Shown: positions 1 through 64,000 of the stretch, piece after piece
Layout of the letters: each line of letters starts with the position of its first letter
Position numbering within the stretch: position 1 is the first letter of the stretch
Assembly (NCBI GenBank): GCA_903885595.1
Contig: CAISJJ010000311.1
Coordinates: forward strand, 1-64,000
DNA length: 64,000 bases
DNA from: an uncultured Bacteroidales bacterium
GTDB taxonomy: Bacteria > Bacteroidota > Bacteroidia > Bacteroidales > FEN-979
Reading direction: 5' to 3'
The notes under the pieces: model-generated
The model's input: the letters and a program-made list of their open reading frames with translations, nothing else
What the model was told of the DNA's origin: nothing
The model's database searches: none
Made by a program: the position numbers and the translations under genes

Positions 1-1
1 A

Positions 2-109
2 AAACGGGACACGGGACACGGGACACGGGACAAAAAAAACAGGACACGGGACACGGGACACGGGAACGACCTGATACAGGATGTCACGCGTCCCGTGTCC
101 CGTGTCACG
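2..109. repeat. Heptamer tandem arrays GGGACAC, followed by a reverse-oriented CCCGTGT array, inside the ispG frame
   Basis: Direct reading: cgggacacgggacacgggacacgggac, then ggacacgggacacgggacacggg, then gtcacgcgtcccgtgtcccgtgtcacgg. Confidence 0.95.
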
Positions 110-913
110 GATTATACCCTGGAACAAACGGCCTCCCGCCTGGCGCCGCTGATTAAGCTCTGCAAGGACCATGGGACAGCCATCCGGATCGGGGTGAATC
201 ACGGGTCACTTTCTGAACGGATCATGGACCTTTATGGAGACACCCCCGCGGGGATGGTTCAATCGGCCATGGAATTCGCCCAGATTTGCGAAAGCCTTTC
301 TTTTCATAACCTGGTGCTGTCGATGAAAGCCAGCAACACCAAAGTGATGATCGCAGCAAACCGGATGCTGGTCGAACAAATGAAGAAGTCGGGCATGAAT
401 TACCCCATTCACCTGGGGGTGACCGAAGCTGGCGCCGGGGAAGACGGACGTATAAAATCAGCCATCGGTATTGGCAGTTTGCTTGCTGATGGCATAGGCG
501 ACACAATCCGGGTTTCCCTGACCGAAGATCCCGAGTTTGAGATCCCGGTCGCATATAATATCCTCCAGGCGGCAGGGGTGCGCATTACCAAAACGGAATT
601 CATTGCATGTCCCTCATGTGGCAGAACACAATTTAACATTCAGTCGGCTTTGGAAAACATCCAGGCCAGGACATCACATCTTACCGGGCTTAAAATTGCA
701 GTGATGGGTTGTATTGTCAACGGGCCAGGCGAAATGGCTGATGCCAGTTATGGTTACGTTGGCGCCGGGAAGGGGAAAATACATCTCTATAAAGGACAGC
801 AACTTGTCCAAAAGAATATTGGGGAATCAATTGCCGTGGAAGCGCTCATCGAACTTATTAAGGTAAACGGTGACTGGACAGAAGCCAGCCACCTTGACGG
901 GGTGGGACCCTGA
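2..913 (+). CDS. ispG: 4-hydroxy-3-methylbut-2-en-1-yl diphosphate synthase (IspG/GcpE), C-terminal part; 5' end outside the window
   Basis: [41 protein letters not shown] and [14 protein letters not shown] are IspG motifs. The frame is open without a stop from base 2, through the tandem-repeat segment, into the listed ORF at 95. Confidence 0.93.
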
Positions 914-928
914 CGGAGTGGAGTGGTG

Positions 929-1924
929 CTATTTTCCGGTTACGATCCTGATGCACCGGGGTAGTATTTCAAAAGTAAAAGGAGTATGTCCCAGTGATTC
1001 TCCGTCGGTTTCAAGAAAGACTTTACCTGTTGAGCGGATACGGATATTCTCTCCTCTGAAGGTGGCAACGATTGGCAAATTAACCAGGGTTCCGTCGAAC
1101 AGTTTGTGAGCATACCTGACCACCTTCCATTTTCCTGTTTTTTTAATAAGTGTGAGATCCATCATCCCGTCATCAGCAATAGCATAGGGGACCTGTATCA
1201 TCCCGCCACCATTATATTGGCATATGCCGACATTCATCGAAAAAATTTCACCTTTAAACATCACCTTCCCGTCCACTTCAATCACAGCATCGATGAATTT
1301 AAACTGGAAAAGGCTTGCAAAAACAAAATAAAGATAGATCAAAGGTCCACCTTTCCCTTTTTCTTTGAGCAGGTTCGTTTTCTTGTTCACCAGTGCATCA
1401 TAACCCATCCCGGCAACATTCATAAAATACCGCATCACCTTTTCCTCATTGTGATAGTAGGTAACTTTCCCTGCATCCTGGAGGAATGTTTTCTTTCGTT
1501 CCAGAACATGAATAGCCTTTAGGTAATCAAATGGGACATCGAACATCCGGCACCAGTCATTACCTGTTCCGACCGGGATCATGCCTAGCGTAATTTCAGT
1601 GGTTGGAACGATCGTTTGATTCATAATCCCATTCAACACCTCGTTCAGGGTTCCATCGCCTCCAACAACACAAATGTACCTGTATCCCGAAGAAATGGAT
1701 TCTTTTGTAATTTCAATGGCATGCCCCCTTGATTTGGTGGTCCGGAATTCAAAATCAACCTGCTCGTTCCTGAGCAACCGAAGTATTCCGGGCCAGTCTT
1801 TTGTACCTTTCTTAATCCCCGCATTGGGATTGACAATCATAAGCCATTTATCGGGATTGGCTACTTTCATTTCAGACATGGGAACTGGTTTTGGAAAATA
1901 ATGGTTCCTTTTCTTTCCGCGCAA
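929..1924 (-). CDS. Diacylglycerol/lipid kinase family protein (YegS/DagK-like)
   Basis: IVNPNAG, VVGGDGTLNEVLNGI, GMIPVGTGNDWCRMF motifs. Confidence 0.9.
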   Translation of the reverse strand: MRGKKRNHYFPKPVPMSEMKVANPDKWLMIVNPNAGIKKGTKDWPGILRLLRNEQVDFEFRTTKSRGHAIEITKESISSGYRYICVVGGDGTLNEVLNGIMNQTIVPTTEITLGMIPVGTGNDWCRMFDVPFDYLKAIHVLERKKTFLQDAGKVTYYHNEEKVMRYFMNVAGMGYDALVNKKTNLLKEKGKGGPLIYLYFVFASLFQFKFIDAVIEVDGKVMFKGEIFSMNVGICQYNGGGMIQVPYAIADDGMMDLTLIKKTGKWKVVRYAHKLFDGTLVNLPIVATFRGENIRIRSTGKVFLETDGESLGHTPFTFEILPRCIRIVTGK

Positions 1925-3557
1925 AAAGGAAAAAAGAATAGAAAAAGGTAAAAAAGGTCACCCCGGTTTGTGATTCAATAGTATCTTCGGTAAGCATTGA
2001 CAGAAAAGCAATGATCATGAAAACGACCAGGAAGAAATCATCCTGCCTCCGAAGCATAATTGGGGGATACAGTATCGCAAAAAGAAACCAAACCAGTCCG
2101 AAGATTCCGAATCCGATAAATATGGATAAAAACTGGTTGTGCGAACGCCATCGCTGATCGGCGGAAAGTTTTGACTGCATCTTTTCGTATTGATCTGTAA
2201 ACGCGATATTCATGTCGCCGGTGCCTACGCCGGCAAGCCAGTTATCGCGTATGATGCCAATGGAAGCCTTCCAGAACTCAAGCCGCTGCATTAGTGTGGA
2301 CCCGGTAGGATTTCCGGTTTCCAGGTAATTGTCGAACCCCCAAAGGAATTCATAGATCCGGCCACGGATGGTGAATTCGTTCAGAAACACATAGTTTGCT
2401 GTTCCCTTCTCTATAGCCATAATTTCCTGTTGGCTGAGTTTTTCTACGGCATCTGCATCTTTTCGCCATCCTTTTGAAGTAAGAAACCGGATCACAGTAT
2501 AGGCAACCGGCTCCTTTTTCATGTTCAGGCTGTCGAAGGGGATCGTACTACGGATATTCCATGCTCCGCGCAGTTCATCCCACTGGACATAGATCCAAAG
2601 GTAATTTCCATTTTCGGTTTGTTGTGATTTTATATTATGAATATATGGATTTCCACGCGAAGTAACCTTTTCAAGCTTAGCAAAATCCACGGGGTTAACC
2701 CGGTAATAATCATCGACAATTGATTTAATTGTAAATACGGCTCCAAGCGTCACCGTGAGAATGAAAAGCAGCAATCCGGCCTTCAGCCAACGGTTCCTGG
2801 TATTGAAAATAAGAATGGGTATGAGAACAAGGATGGTGATGAAGGTAATCGCGAAACCAGTGAATGATTGTGAAAGAATGATGTAAATAATAAACCACAT
2901 CAGGATCAGTGTGCATAACAACCTCATCCAGGTCACCAACATCCTGTTTTTAAGAGCAAAATAGAGGAGTGTGAAAATGCTGAGTGTTAAAAGAAGACTG
3001 AAAATGATATGTGAAATGTTGCGCGAGACATCTCGTATATCCAGGAAATTGTGTGTCTGGATCATGAATGTATTGTAGAATGATCTTATAAGAACCGCCA
3101 TGATAAACAAAGCCATGAACCTGTAAAATGATTTTTTATCAAAGGCCCCGGATGTTGAAAGAAACAAAGGCAGCAGAAGAAAGGGAAGTTTGGTTCGCAA
3201 ATCCTTCATGGCATAATCAAAATCGGTGGTATAAATAAGCCCCAGCAGATGTATAAATATAACTGAACTGAAAAGTATGGCTGGTTTATTCCGGAAAAAC
3301 TGCAAAAATCCACTAAAAATCCCATTAAAGGCAATGCAAACAGAACAGGGGATAAAATGCAGAATTTTCTGCCAGGATGAACGACCTGCCAGGTATGAAA
3401 ATAGTTTCTGTGTGCTGAACCGTTCAACTATCCATCCACCGGCAATCATAAATTGCCCGATGCTAATCAGCAGTTTCGAAAATGGCATTGAGGCAATGAT
3501 CACCATCAGGGCGAGGATATACCAGTACCTTTCGAATTGTTTTCGGGTTAAATACAT
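1872..3557 (-). CDS. O-antigen ligase-family (Wzy_C-like) membrane protein
   Basis: Multiple TM segments and a large loop containing RLEFWKASIGIIRDNWLAGVGTGD...HNQFLS. Confidence 0.8.
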   Translation of the reverse strand: MYLTRKQFERYWYILALMVIIASMPFSKLLISIGQFMIAGGWIVERFSTQKLFSYLAGRSSWQKILHFIPCSVCIAFNGIFSGFLQFFRNKPAILFSSVIFIHLLGLIYTTDFDYAMKDLRTKLPFLLLPLFLSTSGAFDKKSFYRFMALFIMAVLIRSFYNTFMIQTHNFLDIRDVSRNISHIIFSLLLTLSIFTLLYFALKNRMLVTWMRLLCTLILMWFIIYIILSQSFTGFAITFITILVLIPILIFNTRNRWLKAGLLLFILTVTLGAVFTIKSIVDDYYRVNPVDFAKLEKVTSRGNPYIHNIKSQQTENGNYLWIYVQWDELRGAWNIRSTIPFDSLNMKKEPVAYTVIRFLTSKGWRKDADAVEKLSQQEIMAIEKGTANYVFLNEFTIRGRIYEFLWGFDNYLETGNPTGSTLMQRLEFWKASIGIIRDNWLAGVGTGDMNIAFTDQYEKMQSKLSADQRWRSHNQFLSIFIGFGIFGLVWFLFAILYPPIMLRRQDDFFLVVFMIIAFLSMLTEDTIESQTGVTFFTFFYSFFLFARKEKEPLFSKTSSHV

Positions 3558-3563
3558 AGATGG

Positions 3564-4376
3564 TTATGCAAACAGTTTGGCACGGCCTTTTTTTAGCTTG
3601 GTTTTGAATATGTAAAAGCTGTCGGTTCCCCTGATGTCAATACGTTTGATCTCAAATGGCTGGCGAATCGGCCAGGGGTTGATATCGTTTCCGATACGGA
3701 GGGCAAAATCGAGTCCGAAATGCTGAAACATTTTTATCATTTGTCCCTTAAGGACAGGGTCTTTCTTAGGGTATCCCCCGTAAGGATATGCCAGAGCCCT
3801 GGTAAACGGGATTCCATAAAAATCAAGGGTTTCCCTGCAATTATTCAAATCTTCCTCCATGTCTGAAAGGGAAAGATCTCCGTAACTTTTGTGTAAGAAT
3901 GAATGTAATCCGATTTCAATATCATCATTGAGTGCAAGCTGCCTGATTTCTTCTGCCGTCATGATTGCATCGTTGCCTTTATCCCACATGTTTGTTTTTC
4001 CCATGAAAGCCACCGGCACAAAAACCGTTGCAGTGAATTGATGTTTTTTCAGCAATGGAAGGGCCTGCCTGCGAAAATTCACATAGGCATCATCAAAGGT
4101 AATGATGATCGCTTTTTTGGGGAGGGGGGCATCTTCCTTTAACATGTTTTTCAGGGTTTTTAAACTGATGGTTTGATAGCCCCTTTCTCTCAGGTACATC
4201 AGCTGATAATCAAATTGGTCAGTGGTCACCGTAAGTCCATCGGGACCATTTTCAAGAATTTTGTGGTACATCAGAACCGGCAACCCCTTTTTCGGCGGGA
4301 CCAGAAAACTGTACTGAATTGTCAGGATACATAAAATCAGCAACAGGGAAACGACAACAAGTTCGATTATGGTCAT
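3564..4376 (-). CDS. Polysaccharide deacetylase family protein
   Basis: VLMYHKI, IITFDDAYVNF, LAYPYGGY motifs (NodB domain). Confidence 0.88.
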   Translation of the reverse strand: MTIIELVVVSLLLILCILTIQYSFLVPPKKGLPVLMYHKILENGPDGLTVTTDQFDYQLMYLRERGYQTISLKTLKNMLKEDAPLPKKAIIITFDDAYVNFRRQALPLLKKHQFTATVFVPVAFMGKTNMWDKGNDAIMTAEEIRQLALNDDIEIGLHSFLHKSYGDLSLSDMEEDLNNCRETLDFYGIPFTRALAYPYGGYPKKDPVLKGQMIKMFQHFGLDFALRIGNDINPWPIRQPFEIKRIDIRGTDSFYIFKTKLKKGRAKLFA

Positions 4377-5167
4377 AGCTTCCGTTTTAGTTCCAGGGTT
4401 TTAGCAATTTTCAGGGTGGCATACACGGCAGCAAGGAATGACCACATAAACCCAGGATATCCATCGAGAAAGCCGCGTTTGATTATATAAAAAGAAAAGA
4501 AGCTTAAAGGGAATTTTAGCACTACCCAGATTTTTGAAAATGACCGTCCCTGTTTACCATAACCTTCAGCTGCCTGTGATGTATAGGTGTTTATTTTCCC
4601 AAGGTGATGACTTATATCCCTGTAAGAATAATGTATGATGCGTCCTTTGAGCTGAACAACAGGCCCCGTCACTTCAATCCCTTCATGCACCGGAACCCGG
4701 GTAAACCCACCCCTGGCCCTGTTGAAAAGCCGGAGATGAATTTCTTTCCCAACACCGCTGTAGCGGAGAAGTTTTCCCATGAAAAATAAGGAAAAAGGGA
4801 TATTGAAACCTGCAGGCATCGACTTGCCAGTCCCTTCACTTGCTGTCCCCGTCACCTTGTTGCCCAAGGGGCCAAATATCCCTGCCAGTTCAATTCTCAA
4901 CTCCTCCGAAACAACCTCATCGGCATCGATGGAGAAAACCCAGTCATGTGTTGCCATGTCGACGGCAAATTGCTTTTGCGTTCCATAGCCATCGAATTCA
5001 CGCTGATATACCCTACAGCCAAACGCCCTGCATATGCCAGCGGTATTGTCTGTTGACATAGCGTCAATCACCACTATTTCATCGGCAACCGGTTTCACCG
5101 ATTCCAGGCAGCGAAGGATGTTATACGCTTCGTTCCAGACAATAATGACAACCGACAGTTTGGGCAT
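4373..5167 (-). CDS. Glycosyltransferase family 2 (WaaE/KdtX-like)
   Basis: LSVVIIVWNEAYNILRCLESVKPVADEIVVIDAMSTDNT, WVFSIDADEVVSEEL. Confidence 0.9.
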   Translation of the reverse strand: MPKLSVVIIVWNEAYNILRCLESVKPVADEIVVIDAMSTDNTAGICRAFGCRVYQREFDGYGTQKQFAVDMATHDWVFSIDADEVVSEELRIELAGIFGPLGNKVTGTASEGTGKSMPAGFNIPFSLFFMGKLLRYSGVGKEIHLRLFNRARGGFTRVPVHEGIEVTGPVVQLKGRIIHYSYRDISHHLGKINTYTSQAAEGYGKQGRSFSKIWVVLKFPLSFFSFYIIKRGFLDGYPGFMWSFLAAVYATLKIAKTLELKRKL

Positions 5168-5170
5168 GAA

Positions 5171-5971
5171 TTAATGGTTAATATTAATAGAAAACTGATC
5201 CCAATCCATTCCCACGGTAAAGGATTCGCGGAAGAGCGATAATTCTTGTGCCAACAGTGTTACGTTATGCACCGCTTCTTTATTTTCGGAGGCAGCAAAC
5301 AGCACATTTCCCTTTGCATCAATTGCTGTTGTGTCGCCGGTATGGCCCGTTCCATGCCCGTCGAAACCAACCCGGTTTACCCCCGCAACATATGACTGGT
5401 TTTCCATGGCCCTTGCCATGAGCAAGGTTTTCCAGACATGAGCCCGGCTTGCAGGCCAGTTTGCCAGACAAACCAGCAAATCGTAACAGTATTGCCCGTC
5501 ATGCCATGTATTTTTGCTCCAGACCGGAAAACGCAAATCGTAGCAGATAATTGGTGAGATTTTCCATCCTTTTACCTTGACGATAAGCTTTTGATGACCA
5601 CCTCTGAAAAGCCTGTACTCCTCACTCAAACGGAACAAGTGCCGCTTATCGTATGTCTGATATTGGCCATCCGGATGCATGCAAACCAACCGGTTATAAC
5701 ATCCTCCACCATCAGAGATCAGCAAGGTGGCCATGATCACAACATTCATTTCGTCTGCCTTTTTCCTAAGGAACTGCATCGAGGGCCCGTTCATGGGTTC
5801 AGCACAGGTTGAAGGATTGATTGAGAACCCTGTATTGAATGTTTCAGGCAGCAGCACCAGGTCTGTTTGTTCCGAAATACCTCCAAGTAAATAGCTAAAG
5901 TGATCAAGGTTTTCCAGTCGCTTCTCCCAGAAAAGGTTTGCCTGAACAAGGGTAAGTCTTAGATCCTGCAT
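5171..5971 (-). CDS. Nitrilase-family amidohydrolase (omega-amidase/YafV-like)
   Basis: [24 protein letters not shown], nitrilase Glu-Lys-Cys pattern. Confidence 0.88.
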
Positions 5972-6066
5972 CCAAAAATTTTAAAATTCAAGGTAAAATT
6001 AAAAATATATGCATTGTAGTGTGTAAAAATTTTAATTTTGCGCTTATAATTAAAACGCTCAATAAC

Positions 6067-7257
6067 ATGCAAACAATTGATAATTATAATTTTAAGGATA
6101 AAAAAGCACTGATCCGCGTTGATTTCAATGTGCCGCTGGACAGTCAGTATCACATAACCGATACCAACCGCATTGATGCAACTATTACAACCATTACAAA
6201 AATTCTGAATGGCGGTGGGTCTGTGATCCTGATGTCACACCTGGGTCGTCCGAAGGGAGGTCCTGAAGAAAAGTTTTCTCTGAAGCACCTTGTCCCCTAT
6301 CTTTCACAAAAGCTGAAGGTGCCTGTAAAGTTTGCCGACGATTGCATCGGTCAATCAGCCATTGATCTTGCCGGCTCCCTGAAGCCAGGGGAGGTCTTGC
6401 TTCTTGAAAATCTCCGTTTCTACAAGGAAGAGGAAAAGGGTGATAAAGAATTTGCCCGGAAGTTATCGGTGCTGGGCGATATGTATGTGAATGATGCATT
6501 CGGTACCGCGCACCGCGCCCATGCATCAACCGCCATCATTGCTGAATTTTTCCCTGAAACCAAAATGTTCGGGTATGTCATGGCCAATGAGATCAGTGCC
6601 ATCGACAAATGCCTCAAGGACGGCAAACGACCGTTAACGGCCATCCTGGGTGGTGCAAAGGTTTCGACAAAAATCGAGATTATCACCCACCTTATGGATA
6701 AAGTCGACAACCTGATCATCGGTGGTGGCATGATGTTTACTTTTATCAAGGCACTGGGTGGCGAAATAGGCGCTTCAATGGTTGAGGAAGAATATGTCGA
6801 ACTGGCTAAAAACATCGTGGAAGGCGCCAAAACATTGGGCGTGAATCTTTATATTCCCGCGGATGCCGTTCTTGCCGATGCATTTTCAAATGATGCCAAT
6901 AAAAAAACAAGCAGCGCCTATGATATCCAGGTTCCCTGGATGGGTCTCGACATTGGTCCATCGGCTTGTGCGAAATTCAACCACGTCATCGAGCAATCGG
7001 GAACGATCCTGTGGAATGGTCCCATGGGCGTTTTTGAAATGAACAATTATGAAGCTGGAACGAAGTTTATCGCACTTGCACTGGTAAAGGCTACGGAAAA
7101 TGGCGCGTTTACCCTCGTGGGGGGCGGCGATTCGGTTGCAGCCATCAACAAATACAACCTGGCCGACAAAGTAAGCTATGTTTCTACCGGCGGCGGTGCC
7201 ATGCTCGAATACATTGAAGGCAAACAACTCCCGGGCATCAAAGCCATCATGGAGTAA
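6067..7257 (+). CDS. pgk: Phosphoglycerate kinase
   Basis: [60 protein letters not shown]. The ATG at 6067 is preferred over 6019. Confidence 0.97.
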
Positions 7258-8327
7258 TGCGCGTCATTCTCAGCCGGACCGACAGCATCGGGGATGTCGT
7301 ACTGACCCTCCCGATGGCCGGTGTGCTGAAACGATTCTTTCCCGGATGCACCATAATTTTCCTGGGTCGTAATTATACGCGTCCTGTTATTGAGGCCTGC
7401 AAACACATTGATCAGTTCTGCAGCTGGGATGAAGTTTCCGGGTTACCAGATCCCGGATCCCGGATTCGTGTCATAGCTAACCTGAACGCTGACACTATCA
7501 TTCATGTTTTCCCTGTCAGCGCAATCTGCAAACTGGCAAAGCAGGCAGGGATCCAAACCCGGATTGCCACCTCCCGGCGCTTTTTTACCTGGTTAACCTG
7601 CAACCGGCTCCTGCACATTCCCAGGAAAAATTCCGACCTTCATGAGGCACAACTAAACCTGAAGATGCTCAAGCCGCTAGGGATCGGAAAGGAGTTTACT
7701 TTAGAGGAGATTATTGAGGCGTATGGTCTTAAAAGCGGACAAGCGGACAAGCGGACAGGTCAACAAGCGGACAATGGAGCTGTACAATTAAAAATTAAAA
7801 ATTACGAATTACAGCAAATAACCCCTGTCACGCGTCACGTGTCACGCGTCACTGATAAAATGACCATTCTCCTGCACCCAAAATCCAAAGGCAGCGCCCG
7901 GGAATGGGGTCTTGAAAATTTTTCAAAATTAATAGCCCTTCTTCCGGAGGAGAAGTTCAACATCATCGTTACCGGAACCAAAGATGAAGGAGCGCTTATG
8001 CGTGATTTCCTCACTGCCCATCGCGGTCGGATAGTGGACATGACAGGTAAGCTAACCCTTACTGAATTCATGGAGCTGATCCGCTCATCTGATGCAATTG
8101 TGGCCGCCAGCACCGGCCCCCTGCATATCGCTGCAGCATTTGGTATCAGGGCGATAGGCCTTTATGCCCCCATGCGCCCTATTTTTCCGCAACGCTGGGC
8201 GCCCCTCGGAAAAAACGCCTCCTACCTGGTCCTGGATAAAAACTGCCACGATTGCCGGAAAACAATGGTTTGTGCCTGTATCAGAAGTATTAAACCAGAA
8301 GCAGTTGTCGAAAAACTCCTGGGTTAA
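7257..8327 (+). CDS. Glycosyltransferase family 9 (heptosyltransferase-like) with an internal repeat-encoded insert
   Basis: ILSRTDSIGDVVLTLPM N-terminus; ILLHPKSKGSAREWG; ASTGPLHIAAAFGIRAIGLYAPM. Confidence 0.9.
   Translation: MRVILSRTDSIGDVVLTLPMAGVLKRFFPGCTIIFLGRNYTRPVIEACKHIDQFCSWDEVSGLPDPGSRIRVIANLNADTIIHVFPVSAICKLAKQAGIQTRIATSRRFFTWLTCNRLLHIPRKNSDLHEAQLNLKMLKPLGIGKEFTLEEIIEAYGLKSGQADKRTGQQADNGAVQLKIKNYELQQITPVTRHVSRVTDKMTILLHPKSKGSAREWGLENFSKLIALLPEEKFNIIVTGTKDEGALMRDFLTAHRGRIVDMTGKLTLTEFMELIRSSDAIVAASTGPLHIAAAFGIRAIGLYAPMRPIFPQRWAPLGKNASYLVLDKNCHDCRKTMVCACIRSIKPEAVVEKLLG
7731..7852. repeat. Composite repeat inside the GT9 CDS: AAGCGGAC array, TAAAAATTACGAATTAC, GTCACNN array
   Basis: Direct reading of agcggacaagcggacaagcggacaggtcaacaagcggac, taaaaattacgaattac and gtcacgcgtcacgtgtcacgcgtcac. 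Confidence 0.95.
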
Positions 8328-8331
8328 AAAC

Positions 8332-8466
8332 GTGACATGTGACGTGTGACGAGTGACAAATGAAAATTCAGTCGCTTCCGTAATTCGTAATTTTTATTTG
8401 ATCCGCGTGGCTCTCCCTCAGGTTTACCAACTTGCCAACTTGCCAGCTTACCAACTTACCAGCTTA
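8332..8466. repeat. Intergenic composite repeat: GTGACNN array, GTAATTCGTAATTTTTA, CARCTTRC octamer array
   Basis: Direct reading: gtgacatgtgacgtgtgacgagtgac; gtaattcgtaattttta; ccaacttgccaacttgccagcttaccaacttaccagctta. Confidence 0.95.
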
Positions 8467-8487
8467 ATTATTTAGAGGTGAGAGAAT

Positions 8488-9564
8488 TCATTTTATTTTC
8501 TCAAATACCCCATAAATCTCATGCCCGATATTGCGCATCGGTGAAATTCTGATTACTGAAAAATGATGGGATAAACTATAAAGCCATGTAATCCATTTTG
8601 CATTCGGGCGGATATACCACTTTTTGAGAATTTCGACTTTTTTGAATTCAATTCTTTTTATATCATCTGCTTTTCTTTCGGTATAAAGCGCTGCTTTCAT
8701 TTTTTTCGAAACCGGACTCATCAATTTCCGGGTTTCTTTCCTCCCCTGACCCCTAAAAGTGGTTTTAATGGTATGGGTATAATAATCAACCCGCCTGAAT
8801 CCTCTTTGTATCAACAAGTCTTTTAACCCTTTGCCATCAAAGTAGTTTACATGGTTAATCAGGAGTTCAGACGAGACACTTTTCAATTTAAAAGTAAGGT
8901 AATGTTTCCAGATATCTTCATATCCATTCGGCGTGATGAAATGAAACAAGCCGCCAGTTTTCAAACAGGCATTAACATTTTCAATCACTTTTGAAATATC
9001 GGTTACATGTTCAAGGATGTCGCGGGCAATAACAAGATCAAATTTATCCTGGTAAGTGGTTTGTAAAATGTCAGGGATGGACCTGATTGTTTCAAAATGA
9101 TGGTGCTCCTGATTGAAATCAAGCACCTCCTTGTTAATGTCCATCACCGTGATCTGGACAGTGGGAATTACAAACTGTAGCCCGGCGGCGAAATAACCCG
9201 AGCCCGGGCCCAATTCCAAAATGTTGCGGGGGGAGATCCTGCGTGATTTTAACATCCAGCCAAAAACAACCCCTCGGCGAAAGTTTCTTAAACAGTTTTT
9301 GAACTGTTCATTTTCACCCGTTCTCAGTGATTCCTCAATATAGTAGGCATAACATCCCCTGTTGGTTTCCTCCTCCGTTAGCATTGGATCCAGCTGGATA
9401 TGGCTGCATTTTTCACACAGAATAATATTACAGGTTTTGATATCCCAGTAGTCAACGATGCCTATCCGGATTCCTTTTTTCTCGTGACATATCCTGCAGT
9501 TTTCTTCCCTGGGCAGCAATTCTCCTTTAAAGGATAAAGGTGTGTTAATAAACATGTTTTTCAT
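8488..9564 (-). CDS. Class I SAM-dependent methyltransferase with N-terminal Cys-rich (zinc-binding-like) motif
   Basis: CRICHEKKG...CNIILCEKCSHIQ; ILELGPGSGYFAAGL; DLVIARDILEHV. Confidence 0.87.
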   Translation of the reverse strand: MKNMFINTPLSFKGELLPREENCRICHEKKGIRIGIVDYWDIKTCNIILCEKCSHIQLDPMLTEEETNRGCYAYYIEESLRTGENEQFKNCLRNFRRGVVFGWMLKSRRISPRNILELGPGSGYFAAGLQFVIPTVQITVMDINKEVLDFNQEHHHFETIRSIPDILQTTYQDKFDLVIARDILEHVTDISKVIENVNACLKTGGLFHFITPNGYEDIWKHYLTFKLKSVSSELLINHVNYFDGKGLKDLLIQRGFRRVDYYTHTIKTTFRGQGRKETRKLMSPVSKKMKAALYTERKADDIKRIEFKKVEILKKWYIRPNAKWITWLYSLSHHFSVIRISPMRNIGHEIYGVFEKIK

Positions 9565-10064
9565 CCCCAGTTCGGAAATTTTATTTCGCCCCCGAATTTT
9601 TTCATTACCCTGGGAAAGACATCTGAAACACGGTGATAAAAAAAGGATCCCTTTTTGTCTTCACGGGTAAGCCATTTTCCCTTGGGATCCAGGCTGGTAA
9701 TAATAAAAAGCAGGATACTGATCAGTATGATCCCTTTTACAAGCCCCAGAACAGCGCCCCCGATATGGTTGATGATTCCAAATCCTACCACGTCAACTGC
9801 CTTTTCGGCCAGTTTTGCCATGATGAGAATTGCGATGACAACCAGCATAAAGGTTATGGTAAAAGAAAGAATCGGCAACCAAAACCGAGACGGGTTCAGG
9901 TGTTCCATGAGTGTGGCATCCAGGTAATTTGAAAAATAAACGGCTGCATAAATTCCCAGAATCAAAGCAATGATGCTTGCCAGGCTGATGATGATACCTT
10001 TACGGTAGCCATTGATCACGAACAGGATTGTAAATATGATGATACTATAATCAATGAAATTCAT
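9561..10064 (-). CDS. CvpA family protein
   Basis: MNFIDYSIIIFTILFVINGYRKGIIISLASIIALILGIYAA; four TM segments. Confidence 0.85.
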   Translation of the reverse strand: MNFIDYSIIIFTILFVINGYRKGIIISLASIIALILGIYAAVYFSNYLDATLMEHLNPSRFWLPILSFTITFMLVVIAILIMAKLAEKAVDVVGFGIINHIGGAVLGLVKGIILISILLFIITSLDPKGKWLTREDKKGSFFYHRVSDVFPRVMKKFGGEIKFPNWG

Positions 10065-10074
10065 GGAGGCTGAA

Positions 10075-10821
10075 TTATCGCTTTAACCTGGATGTTAGTT
10101 CGGTGCCAAAGACAAATTCGTTCAATTCTGGATTTTCAGTGTGCAGGATGGTCTCCTTGTCCCCATTCCACCACAGTTGACCTTTGAAAATAAAGGCCAC
10201 ACTGTCGCCGATACTGAGTACTGAATTCATATCGTGCGTATTCACGATGGTTGTGATGTTGTATTCCTGTGTAATTTCCCGGATGAGATGATCAATCACC
10301 CCCGAGGTCTGGGGGTCGAGCCCTGAGTTAGGTTCATCGCAGAAAAGATACTGTGGTTTCATTGCGATGGCCCGTGCAATGGCCACACGTTTGCGCATAC
10401 CCCCACTGAGTTCTGAGGGCATCAGCCTGCTGACATTTGCAAGATTGACACGTTTCAACACAAAATTTACCCTTTCCCGTTTTTCTTCCAGTGGTTCCGA
10501 GGTGAACATATTCAAGGGGAACATCACGTTACTTTCAACATTCATTGAATCAAAAAGGGCGCCACCCTGGAACAGCATCCCGATCTCTTTTCGCAACGTC
10601 TTCCGCTGTTCAAAATTCATCGTGGTGAAATTACGGTTGTCATAGGCTACCATACCGGTGTCAACCTCAAACAATCCCACCAGGCACTTCATCAATACCG
10701 TCTTTCCTGATCCGCTTTCTCCGATGATGAGATTCGTTTTCCCCTTCTCAAAAGCACAAGTCACATCTTTCAGTACATGATGTCCGCTAAAGGTTTTATT
10801 GATATTACGGGCCTCGATCAT
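10075..10821 (-). CDS. ABC transporter ATP-binding protein (MlaF-like)
   Basis: IIGESGSGKTVLMKCLVGL, ELSGGMRKRVAIARA, LFCDEPNSGLDP. Confidence 0.92.
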   Translation of the reverse strand: MIEARNINKTFSGHHVLKDVTCAFEKGKTNLIIGESGSGKTVLMKCLVGLFEVDTGMVAYDNRNFTTMNFEQRKTLRKEIGMLFQGGALFDSMNVESNVMFPLNMFTSEPLEEKRERVNFVLKRVNLANVSRLMPSELSGGMRKRVAIARAIAMKPQYLFCDEPNSGLDPQTSGVIDHLIREITQEYNITTIVNTHDMNSVLSIGDSVAFIFKGQLWWNGDKETILHTENPELNEFVFGTELTSRLKR

Positions 10822-11561
10822 GTGAGCAGTAATTGCGTTAATACCAGGTTAAAAAGGATAATCATAACACTGCTGAAAACAACCGCTTTTGTGCTTGCCT
10901 GGCCGACTTCCAGAGCCCCACCCTGGGTGATGTACCCATAAAAGCCCGATATGGAGGAGATGAGAAAGGCAAAAAAAACCGTTTTCGTCAGTGCATAAAA
11001 AATCGTATACCCTAAAAAATCGATCCGGATCCCCTGTACAAAATCATTTGTGGAGACCAGCCCCGTTGCAACCATAGCCAACCAGCCTCCCAGAATACCC
11101 ATCCACATACTGAAAACGATGAGTACGGGGTTAATCAGCATAGATGCTACTATTTTTGGGAAAATAAGGTAATTGGCAGAATTCACCCCCATGATCTCCA
11201 GCGCATCAATTTGTTCAGTGACCCGCATGGTGCCAATTTCGGAGGCGATCCTTGAACCTACTTTTCCTGCCAGTATCAGGCTTATAACCGTTGGCGAAAA
11301 TTCAAGGATAACGCTCTGTCGCACCGTAAAACCCACCATCGACATGGGAATGAGGGGACTGGTGATATTGTATGCGGTCTGGATAGCGACAACGGCCCCC
11401 ATAAAGGCTGATATGAAGGCGACAATGCCCAGTGATTCAAGGCCAAGGCTGTTGATTTCGGTTATCAGCTGGGTCCAGAATATCCTGCGTTTTTGTGGAC
11501 GGCTGAAAACTTTTTGCATCAATAGCACATAATTTCCGGTCGTGCTAAATACTGTCAGCAT
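10818..11561 (-). CDS. MlaE family ABC transporter permease
   Basis: FSPTVISLILAGKVGSRIASEIGTMRVTEQIDALEIMGVN. Confidence 0.93.
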   Translation of the reverse strand: MLTVFSTTGNYVLLMQKVFSRPQKRRIFWTQLITEINSLGLESLGIVAFISAFMGAVVAIQTAYNITSPLIPMSMVGFTVRQSVILEFSPTVISLILAGKVGSRIASEIGTMRVTEQIDALEIMGVNSANYLIFPKIVASMLINPVLIVFSMWMGILGGWLAMVATGLVSTNDFVQGIRIDFLGYTIFYALTKTVFFAFLISSISGFYGYITQGGALEVGQASTKAVVFSSVMIILFNLVLTQLLLT

Positions 11562-11727
11562 AAAATGTTTTTGCTAAAATACCAAATTTCTACGAATATG
11601 CGTTTATGAGAGGGAATTATTGAGGGCAGGTATTAGGGGAATTCGGTTATTTCACTCCTCATTCATCATGAATTCTGCTTTTTTGACTCTCTTGAATTTT
11701 ACTACTTTTGCGACGAAAACATCAGAC

Positions 11728-11865
11728 ATGAAGATTTTACGATTCCGCTTGATTTTATTGATAATTCCGGTTATTCTGTTATTCCTTGCCGCGTCGTGCA
11801 GCACAACAAAGTATCCTGCGCACCGGAAATCTCATTCCAGGGGGTGTAATTGCCCAAAGTTTTAA
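11728..11865 (+). CDS. Small putative lipoprotein (45 aa)
   Basis: MKILRFRLILLIIPVILLFLAASCSTTKYPAHRKSHSRGCNCPKF: signal sequence plus lipobox (AASC). Confidence 0.55.
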   Translation: MKILRFRLILLIIPVILLFLAASCSTTKYPAHRKSHSRGCNCPKF

Positions 11866-11881
11866 TAACTGAAATTACATC

Positions 11882-12598
11882 GTGCAACTTTCTCTCTTTC
11901 AAACAAAGCCCCCAACTCTCAAACCGACGCATCCTCCCTTCGAGGAAAAGATCAGATTGGTGCTTGGTCCGCGTCTTCCTGAAGCTGCAGTTGAGGATGT
12001 TGTTGTACAGATCGGGAAGGATCCCATCAACCTGAAGGTTGTAAACCACCGCATCTCTAAAACCGGCGATTTCAGGGCACAACACAACGGGAGTCCCGCA
12101 CGAATTACTGTGAATGGCAACCTGAACCCCTACGCTTTTCTTATCACACTGGTGCATGAACTGGCTCACCACCATGTAACCCTCGATCACACCCGGCTGA
12201 TGCGAAAATTCACCCTGCGTCGCAAATCAAGACCACTTCCGCATGGGAAAGAGTGGAAGGAAAAATTTCATACTTTAATGCAGCCCTATATGAACAGTGA
12301 GGTTTTTCCTGCCGACATTCTTCCCGTACTTATACGATACCTTGAAAACCCGAAGGCATCCTCATCGGTTGATCATCACCTGTCGAAAGTGTTGAAAAAG
12401 TACGATCCTCCCGATCCTACCATGCGATTGGAAGAACTCCCCTTCGATGCTGTTTTCAGCCTCCATGGAAAAAGGATCTTTCAGAAAAAGGAAAAGCTTC
12501 GCTCACGTTACCGATGCATCTGCATGAAAACAAACCGGATATACCTTGTCAGTTCAGGTGCGCCGGTAGAGCCTGTTTTAATGACCAATGACCAATGA
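11882..12598 (+). CDS. SprT-like domain protein (GTG start); C-terminus and stop codon lie in a tandem repeat
   Basis: LVHELAHHHV (HExxH-type) motif and C-terminal YRCICMKTNRIYLVS; ends PVLMTNDQ* within an ATGACCA array. Confidence 0.75.
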   Translation: MQLSLFQTKPPTLKPTHPPFEEKIRLVLGPRLPEAAVEDVVVQIGKDPINLKVVNHRISKTGDFRAQHNGSPARITVNGNLNPYAFLITLVHELAHHHVTLDHTRLMRKFTLRRKSRPLPHGKEWKEKFHTLMQPYMNSEVFPADILPVLIRYLENPKASSSVDHHLSKVLKKYDPPDPTMRLEELPFDAVFSLHGKRIFQKKEKLRSRYRCICMKTNRIYLVSSGAPVEPVLMTNDQ

Positions 12599-12729
12599 CC
12601 AATGACGAATTTGGGTTATTATGTAATAAAAATTCAGGAATACTGATTCCAGGCTTTGCTGAAAATGATTTTTTCAGGATCTCAGGTTGAAAAAATAATT
12701 CGTAATTCGTAATTCGTAATTCGTAATTC
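12581..12729. repeat. ATGACCA heptamer array (12581-12606) and TAATTCG heptamer array (12696-12729)
   Basis: Direct reading: atgaccaatgaccaatgaccaatgac; taattcgtaattcgtaattcgtaattcgtaattc. Confidence 0.97.
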
Positions 12730-12767
12730 TTTTTCATTATGTTTGTATAAATTTAAACTCTTCCGGC

Positions 12768-13871
12768 ATGGCAAAGTCAAAACACAACTACTGCGTAATT
12801 ATGGCTGGTGGTATAGGTGCCCGGTTCTGGCCTATGAGCCGGACAACCCACCCAAAGCAATTCATCGATATCCTGGGCACGGGGGAAACGCTTATTCAGC
12901 AAACCTACAATCGATTCAAACGGATTTGTCCAAAAGAAAACATCTACATCGTTACCAATGAAATTTATAAATCATTGGTTCAAACCCAAATCCCGGAACT
13001 TGCCGATCAGCAGATCCTGCTGGAACCATCGCGACGAAACACGGCCCCCTGCGTTGCCTATGCCAACTATTGCATTCTTGAACGCGATCCCGATGCCCGG
13101 ATCGTGGTTGCCCCCTCCGATCATGTTATTCTGAAGGAAGACATTTTCCTTCAGAATATTGAAACAGCCCTTGAAGCTGCTTCTGAACATGACTGGCTTC
13201 TCACGCTCGGGATCCGACCCAGCCGTCCCGACACCGGCTATGGCTATATCCAGTATGTGGATTCAAAGAAACATGTTTACCCCAAGGAAAAGCACGTTAA
13301 AAAGGTGAAGACCTTCACCGAAAAACCAAACCTTGAACTTGCCGAGACCTTCGTCAAATGTGGTGACTTCCTTTGGAATTCGGGAATTTTCATCTGGTCG
13401 CTCAAGAGTATAATGAAGGCATTTGAAACACACCTTCCTGATGTGGATTCCCTTTTTAAAAAGGGAATCGGGAAGTATGGCACCAGAGAAGAAAAAGCAT
13501 TCATTACCCAGACCTACACTATCTGTAAAAGCATCTCACTTGACTACGGTGTAATGGAGGCCGCCAGCAATGTGTACGTCATGGCTGCCGATTTTGGATG
13601 GTCCGACCTGGGAACATGGGGGTCGCTTTATGAAAACCGTCCGAAAGATCACAACGGAAACACTGTTGTAGGCAAAAACGTGATGATGTACGATTCCTCT
13701 AATTGCATTGTTAACATGCCCAAAGATAAGGTGGTTGTGCTGGAGGGACTCAACGATTTTATCGTGGTCGAATCGGAAAATGTACTGCTTGTTTGCCGCA
13801 AAACGGATGAACAGCAAATCAGGCAGTATGTCAATGACGTGATGCTCGAAAAGGGTGAGAAATATGTATAA
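12768..13871 (+). CDS. Mannose-1-phosphate guanylyltransferase
   Basis: VIMAGGIGARFWPMSRTTHPKQFIDILG; VAPSDHVI; FTEKPNLELAETF; WNSGIFIW. Confidence 0.95.
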   Translation: MAKSKHNYCVIMAGGIGARFWPMSRTTHPKQFIDILGTGETLIQQTYNRFKRICPKENIYIVTNEIYKSLVQTQIPELADQQILLEPSRRNTAPCVAYANYCILERDPDARIVVAPSDHVILKEDIFLQNIETALEAASEHDWLLTLGIRPSRPDTGYGYIQYVDSKKHVYPKEKHVKKVKTFTEKPNLELAETFVKCGDFLWNSGIFIWSLKSIMKAFETHLPDVDSLFKKGIGKYGTREEKAFITQTYTICKSISLDYGVMEAASNVYVMAADFGWSDLGTWGSLYENRPKDHNGNTVVGKNVMMYDSSNCIVNMPKDKVVVLEGLNDFIVVESENVLLVCRKTDEQQIRQYVNDVMLEKGEKYV

Positions 13872-13874
13872 ATG

Positions 13875-13900
13875 AAAAACCCGGGAAATCCCGGGTTTTT
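13875..13900. terminator. Rho-independent-type hairpin between convergent genes, probably bidirectional
   Basis: aaaaacccgggaaatcccgggttttt: GC-rich stem with A and T tracts on either side. Confidence 0.85.
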
Positions 13901-13917
13901 CATTTATCAGGTTGATC

Positions 13918-15831
13918 TTACTTTATATGCTTCGCCAGGAACCCTTCCATGGCACGATAAAAATCAAACCTGTTTTCTTCATTGTGAAATCCATGGCCTT
14001 CATTATCCTTAACCATATACTCAACAGCGATATTGCGCTTCTTCAGGGCATCAACGATTTGATCTGATTCCGCAATATTCACGCGGGGGTCGTTCTTGCC
14101 CTGGGCAACGAACAAAGGTGTTTTGATTTTCTCTGCATTCAGGGCCGGTGAAGTGGCCACGAACTGAACACTGTCGGTTACGGGATTGCCAACCATTTCA
14201 AACATCATATCCATCATGGGTTTCCAATAGGGAGGAACGGTCTTCATGAAGGTGAAGAGGTTTGAAACGCCTACATAATCAACCCCGGCTGCATAAAGAT
14301 CCGGTTCCCTGACCAACCCCTGAAGGGTGGCATATCCACCATAACTCCCGCCATAAATCGCAATCTTTTTAGCATCGGCAATACCTTTATCGATCAGCCA
14401 TTTTGTTCCGTCAGTTATATCATCCTGCATGGTTAAGCCCCATTCTTTGAAGGATTTTTCCCAGAATGCCTTTCCATACCCGGTTGATCCCCTGAAGTTC
14501 ATCTGCAGGATTGCATATCCCCGGTTGGCAAGAAACTGAATCTCAGGGTTGAAATACCAGCCATCGCGCGCCCAGGGTCCGCCATGCGGATTAACCACAA
14601 CCGGTAAATCCTTTGCAGTCTCCATGGTATATCCGTTCGGCAGCGTCAGGTATCCCTGAATTTTTACACTGTCACGGGCCGTATATTCAATGGGAACCAT
14701 TTCGGCCAGCTCTTCTTCAAGCAGCCAGGGACTTATGTCGGCAACTTTTGTAATACTGTCTTTTGCAAGGTCATACACCCAATAACCGCCCATCGAACGG
14801 TCGCTGTAAGTACGGATCATAAACTTATCTTCCGCTTTGGTCAGGGAGGTTATATTGAAAACGTAATTTCCAAGATGTTTCTGGATCTTTTCAAACAGCT
14901 GCTTCCCCTCCTCATCAAAGAAGTACCGCTCCTGTTTTGATGATTCATAATTTGCACAAATCAGCGTTTTCTTGAGCCGTGACCATGTAACATCGCTGAT
15001 ATCATAATCTTTGTTTTCATATAGCATTTGAATTTCTTTGCCCTGGGCAATGTCAAATACCACCACGGCACTTTTATCGCGGCCAAGATTCGATGTTGCA
15101 TACACATTCTTATTGTCGAAGGTGAACATGAGTGGTGTAAGACTCTCCTTGAAATTGGTTGTCAGCACCGGTTTGAACTTATCCGTTTCCTTTTCGCGGT
15201 AGAGTAACTGGGTGTTTACCCCGTCAACGATAGCTGTTGCTGCCCTCAGCTTTCCATCATGATCCAGCAGCCATCCCTGGATATTTCCCGGATTCTCGGC
15301 AAGCATGGTCATTTTTCCTGTCACAATATTCAGGCGGTAAGGATCAAAAACTTCAGGATTACGTTTATTCAGCCCGATAATGATCTCATCAGGAAAATCG
15401 TACAGGTCGTCGAGGATCTCAGTTCTGACTTTGGGAAAATCGGTGAAACACTGCAGGTTTGAACCGTCGATGTTCACGCCGTAAAGCTTGAAATTTTCAT
15501 CGCCGCCGGTATCTTTGAGAAATACGATACGGGTCGGATTCTTCCAGAAATAACCTGCTATATCCCGGTCCTTTTCCATGGTAAGCTGGATGGCCTTCTC
15601 CGTCCCGATCTCCTGTACAAATATATTCATGCGTTTCTCGTAAGGCGCCATATATGAAAAATGCTTCCCGTCAGGAGAAATCTGATAGCGCGCTTTTTCG
15701 GGATTTTTAAAGAAATCTTCAAGTGGAATTTGTCTTACCTGCATTGGCTTTTTTGTTTTACACCCACCCATTATAAGGGCTGATGTGATTAACCCTCCAA
15801 GGAGAAGGTACAATAGTGTTTTTGTTTTCAT
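13918..15831 (-). CDS. S9 family prolyl oligopeptidase, lipoprotein-type signal
   Basis: LLGGLITSALIMGGCK lipobox; VVVNPHGGPWARDGW; GGSYGGYATLQG; C-terminal NEGHGF. Confidence 0.93.
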   Translation of the reverse strand: MKTKTLLYLLLGGLITSALIMGGCKTKKPMQVRQIPLEDFFKNPEKARYQISPDGKHFSYMAPYEKRMNIFVQEIGTEKAIQLTMEKDRDIAGYFWKNPTRIVFLKDTGGDENFKLYGVNIDGSNLQCFTDFPKVRTEILDDLYDFPDEIIIGLNKRNPEVFDPYRLNIVTGKMTMLAENPGNIQGWLLDHDGKLRAATAIVDGVNTQLLYREKETDKFKPVLTTNFKESLTPLMFTFDNKNVYATSNLGRDKSAVVVFDIAQGKEIQMLYENKDYDISDVTWSRLKKTLICANYESSKQERYFFDEEGKQLFEKIQKHLGNYVFNITSLTKAEDKFMIRTYSDRSMGGYWVYDLAKDSITKVADISPWLLEEELAEMVPIEYTARDSVKIQGYLTLPNGYTMETAKDLPVVVNPHGGPWARDGWYFNPEIQFLANRGYAILQMNFRGSTGYGKAFWEKSFKEWGLTMQDDITDGTKWLIDKGIADAKKIAIYGGSYGGYATLQGLVREPDLYAAGVDYVGVSNLFTFMKTVPPYWKPMMDMMFEMVGNPVTDSVQFVATSPALNAEKIKTPLFVAQGKNDPRVNIAESDQIVDALKKRNIAVEYMVKDNEGHGFHNEENRFDFYRAMEGFLAKHIK

Positions 15832-16203
15832 GTACTGCTATTTATTGGTTAAAAATTGGTCACATGAAATTGCCATAAGTACAACTTACATGCAAACCGT
15901 GAATGATAATTTATGGCTATTCAATATGGCCCGAAAAAAATTAAGACATGAAATACCCATATGATCGTCACAATTTTTTTGAACGTAGTCTATATGCGTA
16001 TTTCCCAGTGGTTGAATTTTGATACAATAATAGAAAAACATTCCATCATCCAGGTATATTTTCGATCATCTTCCATGATTTCTCTGCAAATTCATCTATT
16101 ATCCGGATAAAAATCACATATCTTTGATAACCAGATGAAAATATAATTCACCCTTTACCGTTATTGATTAGATTTTGTTGCATCCCTAAATTTAATATCT
16201 GCC

Positions 16204-17703
16204 GTGGATATTTACCTCAGAAAAAAGCGCTGGAAACTGATCCTGTTTGCGTTTGCCATTCTCATTGTTGCCGCTTCTCTCTATTATACCAACATCCTGG
16301 TCCATCAGATCAGGAAGGATGAACGGAAAAATGTAGAGATTTGGGCTGATGCCATCCACCAGAAAGCCGACTTGGTTAATTTCACCAACGATCTTTTTGA
16401 ACAGATCAAGGACGAGGAGCGCAAGCGCGTTTCCATTGTGGCCGAAGCGCAGCGCCGTATCTTCAACGCCACACCAAACGAAGATCTGAATTTCTTTCTC
16501 AGTATCCTCGGGGAAAACAACACCATTCCGGTTATTGTGACGGATGAAATGGGAAAGATCACGAATGCCCGGAACATTAGTGTGGATACCGGCAAATACC
16601 TTGAGGGAGAGCTGAAGCAGGAATTTTCGGTGTATCCGCCTATTGCCGTTACCTATTATCTCAATAAAAAAATCTACCTCTATTACAAAGACTCCAATAT
16701 TTTTGCCAAGTTAAAACAGGGACTCGACGACCTCATCCGTTCCTTTTTCTCTGAGGTGGTGCTTAATTCGGCCTCCGTTCCCGTTATCATTACGGACAGC
16801 ACAGGTAAAAAGGTTTATCAATCGGGGAATATTCCGGCAGATAAACTGAAGGATAAAGCCTGGGTGACAAATACCCTTCAATCGATGGCGTCGCAGAATA
16901 CCCCGATCAAGATTGACCTGGCTGATACAGGGGTACATTATATTTATTACCAGGACTCCCTGCTTCTAACCCAGCTGAAATATTACCCGGTTGTGCAGCT
17001 TGGGGTTATATTTGTTTTCCTGATGATTGCCTACCTGCTGTTCAGTTACGCACGAAAGTCGGAACAGAACCAGGTTTGGGTTGGCATGGCCAAGGAAACC
17101 GCCCATCAGCTTGGCACCCCGCTTTCGTCCATGGTGGCCTGGATGGAATTACTGAAATTAAAAGGCCTCGACGAAGAAACCATCCGGGAGATTGAAAAAG
17201 ATGTTCAACGGCTCGAGACCATTACCGATCGATTCTCAAAGATCGGCTCTGCAGCGCGGCTTGAAAAGACCGACATCGTTGCCGTGGTGCACGATACGGT
17301 CGGTTATATCCGTTCAAGAATATCTGCCAAGGTAAATTTCGATATTAAGCCGGGCCTGACCAAACAAATTTTCGTACCGCTGAACCTGCATCTTTTTGAA
17401 TGGGTCATCGAAAATCTGTGTAAAAATGCCGTTGACGCCATGGAGGGAAATGGTAATGTGAACATTGAAATTACCGAGGATGTTGATCACATTCATATTG
17501 ACATAGCCGATACCGGCAAGGGAATTCCCAAATCGCGTTTTAAAACCATTTTCAGACCGGGGTATACCAGCAAGGCCAGGGGATGGGGCCTGGGATTGAC
17601 CCTCACCAAGCGGATCGTTGAGAATTACCATGCCGGCAAAATCTTCGTTAAATCCTCTACACTTAACAAAGGCACTATTTTCCGTATCATCCTGAAAAAG
17701 TAG
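16204..17703 (+). CDS. Membrane sensor histidine kinase (GTG start)
   Basis: Two N-terminal TM segments; AKETAHQLGTPLSSMVAWMELL (H-box); CKNAVDAM (N-box); ADTGKGIP. Confidence 0.9.
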   Translation: MDIYLRKKRWKLILFAFAILIVAASLYYTNILVHQIRKDERKNVEIWADAIHQKADLVNFTNDLFEQIKDEERKRVSIVAEAQRRIFNATPNEDLNFFLSILGENNTIPVIVTDEMGKITNARNISVDTGKYLEGELKQEFSVYPPIAVTYYLNKKIYLYYKDSNIFAKLKQGLDDLIRSFFSEVVLNSASVPVIITDSTGKKVYQSGNIPADKLKDKAWVTNTLQSMASQNTPIKIDLADTGVHYIYYQDSLLLTQLKYYPVVQLGVIFVFLMIAYLLFSYARKSEQNQVWVGMAKETAHQLGTPLSSMVAWMELLKLKGLDEETIREIEKDVQRLETITDRFSKIGSAARLEKTDIVAVVHDTVGYIRSRISAKVNFDIKPGLTKQIFVPLNLHLFEWVIENLCKNAVDAMEGNGNVNIEITEDVDHIHIDIADTGKGIPKSRFKTIFRPGYTSKARGWGLGLTLTKRIVENYHAGKIFVKSSTLNKGTIFRIILKK

Positions 17704-17707
17704 CCTC

Positions 17708-18895
17708 TTGACCGGAATCTACATCCATATCCCTTTTTGCAGGCGTAAATGCCATTACTGTAATTTTTTTTCACTGGCTTCCCGGAAACTGAAAGATCCG
17801 TTCCTAAAGGCGTTGAAAACAGAGATTGCCTTCACACGTGATTACCTGGCCGGCCAACCGGTTAACACGATCTATTTCGGAGGGGGAACCCCTTCGCTTT
17901 ACGATCCGCTGGTGTTGCAGGAGATTATTGATATTGTGACCCAACCTCGTAACATTTTTCCTGCGGAAATTACCTCACCCCCTGACCCCTCTCCCAAGAG
18001 AGAGGGGAGAAACTTTTCGGGAGTTATTAAGGAGATTACCCTGGAGCTCAATCCCGATGATATTACACCAACCTATGTTGGCCGGCTTAAACAAACCTCC
18101 TTCAATCGTTTCAGCATCGGTATTCAGTCGTTTTCGGAAGAGGACCTGGTATACCTGAACCGTTCCCATTCTGCAGCACAGGCGATTAATGGAATCAGAC
18201 TGTTGCAGGAAGCAGGCTACAACAACCTCAGCATCGATCTGATCTATGGCATTCCAACTTCCACAACCAACCGGTGGCAAAAAAATCTTGAACTGGCGTT
18301 TTCACTGAATGTCCCACACATCTCAGCTTATGCATTGACCGTAGAACCACGGACACCGCTCGCCTGGATGATTGACAGACAAAAATCGGCGCCGGTCAGC
18401 GATGAAACGCAGGTGGAACAGTTTAAAATACTGATGGAACAAACGAAAATAAACGGATACCAGCAATACGAAATCTCGAACTTCTGCAAACCTGACCGGC
18501 ATGCCATTCACAACACCAGCTACTGGAAAGGTGTTCCGTACCTGGGACTCGGTCCCTCGGCACACAGCTACAATGGAACATCCAGACGGTGGAACATTGC
18601 CAACCTGACCAAATATATTGACGGCACTGAAAAAGGGGAATGCATTTATGAAGAAGAAACCCTGACCACCGCCCAGAAATACAACGAGTATGTGATGACC
18701 TCGCTGCGTACGATGTGGGGATGCGACGAAAAAATGATTTACGATTTCGGAAATACGATTTACGATTTTTTCATAGAAAATACACTTCCATTGATCGGGA
18801 AGGGTTTGGTCACAGAGGATTCAGGTGTTTATTTCCTCACGGATCATGGAAAGTTGTTTGCCGACCGGATAGCCAGTGAGTTGTTCCTAACCTGA
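17708..18895 (+). CDS. hemW: Radical SAM family heme chaperone HemW (TTG start) with a short internal insert
   Basis: GIYIHIPFCRRKCHYCNFFS; YFGGGTPSLY; ELNPDD; SIGIQSF; GLGPSAHSY. Confidence 0.93.
   Translation: MTGIYIHIPFCRRKCHYCNFFSLASRKLKDPFLKALKTEIAFTRDYLAGQPVNTIYFGGGTPSLYDPLVLQEIIDIVTQPRNIFPAEITSPPDPSPKREGRNFSGVIKEITLELNPDDITPTYVGRLKQTSFNRFSIGIQSFSEEDLVYLNRSHSAAQAINGIRLLQEAGYNNLSIDLIYGIPTSTTNRWQKNLELAFSLNVPHISAYALTVEPRTPLAWMIDRQKSAPVSDETQVEQFKILMEQTKINGYQQYEISNFCKPDRHAIHNTSYWKGVPYLGLGPSAHSYNGTSRRWNIANLTKYIDGTEKGECIYEEETLTTAQKYNEYVMTSLRTMWGCDEKMIYDFGNTIYDFFIENTLPLIGKGLVTEDSGVYFLTDHGKLFADRIASELFLT
17974..18008. repeat. Palindromic repeat-like element inside hemW (8 bp stem CCCCTCTC/GAGAGGGG)
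   Basis: tcaccccctgacccctctcccaagagagagggga. Confidence 0.75.
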
Positions 18896-18908
18896 AGGCA
18901 TGGTGAAA

Positions 18909-18970
18909 TAGCGAGGTAGCGAGGTAGCGAGGTAGCGAGGTAGCGAGGTAGCGAGGTAGCGAGGTAGCGA
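18909..18970. repeat. Octamer tandem array TAGCGAGG, about 7.75 copies, intergenic
   Basis: Direct reading. Confidence 0.98.
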
Positions 18971-18989
18971 AATTAAAGCTTTCAGAAAA

Positions 18990-20051
18990 TTATTTTGCAA
19001 ACCTCAGAAAGGTACCCAGTGGTAGTTTTCGTTTCGCTTTGTCGTCGAAGTAAAATTCCCCCGACTGCATTCCGGGAATATTGCCAAAGCGGGTTTTGAC
19101 AAGGTTCTCAGGAATCAATGCTGAAAATCCCATGGAATATAAGCTCAGCACGAAAAACCCGTGATCCGGTTCAAGCAATTGTTTGCTGATGGCGATAATT
19201 TCGTCGATCGAATCTTCAAGAATCCATTTTTCTCCGTCGGGACCCCTTCCATAGGCGGGCGGATCCAGGATGATACCATCGTATTGATTTCCGCGTTTGA
19301 CTTCACGGCGAACGAAATTCATCGCATCTTCCACCACCCACCGGATATTATCGAGCCCGCTGGCGGTCATCATCTCTTTGGCCCAGGTAATGACTGGCTT
19401 TACCGAATCGACATGAACCACATCGGCGCCTGCAGCCTTTGCTGCTAGGGAAGTTCCACCGGTATAGGCGAAGAGGTTGAGAACACGGGACGCGGGACGC
19501 GGGACGCGGGACGCATCATCAGGTGACGCGGGACGCGGGACGCGGGACGAATCCGCTGATTCAATTCCGGTTTTGATTTTTGCGTTTTGCGTTTTGCGTT
19601 TTGCGTTTTGCGTTACCAAATCGTAAACGTAGTTCCAGTTGACCGCCTGCTCCGGAAAAACCCCGATATGGCCGAAAGCGGTCAACCCCAGCCTGAAATT
19701 CAGGCTCATCTGCTTATACTTGTAACCAATCGTCCACTGATCGGGCATCTTTGGTTTCCTGATCCACGATCCACGCTCATGCTCATCGGGACTGGTTTTA
19801 TTACCTTTCATGCGCACGTATCGGGCATGTGAAATTTTTTCCCATTCGCTTTCCGGCAGTGATTTCTGCCAAACAGCCTGGGGTTCAGGGCGAATCAGGA
19901 TGTGTTTTCCGAAGCGCTCCAGCTTTTCCCGGTTGCCGGTATCAATCAGCTCATATTCGGTCCAGTCGGTTGGTGAGAGAAGTTCCATATTAACGATTAT
20001 GTTATTGGGTTGACACCCATTTTCATGATACTGAACCAGATGATTATTCAA
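18990..20051 (-). CDS. Class I SAM-dependent rRNA methyltransferase (RlmI-like) with an internal repeat-encoded insert
   Basis: RVLNLFAYTGGTSLAAKAAGADVVHVDSVKPVITWAKEM; GIILDPPAYGRGPDGEKW. Confidence 0.87.
   Translation of the reverse strand: MNNHLVQYHENGCQPNNIIVNMELLSPTDWTEYELIDTGNREKLERFGKHILIRPEPQAVWQKSLPESEWEKISHARYVRMKGNKTSPDEHERGSWIRKPKMPDQWTIGYKYKQMSLNFRLGLTAFGHIGVFPEQAVNWNYVYDLVTQNAKRKTQNAKIKTGIESADSSRVPRPASPDDASRVPRPASRVLNLFAYTGGTSLAAKAAGADVVHVDSVKPVITWAKEMMTASGLDNIRWVVEDAMNFVRREVKRGNQYDGIILDPPAYGRGPDGEKWILEDSIDEIIAISKQLLEPDHGFFVLSLYSMGFSALIPENLVKTRFGNIPGMQSGEFYFDDKAKRKLPLGTFLRFAK
19486..19614. repeat. Heptamer arrays CGGGACG (19486-19514, 19525-19549) and TTTGCGT (19578-19614) inside the methyltransferase CDS
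   Basis: Direct reading. Confidence 0.97.
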
Positions 20052-20116
20052 CTGAGGTTTTCAGTGCATGAATGAAATGTAAAATGCAAAGATAATCAAT
20101 TGACCTGCTGAGTTAT

Positions 20117-20749
20117 TTAAATCTTATCCTTCTTAAAATTAACCAGTATTTTGCCTGATGACCCCATCAGGTCGAAACTCCATTTAACGATCACCAGAGA
20201 ACAGATGATCCCACCAACTGAGTCGAGGGCTGGTAAATCGAACAGCATTCCTCCTGTCAGTGCAACAATGGCCGCAACACTGGTTAGTCCGTCGGCAAGT
20301 ACATGCAGGTATGCCGCCCTGATATTGTGATCGTGATGTTCATGATCATGATGAAGGTACCATGCGCTGACCATATTGACCAACAAGCCTATGCCTGCAA
20401 CAATCACTGCTTCAATATACATAATGGGCTTCGGATCCAGAAATCGGGCTACAGACTCCCATCCAACGAAGAAGGCGAAACCAAGCAGCACCAGTGCACT
20501 GGTGTAGCCTGAAAGCGCAAGGAAATTTTCGCGGTCGAACCTGAACCGGGTTGAATCGGCAAACCTGCGGGAAATGACATAGGCGAGCCAGGTAAGACCC
20601 AGGGCAAATACATGCGAACCCATATGCCAGCCGTCGGCCAGCAAGGCCATTGAGTTGGTATAATAGCCAAAGGTTATCTCCACCGCCATGGTGATGGCAG
20701 TCAGTACCACGATAATCCGTGTCCGTTTTTCGAAATGAGACGATTTCAA
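20117..20749 (-). CDS. Cation diffusion facilitator transporter (DmeF/CzcD-like)
   Basis: SMALLADGWHMGSHVFALGLTWLAY; HHDHEHHDHNIRAAYLHVLADGLTSV. Confidence 0.9.
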   Translation of the reverse strand: MKSSHFEKRTRIIVVLTAITMAVEITFGYYTNSMALLADGWHMGSHVFALGLTWLAYVISRRFADSTRFRFDRENFLALSGYTSALVLLGFAFFVGWESVARFLDPKPIMYIEAVIVAGIGLLVNMVSAWYLHHDHEHHDHNIRAAYLHVLADGLTSVAAIVALTGGMLFDLPALDSVGGIICSLVIVKWSFDLMGSSGKILVNFKKDKI

Positions 20750-20921
20750 TTCCGTTCCCGTTTATTGTATTTATGGACCAAAAGTAATGAATTTCCGTCG
20801 CACCCTTTAAAAGCTACCGCATCCCCATGAAATTTCCAAAGGTATTGGTTGCCGACAGGTTGGTTAATTCATAAAAAAACTTAATTTTATAGCCTAAACA
20901 TAACAACAAGATGTTCAGGCT

Positions 20922-23900
20922 ATGAATGAAATATCCTATCACTCGTTTTATCACCGACTTTTCGAACAGGCCAAATTCGGGTTTATTGTCAGCAATTTTG
21001 AGGGTCAAATCCTGGATGTTAACCCATTTTGCTGCAGTTTGCTTGAAATAGACCGTGAACAGATGCTGCGCCTGACCTTGTATGATTTTGTTCCGGACAA
21101 CCTCCTTCTTTGGGAGACGCCAGATAAACAATCGATCAAGAATGGTGAAACGATTGTCAGGGAACGCAGGATTTTGAAAAAATCAGGGGAATACATCCTG
21201 GTGGAAAGCCATATACAAATAATTGACGAGAACCAGGTCCTGATTCTGATCCATGACATCACCGCCCGGGATAAAGCATTGAAAATAAGTGAAGAACGAC
21301 TGCATACCCTGATTAATTCCTCCCCGGATATCATCTGTTTCAAGGATGCCGAAGGGAGATGGATGCAGGTAAATGAAAGCATCCTCGACCATTATGGACT
21401 GACGGGTGTTGATTATAAAGGTAAAACCGAGTTTGAACTTGCCGACTACACTGCACCCATGTTTCAGGATGCTTTCAGAAATTGTCAGGGAACAGACGAC
21501 CTTGCATGGGAACAAGGAAAAACCTCAAGGGTGGTCGAAAACATACCTGATGTTGGAGGAAGTATACATGTATTTGATGTGGTAAAAGTACCGCTGTATT
21601 ATCCTGACGGAACCAGGAAAGGGATTGTCGTTTTTGGCAGGGATATCACCGACATCAAAAAAGCAGAGAATGCTTTGCGCGACAGTGAAGAAAAATACCG
21701 GCAGATCGCCGAACAAACATCCGATGTTATATGGATGATGAATATCGGGATGCAATACACCTATGTGAGTCCTTCCATATTCAGGCAAAGAGGTTATACA
21801 CCCAAAGAATTCATGAGCCTGAGGCCCGAGGATATTTATCCACCCGAGTCGCTTGAAAAGGTTGTCGATATTTACAGGATGGGACAGAAAATGGCAAATG
21901 AAGAATCAGTCCCTCCCGGATTTTCTGTAACTGCCGAAATCCAGCATTATTGCAAAGATGGATCCATCCGCGATTCAGAAGTCCTGATTAGTCCGTTGTT
22001 TGATTCAGCGGGCAATCTTGCAGGAGGCCATGGAGTGTCGCGCGATATAACATTCAGAAAAAACACGGAAAAAACAAACAGGATTCTTGTTGATTTTCAA
22101 TCCCTGCTTCTGAAAATCGATTTGCTGAATGAAGTTCATGAGCTGGTTGTTCAAACGGTGCATGATCTTCTTGGCGAGGGGATCGTATTTTCTACCAACA
22201 TCGACCAGTATACGGGAATCGGAAAAATTTTTGCACATAAAGGCCTCGAAGTCCCAAGGAACAGACTTACTCAGGCCCTTGGTCTTGATCCCTTTGAGAT
22301 GGAATTCTATATGAAAGACATCACTGAAAATGAACTCAAATTATACCAAAGCAGGAAATTCGAGGAGTTTCCCGGCGGCTTATACGAGTTGGCCACACGC
22401 AGGTTCCCGAAAATCCTCACCCTTGGTGTTGAGAAGATGCTGAAAATCAAAAAGATTTACACCCTCGGATATATTTATCACGACCTTCATTTAGGTGGAT
22501 TTATTGTACTTTGCCAGAAAGATCTATCCGCATATGCAGGTACGATAGAAATGATCGTTAACCAGGCAGCCATTTCAATGAACAGGATTAAGGCGGAAAT
22601 CAGCCTGAAAGAGGCGGAGGAACGATTCAGACTTGCTTTTCAAACCAGCCCCGATGCGGTGAATATCAACGACCTTAAAACGGGCAGGTATATCGAAGTG
22701 AACGAGGGATTTTGCAGTATTACAGGCTACAGCAAGGAAGAGGTTATCGGAAAAAGTTCTCTTGAATTAAATATATGGGCTAATCCGGCCGAACGGGCCA
22801 AGATGATAGAAATATTAAAAAGGAACGGGAAGGTTGTTAATTTTGAAGCAGTTTTCCGTTTTAAAGATGGAACCTGCCACACAGGACTGATGTCGGCGGC
22901 TGTAATCAACCTGAATGGCATTCCGCATATTATTTCCATAAGCCACGATATCGAAGAACTAAAGCAGGCCGGACAGGCCATTCTGCATGCCAAAGAGGTA
23001 GCTGAAGAGGCTTCCCGTCTGAAAACTGCTTTTCTGAACAACATTTCCCACGAAGTCCGAACCCCGATGAATGCGATCCTTGGATTCACTGAACTGTTGC
23101 AATCAGACGAATTTGAACAGCATGAGAAGGAGCGATTTTTCAGCATCATTAGTTCAAATTCCAAACAGTTGCTTAGCATCATCGACGATGTGCTGGAGAT
23201 CTCCCGGATGGATAGCGGAAGAATACCTTATAATCCGACTGGGTTCTCCCTTCGTGAATTGATGGATGACATTCATATTTCAATGTCCGAGATGGTTACA
23301 AAAAGAGGCCTTGCGTTTTATTTTGATTTTAATCAACCGGCATGTCCTGATCTGATCGTTTCCGACCGGGAAAAAATAAGGCAGGTCATCACTGGATTTA
23401 TTGGCAATGCGATCAAATTCACACCCAACGGTACAATAAATTTTGGCTACAGAAGATTAGCAGAAGATATCGAATTCTATGTGCACGACACGGGTATTGG
23501 AATTCCCCTGGAAGAACAGGGAAAGATCTTCGACCGGTTTTACCAGGTGAACCATGAGCCCACCCAAGGCATTCGCGGTACCGGTTTGGGACTAAGTATT
23601 GCCAGCGGGTTAGCTGAAGTGATGAATGGATCGATCAGGCTGGAATCAACCCCGGGAGCGGGATCGATCTTCTTTCTGACCATTCCTTTCCGGGAACAAA
23701 AACCTTCAGTCCATTCCGTCGAAAATGAAAAGCCATTTTCAATGGACGTTCTGACAATCCTTGTTGCCGAAGATGAGGATAACAATTTTGAATTACTTGA
23801 GATCCTGCTCGCAAAAAGAATCAAGAAAATAATCCGCGCCACCAACGGGAAAGAGGTACTGGCCATCCTTGGGAAGCAAAAACCCGACCTGATCCTGATG

Positions 23901-24107
23901 GATCTTAAGATGCCTGTCATGGACGGATATGAAGCCACCAGGCAGGCTAAAACCTTATTCCCCGACCTGCGCATCATTGCCTTGACTGCCTACACCCAAC
24001 CTGAAGAGGAACGACGCGCCATGGAAGCAGGATGCGCTGCCTTTATAAGTAAGCCTATCCGAAACCAGGAATTGTTTGAAACCATCCGACGGAGTATTCG
24101 AAATTAA
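20922..24107 (+). CDS. Multi-PAS hybrid sensor histidine kinase/response regulator
   Basis: Repeated PAS domains; FLNNISHEVRTPMNAILGFTELL; C-terminal receiver LVAEDEDNN...LILMDLKMPVMDGYEATR. Confidence 0.93.
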   Translation: MNEISYHSFYHRLFEQAKFGFIVSNFEGQILDVNPFCCSLLEIDREQMLRLTLYDFVPDNLLLWETPDKQSIKNGETIVRERRILKKSGEYILVESHIQIIDENQVLILIHDITARDKALKISEERLHTLINSSPDIICFKDAEGRWMQVNESILDHYGLTGVDYKGKTEFELADYTAPMFQDAFRNCQGTDDLAWEQGKTSRVVENIPDVGGSIHVFDVVKVPLYYPDGTRKGIVVFGRDITDIKKAENALRDSEEKYRQIAEQTSDVIWMMNIGMQYTYVSPSIFRQRGYTPKEFMSLRPEDIYPPESLEKVVDIYRMGQKMANEESVPPGFSVTAEIQHYCKDGSIRDSEVLISPLFDSAGNLAGGHGVSRDITFRKNTEKTNRILVDFQSLLLKIDLLNEVHELVVQTVHDLLGEGIVFSTNIDQYTGIGKIFAHKGLEVPRNRLTQALGLDPFEMEFYMKDITENELKLYQSRKFEEFPGGLYELATRRFPKILTLGVEKMLKIKKIYTLGYIYHDLHLGGFIVLCQKDLSAYAGTIEMIVNQAAISMNRIKAEISLKEAEERFRLAFQTSPDAVNINDLKTGRYIEVNEGFCSITGYSKEEVIGKSSLELNIWANPAERAKMIEILKRNGKVVNFEAVFRFKDGTCHTGLMSAAVINLNGIPHIISISHDIEELKQAGQAILHAKEVAEEASRLKTAFLNNISHEVRTPMNAILGFTELLQSDEFEQHEKERFFSIISSNSKQLLSIIDDVLEISRMDSGRIPYNPTGFSLRELMDDIHISMSEMVTKRGLAFYFDFNQPACPDLIVSDREKIRQVITGFIGNAIKFTPNGTINFGYRRLAEDIEFYVHDTGIGIPLEEQGKIFDRFYQVNHEPTQGIRGTGLGLSIASGLAEVMNGSIRLESTPGAGSIFFLTIPFREQKPSVHSVENEKPFSMDVLTILVAEDEDNNFELLEILLAKRIKKIIRATNGKEVLAILGKQKPDLILMDLKMPVMDGYEATRQAKTLFPDLRIIALTAYTQPEEERRAMEAGCAAFISKPIRNQELFETIRRSIRN

Positions 24108-24258
24108 AAATTCCTACCACGCTGGCATGGTACGTGTTTGTCTTTTTATTCAAGTTGTATTGTGATCATTTGATGAATCTCATGAGCCCTGTCATCGGAG
24201 GTGATCGCACTGGCGGTGTTTGCGGCGGTTTTTGTGAATTCGGTAACTGCTGAGGTTG

Positions 24259-27200
24259 TCAGCAGCGGAACGATGTTGTCACTCCAAACTGTTTTAACTT
24301 CGTTAACAGCGCCTCCTTACTGATAGGTTTCGAAAGGTAGTCGTCGCAGCCCGCATCGAGTGCTCTCTTTTTATCACCGCTCAGGGCATAGGCTGTGATG
24401 GCAATAACGGGCAAATGGGGCAAGAGCGTTTTTATTACACTTGTTGCCTCGAAACCATTCATCACCGGCATTTTCAGGTCCATTAAAACCAGGGATATCA
24501 TTGGGTTTTTGCGACAGGCCTCAACCGCTTGTTTCCCATCTGTGGCAACCAAAAACGCCAGTCCTTCTCTCTCCAGAATCTGGGCAACCAGGAAGCTCTT
24601 CGACTCTTCATCCTCAACAATCAGTATGAGTGGCCCTTCTTCTTTATCTGACTTTGTTTCCTCGATGGATACATTTTCAACACTGGTCATCTCAACCGGC
24701 ACAGTAAAAAAGAATGTAGCGCCTTCTCCTTTTTCCGATTCAAGCCAGAGGCTGCCTCCAAGCAGTTCTACAATCCCCTTTGCAATAGAAAGGCCAAGCC
24801 CGCTTCCATCATGCGCCCGGAGGTTTGCAGAATCGACCTGTTCGAATCTTTCAAATACGAGAACCTGATCCTTTGGGGAAATACCCTCACCCGTGTCTTT
24901 AACGAAGAATTCGGGTTTATCATCCTTTACAGTAAACCCAATGGTCACAGCTCCCTGCTGCGTAAACTTTATCGCATTATCTACCAGGTGCCCCAATACC
25001 TTGTTCAACAATTCACGGTCTGAGATAAATTTAAACTGGCTTTTTGTGATTGGTGTCTGAAGCGTTAACATAAGGTTTTTAGCCCTACATGCTTTTGAGA
25101 ACCGCTCATAAATCTCCTTCAACATATCAACCGGATCAAAAGTCTTATTGTTTACTTCCATGTTTCCCGAGGCGACAAGTGAAATATCCATGTAGTCAGT
25201 AACCGTTTTCATCAGTCGATCCGAACTCCGTTGTAGAATCTCAAAATAGGCTTCGCGTTCATCAGAAGAAACATTTTCCCCCAGCATCAATTGGCCAAAT
25301 CCAAGGATCCCATTAAGCGGTGTGCGGATCTCATGCGAAATGTTATGCATGAAAGCCGTCTTCAGTTTGTCGCCCGATTCAGCTTTCTCCTTGGCAAGCA
25401 AATATTCTATGGTCCGCTCTTCAACACGCTGCTCAAGTTCCTTATTGATCAAATCAAGTTCCTGCTGCGATTTAATTAACTCATCCTTTTGTTTTTCTAT
25501 TTGCATAGTTCGTTCACGAACTTTTTCTTCAAGCTGGTTTCTTTCATGGATCAGTTTCCCTGTCCGCCATTTTATATAAAGACCAATAAGCAGGATGAGA
25601 ACAAGAATATAGGAACCATAGGCGGGATAACTCTTCCACCATGGAGGTTTTATAATAATTTTCAGACTTTTACCTGCATCATTCCACACCCCGTCGTTGT
25701 TGGAAGCTTTTACGGAAAAAATGTACTCCCCCGGTGGTAAATTCGAGAACGGAACGAACCTGCGGCTGCCAATCTCTATCCATTCATTCGAAATTCCCTC
25801 CATCTTGTATGCAAAACTGTTTTTTTCAGGATTGGTATACTCAAGAGCGGCAAATTCAAGGGTAAAGGAATAATCATTGTAGTTTAAAACGATCTCCTGC
25901 AACCCTTCCGGATCAAAACGCTCATTTAATCCTTTGCTGTTTGTCTTATCAAATGCCGAAAAAACAATCCGGGGCAGGAACCTGTTATCAAGCAACGAAT
26001 CAGGGTAAAATGAATTAAATCCATTCATGCCTCCAAAGAAAACCTCTCCATCCTTTCCCTTACAAACAGCGCGCATGTTGAATTCGAGACTCTGCAATCC
26101 CTCCTCCACCGTGTAGGTTCTAAAAGTGCCATCTGCACTGTCGAATCTCGAAAGACCACTTCCTGTTGTGAACCAGAGATTGTGATTGTTATCCTCCAGG
26201 ATATCAAAAATCTGGTCGTTGGAGAGGCCATTTTCTCGGAAAAAATAGTGAAAGGAAGAATCCTTTTTAACAAATTTATTAACACCTGAGCCTGTTCCGA
26301 TCCATATATTCCCGCTGTGATCCTCACACAACGAGATCACAAAATTATCGGACAACGAATTTGATGAACCTTGAACCTTTCTGTAATGGCCAATCTTTCC
26401 GGTAGCCGGATTATAAACATCAATCCCGTTCAGTGTGGCAATCCAAACCATTCCCTCGTGGTCTTCAAGAATGCAATATACCAGATTTGCGCTGATCCTG
26501 TGATCTTCTCCCGACTCCATATAAAACCGCTCAGTGGTACCATCCGACAAGTTAAGTTTATACAAACCGTTTTGTGTTGCAATCCAGTATAGTTTCCTTT
26601 CATCCTGGATAATCTTGTTGATTCGAAATCCCTGAAAATCAGGCAATTTTGGATTTTCGAAAAAGTCTTTTAACCGGACAAAAGAGTTATTCTCTTTTTT
26701 ATATATCAGGATACCATCGCGGGTACCAATCCAGATCCTTTTTTCGGAATCTTCAAAAATAATATGGACAAAGTCGTTGACCAGGTGATGATTTTTCGGA
26801 AGACTTGTTGAAAAATGTTCGATCTTTCCCGTCTTCCGGTCAAGGATGTTCAAACCCTGCCCCCAGTTGCCAACCCAGATGCATCCGTTATCATCCTTGA
26901 ATATTGAGGCGATCACATTACCAAGGAGGTCAACAGAGTAGGGAGAATCATTGTTCCGGTATAACCTGAATTTTTGCCTTTTAAGGTCCGTTTTGCTTAT
27001 CCCTTTAAGTGTCCCGATCCACAGGTTCTCCGATTGGTCGATTGTAAGCGCAAGGACAATATTGTGGCCTAACCCGCTTTTTTCACTGGAAAAGCGTTCA
27101 AAAATCGTCTTGTTACCCGAAGGATTAATCAATTTATTCAATCCTGCCCCCTCTGTCCCGATCCAGATATTTCCTTGTTCATCCTCCATTATTGCCCGGA

Positions 27201-28014
27201 TGAAATTATTGCTCAGCGAAAATTCATTTTTGGGATCATTGAAATATTTTGTGAATATCCCTGCCTTTTTTTGGTAAACATTGAGGCCATAAGCGGTCCC
27301 GATCCAGATATTTCCGGTCCGGTCTTCAAAAAGGGCTGTGATGCTATTATTGCTAAGGGTATTGGGTTTTTTTGGATCGTGAAGAAAATAGCTGAATTTC
27401 CCGCTCCCCGGGTCGAAACAGGTCAGGCCCCTGGTCGAACCGATCCAGAACAGGCCTGCATCATCCTCTATAAGCGGGATCGTATTGTCCTTAATCGCGC
27501 CATCGTATTCAATTCTGCTGGTATGGTATTCGTAATCTTTCTTTACTGGATCATAAATAACCAGTGCCGGCATCATGTTGATCACAATCTTGCCGCTTCG
27601 CGATACTATGGCATCATAGGCATAATGGTCAATGGCATTTTGGTTCCCGGTATCGAAGTGCAACCGGTTAAATGTTTTCGAGCTCCTTATAAATTCATTC
27701 AACCCGCCCTTGGTAACCACCCATAAATTTCCGCTGGCATCCTCATCAACCGAATAGATCCAGTTATTGGAAATAGAATTGGTGTCCAGCGGATTGAAAG
27801 TGAAGCTCTCAAAAGAATATCCATTGAATTTATTCAACCCATGTTGCGTTCCGACCCAGATATATCCCTTTGAATCCTGAAAGATGCAATTGACAACACT
27901 CTGCGACAACCCTTGTTCAATGGAATAGGTGGTAAAGTTATATTGCTGGGAAAATGAAAAACCAGTAAGAAAGAACAAAAATATAACAGTCAGCGTTTTT
28001 TTAATGCAAATCAT
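24259..28014 (-). CDS. Two-component-regulator-propeller hybrid histidine kinase with C-terminal receiver
   Basis: Repeated propeller blades (GNIWIGT), Y_Y_Y domain, HNISHEIRTPLNGILGFGQLM, receiver LVLMDLKMPVMNGFEA. Confidence 0.95.
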   Translation of the reverse strand: MICIKKTLTVIFLFFLTGFSFSQQYNFTTYSIEQGLSQSVVNCIFQDSKGYIWVGTQHGLNKFNGYSFESFTFNPLDTNSISNNWIYSVDEDASGNLWVVTKGGLNEFIRSSKTFNRLHFDTGNQNAIDHYAYDAIVSRSGKIVINMMPALVIYDPVKKDYEYHTSRIEYDGAIKDNTIPLIEDDAGLFWIGSTRGLTCFDPGSGKFSYFLHDPKKPNTLSNNSITALFEDRTGNIWIGTAYGLNVYQKKAGIFTKYFNDPKNEFSLSNNFIRAIMEDEQGNIWIGTEGAGLNKLINPSGNKTIFERFSSEKSGLGHNIVLALTIDQSENLWIGTLKGISKTDLKRQKFRLYRNNDSPYSVDLLGNVIASIFKDDNGCIWVGNWGQGLNILDRKTGKIEHFSTSLPKNHHLVNDFVHIIFEDSEKRIWIGTRDGILIYKKENNSFVRLKDFFENPKLPDFQGFRINKIIQDERKLYWIATQNGLYKLNLSDGTTERFYMESGEDHRISANLVYCILEDHEGMVWIATLNGIDVYNPATGKIGHYRKVQGSSNSLSDNFVISLCEDHSGNIWIGTGSGVNKFVKKDSSFHYFFRENGLSNDQIFDILEDNNHNLWFTTGSGLSRFDSADGTFRTYTVEEGLQSLEFNMRAVCKGKDGEVFFGGMNGFNSFYPDSLLDNRFLPRIVFSAFDKTNSKGLNERFDPEGLQEIVLNYNDYSFTLEFAALEYTNPEKNSFAYKMEGISNEWIEIGSRRFVPFSNLPPGEYIFSVKASNNDGVWNDAGKSLKIIIKPPWWKSYPAYGSYILVLILLIGLYIKWRTGKLIHERNQLEEKVRERTMQIEKQKDELIKSQQELDLINKELEQRVEERTIEYLLAKEKAESGDKLKTAFMHNISHEIRTPLNGILGFGQLMLGENVSSDEREAYFEILQRSSDRLMKTVTDYMDISLVASGNMEVNNKTFDPVDMLKEIYERFSKACRAKNLMLTLQTPITKSQFKFISDRELLNKVLGHLVDNAIKFTQQGAVTIGFTVKDDKPEFFVKDTGEGISPKDQVLVFERFEQVDSANLRAHDGSGLGLSIAKGIVELLGGSLWLESEKGEGATFFFTVPVEMTSVENVSIEETKSDKEEGPLILIVEDEESKSFLVAQILEREGLAFLVATDGKQAVEACRKNPMISLVLMDLKMPVMNGFEATSVIKTLLPHLPVIAITAYALSGDKKRALDAGCDDYLSKPISKEALLTKLKQFGVTTSFRC

Positions 28015-28163
28015 GCCCTAAAGTTAAAACTTATTACTGTGCCCGTACTGAAATCGAGATTAATTTTTCATACGTGAAACCTATCAATATGAATGCACCA
28101 TCGTCCCGGTAGATACAAAACAAACTGCTTTTTTACATTACGTTCATTTTATACCGGAGCTGA

Positions 28164-28547
28164 CTATGATTGATTCTTTTTCTTCAGAAAATGGCTGAAT
28201 ACAAAAAGTCCACCGGTGAGAACAAAGGGGAAGAGCAGCATTAACACTATTGACAGGGTCATCATCACCGAATGATTCATATTGTAATTGTGCATATAGA
28301 TCAATGGAGTAAACCCCAGTGCAAGGATCATGAACATCAGGCCTCCGATCAACTCCCATTTCCAGGCGATAACCAGGAAAAAAATCAGAACATAGGTGGG
28401 GATGAGATGTATAGCGAAGGCCTGAAGTTGTTGCCCGGTTGTCATCCTTGGATCGAACGAATCGAGGGCAAACATACTGACAAATAAAATGGCAAGAATA
28501 CAAATGATCCGTGGGGTCCAGTGTATAATTTTCAGGGATGTTTTCAT
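28164..28547 (-). CDS. Small hypothetical membrane protein
   Basis: 127 aa with four predicted hydrophobic segments. Confidence 0.7.
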   Translation of the reverse strand: MKTSLKIIHWTPRIICILAILFVSMFALDSFDPRMTTGQQLQAFAIHLIPTYVLIFFLVIAWKWELIGGLMFMILALGFTPLIYMHNYNMNHSVMMTLSIVLMLLFPFVLTGGLFVFSHFLKKKNQS

Positions 28548-28717
28548 CGGTAAATTTGTTGATTGATGGTCATATTAAAATTTGTAGTTGTCATGTGGGG
28601 TTTCATTTCAAAAAGCAAAATTATTCAAAAGAACCCCTTCCATAGAAGAAATTCCGTTGTAAAACAGTTGCAAATTAATTAGTATTCAGGTTTTCATAAA
28701 TGTTCAAAGTTAATACA

Positions 28718-29860
28718 TCACGCATTTCCGTCACTTCCCCGATAGTATCCAACCGTTAGTTCGAATGCTTCCTCTTTCGAATATTTCGGAACAAATCCAA
28801 AATCATTTGCCGCTTTTGCAGAGGTAAAGGTAAAGTTGTTGCAGGTATACAGCACGGCAAACCGGCTGAACTTGGGGTTGTATTTTTTCACAGGGCGGAT
28901 AAGTATAGCGAAAAATTCGGCTATTGCGCCCATGGCAAAAGCAATATCACGGGGGATCCATATATTTTTTGGCTTTATCCGGTAGCCTGCCCCCTCTACA
29001 ATGGCATCAAAAAACCTGAAAAAGTTGGAAGGTGGGCTGTCGGTTATGAAATAGGCATTGCCGGCAAGGGCTGTCTTGCCATTCATCAGGGCATGCAGCG
29101 CCTGCAGGTGGGCCCGGGCAATGTTTCCCACAAAAACATGTTGCGAAAGCGAGGTTCCATCGCCCAGGCGAACATAAAATCCGCCTTTGGCCATTTCGAT
29201 TAGCGACCCGATATGGAAGGGATCACCCGGTCCATAAACATCGGCCGGACGAAGAGCACAGGTCGAAAGGCAGATTGGTTGACCTGAAGATTGTTTGACG
29301 GATGGGTTAGAGGATAAATCTATGTTTGCACCCGAAGTTAACGGATTCATGTTGGATTCAAGCACAAGTTTTTCCGCCATTTTCTTGCTCCGGCAATACA
29401 TGTTTGGATGTTTGGCCGGATAGGGAATGGATTCATCAATATCAACCAGGGATTTACCTGCATAGATGGCATCAAGGGAACTGGTATAAATGAGATGTTT
29501 GACTCCATTTGTGAGGCATGCCTTTACCACATGCTCCGTACCGGTATAGTTCACTGCATAAACCTCCTCCTCAGGTCGGGTTCCCCAGTCAACAACCGCT
29601 GCTGAATGAATTACAACGTCGATCCCTTGACAAGCCATGAAAACTGCATTTTCATCCCGGATGTCGCCGATGACTTTCTCAATGCGGCCATCGGATGGGC
29701 CATCAAAGGTTTTCACATCAAAAATCCGCAGTAACGAAAAATCAACGAGGGAATCAGCCGAAAGGAGTTCATTTACAATAGCTCGTCCGAGAAAGCCTGC
29801 TCCTCCGGTAAGCAGGATGGAACATCGTGATGGGTTCTTATTCGAATCAGATATTTGCAT
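28718..29860 (-). CDS. NAD-dependent epimerase/3-beta-hydroxysteroid dehydrogenase family protein
   Basis: ILLTGGAGFLGRAIVNELL; YTSSLDAIYAG; YCRSKKMAEKLVL; LRPADVYGPGD. Confidence 0.9.
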   Translation of the reverse strand: MQISDSNKNPSRCSILLTGGAGFLGRAIVNELLSADSLVDFSLLRIFDVKTFDGPSDGRIEKVIGDIRDENAVFMACQGIDVVIHSAAVVDWGTRPEEEVYAVNYTGTEHVVKACLTNGVKHLIYTSSLDAIYAGKSLVDIDESIPYPAKHPNMYCRSKKMAEKLVLESNMNPLTSGANIDLSSNPSVKQSSGQPICLSTCALRPADVYGPGDPFHIGSLIEMAKGGFYVRLGDGTSLSQHVFVGNIARAHLQALHALMNGKTALAGNAYFITDSPPSNFFRFFDAIVEGAGYRIKPKNIWIPRDIAFAMGAIAEFFAILIRPVKKYNPKFSRFAVLYTCNNFTFTSAKAANDFGFVPKYSKEEAFELTVGYYRGSDGNA

Positions 29861-29962
29861 ATCGGTTTATCAGCAAGTGAGGTGCAAAAGTAAAAGGAAA
29901 GATCAATAATTTGCTTTGTTATTGAACCATTTTGCTTCAGGAAAATTTATACTTTTGATTCT

Positions 29963-30193
29963 ATGAACAAAGAAATCTACCTGGTTAGCGGAACAATTGT
30001 TGAGGAGCATTTTAAAACCCGGACCGACCTGCTCAATCCATTCAGGTTCTTTGGAAATCCGATGGTGATCATCCCCCGGATGATAGAAGTCTATAGGGAT
30101 ACCAACTCTTTCCTCGATTACAAAACAATCGAGTCCTGGCTGGTGAGAGAATATCATATCAGGGAGCATAATATCTTATTCAATAGATTTTGA
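29963..30193 (+). CDS. Hypothetical protein (76 aa)
   Basis: ORF in an otherwise empty gap with an upstream AT-rich region; no family recognised. Confidence 0.4.
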   Translation: MNKEIYLVSGTIVEEHFKTRTDLLNPFRFFGNPMVIIPRMIEVYRDTNSFLDYKTIESWLVREYHIREHNILFNRF

Positions 30194-30296
30194 TTTTTTT
30201 ATTCTTGAATTAAGTTTAATTTTATTCCTTTAAACTTTTTGATCAGCCTGAGTTTATCTGTCAGCTACCATTCTTCCATTAAAGTAATTTTTAAGT

Positions 30297-30920
30297 ATGA
30301 GTTTTTTTCCCAAGATTGTGCGGTTCTTTGAATTATTCAAGGAACAAAATGATATTCTGGTCGAAACATCACAGATCCTGACTGAACTGTTTGATGATTA
30401 CACCAATGTTTCACTGAAATGCAGCAAAATAGTCAAGAATGAATATGCCGGGAATGACATCTCGAAAGAGATCGCAAGGCAGCTTTCACTTACTTTCATT
30501 ACACCCATCGACCGCGAAGACATCCATGCAATCAATATGGCGCAGGAAAATCTGTTGAATGCAATGCGCGCCATCTCCGCACGGATTGGTCTCTATAATT
30601 TTGATCACGTAACCCCAGGTGCAAAAGAACTTGTTCGTAAGCTGAGGCTGATTAACACTTCCATTTCAATGATGCTTGTCGAACTCAGCAAACGGAAAGA
30701 GGTTGAGAAACATGCTGAAATTGTTAAGGAGTTGAAGATTGAAGCCGATATGCTCCTGCTGCTCTCTCTTGGCGAAAATTATGAAAGTCCGAATGAAAAC
30801 ACCCGTGACCTGCTTGAAATAATAAAATGGTCGCATATTTTCGACCGGATAGAAGAAGCACTTGCCAATGCTGAAGTATTAGCTAATACAATCGAAGGAA
30901 TAAGCCTGAAAAATGCCTGA
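30297..30920 (+). CDS. DUF47/PhoU-related phosphate transport accessory protein
   Basis: FFPKIVRFFELFKEQNDILVE; TFITPIDREDIHAINM; immediately upstream of Pit. Confidence 0.9.
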   Translation: MSFFPKIVRFFELFKEQNDILVETSQILTELFDDYTNVSLKCSKIVKNEYAGNDISKEIARQLSLTFITPIDREDIHAINMAQENLLNAMRAISARIGLYNFDHVTPGAKELVRKLRLINTSISMMLVELSKRKEVEKHAEIVKELKIEADMLLLLSLGENYESPNENTRDLLEIIKWSHIFDRIEEALANAEVLANTIEGISLKNA

Positions 30921-31917
30921 CGTACCTCTCCTGCTCATCCTGATCATTCTGATTGCCATTGTGTTTGATTACACCAATGGCGTTCACGACAGTGCCAATG
31001 CAATTGCCACCATTGTTTCTACAAAGGTGATGTCGCCGAAAGCGGCAGTTCTGATGGCAGCCTCCCTGAATCTCGTGGGCGCCTTTATCGGCACACATGT
31101 GGCTTCCACCATCGGGAAAGGAATTGTAAATCCTGAAATTATTGCCGGTTGCCAGACCCTCATCCTGGCCGCCCTGACGGGGGCCATCATCTGGAACCTG
31201 ATCACCTGGTACTTCGGACTTCCCTCCTCCTCCTCCCATGCCCTGGTCGGCGGACTCATCGGGGCCGCCATTGCCTATAAAGGATGGGACACATTGCAAT
31301 ACGGTTCCATTTTCAACAAAGTCATCATTCCATTGTTCATCTCACCTTTATCCGGATTCATCGGCGGATACCTCCTGATGCTTTTACTGGCCTGGATCAC
31401 CTGTAAATTGAATCCCCGGAAGATGAATAAACTATTCAGGAAGCTTCAAATCATCGCGGCAGGCTTCATGGCCATGTCGCACGGCAGCAACGATGGGCAA
31501 AAAACAATGGGAATAATTACGCTTGCGCTTTTCCTGTTTCACCAGATCCCTGCCATAGAGGTTCCTTTATGGGTAAAGTTTATCTGTGCACTTGCCATGG
31601 CAATCGGAACAGCCAACGGGGGATGGAAAATCATTAAAACCATGGGGAAAAAGATTTTCAAGATGGGCCCCATTCATGGATTTGCTGCAGAAACCTCATC
31701 ATCCCTGGTGATCATCTCAGCCTCCTTACTTGGTGCACCCATCAGTACAACACATGTTTTTTCTGCCTCTATTCTGGGAGTAGGTTCCTCTAAACGGTTC
31801 TCTGCTGTAAAATGGGGTGTTGCGGGGCACATGGTGGTTGCCTGGGTGCTTACCTTACCGGCATCTGCCGTTGTAGGCATGATCAGTTATTATCTCATAA
31901 ATTTTTTCATTGGCTAA
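30913..31917 (+). CDS. Inorganic phosphate transporter (PiT family)
   Basis: DYTNGVHDSANAIATIVST; GLPSSSSHALVGGLIG; MSHGSNDGQKTMGI. Confidence 0.95.
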   Translation: MPDVPLLLILIILIAIVFDYTNGVHDSANAIATIVSTKVMSPKAAVLMAASLNLVGAFIGTHVASTIGKGIVNPEIIAGCQTLILAALTGAIIWNLITWYFGLPSSSSHALVGGLIGAAIAYKGWDTLQYGSIFNKVIIPLFISPLSGFIGGYLLMLLLAWITCKLNPRKMNKLFRKLQIIAAGFMAMSHGSNDGQKTMGIITLALFLFHQIPAIEVPLWVKFICALAMAIGTANGGWKIIKTMGKKIFKMGPIHGFAAETSSSLVIISASLLGAPISTTHVFSASILGVGSSKRFSAVKWGVAGHMVVAWVLTLPASAVVGMISYYLINFFIG

Positions 31918-32033
31918 AGAAAGATCCGGCGAAGGCAGTTCTATACCAGTGCAATGGCCGGGCAGAGAAGCGTGATGCGTCCGATCTACAGGCCGATGCC
32001 AAAAAACGTAAGTTTTTCTATAAAAGTCAGCTG

Positions 32034-32342
32034 TTAATGTTTGTAACTTTTTGCCCTGTTTCCTCCAAGGAATCCCCACCCCCCGCTTCCGATCATGAAT
32101 CCGAAAGCATACCATGCACCATTGTTGTTCTGCGCAAAAACCGATACATCCTCCCGCCAAAGCATGGCGATAAGGTCGATGGGAGCAATGATCCCGTGCC
32201 ACAGGCCGCCCCAGAAACCGTAGGTGTGGCCTTTGAGACATTCGGTAACAAGTTCCTTATTGGCACATCCTGAAAGGATCACGATAACTACCAGAAGAAC
32301 CACAGTGATTGCCGTTCCCCTGAGGGTAATTGATTTTTTCAT
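32034..32342 (-). CDS. Small putative lipoprotein
   Basis: MKKSITLRGTAITVVLLVVIVILSGCANKE lipobox; C-terminal Gly/Trp-rich segment. Confidence 0.7.
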   Translation of the reverse strand: MKKSITLRGTAITVVLLVVIVILSGCANKELVTECLKGHTYGFWGGLWHGIIAPIDLIAMLWREDVSVFAQNNNGAWYAFGFMIGSGGWGFLGGNRAKSYKH

Positions 32343-32656
32343 GGGTTAATAATTTTGATTTCAATGGTCACATGGAATACCCATAAATTAACATTCATGG
32401 TTGGTATGGACGTTGTCCTTATGGGCATTTCATGGGCTAGGTTTTTAACCTTGCAATATAGCAAAAAATAATTTCCGCCAGGTAGATCCGTATTACTTAC
32501 AAAACTTTCCTCCACCAGCATTACATTTATTGCCGGAGCATCCAATGCCTTGCATAGCAGCAGAAACCATATTTTTTATGCCAAACAGTGACACACGCTT
32601 TTACACAAACAAGATTTTGTGTATGTTTGTTCTGTATTCAAATATGCCTGAACACC

Positions 32657-34933
32657 ATGAACACCTGTCTGAAATTGCTGATTTTTTTTGCTGTGCTTGC
32701 ACTTGCCGGATGCGGTAACAAAGAAGTGCAGATCACAAACCTCAACATGCTGAAGGGAGGAAAAACATTTGCCGTTCCCACCGGAACGGCTGCAGACCAG
32801 TTTGTGCTCAAAAAATTTCCTGATGCAAAAATCGAATATTACAACGGGGTTCTCGATTGCTCCATTGCAGTCAAGGATGGTAAAGCAGATGCCGCAGTGT
32901 ATGACCTGCCCATCCTGAAAAACATTACAGCAAAGAACGACGGACTGATTGTTCTGCCCGAATTATTGTTTGATGATCAATACGGTTTTGCGGTGCGGAT
33001 GCAGGATACTGCACTGAAAACAGCCATGGACAAGGTTCTGGCTGAATTGAAAGCTGATGGCACTTACGACGACATGCAAAAACGCTGGTTTCCCCATCAC
33101 GGAAACCCTGCAACCATGCCCGATATCAAACTCACCAGTGAAAATGGCATCCTTAAATTTGGTACGGCAGCGGTGACCGAACCTATGTCTTTTATGGATA
33201 GCAATCAAAGAATTGTTGGATTCGATGTTGAATATGCCACATACATTGCAAAGAAACTCGGGAAACAGATCGAAATCGTCGATATGGAGTTTGGCGCCAT
33301 GATTCCGGCTCTTATGTCAGGGAAAGTGGACATGATCGGCGCCGGACTCTCCATCACCGAAGAGAGGGCAAAGAGTGTACTCTTCTCGCAAAGCTATTAT
33401 CCAAGCGGTCTGGCAGCTGTCGTGAAAGATGTTTCAAGGGACGTTTTTGAAGAAGTGCCCGAAGAAACCGGCACGAAAATGAAATCCATCGATGATATAA
33501 AAACGAAACGGATCGGCGTACTGCTTGGCAGTATCCACGATTCCTATGCCACAAAAACCTTTCCCAACGCAACGATTTTACAGTATCAGAGCCTCTCAGA
33601 TATGCTTTTTGGCTTGAATTCAGATAAGGTGGATGTCGTATTCATGGATCATACAGGGTTGAAGGATGTATTCAGCAAAAACCCGGAATTGGGTATCCTT
33701 GCCGAAAATGTTTTTGCAGTTGATATAGCCGCTGGTCTGAACCAGGATAATGATCAGCTGCGTGAACAGTTCAACACATTTCTGAAAGAAATTAAGGCAA
33801 ACGGCATTTATAAAGACATGACCGACCGTTGGATGGATAAGGGCCTGAGCGACATGCCGGAAATTAAAAACTCAAATACGAACGGGCAGCTGAAGGTTGG
33901 CATTGTGAGTGACCTGGGATTACCCACCACCATTATAAAAGACGGACAATTAATCGGTTTTGACATTGAGATGGGCCAGCGTTTTGCCGCCAGCATTGGG
34001 AAGGAATATGTACCAATCGACCTCCAGTTTGGAGCCATGCTGGCCTCGGTTTCCACCAACAAGATCGATATGATCACCAGTTCACTTATGATTACCGGGG
34101 AACGGAAAAAGCAAATTGACTTTTCCGATCCATATTATAATTCAGGCGTAAGTATTATTGCGAAGAAAACAGCCATTGATCGTCCTTTTACACTCAAGGG
34201 GGATCCGGCTGCAGGTGAAAAATCGATCTTCAAAAGCATTTCTGATAGTTTTTACAACAACATCATCCTGGAAAAACGATACCTGCATATCTTCAACGGA
34301 TTAGCCGTTACCATGATTATTTCCATCCTGGCTGCATTCTTGGGAACAATCATAGGCGGCCTGGTTTGTTACATGCGTATGTCGAAAGGCAAGCTCATTT
34401 CCGGGTCAGCAAAACTTTACATTTCACTGTTGAGGGGGACTCCAGTGCTGGTGCTGCTCATGATTATCTATTATGTGGTGTTTGCTTCTGTGAACATCAA
34501 TCCTTTGTTTGTCGCTGTGATTGCCTTCGGACTGAACTTCGGAGCCTATGTTTCAGAGATGTTCAGGACCTCAATCGAAGGTATCGACAAGGGGCAAACA
34601 GAGGCCGCCACTGCAGGAGGGTTTGCGAAGATTCCCACATTCATTTACATCATCCTGCCTCAGGCGTTGCGAAGCATACTGCCGGTATACAAAGGTGAAT
34701 TTATTTCACTTATTAAGATGACATCTATCGTTGGATACATAGCCGTTCAGGATCTTACCAAGGCGAGCGATATCATACGAAGCCGCACCTTCGATGCCTT
34801 CTTCCCGCTCCTAATGGTAGCTTTCATCTATTTGTTTCTCGCCTGGCTGCTGTCGTGGGCCCTTGGCTTTGTTGAAATCTCTGTTGATCCCAAAAGAAAA
34901 CGTGCTAAAAAAATGATGGAGGTAAAAGGATGA
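32657..34933 (+). CDS. Amino-acid-type ABC transporter: multiple SBP_bac_3-like modules fused to a permease domain, lipoprotein-type signal
   Basis: [20 protein letters not shown]; repeated SBP motifs ([16 protein letters not shown] / [16 protein letters not shown]); permease EAA-like loop [26 protein letters not shown] 32657 chosen over 32588. Confidence 0.9.
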
Positions 34934-36012
34934 TCAAAGTAAGAAACCTGTCAAAACATTATGGCGAACTGGTAGTCCTCAAGGATATAAGCTGTAATAT
35001 AAAAAAAGGAGAAGTCATTTCAGTCATCGGCCCATCAGGAACGGGCAAAAGCACCTTCCTGCGTTGTTTGAACCTCCTTGAAACGCCTACCGGAGGAAGC
35101 ATTTTTATCAATGATGTTCCCCTGCTTGATAAGCATACCAATGTGCCCAAACTTCGACAGAAAATGGGGATGGTCTTTCAATCCTTTAACCTGTATGCAC
35201 ATCTGTCGGTGATTGAAAACCTGACAATCGGCCCGGTCAAACTGCTTGGGAAAAAATATACCGAAGCGAATGCAAAAGCCATGGAACTGCTCAAGATCGT
35301 TGGACTTGCCGAAAAAGCCGACAGCTTCCCCGATGAACTGTCGGGCGGTCAGAAACAGCGTGTCGCCATTGCCCGCTGCATGGCCATGGAGCCAGAAATT
35401 CTCCTCTTCGATGAACCTACCTCTGCCCTCGATCCGACCATGGTCAGCGAAGTGCTGGCGGTGATCCGCAGGTTGTCGCGTGAAGGTATGACCATGATCA
35501 TCGTTACCCATGAGATGGATTTTGCAAGGAACACCTCCAGCCGTGTTTTCTACATGGATGAAGGGATTATTTATGAAGAGGGTACGCCACAGCAGATCTT
35601 TGATAACCCACAGAAAGAAAAAACAAAGGCATTTATCAACCGCGTGCGCAGCCTGAACTTCAGAATTAAAAGCAGGAATTATGACCTGTATGCTATGCAG
35701 GGGGAGATGGAGGCATTTTGCGAAAAACATATGGTTTCCAAAAAGGTGACTGGCTTTGTTGTTCACATTGCCGAAGAACTCCTGGAACTGCAAACCGATT
35801 TTGCAGGCATCAGCCTGAGCCTTTCCTATGCTGAAAAAGAGGGTGATGTGCAGCTGGTATGTGAAAGCGCCGGACTCCCCTTGAATCCGCTGAAAGAAGA
35901 ACTCCTGGAAGATGATATCGCGTTAAAACTGATCCTTGGCAGGTGTAAAAGTGTCAATTATTCTTACACTGACGGAAAAAACATACTTGTCCTCAGGATA
36001 AAAAGCGAATAA
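34930..36012 (+). CDS. Amino-acid ABC transporter ATP-binding protein with a ~110-aa C-terminal extension
   Basis: [54 protein letters not shown]; extension after the usual ABC end at about aa 245. Confidence 0.93.
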
Positions 36013-36013
36013 A

Positions 36014-37936
36014 CTATTCCTCGAGCGTTGTCAGGTCGCCTGTATCGAGTCCCAGCGCCATGGCCTTCAACACCCTTCGCATGATTTTTCCGCTCCGGGT
36101 CTTGGGAAGTTTATCGGCAAAAACTACAAATGCAGGCCTGGCAATCGGACCGATTTCCCGCTCCACATGATCTTTAAGTTCTTCGGCCAGTTTGTCGCCG
36201 GGAGCGATGCCATCACGAAGGGTCACCGTTGTATGGATGATGTTTCCGCGCAGTTCGTCGGGGAGCGCGATGGCTGCGGCTTCGGTTACCGCCGGGTGAC
36301 TCACCAGGGCGCTTTCGATTTCGGCTGAACCCAGCCGGTAGCCGCTCACCTTGATGACGTCATCAATTCGGCCGATGACCCAAAAGTACCCATCTTCATC
36401 CTGACGTGCCGAATCACCTGCAAGATACCAGCCCTGTTTCTGGTATTTCTCCCAGTATTTCTCCACGTACCTGTGTGGATCATGCAGGATCGTACGCGCC
36501 ATTCCCGGCCAGGGATTCTTTATCACCAGGGTTCCCTCCTCACCTCGTTTTACCTCATTTCCCTGATCATCGACGATAGCTACTTCATTACCGAAAAAAG
36601 GCTTGGCACAGGATCCCGGCTTGAGTGGCATGATGGGAAGTGGGGTGATCATAAACCCACCGGTCTCCGTTTGCCACCATGTGTCCATGATCGGACACCG
36701 GTTTTTGCCGATCACCTCATGGTACCATTTCCAGGCTTCGGGATTGATGGGCTCCCCTACCGAACCAAGCAACCTCAGTGAACTCAGGTCATGGCGGTTG
36801 GCCCAGGACGCGCCGTATCGCATCAGACCGCGTATAGCAGTTGGTGATGTATATAAAATATTTATCCCGTATTTTTCGATCATCTGCCACCAACGGTTGG
36901 GATAAGGATGGTTGGGCGCACCTTCATACATCATGATGGTAGCTCCGTTGATCAGTGGTGCATACACAATATAGCTGTGACCGGTTACCCATCCCGGATC
37001 AGCTGCACACCACCAGCGGTCTTCTGCCTTGATGTCAAAGACATACTTGTGCGTTGTGGCAGTGTACACGGCATACCCACCGTGTGTGTGAACAAGCCCC
37101 TTTGGCTTTCCCGTTGTTCCCGATGTATACAAGATAAAAAGCGGATCTTCTGAATCCATCACCTCGGTCTTACAATCCTTGCAATCGAGTGGCATCAGCA
37201 TCAGATCATGGTACCAGAAATCACGGTCATTTTCCATGTAACACTCTTCACCGGTGCGCTTTACCGTGATGCATACTTCGATGGTGGCTGAACGCTGCAT
37301 CGCTTCATTCGCAATCGCCTTCAGGTGTGTCGTTTTTCCCCTTCGATAGCCCCCGTCGGCGGTGATGAGGATTCGACTCTGTGAGTCGTGGATCCGCTCT
37401 GCCAACGCCTCAACACTGAACCCCCCGTATACCACGCTGTGCACTGCACCCATGCGGGCACAGGCCAGCATCGCGATCACCAGTTCGGGAATCTGTGGCA
37501 TATAGATCGTGATCACATCGCCCTTTTTCGCTCCCATGGCTTTCAGGATATTGGCAAATCTCGACACTTCCCTGTTCAGGGCATGGTAGGAAAAGGTACG
37601 TACATCTCCGGGTTCTCCTTCCCAGATGATGGCCAGCTTATTTCGTGTGGCATTCTTCTGGTGACGGTCAAGAGCATTGTGAACGATGTTAATCTTGCCT
37701 CCCGTAAACCATTTGAAAAATGGCTTGTTGCTGTCATCAAGCACCTTGTCCCATTTCTTAAACCATTCCAGTTTTTTGGCCTCCGCGGCCCAGAAACCTT
37801 CCGGGTCCTGGATGCTCTTTTCATATAGTGATTCATATTCCCTGACGTTCGCCTTCCTCAGGATGTCCTTTGAGGGATAATAGAACTTAATATCACTGTT
37901 CATTTTTGTTTCCATTTCGATGATTTTGGCAACCAA
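36014..37936 (-). CDS. acs: Acetate-CoA ligase (true start may be the internal MNSDIKFYY Met)
   Basis: LFILYTSGTTGKPKGLVHTHGGY; WWQTETGG; LPKTRSGKIMRRVLK. Confidence 0.95.
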   Translation of the reverse strand: MVAKIIEMETKMNSDIKFYYPSKDILRKANVREYESLYEKSIQDPEGFWAAEAKKLEWFKKWDKVLDDSNKPFFKWFTGGKINIVHNALDRHQKNATRNKLAIIWEGEPGDVRTFSYHALNREVSRFANILKAMGAKKGDVITIYMPQIPELVIAMLACARMGAVHSVVYGGFSVEALAERIHDSQSRILITADGGYRRGKTTHLKAIANEAMQRSATIEVCITVKRTGEECYMENDRDFWYHDLMLMPLDCKDCKTEVMDSEDPLFILYTSGTTGKPKGLVHTHGGYAVYTATTHKYVFDIKAEDRWWCAADPGWVTGHSYIVYAPLINGATIMMYEGAPNHPYPNRWWQMIEKYGINILYTSPTAIRGLMRYGASWANRHDLSSLRLLGSVGEPINPEAWKWYHEVIGKNRCPIMDTWWQTETGGFMITPLPIMPLKPGSCAKPFFGNEVAIVDDQGNEVKRGEEGTLVIKNPWPGMARTILHDPHRYVEKYWEKYQKQGWYLAGDSARQDEDGYFWVIGRIDDVIKVSGYRLGSAEIESALVSHPAVTEAAAIALPDELRGNIIHTTVTLRDGIAPGDKLAEELKDHVEREIGPIARPAFVVFADKLPKTRSGKIMRRVLKAMALGLDTGDLTTLEE

Positions 37937-38047
37937 AGATATATAATTTTCTTTATGTGTATCCTGTGATATTTTTTTGAAGTTTATACTCTAAGGAAGC
38001 AACCTCTTTGTAAGGGGCATCCAAAAAATTTTCCGTACTTTGCACCT

Positions 38048-38815
38048 ATGCCCCTCTATATCGCATCACTCAATTCAGGCAGCAACGGAAACTGCTACTA
38101 CATCGGCAACGGGCAGGAGGCTGTATTTATCGATGCCGGCATCTCCTGCCGTGAAACAGAGCGGCGGATGATCCGTATGGGGTTACCCATCGGGGGAGTA
38201 AAGGCGATCTTTATAACCCATGAGCATACCGACCATACACGGGGCGCCGAAGTTCTATCCAGAAAATACGGGATTCCTGTTTACATTACCGGTGCTACTT
38301 ACCATAACAGCCGTTTGAACCTTGACCCGCTGATGATGTATCCGTTTTCTGCAGAAATACCGTTGCAGATTGGCAGCCTTCGTGTCAATCCGTTCCCAAA
38401 ATGGCATGACGCCTCCGAACCACACAGCTTCACGGTCAGCGCAAATGGACTCACGGCGGGGGTTTTCACCGACATCGGGATGGCCTGCGACCACGTGACG
38501 CGTCATCTCGGCCAGTGTCATGCCGCCTTCCTCGAGGCAAACTATGATGAGCGTATGCTGGAAATAGGGCGTTATCCGCTCTACCTGAAAAATCGTATCC
38601 GGGGTGCCGAAGGTCACCTTTCCAATCACCAGGCCCTTGATCTTTTTACTTCCCACCGCCCCCCCTGGATGCAACTCCTGGTACTCTCCCATCTTTCAGC
38701 CGAAAACAATCACCCGCAAATGGTGCACGATCTCTTTAGCAGCCATGCCGGGGATATCAAAATCGTGGTTGCCTCGCGGCATCAGGAGACGGAAGTGTAT
38801 TGCATCCTGGAATGA
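38048..38815 (+). CDS. MBL-fold metallo-hydrolase (YycJ/WalJ-like)
   Basis: SLNSGSNGNCYYI; FITHEHTDHTRG; LEANYDERML. Confidence 0.9.
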   Translation: MPLYIASLNSGSNGNCYYIGNGQEAVFIDAGISCRETERRMIRMGLPIGGVKAIFITHEHTDHTRGAEVLSRKYGIPVYITGATYHNSRLNLDPLMMYPFSAEIPLQIGSLRVNPFPKWHDASEPHSFTVSANGLTAGVFTDIGMACDHVTRHLGQCHAAFLEANYDERMLEIGRYPLYLKNRIRGAEGHLSNHQALDLFTSHRPPWMQLLVLSHLSAENNHPQMVHDLFSSHAGDIKIVVASRHQETEVYCILE

Positions 38816-39222
38816 TTATTTTAACTGTTTGAAAAAAACCAGTCTGCTATCTGTTTGATTGATTTGGAAGAATATTGGGGTATCTTAAAGAACAGGTAAA
38901 AATAAGCAAGGAATAAGTTGTACCGCTATATTCTAAATGGCAATTTTAGAATGCTCCATCATTGTCCCACTTCTTAACGTTGTGCGAAAATGACAGACGC
39001 TACACTCAACTTGCCCTTTGCACGCCAGCCAAAAATGGCTCATTCCTCAGCATTTCTAACAGGTCAAACCTTGCCTGATCCTCATGTCCCTGTATGTCTC
39101 CCTGCACGAAGTTTCATTTGGAAACCATTAAATAATATTCTAAATATTCATGTGCTACTGTTTTATTTTTCAAAGTGGTCACATGGAATATCCACATTTT
39201 CATTCACTGTTTGCATTAATAA

Positions 39223-39437
39223 AACACAATCTACTATGATGATCCATATCCTGAAGAGGGAAATCCTGTATTAAAAGCCGCCGGGTGGGTTTTTGTCGGG
39301 GCAGGTCTGGCTTCTTCTATCATAGGAGCATGCCTGATAAGTGATGCTAAAAAACAACTGTCACGAAATATGGGAACCCTGAGCATGACTGTTTCGCCAG
39401 CAAGCCTGTGGTTAAAATACAATTTGCCCGGTTAAAG
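39223..39437 (+). pseudogene. 3' remnant of an unidentified protein gene
   Basis: Reading frame without a start: NTIYYDDPYPEEGNPVLKAAGWVFVGAGLASSIIGACLISDAKKQLSRNMGTLSMTVSPASLWLKYNLPG*, preceded by in-frame TAA TAA. Confidence 0.6.
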
Positions 39438-39553
39438 GGGAAAGCGCAAATAAAAAAGATAAATTAATAACAATTTTATATTAAACGAACATTGTCCCTA
39501 TCTTTGCTTAAGTATAACTATTAACCAAACGTTTTACTTTCAATCAAAGACTT

Positions 39554-41218
39554 ATGAGCCAAAATTACACTGTATCAAGGTACCTTCTCCATCGTTTGCA
39601 GGAGATCGGAATAAAGCATCTTTTCGGAGTTCCGGGTGATTATAACCTCGATTTCCTGGATAATGTGATGGAAAGTCCCATCCGGTGGATAGGGAATTGC
39701 AACGAACTAAATGCAGGTTATGCGGCCGACGGTTATGCCCGGCTTAATGGCATTGGCGCTGCAGTTGTTACCTATGGAGTAGGAGGGCTGAGTATCATTA
39801 ATGCCGTGGCAGGCGCTTTTGCTGAGCATGTTTCAGTGATCATCATCAACGGAGCTCCCCCGGCCCGGCGCAGGGAAGCCGGCGCCATGGTGCATCACCT
39901 CGTAGCCAATTATTACCTGCAGCTCGATATCTTTAAAAAAATTACAGCTGATGCAGCCCTGCTGTCTGATCCAAATACAGCACCCGATGAAATCGACCGC
40001 GTGATAAGTAATTGCATGGCCCATAAGCTGCCTGTTTATCTGGAACTTCCGGCCGATATGACCAATGCCCCATGCCGGGAACCCGGGGAGCCTCTTACTT
40101 TCATCCCGTTAACCTCAAACCCCGACAGCCTTGCTGAGTCGGTCAGGGAAGCTGCCGAATTACTCAACAAGGCAACCAGCCCCATGGTCCTGGCCGGTAT
40201 TGAACTGCTCCGCTTTGGACTCGGAAAAGAGGCTCTACAGCTGATTGAAACAACAGAAGTTCCCTTTGCCACCATGCTGGGCAGTAAATCGGTATTGCCG
40301 GAACTTCACCCCCAGTTTACCGGTATCTACCAGGGCGCCTGGAGCAAGGAAAAGGTACGCCACCAGGTTGAAGATTCCGACTGCCTGCTGTCGCTCGGGG
40401 CCTGGATGACCGACCTCGACACAGGTTTGTTCAGTATCAACCTCGATAATCGCCGGATGATCACCGTCGGAGGAGGGCAGATCCGCATTGGCAGCCATTT
40501 TTACCACCAGGTGCAACTGGGAGATTTTATCCGCGAACTAACCCTGGTTGTTCAGCCCCGTTCATACCTGGCTTCCCACCCGGCCGAATCGTATCTTCCA
40601 AAGCAACCTTTTATGCCTGAGCCTTCATGTGAGCTTACCGCAATACGTCTCTACGAATGCCTGAACTATTATCTCGACAACCATATGATCCTTCTTTCAG
40701 AACCCGGCGATGCTTTTTGTGCAACTCCTGAATTCCATATCGAAGAAGCCGAGAACTTCATTGTCCAGTCCTATTATTGTTCCATCGGTTTCTGCACACC
40801 GGCAGCGCTGGGTGTTGCCCTGGCGCGCCCCGGAAAACGACCTGTGGTCCTTACAGGCGATGGTGCCTTCCAAATGACAGCGCAGGAGATCTCCACCCTG
40901 ATCAGGGAACGCTGTCCGGCGGTAGTGGTACTCATAAATAACGACGGGTATCTGATTGAGCGTAAGCTTCACAAAGACGGGCATTATAATGACATCCAGA
41001 TGTGGCAGTATGCAAATCTCCCCGGGATGTTTGGCGACGGATCTTTTGTTACAGGTATCAAAGCCTCCACTGAGGAAGAACTGGAGCAAGCCATAAAAAC
41101 CGCTATCCGGGAAACCGACAAACTGGTGTTTATTGAGGCCTGTATACCTAACCGGGACTGCTCTAAAGGTCTCGAACGTCTTGGCAATACTTTCATGCAG
41201 TCCCAGCAGAAATCATAA
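39554..41218 (+). CDS. Thiamine-pyrophosphate-dependent 2-oxo-acid decarboxylase (pyruvate/indolepyruvate decarboxylase family)
   Basis: HLFGVPGDYNLDFLD; GNCNELNAGYAADGYAR; VLTGDGAFQMTAQEIST...INNDGYLIE. Confidence 0.93.
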   Translation: MSQNYTVSRYLLHRLQEIGIKHLFGVPGDYNLDFLDNVMESPIRWIGNCNELNAGYAADGYARLNGIGAAVVTYGVGGLSIINAVAGAFAEHVSVIIINGAPPARRREAGAMVHHLVANYYLQLDIFKKITADAALLSDPNTAPDEIDRVISNCMAHKLPVYLELPADMTNAPCREPGEPLTFIPLTSNPDSLAESVREAAELLNKATSPMVLAGIELLRFGLGKEALQLIETTEVPFATMLGSKSVLPELHPQFTGIYQGAWSKEKVRHQVEDSDCLLSLGAWMTDLDTGLFSINLDNRRMITVGGGQIRIGSHFYHQVQLGDFIRELTLVVQPRSYLASHPAESYLPKQPFMPEPSCELTAIRLYECLNYYLDNHMILLSEPGDAFCATPEFHIEEAENFIVQSYYCSIGFCTPAALGVALARPGKRPVVLTGDGAFQMTAQEISTLIRERCPAVVVLINNDGYLIERKLHKDGHYNDIQMWQYANLPGMFGDGSFVTGIKASTEEELEQAIKTAIRETDKLVFIEACIPNRDCSKGLERLGNTFMQSQQKS

Positions 41219-41278
41219 ATTTATCAAATTGTATCCATTTTTCCAGGGATCTGATGTTTGAATTAAGATCAAACAATC

Positions 41279-41421
41279 ATGAAAAAGTTTTCTCCCTATT
41301 ATTGCTTTCTTTACTGAAACTTCGCATGGCCCATGCACAGAAATTTGATGCCCGCCTTGGAATCGGAGGCGGACTCAGTATTTCTTCGGCATTTGAATGC
41401 TGGATAAATAGTTGTTTTTGA
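41279..41421 (+). pseudogene. Frameshifted 5' remnant of a secreted/outer-membrane protein gene
   Basis: MKKFSPYYCFLY* in one frame, then LLKLRMAHAQKFDARLGIGGGLSISSAFE in another: a split signal peptide plus barrel-like start. Confidence 0.55.
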
Positions 41422-41427
41422 ACCCGG

Positions 41428-42051
41428 TCACATGATCTTCGGAAATGCGGCCGTAAGGCCGGTTAAGATAAACTGTATCCCCAGGGCAAGGGTGATCAGA
41501 CCGAAGATCTTGGTTAGCACATCAAGGCCGGTGGCTCCCAGAAACCTGACAATCTTCGGAGAATAATAGAAAGTAATGTAGATAATACCCGTCATTACGG
41601 CGATGGCCGCCATCAGGGTAAAATGAAGGTACGGCTTATTTTGAGCGCTCTCGGCAAACAGGACGATTGTCGACATGGTCCCGGCACCTGTTGTTATGGG
41701 AATGGCGATGGGAATAATGGCAGTCGAGATAATCTTGGAAAATGTCTGTTCTGCTATTTCAATCGACCGCTGAACAGAGTTCATCATTCCGAACCCGGTA
41801 CTTAGCAGCAAAAGCCCCCCTGCGATTCTGAATGCCGGGATGCTGATCTGGAAAAAATTCAAAACCGCAAGCCCGGCAAACATGGAGATTACCATCGTGA
41901 CCAGTGCAGCAAATGTGGCGGTGCTGCATATCTTATGTTGCTCTTTTTCAGTTCTTCCGTTAATAAGGTTGATATACAGTGGTATAGCCGCAATGTTATT
42001 GGCTACGGCAAACAAACCGAGCAGATAATGCTGAAATGACATTTCGTCCAT
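41428..42051 (-). CDS. MarC family integral membrane protein
   Basis: FAVANNIAAIPLYINLINGRTEKEQ; IAIPITTGAGTMSTIV. Confidence 0.9.
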   Translation of the reverse strand: MDEMSFQHYLLGLFAVANNIAAIPLYINLINGRTEKEQHKICSTATFAALVTMVISMFAGLAVLNFFQISIPAFRIAGGLLLLSTGFGMMNSVQRSIEIAEQTFSKIISTAIIPIAIPITTGAGTMSTIVLFAESAQNKPYLHFTLMAAIAVMTGIIYITFYYSPKIVRFLGATGLDVLTKIFGLITLALGIQFILTGLTAAFPKIM

Positions 42052-42196
42052 AGAGAAAAGTTTGTATCACAAAGATATATCAATTGAATCATTTTACCTA
42101 AAAGGGCATCGTATTCCAAAAATCATTTATTCAACAGATAGCGGTTTCGTTCAGGCGATTTTTCGGGTCAGAATCCAATGATAAATATAAGTATAT

Positions 42197-43549
42197 TTGT
42201 TTTTATATATAAACCAGCCCATGTCATTTATTGCACATTCTGCACGTATCCCGGCCATCAGGCAGGGTGACCCTAAAGTCATCAATGGATGGATCATGTA
42301 CGATTGGGCAAATTCGGTTTACCAGCTCACGATTGCGTCAGCAATTTTCCAGGTCTATTACAATGCGGTGACCTGCAGCGGCGACAATTGCATGGTTTCC
42401 TTCCTTGGCATCAAGGTGGTCAACAGCGTCCTGTATTCATATACCGTCGCCGCTGCTTATTTCATCGTTGGTGTGTTTTCACCGCTTTTCAGCGGGCTGG
42501 CCGACTACACCGGACGCAGGAAGACCTTCATGAAGGTTTTCACCCTTATAGGTTCGGTATCCTGCATGGTCCTCTATTTTTTCGACCACGACCATATTGC
42601 ATTGGGGGTAATCGCATTCGGCATGGGAACGCTTGGTTATGCGGGGAGCATCGTATTCTACAACTCCTTCCTCCCCGTTATTGCGGCTCCGGAAGACCAG
42701 GACAAGATCTCAGCCCGTGGCTATTCCATGGGCTACATCGGAGGAGTCATACTCCTGTTATTCAACATATGGATGATCCAGTTCCCTGGCTTTTTCGGAA
42801 TTCCCGAAGGGTCGCCGCTCCCTGCACGTATCTCATTCCTGTCGGTAGGCATATGGTGGATTGGGTTCGCCCAGATTACCTTCTGGAGGCTCCCCAAATA
42901 TACATTCCGTCACCGGACTGGCCGTGAAAATGTGATCACCAGCGGATACAGGGAATTAATGACTGTATTCGTTCAGGTACGAAAGTCGTTTAACCTGAGT
43001 TGTTATCTTACAGGCTTCCTCTTTATGATGATGGGTGTGCTCACCGTCATGTTCATGGCTGCATCATTCGGCACCAAGGAGCTTAAACTTTCCGATGAGG
43101 TCCTTATTCCCACCATTCTCCTTATCCAGTTTGTCGGAGTAATCGGCGCTTGGTCATTTTCCAGACTGTCGAAACGGATCGGGAATTTCCGCGCACTTAT
43201 CTTATCGGTGGTTATCTGGATTTTTGTCTGCTTTGGAGCATACACTGTTGAATCGGCAAGAGGTTTCATCATTGCCGCCGTGTTCATTGGACTCGTCATG
43301 GGCGGGTCCCAGTCACTGGCGAGGTCGACCTATTCAAAGATGCTTCCCGAGACCACCGACCATACCTCCTATTTCAGTTTTTACGACGTCATGGAAAAGT
43401 TGGCCACCGTTTGCGGTCTGGTCTTGTTCGGCCTGATGAACAGCCTCACCAGCGGGATGCGCACCGGGGTGCTGATGATCGCCATTTTCTTCGTGATCAG
43501 CCTCGTTTTCTTTTTACTCCTTCTGAAAAAGGGTTTGAAGTCTATTTGA
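42197..43549 (+). CDS. MFS transporter, UMF1/Atg22-like family
   Basis: WIMYDWANSVYQLTIASAIFQVYY; SGLADYTGRRKTFM; GGSQSLARSTYSKMLPE. Confidence 0.9.
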   Translation: MFLYINQPMSFIAHSARIPAIRQGDPKVINGWIMYDWANSVYQLTIASAIFQVYYNAVTCSGDNCMVSFLGIKVVNSVLYSYTVAAAYFIVGVFSPLFSGLADYTGRRKTFMKVFTLIGSVSCMVLYFFDHDHIALGVIAFGMGTLGYAGSIVFYNSFLPVIAAPEDQDKISARGYSMGYIGGVILLLFNIWMIQFPGFFGIPEGSPLPARISFLSVGIWWIGFAQITFWRLPKYTFRHRTGRENVITSGYRELMTVFVQVRKSFNLSCYLTGFLFMMMGVLTVMFMAASFGTKELKLSDEVLIPTILLIQFVGVIGAWSFSRLSKRIGNFRALILSVVIWIFVCFGAYTVESARGFIIAAVFIGLVMGGSQSLARSTYSKMLPETTDHTSYFSFYDVMEKLATVCGLVLFGLMNSLTSGMRTGVLMIAIFFVISLVFFLLLLKKGLKSI

Positions 43550-43569
43550 TTTACCATCTTTGCAGGTGA

Positions 43570-44499
43570 TTATTTCGTGCGGCCAAAGGGGAAAAACCTG
43601 GGAACTTTTTTTTGATACAATGAATAGTCCTGGTATTTTCCGGCGCTAATCTCTTCACTGAAGCTTGAACTGCCCTGGAAAAGCACAACAAGGAGCAGGC
43701 CGCCGGCAATACTCCAGTTGAACCACTGGCCGCTGGCTGCCACACTGAAGAGGTAAAAACAAAGCCATATGGTCTGCTCGGCAAAGTAGTTTGGGTGGCG
43801 GCTGTAAGCCCACAAACCCTTATCAAGGAATCCCTTCTGATAATCACCGGTAAGATCATCCCCTGTCGTGATCATCGCCCGTTTTTTGCTTTGAAAGTTC
43901 CATTGCTGTATGTCGGCAAGTGTTTCGTATGCAATAAAAAACAACATCAATCCGGCTGCAGCAAAGTCGAAAACTCCCAGTGGCACCTCGTTGTTTTGAA
44001 GGGCCACAATAGCCGGTAATGTAAAAAGCAGAATGAGGATGTTTTGATACCCTGAAATAAAAAACAGGTTGAAGAGGGACCACCTCCATCGTGGGCTGAA
44101 TTCTGGCTTCTGGCGTAGTACCAGCCATCGGTAATCCTCTTCTCCGGTCCAGAAACGCCATTGGTAGGCTCCTTTCAGGGCAAAGTTTATCGTCAGCCTC
44201 ACTCCCCACAGTGTAACCAAAGCGCTCATCAGTACAAGCCTGGGTGTATAGTCGCCGTAACCGGCAACTACCCATGTATAAGCAATTGGCGCGATGCTCC
44301 ACAGCTTGTCTACCTGGCTGTTGTTATTGGTAAGTTCCCCAACGATAAATGCATAAACAATTAATACAGCAGTTATGATGATAAGGGTGTTAAGGGCCTT
44401 CCACTCGGCAGAACCAAGTGCCGTACCGAAAAAATAGCTGAATAGTGGAACTGCAAGCAGGGTAATTACCAATAAAATCGAAGTAGTTATAATTTTCAT
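43570..44499 (-). CDS. DUF1295 domain protein (steroid 5-alpha-reductase-like)
   Basis: YQKGFLDKGLWAYSRHPNYFAEQTIWLCFYLF. Confidence 0.9.
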   Translation of the reverse strand: MKIITTSILLVITLLAVPLFSYFFGTALGSAEWKALNTLIIITAVLIVYAFIVGELTNNNSQVDKLWSIAPIAYTWVVAGYGDYTPRLVLMSALVTLWGVRLTINFALKGAYQWRFWTGEEDYRWLVLRQKPEFSPRWRWSLFNLFFISGYQNILILLFTLPAIVALQNNEVPLGVFDFAAAGLMLFFIAYETLADIQQWNFQSKKRAMITTGDDLTGDYQKGFLDKGLWAYSRHPNYFAEQTIWLCFYLFSVAASGQWFNWSIAGGLLLVVLFQGSSSFSEEISAGKYQDYSLYQKKVPRFFPFGRTK

Positions 44500-44570
44500 A
44501 CTATGTTGCTAACCATCAATACGTTTATAATATATTCCTATCCATATAACGGCAAAGATACATTACATTT

Positions 44571-44605
44571 GCAAAATGCAAAATGCAAAATGCAAAATGC
44601 AAAAT
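44571..44605. repeat. Heptamer tandem array GCAAAAT, 5 copies, intergenic
   Basis: Direct reading. Confidence 0.97.
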
Positions 44606-44613
44606 TCGTAATG

Positions 44614-45426
44614 TTAAATGTAATATTCCTCCAATAAAGCAGCAACCGACGGATCGATGTTGTCCTTCCGGCGGAGTTCGTCAAAAAGGGTGAGTAAATC
44701 CTTCACCTTCAGCCTTTTTTTATCTTCCCCCCTGAAGTCATAAGCGATTTTTCCAAGATGCATCATGATGATTCGGTCGCCAAGGTTGACCGCTTGTTGC
44801 ATTGAGTGCGTTACCATAAGCGTCGTAAGCCTGTCTTTGGCGATCACTTGCTGGGTGAGATCGATCACCTTGCTGGCCGTCTTCGGATCAAGTGCAGCCG
44901 TATGCTCATCCAGCAGAAGCAGTTTGGGTTTCAGTATGGTCGACATCAGCAGCGTGAGCGCCTGCCGCTGTCCGCCCGAAAGTTTCCCCATCGGACTTTC
45001 AAGCCGCTCTTCAAGCCCCATATTCAAAGGTTTTACCAACCGTTTGAAGTCCCCGACCAGTGATTTCGGAAGTCCCCATCCTATGCCACGGGTTTTCCCC
45101 CGTTTCATTGCAAGGGCCAGGTTTTCCTGTATCGACATGTTCGGGGCCGTTCCGCTGAAAGGATTCTGGAAAACCCGGCCGATATATTTGGCACGCTTGT
45201 GTTCACTCCACCTGGTAATATCAACGCCATCGAGCTTTATTGTGCCTTCATCAACGATAAATGCCCCTGCCACTGCGTTCAGGGCAGTTGATTTTCCTGA
45301 TCCATTGGTCCCAAGCACACAAACAAAGCCTCCCTCTTCTATCTCAACTGAAACCCCCTGCAACGCTCTGACTTCGTTGACAGTACCTGGGTTGAAGGTC
45401 TTTGTGATATTATTAATTTTAAGCAT
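44614..45426 (-). CDS. ABC transporter ATP-binding protein (TrpZ-like)
   Basis: VLGTNGSGKSTALNAVAGAF; KLSGGQRQALTLLMSTILKPKLLLLDEHTAALDP. Confidence 0.92.
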   Translation of the reverse strand: MLKINNITKTFNPGTVNEVRALQGVSVEIEEGGFVCVLGTNGSGKSTALNAVAGAFIVDEGTIKLDGVDITRWSEHKRAKYIGRVFQNPFSGTAPNMSIQENLALAMKRGKTRGIGWGLPKSLVGDFKRLVKPLNMGLEERLESPMGKLSGGQRQALTLLMSTILKPKLLLLDEHTAALDPKTASKVIDLTQQVIAKDRLTTLMVTHSMQQAVNLGDRIIMMHLGKIAYDFRGEDKKRLKVKDLLTLFDELRRKDNIDPSVAALLEEYYI

Positions 45427-46360
45427 GTGCTCCTCTTTTTAAGGTTAGTCTCTTCCTGTATTTCAACAATCCTGGTAGAATGAGCGCAATAAAAACGAAT
45501 ACCGCCGTAATGATCTTCAGGTCGTTTGGATTCAGCCCCCATCGGAGCGCAATGGCTACCAGCAGCCTGAATAAAACAGAACCTATTACGGCACCGGCAA
45601 TCACCATCCCAACGCTCCTGTCGTTGATGATCGACTCGCCGATGATGACACTGGCCAGCCCCCATACCATCATTCCAATACCCATCTGAACATCGGCAAA
45701 TCCCTGATACTGGGCCAGCATTGCACCTGAAAGCGCAACAAATCCGTTCGAAAGTGCAATGCCTGCGATAATCATCCATTTGGTGTTTACACCAAGCGCA
45801 CGGATCATCTGGTCATTGTCACCGGTTGCCCGCATGGCTGTCCCGATATTGGTTTTGAAAAACCACCACAGGATGCAGCAGAACATCAGGATGGCAAGGA
45901 AGCAGAACATCAAAAGCCATAAATCTCTCGTTGCAACCTCCCACCCGATGATTATTGTTCTGGCATCAATCCCTGAAACACGATTCGACAGGTTTTCAAT
46001 CCAGGTAAAAACGGTGGTTTCACTGAGAAGAGGGATGTTGCTTTTCCCCATCACATGAAGGTTTATCGAATACAGGGCAGTCATTACAAGGATGCCTGCC
46101 AGCAGCGGGTTGATCCTGAAGCGGGTGTGTATTACCCCTGTAATGGCCCCGGCTGCCATACCGGCCAAAAAGGAAACCAGGCTTGCCACGAGCGGATTTA
46201 CACCCGCAACAATCAGCGCAGCACCTGCAGAAGCTCCGAAAGTAAACGATCCTTCAACCGTTATATCGGGGAAATCGAAAATCCGGAAACTGATGAAAAT
46301 CCCCAGCGCCAGTAGCGCAAGGATTAATCCAATGGTGATTGATCCAATGAGTAATGACAT
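45419..46360 (-). CDS. ABC transporter permease (TrpY-like)
   Basis: GIFISFRIFDFPDITVEGSFTFGASAGAALI; RINPLLAGILVMTALYSINLHVMGKSNIPLL. Confidence 0.92.
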   Translation of the reverse strand: MSLLIGSITIGLILALLALGIFISFRIFDFPDITVEGSFTFGASAGAALIVAGVNPLVASLVSFLAGMAAGAITGVIHTRFRINPLLAGILVMTALYSINLHVMGKSNIPLLSETTVFTWIENLSNRVSGIDARTIIIGWEVATRDLWLLMFCFLAILMFCCILWWFFKTNIGTAMRATGDNDQMIRALGVNTKWMIIAGIALSNGFVALSGAMLAQYQGFADVQMGIGMMVWGLASVIIGESIINDRSVGMVIAGAVIGSVLFRLLVAIALRWGLNPNDLKIITAVFVFIALILPGLLKYRKRLTLKRGAHA

Positions 46361-46369
46361 TTTGAAAAA

Positions 46370-47620
46370 TTATTTATTTGAAACATAATGGGCTGACTCA
46401 ACGGGAACGATCCAGCAAAATCCATGAACAAACTGGCTTTCACCAAGACCGGCGATTTCACGTGCATCGTTGGTGAGATGAAGGATATCGGTAAGCTCAG
46501 ATGTGTTGAAAAGGTATTCGATGGTTTCGTTCAGATCGATATCTTTTTTCTTCAGGGGAACATAAGGAAACACAGCCGTATGAATGTGCCCGGTCAACGG
46601 GGCTCCGGGAATCATCGGTCGTAAAAATCTTCCGGTTGCCGTATTCTTCTCATACGAAAGAAAACCGACAGAAAGTGTGAGCATCTTATTGTGAACCTGT
46701 TCGGTGGTGAAATTGACCGCATCCTTTATCTCTGGAAAAGTGAAGATTTTCCTCCCGTCAACGGGCGATGCATTTAATGATGTTCCGATTAATCCACCAC
46801 TCTCGGCGACCATTACCAAAGCCATCTGTTGGCATTCTGAAAGCCTGAAAAAACTTTCTGCCAGTTGGCTTATCCCGATTGTGTTTTTAGAATCGAGCGG
46901 ATCAAATCGAACAAGGTGGGAAAAATTACCCCGGAAATGCAGGCCGTACAATTCAATCAGCGAGGCAATAAATTTCCCGCTGTCCACGATGTAGTCTGGT
47001 TTTTTCGAACCATCGGCAGGCAGATAGGCAATGTTTTTCCCCACCATAAGGTATTCACCAAACCGCTTCCGGCATTCATCATACGAACTTCCGATGGCAC
47101 CTAATCCAAAAGCAAAATGGTGATCCTCCGATTCAACCGACCGTGCATCGTGGGATGTGTACCCTGAAACCCTCATCAGCTCCGGCCTGCCATACAATTC
47201 GACCACGGTTTTTCCGCCGGGGAGCAGGGCTGAAAAATTAAATGCAAATCCGTGTTCTTCCATCCGTACCTGTTGCACCTCCTTACTTTCTGCCAACGAA
47301 AAATCGAGGGATGGTCGGTTAAAGGTATCGGCCAACCCGGCCATGGTTAAAATCTGTCTGACATAGTCCGACATGGTTTCAATGTAGAGATACCCGTTTA
47401 CCGCTTTAAGGTTCCTGTGCTGGGTTAACAGGGACCTGATCCCTGTTGAACTCAGGTATTCGAGGCCTGTAAGATCGAGCGAAATATGATAATGACCCTC
47501 CCTCACCAAACGGTCGATATAATCGTTGAGATGACCTGCCCTGCTGGCATCCAGCCTGCCAATGCATTGCAGGACTCTTGAATCATCCCGATGTTCCATG
47601 TTAATTTCCAGATTGCTCAT
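46370..47620 (-). CDS. STAS-domain protein with a ~300-aa C-terminal domain of unknown type
   Basis: Residues 1-105 read as anti-sigma-antagonist STAS (CIGRLDASRAGHL...ISLDLTGLEYLSSTGIRSLLTQHRNL); the remainder is unrecognised. Confidence 0.85.
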   Translation of the reverse strand: MSNLEINMEHRDDSRVLQCIGRLDASRAGHLNDYIDRLVREGHYHISLDLTGLEYLSSTGIRSLLTQHRNLKAVNGYLYIETMSDYVRQILTMAGLADTFNRPSLDFSLAESKEVQQVRMEEHGFAFNFSALLPGGKTVVELYGRPELMRVSGYTSHDARSVESEDHHFAFGLGAIGSSYDECRKRFGEYLMVGKNIAYLPADGSKKPDYIVDSGKFIASLIELYGLHFRGNFSHLVRFDPLDSKNTIGISQLAESFFRLSECQQMALVMVAESGGLIGTSLNASPVDGRKIFTFPEIKDAVNFTTEQVHNKMLTLSVGFLSYEKNTATGRFLRPMIPGAPLTGHIHTAVFPYVPLKKKDIDLNETIEYLFNTSELTDILHLTNDAREIAGLGESQFVHGFCWIVPVESAHYVSNK

Positions 47621-47632
47621 ACCAGCCGGGTG

Positions 47633-49624
47633 TTATTGGATTTTTTTTGTGGGTAACTCATTTTTTTGCAACTGTCCATTTTTAACAATATGGTCGGCTA
47701 TATCATAAACAGCTTTTGGCGTTTCAAGGCCGTATGCACTGGCTGCCTGAGGATTGATGACCGTTCTGATCTGTTTGATGCGGCTAAAGGGAATTGCTGA
47801 CGGAGATTTCCCCTTAATCACTTCGAAGGACACGTCGGCAATTTCGCGGCCCTGTTGCACGAAATCACCGGCAATTGCGGCGATGGCGCCCATTTCAACC
47901 TGGCTCGATATATAGCAGAAAAGCGGGACTTTGTGTTTCCTTGTAATCTTGACCATGCTGGAAAAACCTGGTATGGTGATATTGTCGGGCATCTGGGAAA
48001 TGGCATCAATGTTTTTCATACATAGCATGGTGGTCGCATCCACTACCTCCGATACTGTATTTACCGGAACAGCAATCAGTTTGATATTTTTGTTTTTGCA
48101 TGATTGTTCAAGTTCCCTTAATCCGCTAACCGAGGCCATTTCACCCGGGCAATACAGGACCCCCAGGGTTCGGGCTCCGGGAATATATTTTTGCAATAAT
48201 ACCAGCCCTTCATCCGTGTATGCCATGCAATCAATACCTGCCAGATTGGATTTGTGGTCGTTGTAGGATTTTCCCAACCCGTTGCCAACCGGATCAGCAA
48301 CCACCGTAAACAAAATGGGAACATTCGATATTTTAGACACCAGCGCCTGGGTTGCTGCCAGAACTGTCACAAAGATTAGGTCGTATTTTTTATCAGCTAC
48401 CACCCGAGCAACGGTATTCAGCGTACCAACGTCGGCGTTGGCATTATATTCATCGAAAATGAAATCCTTGTCCCGTATGTGCCCTGTTTCCTTGTAGCGT
48501 GCCAGGATACCGGTAGTCACATCATCGCAATCCGGTGAAAAAACATAGTGTACCATCGCAATCCTCACCGGTGGATTGAATGGCTTCTGCCTGACATTTT
48601 TTCCCATCCGATATTTATCAGGAATTTTAATGTTTAGTTTTTTTGCAACCACATCATTGATGGAGATATCTTCTTCAACAAAATTTTCGATAGGTATTTT
48701 TGCCGGGCTTTCACCGTTCAAAACCCGGGCAACATAAGGTGCCGTATGAAATCCTGTACTGAACCAGCCGATACCCACCGCAGCCATTGCACCTTCAGCA
48801 ACATAATCGACATCATTTAAAATCAGTGGCATTTTATTGTCGCGGCACACCTTGATTATGGCATGAATGGCCTGCGTTGCCGTATTGTCGCCTGTGATCC
48901 ATACTGCATCAATGTTTTTCATGCACAGTGCTGAAGCTGCCTGGTATACCTCTGAAGAGTTGATAACCGTGTTTTCGATCAGCTCAAGCCCTTTCATTTT
49001 TGCTCTTTTTCTCCCTTCTTCCATTACTTTGACGGAGTTGGCTTCCGATGAATTGTAAAGTGTCCCGATTCGCCTGGCATCGGGCAGTATATCTTTGATA
49101 AAGTCAAAGGTTTTTTCTACCGGTGGAAATGAACCCACTCCCGTAATATTTGGTAAATGGTCAGTATAACTTTTTCCGGCTCCTGCCGCAAGCGGAGTAT
49201 AACTGAAGGTGAACACCAATGGATGTTTTTTAACGGTCGACAGGGCGGCAGTGATGCCAGGCGTTGTGGTCACCAGTAAAAGATCCACGTCCTGGCTGTC
49301 CATATTCAAGTGAATGGGCTGCAGGTTGGCCATTTCACCGTTTGCATGCTGGGAAATTACCAACAGATTGCTGTCAATCACAAATCCCAGCTGTTTTAAT
49401 CCCTCCCATAAGCCTTTGGTTGTCATATCGAGCGCAACATCAGGCGCAAAATAGGTAAACCCAATCTTATATATTCTTCCCTTTATTGCATGCTGGCCTG
49501 CATTTTCACTGGGACTGGCCGCTTTTTCCGGTTTCCCTTTCCGGTTTTCGAGGTCAGAAACAAGCAAAATGCTGCCCGCAATAACCAGTGCGAGGATTCC
49601 ATTTAATAATTTCCTGAGTTTCAT
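47633..49624 (-). CDS. ABC transporter substrate-binding protein, TrpX family, two tandem SBP domains, N-terminal anchor
   Basis: First unit ALCMKNIDAVWITGDNTATQAI and second unit TMLCMKNIDAISQMPDNITIPGF are clear paralogous repeats. Confidence 0.9.
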   Translation of the reverse strand: MKLRKLLNGILALVIAGSILLVSDLENRKGKPEKAASPSENAGQHAIKGRIYKIGFTYFAPDVALDMTTKGLWEGLKQLGFVIDSNLLVISQHANGEMANLQPIHLNMDSQDVDLLLVTTTPGITAALSTVKKHPLVFTFSYTPLAAGAGKSYTDHLPNITGVGSFPPVEKTFDFIKDILPDARRIGTLYNSSEANSVKVMEEGRKRAKMKGLELIENTVINSSEVYQAASALCMKNIDAVWITGDNTATQAIHAIIKVCRDNKMPLILNDVDYVAEGAMAAVGIGWFSTGFHTAPYVARVLNGESPAKIPIENFVEEDISINDVVAKKLNIKIPDKYRMGKNVRQKPFNPPVRIAMVHYVFSPDCDDVTTGILARYKETGHIRDKDFIFDEYNANADVGTLNTVARVVADKKYDLIFVTVLAATQALVSKISNVPILFTVVADPVGNGLGKSYNDHKSNLAGIDCMAYTDEGLVLLQKYIPGARTLGVLYCPGEMASVSGLRELEQSCKNKNIKLIAVPVNTVSEVVDATTMLCMKNIDAISQMPDNITIPGFSSMVKITRKHKVPLFCYISSQVEMGAIAAIAGDFVQQGREIADVSFEVIKGKSPSAIPFSRIKQIRTVINPQAASAYGLETPKAVYDIADHIVKNGQLQKNELPTKKIQ

Positions 49625-49855
49625 TTGTTATTATTTATTCTTTTACCAAGTAGTCTCATGAAATACCCATCATTATCATTCATGGTCTGAAAAAACATTG
49701 CACGTCATTATTTTTCTTTTATCGATGGTGTATTTATCAATGGTTAAAGTGTGTTTAAAAACAAGTAATATTTTTTAAAAATACAAATTAAATAATCTCT
49801 TTGCATATCAGGGATTATTTAATTTTGTTACTCAGGCTTTCTAAAAACTGTTACT

Positions 49856-51097
49856 ATGCGACTAATCTACCGGATCGTTTTGATATGCTTTGCGTCTGTC
49901 TGGATGGCAGGATGCATGAAACATGAGACTTCTTACACTCCCTGCTCATCAGATGATATCCGTGTTGCCGCACTCCTGGCATTGAAGGGCAGTGCATCTT
50001 CAACAGGTCAAACCTCGCAGGCTTCGCTTGAAATCGCCCGGCAGGATATGTTGAAATACTTGGAAAGCATGAACATCAGCAGGAAAATCACCCTCGAGAT
50101 AATCGATTCGAAAACGGATACTGCTGAAGCGCTGAAACAGTTGAAGAACATTTACAATAAAGGAATCCGGCTTGTAATAGGTCCTTATTCCAGCGCTGAA
50201 CTGGCTGCAGTGAAAGATTTCGCAGATTCACACGACATGTTGCTCGTAAGCCCGGCCAGTGTTGCCGTTTCACTGGCTATTCCCGGCGACAATGTCTTCA
50301 GGTTCACATCAACCGACATCATTCAGGGAGAGGCCATGGCCAAAATGCTGGAGTTCGATCATATAAAGGCCATTGTTCCGCTGGTTCGCAACGATGTATG
50401 GGGCAACGACCTGATCGCGGCGATCAGTCACGGGTTTGAAAAAGCGGGAGGCATAATACATGACCCGGTTTTCTATCCTGTGGAAACTACAGATTTTCAT
50501 TCATATTTAACTGAACTTGATGCAAATACCTCCTTTGAGATCGGCAGGTTCAGCGCCGGTGAAGTGGCAGTGTGCATGTTAGCTTTTGCCGAAGGAACTT
50601 TACTCCTAACAAAGGCAGAGCCATTCAACAGTCTTGACCTTGTTCCCTGGTATGGCAATTCGGGTTTCGCCCAGACTGCCTCCGCAATTACAGACCTGGC
50701 CGCTGCCCGTTTTGCCAGTACACATGGGTTACCCTGTCCAAGCTATGGACTCGATGAGGTAGCAAAAGCGAAATGGCAGCCCCTGGTGGCACAGATCAAA
50801 GAAAAAATTGGAAGAGAGCCCGACGTTTATGCCATTACTGCTTACGATGCCTTCATGGTGAGCGTTTCGACACTTATTAAAACAGGTCCTGACCCTTCTA
50901 TAAGTTTTCTCAAGATGGCGTTTCTGAATGAGGCGGATAATTATTTTGGCGCCTCCGGCCCTTTATATCTTGATGTCAATGGCGACAGGGCAACCGGAAA
51001 CTACGACTTCTGGTCCGTCATACAAGAAACATCAGGCTATTCCTGGAAAAAGACAGCCTGTTACAATTCGGCAACAGGGATTCTTACAAAGCTGTAA
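49856..51097 (+). CDS. Leu/Ile/Val-type (Peripla_BP_6) substrate-binding lipoprotein
   Basis: MRLIYRIVLICFASVWMAGCMK; LVIGPYSSAELAAVKDFADSHDMLLVSPASVA; FRFTSTDIIQGEAMA. Confidence 0.85.
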   Translation: MRLIYRIVLICFASVWMAGCMKHETSYTPCSSDDIRVAALLALKGSASSTGQTSQASLEIARQDMLKYLESMNISRKITLEIIDSKTDTAEALKQLKNIYNKGIRLVIGPYSSAELAAVKDFADSHDMLLVSPASVAVSLAIPGDNVFRFTSTDIIQGEAMAKMLEFDHIKAIVPLVRNDVWGNDLIAAISHGFEKAGGIIHDPVFYPVETTDFHSYLTELDANTSFEIGRFSAGEVAVCMLAFAEGTLLLTKAEPFNSLDLVPWYGNSGFAQTASAITDLAAARFASTHGLPCPSYGLDEVAKAKWQPLVAQIKEKIGREPDVYAITAYDAFMVSVSTLIKTGPDPSISFLKMAFLNEADNYFGASGPLYLDVNGDRATGNYDFWSVIQETSGYSWKKTACYNSATGILTKL

Positions 51098-51205
51098 AGT
51101 TCCTGTATTAGGCTGATTTTTGAAAAAATGTTTTTGAATCTGTATCGTAGTGCTTTCCCGGAGCGGTTTGCTTTTTCCTTAATATTGCCAGTAATTTCAG
51201 CAGCA

Positions 51206-52165
51206 ATGAGACACATCCTGTTCGTTTGTACAATTATCTTTTCTTTCTCAATTACAAGTCCAACCCGGGCTTCAGGACAGCCACCCCTGACGATCGGGAT
51301 ACTGACCGATGCCCAGTATTGCAATTGTAGCCCGAGTGGTCCAAGACAGTATATCTCCTCACCGGCAAAACTGGATAGCTGTATCGCAGTTTTTAATGAA
51401 CAAAAAGTATCGGCAGTTTTTCACCTGGGCGATCTGATCGACCACCGGTATATCAGCTACGACAGTATGCTTCCCCGCTTCAAAAAATCCCTGGCCCCGG
51501 TACATTTTGTAATGGGTAACCATGACTTTATGGTCGATGATCTGGTTAAAGACAGTGTTTTAAGAAAGTATAACCTTCCAAACCCCTATTACACTGCAAC
51601 GATCGGGAACTGGAAATTCATAATACTCAATGGAGATGATCTCAGTTACCAGGCCCCGATGGACAAGGAGCGGAAGGCAGAAAGGGACTCGATCGTTTTG
51701 TTGCTGTGGCAATCCATACGCTGTAATATGATGCCCTGGAACGGGGGTGTTGGAAAATCGCAGTTGGGATGGCTCAGAAATGAGCTCCGCCTCGCACAGG
51801 AACAACATCAGCAGGTGATCGTGATGTGCCATTTCCCAGTTTATCCGGCCGACTGTTTTAATTTATATAACGACCGTCAAATCGTAAACCTCCTGTCGGA
51901 ATATTCCTGTGTGAAAGCCTATTTTAACGGGCATCATCATTCGGGAAACTATGGATACCGGAACGGGATTCATTTTGTCAACTTTAAAGGCATGGTCGAT
52001 ACACCCGTAAATTCCTTTGCACTGGTAACGCTCAGGCAGGATAGTATCCTGATCGAGGGAAAGGGAAGAGAAACTGATCGCAGGCTTAAGGTGGAGGGCG
52101 GGAACCTTGAAATCAGATCCAGGAATGAGTGGAACAATATTATGCCGTCAACAACAAAACAATAA
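51206..52165 (+). CDS. Secreted metallophosphoesterase
   Basis: ILTDAQYCNC; HLGDLIDHR; VMGNHDFM; CHFPVYP; FNGHHHSGN. Signal-peptide start chosen at 51206. Confidence 0.88.
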   Translation: MRHILFVCTIIFSFSITSPTRASGQPPLTIGILTDAQYCNCSPSGPRQYISSPAKLDSCIAVFNEQKVSAVFHLGDLIDHRYISYDSMLPRFKKSLAPVHFVMGNHDFMVDDLVKDSVLRKYNLPNPYYTATIGNWKFIILNGDDLSYQAPMDKERKAERDSIVLLLWQSIRCNMMPWNGGVGKSQLGWLRNELRLAQEQHQQVIVMCHFPVYPADCFNLYNDRQIVNLLSEYSCVKAYFNGHHHSGNYGYRNGIHFVNFKGMVDTPVNSFALVTLRQDSILIEGKGRETDRRLKVEGGNLEIRSRNEWNNIMPSTTKQ

Positions 52166-52202
52166 TCTATCTGGTTAGGATAAATTCAGATAAATAAATC
52201 TT

Positions 52203-54887
52203 ATGAATTCAAGAAATTTTTACCTTTCAGTTATAATTTGCGGATTCCAAGCGATGGCAATGGCACAAACCAACGGAGCAATGTTTAAATCGGATAAATA
52301 CACCATTTTCAACAACCATGTGGAGCAAAATGATTTCAAGGCTATCGCCATTTCCCCGGTTGAAATGAGTTCAAATTACCGGAGCCCTGATGCCGACAAA
52401 TACAGTCGGGATATTACATTTAAGTTCAGTATTAACTCGCGTGACAATGAGATGGTATCCGGGCAGGATCATCATGTAACCCTTCAGCCGGAAAATGGCA
52501 GTTGCACCACTACGGTCAGGTTTGGGAAACAGCTGTTGCAAACGGTGCCAGCGGCCGATGGCTCAAACCTTCCGCCCAACACGCACTGGACCATTCGTCT
52601 GGATATGCGGGATGTGCTTAAATCATTCAGAGAACAAGGATTTTATACGCTGTTCAATGGCGAAAAATTAGACCAGGCCGACCTTAAAGGAGTTTATATT
52701 GCCGGAAATTCCGCTCCGCTGATGTGGGATTTCAACAATCTTCATAACCGGCCTGAACTGGAGTTGAAAGACCCCGACGGTGACGGTATTTATGAAACCA
52801 CCCTGACCATGAATGCCAAAAGCAATGAGAAGCAGACTGCCGCCAAATGGAAAAAAAAGAACAATACGACGGCATTCCCGCAATATCATTCTGACTACCC
52901 GGTTTCCGATGCCATTTACAATATGGCCCTCGACGAAATGATCGAGGCTGTTGAACCCGACAGCACATTCAGAACGGGCAAGGAATGGGCCGGCGTATGG
53001 ACCAGGGATATAAGCTACAGCATCATTCTTTCAATGGCGCACATGCAGCCAAAGGTAGCCATGAACAGCCTGATGCGCAAGGTCAGGAACAAACGCATAA
53101 TCCAGGATACCGGAACAGGGGGAGCCTGGCCGGTAAGTACCGACAGGATGATCTGGGCTGTTGCAGCGTGGGAAGTATACAAGGCAACAGGGGATGAAGA
53201 CTGGCTTGAGCAGGCATACCTCACCATCAAACAATCCGTTGAGGATGATCTGTTGAATGTGTATGATCAGAAAACAGGACTGGTAAAAGGTGAATCTTCT
53301 TTCCTGGACTGGCGCGAACAAACCTATCCCAAATGGATGCAGCCGGCTGATATATTCGAAAGTGAATGCCTTGGCACAAATGCGCTGCATTACCAGGCCA
53401 ATATAATCCTGTCGGAAATGGCCATGAGGCTGAACCATCCAAATATTGCTGAAAACCACAAATTGATTGCCGAAAAAATTAAAACAGGAATCAACCAATA
53501 CCTGTGGCTGCCTGAAAAAGGATACTACGCCCGGTTTTTATATGGCAGAAACTTCAAAACAGTATCACCGGGATCGGAAGCATTGGGTGAAGCATTGTGT
53601 GTGATTTTCGGCATTGCCGGTGAAGAAAGGGCAAAACAGGTTGTGGCCAATACCCCTGTTACTGCTTTTGGCATCCCCTGCATCTCTCCGCAGATCCCCA
53701 ATATTCCGCCGTATCACAACAATGCGGTCTGGCCTTTTGTGCAAGCCTATTGGCTTTGGGCGGCAGCTTCGGTAAAAAATGAAAGATCAGTAATGGAAAG
53801 CATTGGAGCCATTTACCGTCCTGCTGCATTATTTCTTACCAACAAGGAAAATTTTGTGGCAGAGAATGGCGATTTCGCCGGTACCCAGATCAATTCCAGC
53901 ATCATGCTATGGAGCTTATCGGGAAACATCAGCATTGTTCACAAAGTTTTATTCGGGATCAGGTTCGAAAAAAGCAAACTGGTTTTTCAGCCCTTTGTGC
54001 CAAAAGCACTGCAAGGAAGGCGAACGCTGACGAATTTCAAATACCGCAATGCATTGCTTGATATTGAAATCGATGGCTACGGCAGTAAAATTGCCTTATT
54101 TGAATTGGATGGAAATAGAACTTCATTGTTTGAAATTCCGGGAACAATCACCGGGAAACACACCATCAGGATTGTAATGGATAATCAGATGCCAATTGAA
54201 TCTTCAACCAATCAGCAGCCTGTGGTATTTGCCATACCCGCACCCATGGTTCAATATAATAACCCTGAAATCTCATGGCAGCCTGTTGAAAATGCAGCAG
54301 GTTATAAAATTTTCATCAATGGAACGCTGGCTGAAACAACAAAGCAAATTTCCCTGAAAGTGCAGCCCGGAACATTTGCTGAATACCAGGTAATCGCTTA
54401 CGATAAAAATAAGGTTGAATCCTTTGCTTCAGAACCGGTGCCTGTTATGGATGAGAAATATCTGCAAATTTATCCTGCCGAAGATTTTGCCGTGAAATCT
54501 GATCGTACCTGCAAAGGTTTTACCGGGCAGGGTTTTATCGAAATCAGTAAGACGGTAAATAACATTGTCAGCTTTAAAATAAAAATCGTTGCTGATGGAT
54601 TATACACCATCGATTACCGTTATGCTAACGGAAACGGTCCGGTCAATACCGAAAACAAATGTGCTGTCCGTTCATTATCAGTTGACAAAAAACCTGTCAG
54701 CGTTATTGTTTTTCCTCAACGGGGAAAAGACGAGTGGTCGAACTGGGGATTCACCAACGCATTGAAGGTACCGCTGACGAAAGGTGAACATATAATTTCT
54801 CTTTCGCTGGAGGGTGCCAATGAAAATATGAATGGAGGAATCAACCAGGCAATGATCGACTTTCTCAGAATCCAACTGATTCAGTGA
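52203..54887 (+). CDS. Large secreted (alpha/alpha)6-type glycoside hydrolase (six-hairpin/glycogen-debranching-like) with N-terminal beta-sandwich and C-terminal CBM-like regions
   Basis: EWAGVWTRDISYSIILSMAHMQP; STDRMIWAVAAWEVYKATGD; Fn3-like WQPVENAAGYKIFING; CBM-like GLYTIDYRYANG. Confidence 0.75.
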   Translation: MNSRNFYLSVIICGFQAMAMAQTNGAMFKSDKYTIFNNHVEQNDFKAIAISPVEMSSNYRSPDADKYSRDITFKFSINSRDNEMVSGQDHHVTLQPENGSCTTTVRFGKQLLQTVPAADGSNLPPNTHWTIRLDMRDVLKSFREQGFYTLFNGEKLDQADLKGVYIAGNSAPLMWDFNNLHNRPELELKDPDGDGIYETTLTMNAKSNEKQTAAKWKKKNNTTAFPQYHSDYPVSDAIYNMALDEMIEAVEPDSTFRTGKEWAGVWTRDISYSIILSMAHMQPKVAMNSLMRKVRNKRIIQDTGTGGAWPVSTDRMIWAVAAWEVYKATGDEDWLEQAYLTIKQSVEDDLLNVYDQKTGLVKGESSFLDWREQTYPKWMQPADIFESECLGTNALHYQANIILSEMAMRLNHPNIAENHKLIAEKIKTGINQYLWLPEKGYYARFLYGRNFKTVSPGSEALGEALCVIFGIAGEERAKQVVANTPVTAFGIPCISPQIPNIPPYHNNAVWPFVQAYWLWAAASVKNERSVMESIGAIYRPAALFLTNKENFVAENGDFAGTQINSSIMLWSLSGNISIVHKVLFGIRFEKSKLVFQPFVPKALQGRRTLTNFKYRNALLDIEIDGYGSKIALFELDGNRTSLFEIPGTITGKHTIRIVMDNQMPIESSTNQQPVVFAIPAPMVQYNNPEISWQPVENAAGYKIFINGTLAETTKQISLKVQPGTFAEYQVIAYDKNKVESFASEPVPVMDEKYLQIYPAEDFAVKSDRTCKGFTGQGFIEISKTVNNIVSFKIKIVADGLYTIDYRYANGNGPVNTENKCAVRSLSVDKKPVSVIVFPQRGKDEWSNWGFTNALKVPLTKGEHIISLSLEGANENMNGGINQAMIDFLRIQLIQ

Positions 54888-54963
54888 ATTCATTTGTAAA
54901 GGCAACCTGTGAATTCAAGGATAATTCACGGTCGAAGACCTCAGGTTAAGGGAACTAAAGTGG

Positions 54964-55452
54964 TTATTTTTTCACGATGATTCCGCTCAGCATTTCCTCT
55001 ATTTCATTAGCAGAATCAGTCATCACCTGTTCTACGATGCCGCCGAAAGCCTTCGCCATCGGCGCAGGGTTTATCCGGGAGATATATGTTTTCCCGTCGC
55101 TTTTTTTATACACACTGATCCTGCAAGGCATCATGCATGATACAATCCGTTCGTTGTCTTTTTCAAGAATTTTACTTGCGTGTTTGGGGTGACAAACGGC
55201 AAATACTTTCACCGGCAGCACCTCTGCCCCGTATGTTTCCATGGTCTTTTGCAAATCATGAATGGCGGTAAGTTTCCAGGTATTCTTTTCAACTGCAGCT
55301 TTCAGTGTTTCAACCGTAATATCAAAATCATATTTACTTTCATTCTCTAAAAACATGTTGCCCGTTTCCTTATTACCATCCCCTGACTGGGCCCTGGTGC
55401 TCAAATTAATCAAGGCAAAAAAAACTATAAATTTGATCATCAATCCTTTCAT
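54964..55452 (-). CDS. DUF302 domain protein, secreted
   Basis: TVETLKAAVEKNTWKLTAIHDLQKTMETYGAEVLPVKVFAVCHPKHASKIL...MPCRISVYKKSDGKTYISRIN. Confidence 0.88.
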   Translation of the reverse strand: MKGLMIKFIVFFALINLSTRAQSGDGNKETGNMFLENESKYDFDITVETLKAAVEKNTWKLTAIHDLQKTMETYGAEVLPVKVFAVCHPKHASKILEKDNERIVSCMMPCRISVYKKSDGKTYISRINPAPMAKAFGGIVEQVMTDSANEIEEMLSGIIVKK

Positions 55453-55689
55453 ATGTTTATAAATTTAACAACAAATAATTAAATTACTTTATCATTTAAA
55501 CTGCAAACATCCATGAATCTGTTAAATTGGGTTTGCTAAAGCAAATATAAGCGAAAAATGGCAGATCTTGAGAAAGGGTTTTTTCGAATTTTCGTATATT
55601 TGACATGATAATGAACCCGTTTGTTTAACATAATGATTTAGAAAACCTTAAATGATGAATATAGTCAGCTAATTTCATAGTAGCACTGT

Positions 55690-56781
55690 ATGAAACCTGA
55701 ACGTCTTAAATCAATCGATGCCCTCAGAGGCTTCGATATGTTTTGGATATCCAACGGTGAAGCTTTCTTCATTGCACTTTTCATGTTTATAAACACTCCC
55801 TTTTTCAGGGACCTGGCTTTGCAGTTTGACCATCCGCAATGGGCCGGGTTTCGCTTTTATGATATGATATTCCCTTTGTTCCTGTTCATCATGGGTGCGG
55901 TGATGCCTTTATCGATTACCCGCAGGTTGGAACGCGGCGACTCACGAAAACAGATATACAGACATATCATACAAAGGACGGTGCTGCTTTTCCTGCTCGG
56001 ACTGGTTTATAATGGATTGTTTAACTTCGATTTCGCAGGTCAACGCTACTCAGGCGTGCTGCAGCGGTTTGCAATAACCTATTTCTTTGCCGGGATTATC
56101 GTAATGCACTTTAAGACTCGGGGACAAATGATCTGGGCTGCACTGATTTTAATCCTTTACTGGGTCTTGCTTCTTACGGTTCCTTCACCCGGGTTTCAGC
56201 CCTATGACCTTACACCCCAGGGCAATTTGTGTGGCTATATCGACAGAACCCTTCTGCCCGGATCCTTCTGCTGCTATAATTTTGGTGACAATGAAGGCAT
56301 TCTGACCATGTTTCCGGCCATTACAAACGTTTTGTTTGGCGTGCTGGCCGGGCATTGGCTGTTGGGGGCATCCGACAATGTACGGAAGGTCAAAAACCTT
56401 GTTATTGCTGGCGTTTTGTTTATCACCGGGGGGCTGATGTGGAGCCTGGTTTTCCCGGTTAACAAATATTTATGGACCGGTTCTTATGTTTTACTGACCA
56501 CCGGTATCTCTTTTCTGTTGATGACGCTCTTTTTCTGGATAATTGATGTAAAAGGTTATCATAAATGGGCCTTTCCCTTTATCGTAATCGGACTAAACCC
56601 GATCACGATCTATGTTGCCCAGGGAATATTCGATTTCAGCATTATCGCAAACATCTTCACTCATGGGTTCATCGATTCCCTGGGGAGTTTTAAACCGGTT
56701 TTTTACCAGTTCAGTGTAATCATTGTAAAATGGTTATTCCTTTATTTTCTATATCGAAAACAAATCTTTTTAAAAGTTTAA
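55690..56781 (+). CDS. Acyltransferase-like membrane protein (DUF5009/heparan-alpha-glucosaminide N-acetyltransferase-like)
   Basis: KSIDALRGFDMFWI; MIFPLFLFIMGAVMPLSITRRLERGDSR. Confidence 0.88.
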   Translation: MKPERLKSIDALRGFDMFWISNGEAFFIALFMFINTPFFRDLALQFDHPQWAGFRFYDMIFPLFLFIMGAVMPLSITRRLERGDSRKQIYRHIIQRTVLLFLLGLVYNGLFNFDFAGQRYSGVLQRFAITYFFAGIIVMHFKTRGQMIWAALILILYWVLLLTVPSPGFQPYDLTPQGNLCGYIDRTLLPGSFCCYNFGDNEGILTMFPAITNVLFGVLAGHWLLGASDNVRKVKNLVIAGVLFITGGLMWSLVFPVNKYLWTGSYVLLTTGISFLLMTLFFWIIDVKGYHKWAFPFIVIGLNPITIYVAQGIFDFSIIANIFTHGFIDSLGSFKPVFYQFSVIIVKWLFLYFLYRKQIFLKV

Positions 56782-56876
56782 GATATCAGCCTCGGATACC
56801 CCCTGGAGTTCCGCCTTTCCTTGTCCATCCTCTATATGTTCAGGAAAAGTGTTATCTTGCAGAACACTCAACTGTT

Positions 56877-57503
56877 ATGAAACATTCTACAGTTCGCTTA
56901 ATTCTTTCGTCAGGTTTTGCCTTGTTGACTTCCTTATCCGTATTAGCCCAATCCTGGGATTTTATCAAAGAAAAAGATGGTATAAAAATATATACCCGGA
57001 AAGAGGCTGGAAATTCCATTAAATCGTATATGGGAGTGTGCGAAATTCATGCTCCTGCAGAAAAGGTGTTCTCCATGATCGAAGACGTGAATAACACAGA
57101 ATGGTGGGACAAGAACCTCAACCAGATCAAGGTGGTGCTTTATGAAAAACACAAACGGGCGAAGTACTACCTCGTATATGATTTGCCATGGCCGGTCACC
57201 GACCGCGACCTGTGCGTGGATGTTGTCGCCAAAACAGACCCGGCTACCGGCGTTTGCAAGGTTATTGCAGGGCCGCTTCCCGGCCTGCTGCCTGAAAACA
57301 ATGACCTGATCCGCATCAAGGATTACCGGCAAATTTGGACCATCACACCGGTCGGTAAGGAAATGGCGCACGTGGTACTCGAAGGCCATGTTGACCCTGC
57401 CGGCAGCATCCCCAACTGGATCTCAAACATGGTCATCGTTGATTCACCAATAAAGGTCATGAGCGGACTCAGGCAGAGACTGGAAAAAAAACAGCCAAAA
57501 TGA
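56877..57503 (+). CDS. START-domain-containing secreted protein
   Basis: WDFIKEKDGIKIYTRKEAGNSIKSYMGVCEIHAPAEKVFSMIEDV; signal-peptide start at 56877. Confidence 0.87.
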   Translation: MKHSTVRLILSSGFALLTSLSVLAQSWDFIKEKDGIKIYTRKEAGNSIKSYMGVCEIHAPAEKVFSMIEDVNNTEWWDKNLNQIKVVLYEKHKRAKYYLVYDLPWPVTDRDLCVDVVAKTDPATGVCKVIAGPLPGLLPENNDLIRIKDYRQIWTITPVGKEMAHVVLEGHVDPAGSIPNWISNMVIVDSPIKVMSGLRQRLEKKQPK

Positions 57504-57507
57504 CTTG

Positions 57508-59127
57508 CTATTCTATCTTTTCCATTTTCCCTATAATCCCCCGCAGGGCCTCACCCAGCTTTACTTCAGGGGTAATGAAGTTAAAGTCGCCCCAGAAAGC
57601 ATCATCATTGTTGTAAGGTTGATCAGAAAATACGACACCGGGCTTCAGTATCTCCTGTTTCGGAAATTTCACAACACCGGCAGTATCAATATTGCAGGTG
57701 GCGAGCTCAAGGAAGGTATTAAAATGATCAGTAGATAAGCGATGCCTTAATCGTGTGGTTACTTCAATGTCGCAGCGTGCATGCCCAATGTAATACCTGC
57801 CGTTGAACAACATATAGCTTACCGAATAATTTATTTTTTTCAATTTAACAATCAGCCGGCGGCTTTTTTTAAGCACGAGGTCTGTTGCTGCATTATCAAT
57901 GTATTCCGGATTAATCTCAAAATCAGCGCCAAGGATGGCAAAACCATCTTTCTCAATGTAGACGGTCCCGATGTATAACGCTTTTTTCAGGTCGGCATTT
58001 TGCATAAAAGTAATCGCATAGGCATCCCGGTCATTGTAGGAAACCAGGTCGGAGTATTTATGGGTGTACTCGACAGGTGGCGTTTGATCAAGGAAACCCG
58101 GAATACATTTAACAATATCAAGCTGAAGCGCTGATTGCACACCAGCTTTGAGTTTCAGCGAAACCGTATCGGGCGGACCAGAATCCTGGAATTTTCTCGA
58201 TTTCATCAGTTTCACCTGGTCGGCATATTCGCTTTCACCAAAGGGTGATTTATATACTTTAAAAACAGCCTCCGAATAGCTGGTAAATGCATTGTTTTTC
58301 TGCACACCTTCACGGTAGAACGTTGTAAGATAAACAGGCTCAATCGCATTGTTCATCTTTCGCTGTTCCATTGCCTTCTCAATAAGTAAATCAGGATCGA
58401 TATAACGGATAATCACCTCCTGGATGGAAATAACCCTGCGGTCGAGGTAGAAATCGACCTGCTGTTTATTGAGCAACTGAACCGGGAAGCGCTGGCTCAT
58501 ATATCCCAGGTGCGATATAACCAGGGAGGTTCCGATCAGTGAATCCGGAATTTTAAGCAAAAAAAAACCGTCCTTATTTGTAACGGTCCCTATGTTCTCC
58601 TCCACGATGCCAATGGTGGCATACGGGATCGCTGCTTTGTTTTCGTTGTCGTAGATGTGACCCCTGATAACAATATTTTTCATAATATCCATTCCCGGAA
58701 AATCCTGCTTTTGCTCATTAACAGGAATTACATCAGTATTGGATTTATAGATCAGGATATGCTTTCCGATTACCTTGTAAGCAAGTCCGGGATTTGAAAG
58801 TATGTTATCAAGTACTGCACGCAAGGGTTGATGATCAGCCTCCAGTTTAACACGTTTATCGCTTTCAACGGTTTCGCTGTCATAAATAAAAAGGCAATCC
58901 GCATTTTGTGATATCAGGTTCAGGGCTTTGTAAAGCGTTGTTTTTTGCTTGGGAATGGTGATGGTTTTTTCAAGCATCAAAACCTGGCCAAGGGAAGCAT
59001 TTATCGAAAGCAGGATAAAGCCTGTGCTAAAGATACATGCTACAAAGAAGGAATGCAAAAGACGGTATATGCAAAACTTATTCCTGTTTTGTGCCTTCCC
59101 TGTTTTCGAAAAATACAACATTCCCAT
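57508..59127 (-). CDS. STN (secretin/TonB N-terminal) + carboxypeptidase-regulatory-like domain + DUF5686-like C-terminus
   Basis: KTTLYKALNLISQNADCLFIYDSETVESDKRVKLEADHQPLRAVLDNIL (STN); IRGHIYDNENKAAIPYATIGIVEENIGTVTNKDGFFLLKIPD (CarboxypepD_reg-like). Confidence 0.82.
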   Translation of the reverse strand: MGMLYFSKTGKAQNRNKFCIYRLLHSFFVACIFSTGFILLSINASLGQVLMLEKTITIPKQKTTLYKALNLISQNADCLFIYDSETVESDKRVKLEADHQPLRAVLDNILSNPGLAYKVIGKHILIYKSNTDVIPVNEQKQDFPGMDIMKNIVIRGHIYDNENKAAIPYATIGIVEENIGTVTNKDGFFLLKIPDSLIGTSLVISHLGYMSQRFPVQLLNKQQVDFYLDRRVISIQEVIIRYIDPDLLIEKAMEQRKMNNAIEPVYLTTFYREGVQKNNAFTSYSEAVFKVYKSPFGESEYADQVKLMKSRKFQDSGPPDTVSLKLKAGVQSALQLDIVKCIPGFLDQTPPVEYTHKYSDLVSYNDRDAYAITFMQNADLKKALYIGTVYIEKDGFAILGADFEINPEYIDNAATDLVLKKSRRLIVKLKKINYSVSYMLFNGRYYIGHARCDIEVTTRLRHRLSTDHFNTFLELATCNIDTAGVVKFPKQEILKPGVVFSDQPYNNDDAFWGDFNFITPEVKLGEALRGIIGKMEKIE

Positions 59128-60112
59128 TGATGGTTTGGCTTTTCAGGTTCAGGGTCATACAAATGAGCTCAGCCATTATTTCGGCAGTTTCGTTATGGAA
59201 CGTAACAGTGAGTTTGCGCTTACCGGTTTCTTTATCTGCCAGGACAAAGGTAGTATTGAAATTCCGGTTTAGCACCTTGACAATATTCTGAAGCGGTTCA
59301 TCTTTAAAATGCATGCGCTGTTTATACCAGGATGAAGCCTCGTTTGCAACATACTTCGACTTAACAAGGGTACTCCTGCTGGTGGTAATTTTTTCGCCGG
59401 CCATTACCATTTCAATGCCGGAGGGATCCGATTTTAAAGTCACTTTTACACTTCCCCTGTCGACAAAAAGTTCGAAACCATTTCCGTTTTGTGTTTTCAC
59501 ATTAAAAGCAGTGCCCAGGACCTGTATCAGCGCTTCATTTGTTTCTATGATAAATGGGCTGCCCGGATCGGGTGCAATGTCGAAAAAAGCCTCCCCATTC
59601 AGTTCAACGGTGCGTGACCCGGATTCAAATACCTCTGGAAAAGAAAAGATTGAATTCTGTGCAATATAAATGACCGATCCATCGGCAAGGGTTTTAATGA
59701 GTGTGCCGGCATCATGCCCGGTATTAAGCTGAACCATTTCAACTGCCGGCTTACGGCTCATTTGCATATAAACAATAGTCCCGACACCCAGCAGAAGCAA
59801 TATAGCAGCAGCAATTTTTACAAACGGATGCATAAACCGGCTTTTTACAGCTACACGTTGCGCCGGTATCAATTGTTCATCCTGAAAGCGACCATATAGT
59901 TTATCCCAGGCTTTCCGGGTATCAGGGGAATTGGCATCCTTAAATCCTCTCATTGCCGACCATTGTTTTTTCAATTTTTCAATCCTGATTAGTTTTTCTC
60001 CCGAAACAGAAATTGCCTCCTCAAAAGCGTGCGATTCTGCTTCGCTCATTTCATGGCTCAGGTATTTTGCGAGTGTTTCGTCTTGTTTCTGGCTGTTGCC
60101 GGTTGTTTTCAT
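59078..60112 (-). CDS. FecR-family anti-sigma factor
   Basis: LNTGHDAGTLIKTLADGSVIYIAQNSIFSFPEVFESGSRTVELNGEAFFDIA; LQNIVKVLNRNFNTTFVL. Confidence 0.93.
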   Translation of the reverse strand: MKTTGNSQKQDETLAKYLSHEMSEAESHAFEEAISVSGEKLIRIEKLKKQWSAMRGFKDANSPDTRKAWDKLYGRFQDEQLIPAQRVAVKSRFMHPFVKIAAAILLLLGVGTIVYMQMSRKPAVEMVQLNTGHDAGTLIKTLADGSVIYIAQNSIFSFPEVFESGSRTVELNGEAFFDIAPDPGSPFIIETNEALIQVLGTAFNVKTQNGNGFELFVDRGSVKVTLKSDPSGIEMVMAGEKITTSRSTLVKSKYVANEASSWYKQRMHFKDEPLQNIVKVLNRNFNTTFVLADKETGKRKLTVTFHNETAEIMAELICMTLNLKSQTINGNVVFFENREGTKQE

Positions 60113-60669
60113 AGCGCTCCTTCCCTGGTGTATTCCTTCAACGATTTTCTGAACAACTGTAGCGCTTTCCCCATGTCGGCCTCAACTGTTTTCACCGAAA
60201 TGGATAAAATACTGGCGATTTCATGGTATTTCATCCCTTCAAACCTGTTCATCCGGAAAATACGGGAGCAGCGCTCCGGCATCTTCAGTAAAGTTGCGTT
60301 GATAATATTGCCCAAATCGTTCAACTCAACATCCGGTTGCACCTCAGCCGGCATCGTAACTTTATATTCGTTGAAAACATGTTCAGCATAATTTTTCCGG
60401 ACGGCAAGGTGTTCGAGATAATGAAGTGCGTTGTTACGGATTGATTGATACAGGTAGGCGTTCAGCGACAACTTCGGACTGAAGGTTTCCCTGTTTTTCC
60501 AGAAATGATAGAAAAACTCCTGTACCAAATCCTCCGCTGTATCCATATCCTTTACAATTTTTAATGCATGATGGCACAATGGCCCATAATAATTCTCAAA
60601 AAGTCGTTCAAATTCCCTGATGTCACCACCCTGTATTTTCTTCTGAATGAAATAATCAGTAAGGTTCAT
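60109..60669 (-). CDS. ECF-family RNA polymerase sigma factor
   Basis: FERLFENYYGPLCHHALKIVKDMDTAEDLVQEFFYHFW; MPERCSRIFRMNRFEGMKYHEIASILSISVKTVEADMGKAL. Confidence 0.95.
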   Translation of the reverse strand: MNLTDYFIQKKIQGGDIREFERLFENYYGPLCHHALKIVKDMDTAEDLVQEFFYHFWKNRETFSPKLSLNAYLYQSIRNNALHYLEHLAVRKNYAEHVFNEYKVTMPAEVQPDVELNDLGNIINATLLKMPERCSRIFRMNRFEGMKYHEIASILSISVKTVEADMGKALQLFRKSLKEYTREGAL

Positions 60670-60683
60670 CGGGATAACAATCT

Positions 60684-61934
60684 TTATTTTTTCAGGCTTT
60701 TCGAAAGTTTTTTAATGGCATTTTCGATGGAACTTTCCGGTTCAATTATATTGTAATCGCCCCAGAAATCAACATCTTCAAAATCCTGGACTTTCTCGGA
60801 AAAAACCATGTTTGATCTGAAAAGTTCCTGTCCTGCGAATTTAACGATATTATCCTCCCGCCTGTCAGTAATAGCCAACTCCGACATAACGGTATAGTGA
60901 TTCTTAAACAGGCGTCTTTTCCAGTCACAGCGGAATTTCAATTCAATGCGAACATAGTTGAGGTAGTATTTGCCGCCTTGTTCTTTATACGTTACGAGGT
61001 AGCTGGTCGATGTGGGCATAAATAGCAACCCCATAGGTTTTTTCTGAACAAAAACTCGTGAAGCCTTGTCTTCATCACTGAGATCGAGGCTGAATTCGGC
61101 CCGGGTTATAGCAATGTTATCCTGCGAAATGTATAGCTTTCCAATATAAAGCGGGTCTTCATTCACAACAGCAGGCGAGAAAGCAATCACCCAGTTCAGT
61201 TTGTTATCTATATTGACCATCGACCCTAATTCAAAACGGTAGTTATCAAGATTATCCAGCGCAATACTGAGACCGGTGTTTTTGACAATATCGAGTAGCA
61301 TCGATACATTGGGCCCTCCCTGCAGTTGAACCATGACGGTATCGGCTTTTTTCACATTGGTGCTTTTCCTGCCCTTGAAAATTTTAACCTTGTCGTCCTG
61401 CCAGCTTAAATATGGGGATTTATAAATATCGACAACTGCTTCGGAAATTGAAAGATAATCGCGGCGCTGCCTGATCGACTCACGGTAAAAGCCTGTCATC
61501 ATATTTTGTATTCCGCTGTAATTTTTCCCGATGTTATTGAGGGCGATTTCCACGATACTTCGCGCATCCTGGGGGACTACAGATATTTCTTTCAGCTGGA
61601 TTGGCTGAATATCAAGATAGAATGTTTTTTCCTTCCCGATTGCTTCACTGATCTTAAATTTGGCTGTTGCATAACTCATGTGCGATACTTCAAAAAACTC
61701 AGCATTGAGTGACGTGCTTATCTTCAAGGTGAATTCACCATCTGAGTTCGATACGGTTCCAATACCCGTATTTGGAACGGAAATGGTAGCATAAATAATT
61801 TTATCACCAGTTTTGCCATCCTTGAGCAGCCCGCTGATCGTAATGAATGTGTTTTGTGCCGGCGATATACCGCTGTAGGCAAAAAGCAGGAATAATAAAC
61901 CAGCACTGATCATGTTCTTCATGGATGTTTTCAT
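60684..61934 (-). CDS. Carboxypeptidase-regulatory-like domain protein, paralog of the 57508..59127 product without STN
   Basis: ISGLLKDGKTGDKIIYATISVPNTGIGTVSNSDGEFTLKIS; C-terminal FWGDYNIIEPESSIENAIKKL matches FWGDFNFITPEVKLGEALRGI. Confidence 0.82.
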   Translation of the reverse strand: MKTSMKNMISAGLLFLLFAYSGISPAQNTFITISGLLKDGKTGDKIIYATISVPNTGIGTVSNSDGEFTLKISTSLNAEFFEVSHMSYATAKFKISEAIGKEKTFYLDIQPIQLKEISVVPQDARSIVEIALNNIGKNYSGIQNMMTGFYRESIRQRRDYLSISEAVVDIYKSPYLSWQDDKVKIFKGRKSTNVKKADTVMVQLQGGPNVSMLLDIVKNTGLSIALDNLDNYRFELGSMVNIDNKLNWVIAFSPAVVNEDPLYIGKLYISQDNIAITRAEFSLDLSDEDKASRVFVQKKPMGLLFMPTSTSYLVTYKEQGGKYYLNYVRIELKFRCDWKRRLFKNHYTVMSELAITDRREDNIVKFAGQELFRSNMVFSEKVQDFEDVDFWGDYNIIEPESSIENAIKKLSKSLKK

Positions 61935-62019
61935 GGCTATTGGATTTTGGGGTTCATGTTTTAATGGATTATATCTATAAGATACCCCAGGATGAAAATA
62001 CCCTATGAAATTATTCTGC

Positions 62020-62553
62020 TTATTCTATTTTAAAATCCCCGTGACCCTTGAAAAAGAACAACTGACTGGTGCAATGAGCTGCATAATATATTCTGTAATA
62101 ATCCCCCGTCTGATATTTCAGGGGATCAGAAAAATTCAGCACAAGGGCCGAATTACCGGTTTGATTCGGGATGCTGAATGTATCGAGGATCTGAAAAGCA
62201 CGGTTTATGATAACACCTTGAAGCGGGCAAAGTTTCGGTCTCATCAGCATGAAAGTTCCAACAGTGGTCACTGGATTTGGAAATAGCAGTAAAACAATCC
62301 TGGACGTGTCAGACCCCGTAAGATCAAGGTTATGGGTGTTGAAAAGGCTGTATTCTTTTTCGCACCAGGCTGCATCATTGGTCCAATCGGTTGAATCAAC
62401 AGATATTATAGTTCCGGCATTATCAGCAATGGTAATCTTTGTGAAATCCATGCTGGAAGTACAATCGTTGGTCTTTTCATCCGGATCCTTCTTACATCCG
62501 GAAATTAAAAACAAAAGGATTATAACACAGATGAAAACAATCGGGAATTTCAT
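62020..62553 (-). CDS. Hypothetical lipoprotein
   Basis: MKFPIVFICVIILLFLISGCKKDPDEK lipobox. The longer ORF to 63225 overlaps the MBL-fold gene and is not supported. Confidence 0.65.
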   Translation of the reverse strand: MKFPIVFICVIILLFLISGCKKDPDEKTNDCTSSMDFTKITIADNAGTIISVDSTDWTNDAAWCEKEYSLFNTHNLDLTGSDTSRIVLLLFPNPVTTVGTFMLMRPKLCPLQGVIINRAFQILDTFSIPNQTGNSALVLNFSDPLKYQTGDYYRIYYAAHCTSQLFFFKGHGDFKIE

Positions 62554-62721
62554 AAGAGTCAGTTTATAGCAGGGATAAAAGCAAAAAACAAGAACCGGTT
62601 GTGGTATTCGTTGCAAAATTAGTAAATAACAGCGGCAGTACTGAGTATTAATCCCATTACTTACGGGGTACGTTATTAAACCCGGAAATCTGAATTTTGT
62701 AACTTTGATAAAAAAACAGTT

Positions 62722-63429
62722 ATGCAAAAACGTATACTCATATTCCTTGTAATCCTCATAGGATTGATTATAATTGTTGCCGGCTACTTCGGGCTCAGGA
62801 TCTACCTGGGTACGCGCAACATGACACCCACGGAAACCTGCCGGGTCAACGACACGGTTTTTTGCATAAAAGACGGCTTCGTGAATGCCTATGTATTTAA
62901 GGTGAAAACTGGTTTCCTTCTGGTTGATGCAGGCATGGATGAGGGTAAATTCAAAACTGAAATTCGAAAACTGGGAATCGAACCAAAACAGATCACCGAC
63001 ATCCTTTTGACCCATGCCGACAACGATCACACCGGCGCAATCGGTCTTTTCCCCAATGCAAAAATCTATATGCACAAGGATGAAAAACAGATGATCAACG
63101 GGGAAAACGGTAAGTTTCCCCTGGTGAGGTTCAAGTGGAAATATGGTCCCTATAACCTGTTCGGAAGCAACGATACACTTACCCTGGCCGGTATAAAAAT
63201 AAAAGTATACCATACCCCAGGTCACACCCCGGGATCATGCTGTTTCCTCATAGGTGGAGACTACCTGGCCACAGGGGATAATCTTTTCTACAAAAACGGG
63301 AAAATCGAACATTTTGAAGATTTTTTCAATATGGACACCGAAAAACAATCTGCTTCCATTACAGCACTGCCCGGTCCCGCCACCCTGAAATATCTGCTTA
63401 CGGCCCACCAGGGAGTGATCAGGATATAG
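62722..63429 (+). CDS. MBL-fold metallo-hydrolase with N-terminal TM anchor
   Basis: DILLTHADNDHTGAIGLFPNAKIYMHKDE; VYHTPGHTPGSCCFLIGGDYLATGDNLFY. Confidence 0.93.
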   Translation: MQKRILIFLVILIGLIIIVAGYFGLRIYLGTRNMTPTETCRVNDTVFCIKDGFVNAYVFKVKTGFLLVDAGMDEGKFKTEIRKLGIEPKQITDILLTHADNDHTGAIGLFPNAKIYMHKDEKQMINGENGKFPLVRFKWKYGPYNLFGSNDTLTLAGIKIKVYHTPGHTPGSCCFLIGGDYLATGDNLFYKNGKIEHFEDFFNMDTEKQSASITALPGPATLKYLLTAHQGVIRI

Positions 63430-63757
63430 GATCAGCGGAAAAAGATTGGTGTGTCCAAAGACCTGTTGTGGCTAACAGGGTGGCAGGTATGCTCATCATC
63501 AAGAATGGGAAGATTGTTCTTGAACGCTATGCACAGGCCAAACCGGGAGGAATTACGAATGAGGCCGGGAAACCAGCCGGCGATTCGCCGCAATTCAATT
63601 ACGGGAGGTTGTATGCCGGCGAAAGTTTTTATTACCCGCCCGGTAATGGTTACAACTGGTGGTCGATGCCCGAAACAAAATGGGGACCATGGGATTGCCT
63701 TGATGAACCAGCGGTTTGGGGCGATGATGCGATTGTATGATGTTGTTATTGACGGAT

Positions 63758-64000
63758 TCAATAATCCCGTATGCACCTTACACTTAACATGGCGGTTTTT
63801 TCCGATGCGGCGACCATGACCCCGGTGGTACTATTGTCCAGGTAAACACTCCAGGCACTCACCGTATCCTGTTCCGTTGAGGACCACCAATGGGAAATCA
63901 TGTTTGCAGGGGCAAATCCCTTCTCCATTTTCATCCCTTGTTCAAAATTTCCCAGTGTATTTATCATTGAAGTCCATTCGTCTTTCGATGGAATATGCCA
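63758..64000 (-). CDS. C-terminal part of a FISUMP/DUF1566-type protein, truncated by the window end
   Basis: Frame open to the edge: WHIPSKDEWTSMINTLGNFEQG...WWSSTEQDTVSAWSVYLDNS...LSVRCIRDY*. Confidence 0.75.
   Translation of the reverse strand, partial: WHIPSKDEWTSMINTLGNFEQGMKMEKGFAPANMISHWWSSTEQDTVSAWSVYLDNSTTGVMVAASEKTAMLSVRCIRDY

Follow-up and report, generated by a model that had tools for sequence, protein, structure and literature searches.

How can a tandem repeat with a unit length not divisible by three persist inside the reading frame of a housekeeping enzyme? One would expect genes to be cleared of such repeats, yet in the lineage described here the housekeeping enzymes of many species carry them, time and again at the same linkers, and the repeat sequence at those linkers is replaced species by species. 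The case examined lies in a stretch of 64,000 nucleotides (the window) from an uncultured Bacteroidales bacterium, whose genome is referred to as G000. The features of the gene are as follows:

18990 to 19988, minus strand: coding sequence of a 2igt-like SAM-dependent methyltransferase (an ATG start at 19988 gives 332 aa, an upstream TTG 353 aa)
19485 to 19634, minus strand: linker between ...FPEQAVNW and VLNLFAYTG (150 bp here vs 42-48 bp in most outgroups)
19578 to 19614, minus strand: exact heptamer run, sense AAAACGC (plus-strand TTTTGCG), encoding KTQNAKR, a peptide that is predicted to extend the helix before it (residues 112-140)
19525 to 19549, minus strand: exact heptamer run, sense CGTCCCG (plus-strand CGGGACG), encoding RVPRPAS
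19515 to 19524, minus strand: 10-base interruption between both CGTCCCG runs, part of the SPDDA codons
19486 to 19514, minus strand: exact heptamer run, sense CGTCCCG, encoding RVPRPAS, directly before SAM motif I

The methyltransferase and its linker

The minus-strand frame from 18990 to 19988 is open through both array families and reads VYDLV-TQNAKRKTQNAKIKTGIESADSSRVPRPASPDDASRVPRPASR-VLNLFAYTGG. The ATG at 19988 is likely its start codon, judging from the relatives, which begin there too. A sequence-only reading of this DNA had labelled the product an RlmI-like rRNA methyltransferase, a label that did not survive comparison: the protein scored 33.4 bits against the RlmI equivalog profile (NCBIfam NF011707), the cut-off of which is 712, and 49.8 bits against a second RlmI-type profile with a cut-off of 575 (NF053718). 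The best sequence match was 2igt, a SAM-dependent methyltransferase of Agrobacterium (phmmer 1.7e-48, in two stretches covering both domains), which was also the best fold match of the predicted structure (Foldseek 4.7e-29, TM 0.78). With sequence and fold matching over both domains, the enzyme is a 2igt-like SAM-dependent methyltransferase. The m5C methyltransferases such as RlmI need a catalytic cysteine; the 332-aa protein, counted from M1, contains no cysteine at all, and thus cannot use the cysteine mechanism of these enzymes. Identity with RlmI (23S rRNA m5C1962 methyltransferase) was therefore rejected on the very low scores and the absence of cysteine, and because the best match is 2igt as well, rRNA as the substrate is unproven.

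Mapping of the exact runs bore out the claim that two heptamer families build an insert that keeps the frame and falls precisely between the N-terminal domain and SAM motif I. The perfect runs measure 25-37 bp each, within a tract of about 130 bp in all; the linker peptide is TQNAKRKTQNAKIK...SRVPRPASPDDASRVPRPASR, and it has the 7-residue period that had been described, with RVPRPAS encoded by each CGTCCCG run. The insert had been put at ∼43 aa. It is real, and its size has to be corrected: about 41 aa derive from the repeats, and the net gain over the outgroup enzymes, as follows from the two linker lengths above, is 34-36 residues. The AlphaFold model has a mean confidence of 88, with the core above 90 and the insert at about 50-61 (block means of 61 and 52, i.e., low confidence, over residues 141-160 of the linker). 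The peptide encoded by AAAACGC is drawn in the model as an extension of the preceding helix.

The same linkers in related genomes

Orthologues of the methyltransferase were found in 98 relatives and named Bacteroidales MAGs, several of them bearing lake names. In an alignment of 40 proteins the linker was the only site of large length change. We compared the linker in 20 genomes (G000 and 19 relatives) and found at least 10 different 7- or 8-base units, with species differing in the units they carry. The heptamers at this site in G000 and relatives are GTCACGC, GTCCCGC, AAAACGC/AAAATGC, GTTCAAA, AAAGCGA, CAAAAAT, and CAAAGAT, and the octamers are CTCACCCG, CTTACCAG, CAGTTCAC, and TCATCCAG. Linker units in individual relatives are:

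G001, G003, G013, and G016: GTCACGC
G008: GTCACGC and GTCCCGC
G015: GTTCAAA and CTTACCAG
G004: AAAGCGA
G012: CAAAAAT
G002 and G018: CTCACCCG
G028: TCATCCAG

Pooled autocorrelation of the 20 linkers against codon shuffles peaked at lags 7, 14, and 8 (z of 16.4, 13.5, and 8.6). All 20 linkers are in frame. Several are built from block repeats of three units (21 or 24 bp), and the frame survives only when an array changes by three heptamers, as had been pointed out. Units with a stop codon in the antisense direction (GTCACGC, GTTCAAA, CAAAAAT, and the TCACC octamers) occur in the methyltransferase linkers in the stop-free sense only. In G028 the octamer GATCCAGT would give TGA in one phase, and CATCCAGT stands in that phase.

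Inserts of this kind are not peculiar to the methyltransferase gene; many genes across the lineage show the pattern. A second example in the window is a gene of the GT9 (heptosyltransferase) family:

7257 to 8327, plus strand: GT9 gene with arrays in an internal linker, which varies in relatives
7733 to 7852, plus strand: arrays of the GT9 linker, made of AAGCGGAC octamers and of AATTAAA and GTCACGC heptamers

The GT9 linker is in frame in 14 of 15 cases; the exception, in G020, is 163 bp long and contains stops. At that locus (L172, G020:C24:241133-242162) GT9 lies in two open frames, and the array-rich linker appears to have broken the gene. The loop of MeaB measures 72 bp in the outgroups read (L246-L251) vs 87-192 bp in 21 family members, where it is in frame in all 21 and built of units such as CAAAATG, CCAATTT, CGAAATC, and GAGACGA. 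For the methyltransferase, MeaB, and GT9 together, 55 of 56 linkers are in frame. Loop length also varies in the MurD-like protein and in MutS, with less clear repeats (14 of the 30 MurD-like loci were obtained by regular expression). By an ORF heuristic for the assignment of arrays to genes, 22 of the 58 array clusters in 339 kb of G000 lie inside ORFs, and the array-bearing genes include MeaB, MurD-like, GT9, Lnt-like, Mfd-like, UvrA-like, and saccharopine dehydrogenase. Among single loci, a UvrA-like ORF of 1824 aa (L113:9530-15004) is about twice the usual length and has several internal heptamer arrays. A GYGYGYG-type low-complexity coding stretch (L258, G000:C141:1200-2000) is flanked by two CGGGACG arrays. 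In a HemW-like gene of the window (17708 to 18895, plus strand) an odd stretch, TSPPDPSPKREGRNFSG, splits the HemW profile match and may be an in-frame repeat insert.

Do the arrays serve as switches? Slippage by one heptamer would shift the frame and turn the methyltransferase off or on within a population. The perfect runs of 25-37 bp suit such phase variation, two-thirds of single-unit changes would disrupt the frame, and the GT9 gene of G020 is broken by its linker. However, none of the 20 methyltransferase linkers was out of frame, as judged from the assembled sequences; if the species are treated as independent, the 20 in-frame methyltransferase linkers put the off share at < about 14% (95%). 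In several relatives the arrays are degenerate and presumably stable, and the enzyme is cytoplasmic, neither a surface nor a restriction protein, with like arrays in MurD-like, MeaB, and Lnt-like genes. We consider phase variation improbable. The insert could instead be a selected functional module of the enzyme, for example a basic RNA-binding tail, a reading favoured by the basic character of many inserts (KTQNAKR, SRVTRHASR) and by the likeness of the protein to RNA methyltransferases. Neither the length nor the peptide is conserved, however: SPVHPLTRSP, EAIPSPVTRHPS, and DPVIQSSS occupy the same place, and similar peptides are found in unrelated proteins of the family. A dedicated function of this kind is unlikely, and the insert is most plausibly a repeat array that is translated and tolerated, with its frame held by selection.

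Abundance, period, and spread of the arrays

Period-7 runs of at least 17 bp numbered 11 in the window, where 40 second-order Markov simulations gave 0.075 on average, and there were 7 runs of at least 25 bp vs none simulated. The arrays are heptamer long simple sequence repeats, i.e., tandem repeats with a unit of 5-11 bases that are longer than expected by chance. Two intergenic or terminal examples are:

18909 to 18970: perfect TAGCGAGG octamer array, intergenic, between the convergent hemW-like and methyltransferase genes
4 to 106: at the contig start, ACGGGAC arrays and then a TGTCCCG array in inverted orientation, of the unit family shared with the methyltransferase insert

Inverted pairs of CGGGACG/CGTCCCG arrays close together were also seen elsewhere (L252, L253), some of them, like that at 4 to 106, at contig ends. 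Other loci of G000 carry higher-order repeats of 26-36 bp. In sampled stretches totalling 339 kb of G000 we counted 50 period-7 and 18 period-8 arrays vs 0-3 for each other period in the range of 4-15; the arrays are thus confined almost wholly to these two periods, with 32 distinct heptamer and 10 distinct octamer units. Coding DNA is depleted in them: array clusters are ∼12 times denser in non-coding DNA (88 vs 7.4 per 100 kb coding).

The unit families expand in species-specific bursts. Three copies of CGGGACG in tandem occur at 134 sites in G000 vs 0-4 in each of 59 relatives, and three copies of GTCACGC occur 0 to 160 times per genome. Among members of the genus, GTCACGC tends to be present in the linker of those genomes that are rich in it (Fisher p 0.013, G000 excluded, 18 related genomes, kinship uncorrected), and the linker of G000 carries CGTCCCG, of the unit family private to that genome. 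Some period-7/8 arrays were detected in G017, G020, and G025, and none in short samples of G018, G010, and G032 or in G050 and G066, which belong to the order but are more distant. Loss of mismatch repair was rejected as a cause, MutS being present in G000 and in all 23 relatives searched (the MutS2 gene of G000 runs into a contig end in the assembly). Loops of 7-8 bases exceed the size that MutS-dependent repair handles well, and the presence of MutS is therefore no objection to array growth.

Could the arrays be the cargo of a mobile element, or DNA sites such as terminators or protein-binding sites, that fall within genes by accident? The species-specific bursts and the inverted intergenic array pairs do look like spread with a role. 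The flanks of the 58 array clusters, however, share nothing beyond the arrays and overlapping neighbours, for which reason a carrier element was rejected, and the period is all that the many unit sequences have in common; this explanation is quite unlikely. That the arrays are errors of assembly or consensus in a metagenome-assembled genome is very improbable: some arrays do lie at contig ends, so that repeats break the assembly, but the three runs measure 25-37 bp, the tract as a whole (about 130 bp) is near short-read length, the frame is kept, and independent assemblies of many related species agree at the methyltransferase site.

We put at about 70% the probability that 7-bp arrays of the genome-wide kind fill a tolerant surface linker, being made by a process with a 7-8-base unit and filtered by selection. 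The arrays would be born and would change length through a process that sets the unit at 7 bases (8 less often) and leaves its sequence free. A fixed period combined with free sequence suggests that the cause lies in DNA synthesis or repair and not in a sequence-specific element, and slipped-strand synthesis is the likeliest local step. Local slippage by itself does not explain one unit at over 100 places. The uneven distribution of unit families over species and the match between linker and genome suggest copying or homogenisation between loci, so that a second step, besides slippage, may carry unit families to many loci of one species. Selection on the protein would then keep arrays that are in frame, in a stop-free orientation, and encode a hydrophilic peptide, in loops only, and most other genic copies would be removed. 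The product would be an extended helix and, after it, a disordered spacer that, judging from the divergence among relatives, probably has no catalytic role. We hold it possible, though doubtful, that an active process common to the lineage founds 7-8-base arrays at hundreds of sites and keeps them alike without a mobile element, with species-specific families continually overwriting the linkers of housekeeping proteins. Such overwriting, if true, would resemble the turnover of satellite families in eukaryotes.

These observations suggest that repeat DNA keeps rewriting tolerant protein parts in this Bacteroidales lineage. The species form a natural series in which to measure the birth and spread of repeats, the reason for a period of 7-8, and the tolerance of a linker for length and sequence. 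Some caution is called for in annotation and length comparisons in this group, both of which are affected by repeat-derived peptide.

Comparison with known repeat systems

A description of such a pattern in Bacteroidales was not found in the literature searched, and none of the known parallels combines all the features seen here. Heptamers are the commonest simple-repeat unit in many prokaryotic genomes, mostly intergenic (Mrazek et al., 2007, as cited in PMC4679880), and passages of the heptamer repeat literature propose 7 bases as the contact length of the polymerase (PMC4679880; PMC4692102). Known examples include the G-rich heptamers of Xanthomonas and Nostoc (PMC4692102) and TAACTGA repeats (PMC4679880). 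Reports on prokaryotic heptamer repeats stress units of 3n bases in coding DNA or the avoidance of coding DNA, whereas here 7- and 8-base units are in frame, occupy one linker across species, and coexist in many kinds.

The tandem repeats of Borg elements (aaTRs; PMC9879509) are likewise fast-evolving, both genic and intergenic, and encode disordered regions in ORFs. Their units in ORFs are all divisible by three and almost all unique, whereas the units described here have 7 or 8 bases and are common to many loci (as with the 134 sites of CGGGACG); the setting here is also a bacterial chromosome assembly and cytoplasmic housekeeping enzymes. The palindromic elements of Rickettsia (reviewed in PMC10969869) resemble the present arrays as in-frame, translated inserts in unrelated housekeeping genes. 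They are, however, conserved palindromes of about 150 bp, in contrast to tandem 7-8-base arrays with no fixed sequence and unrelated flanks. In the P6b stem-loop of the Nostoc tRNA-Leu intron (PMC4476775), as in the methyltransferase linker, 7-base repeat classes have been swapped repeatedly between lineages at one tolerant site; there the site is a structured RNA with two repeat classes, whereas here it is a protein linker with many.
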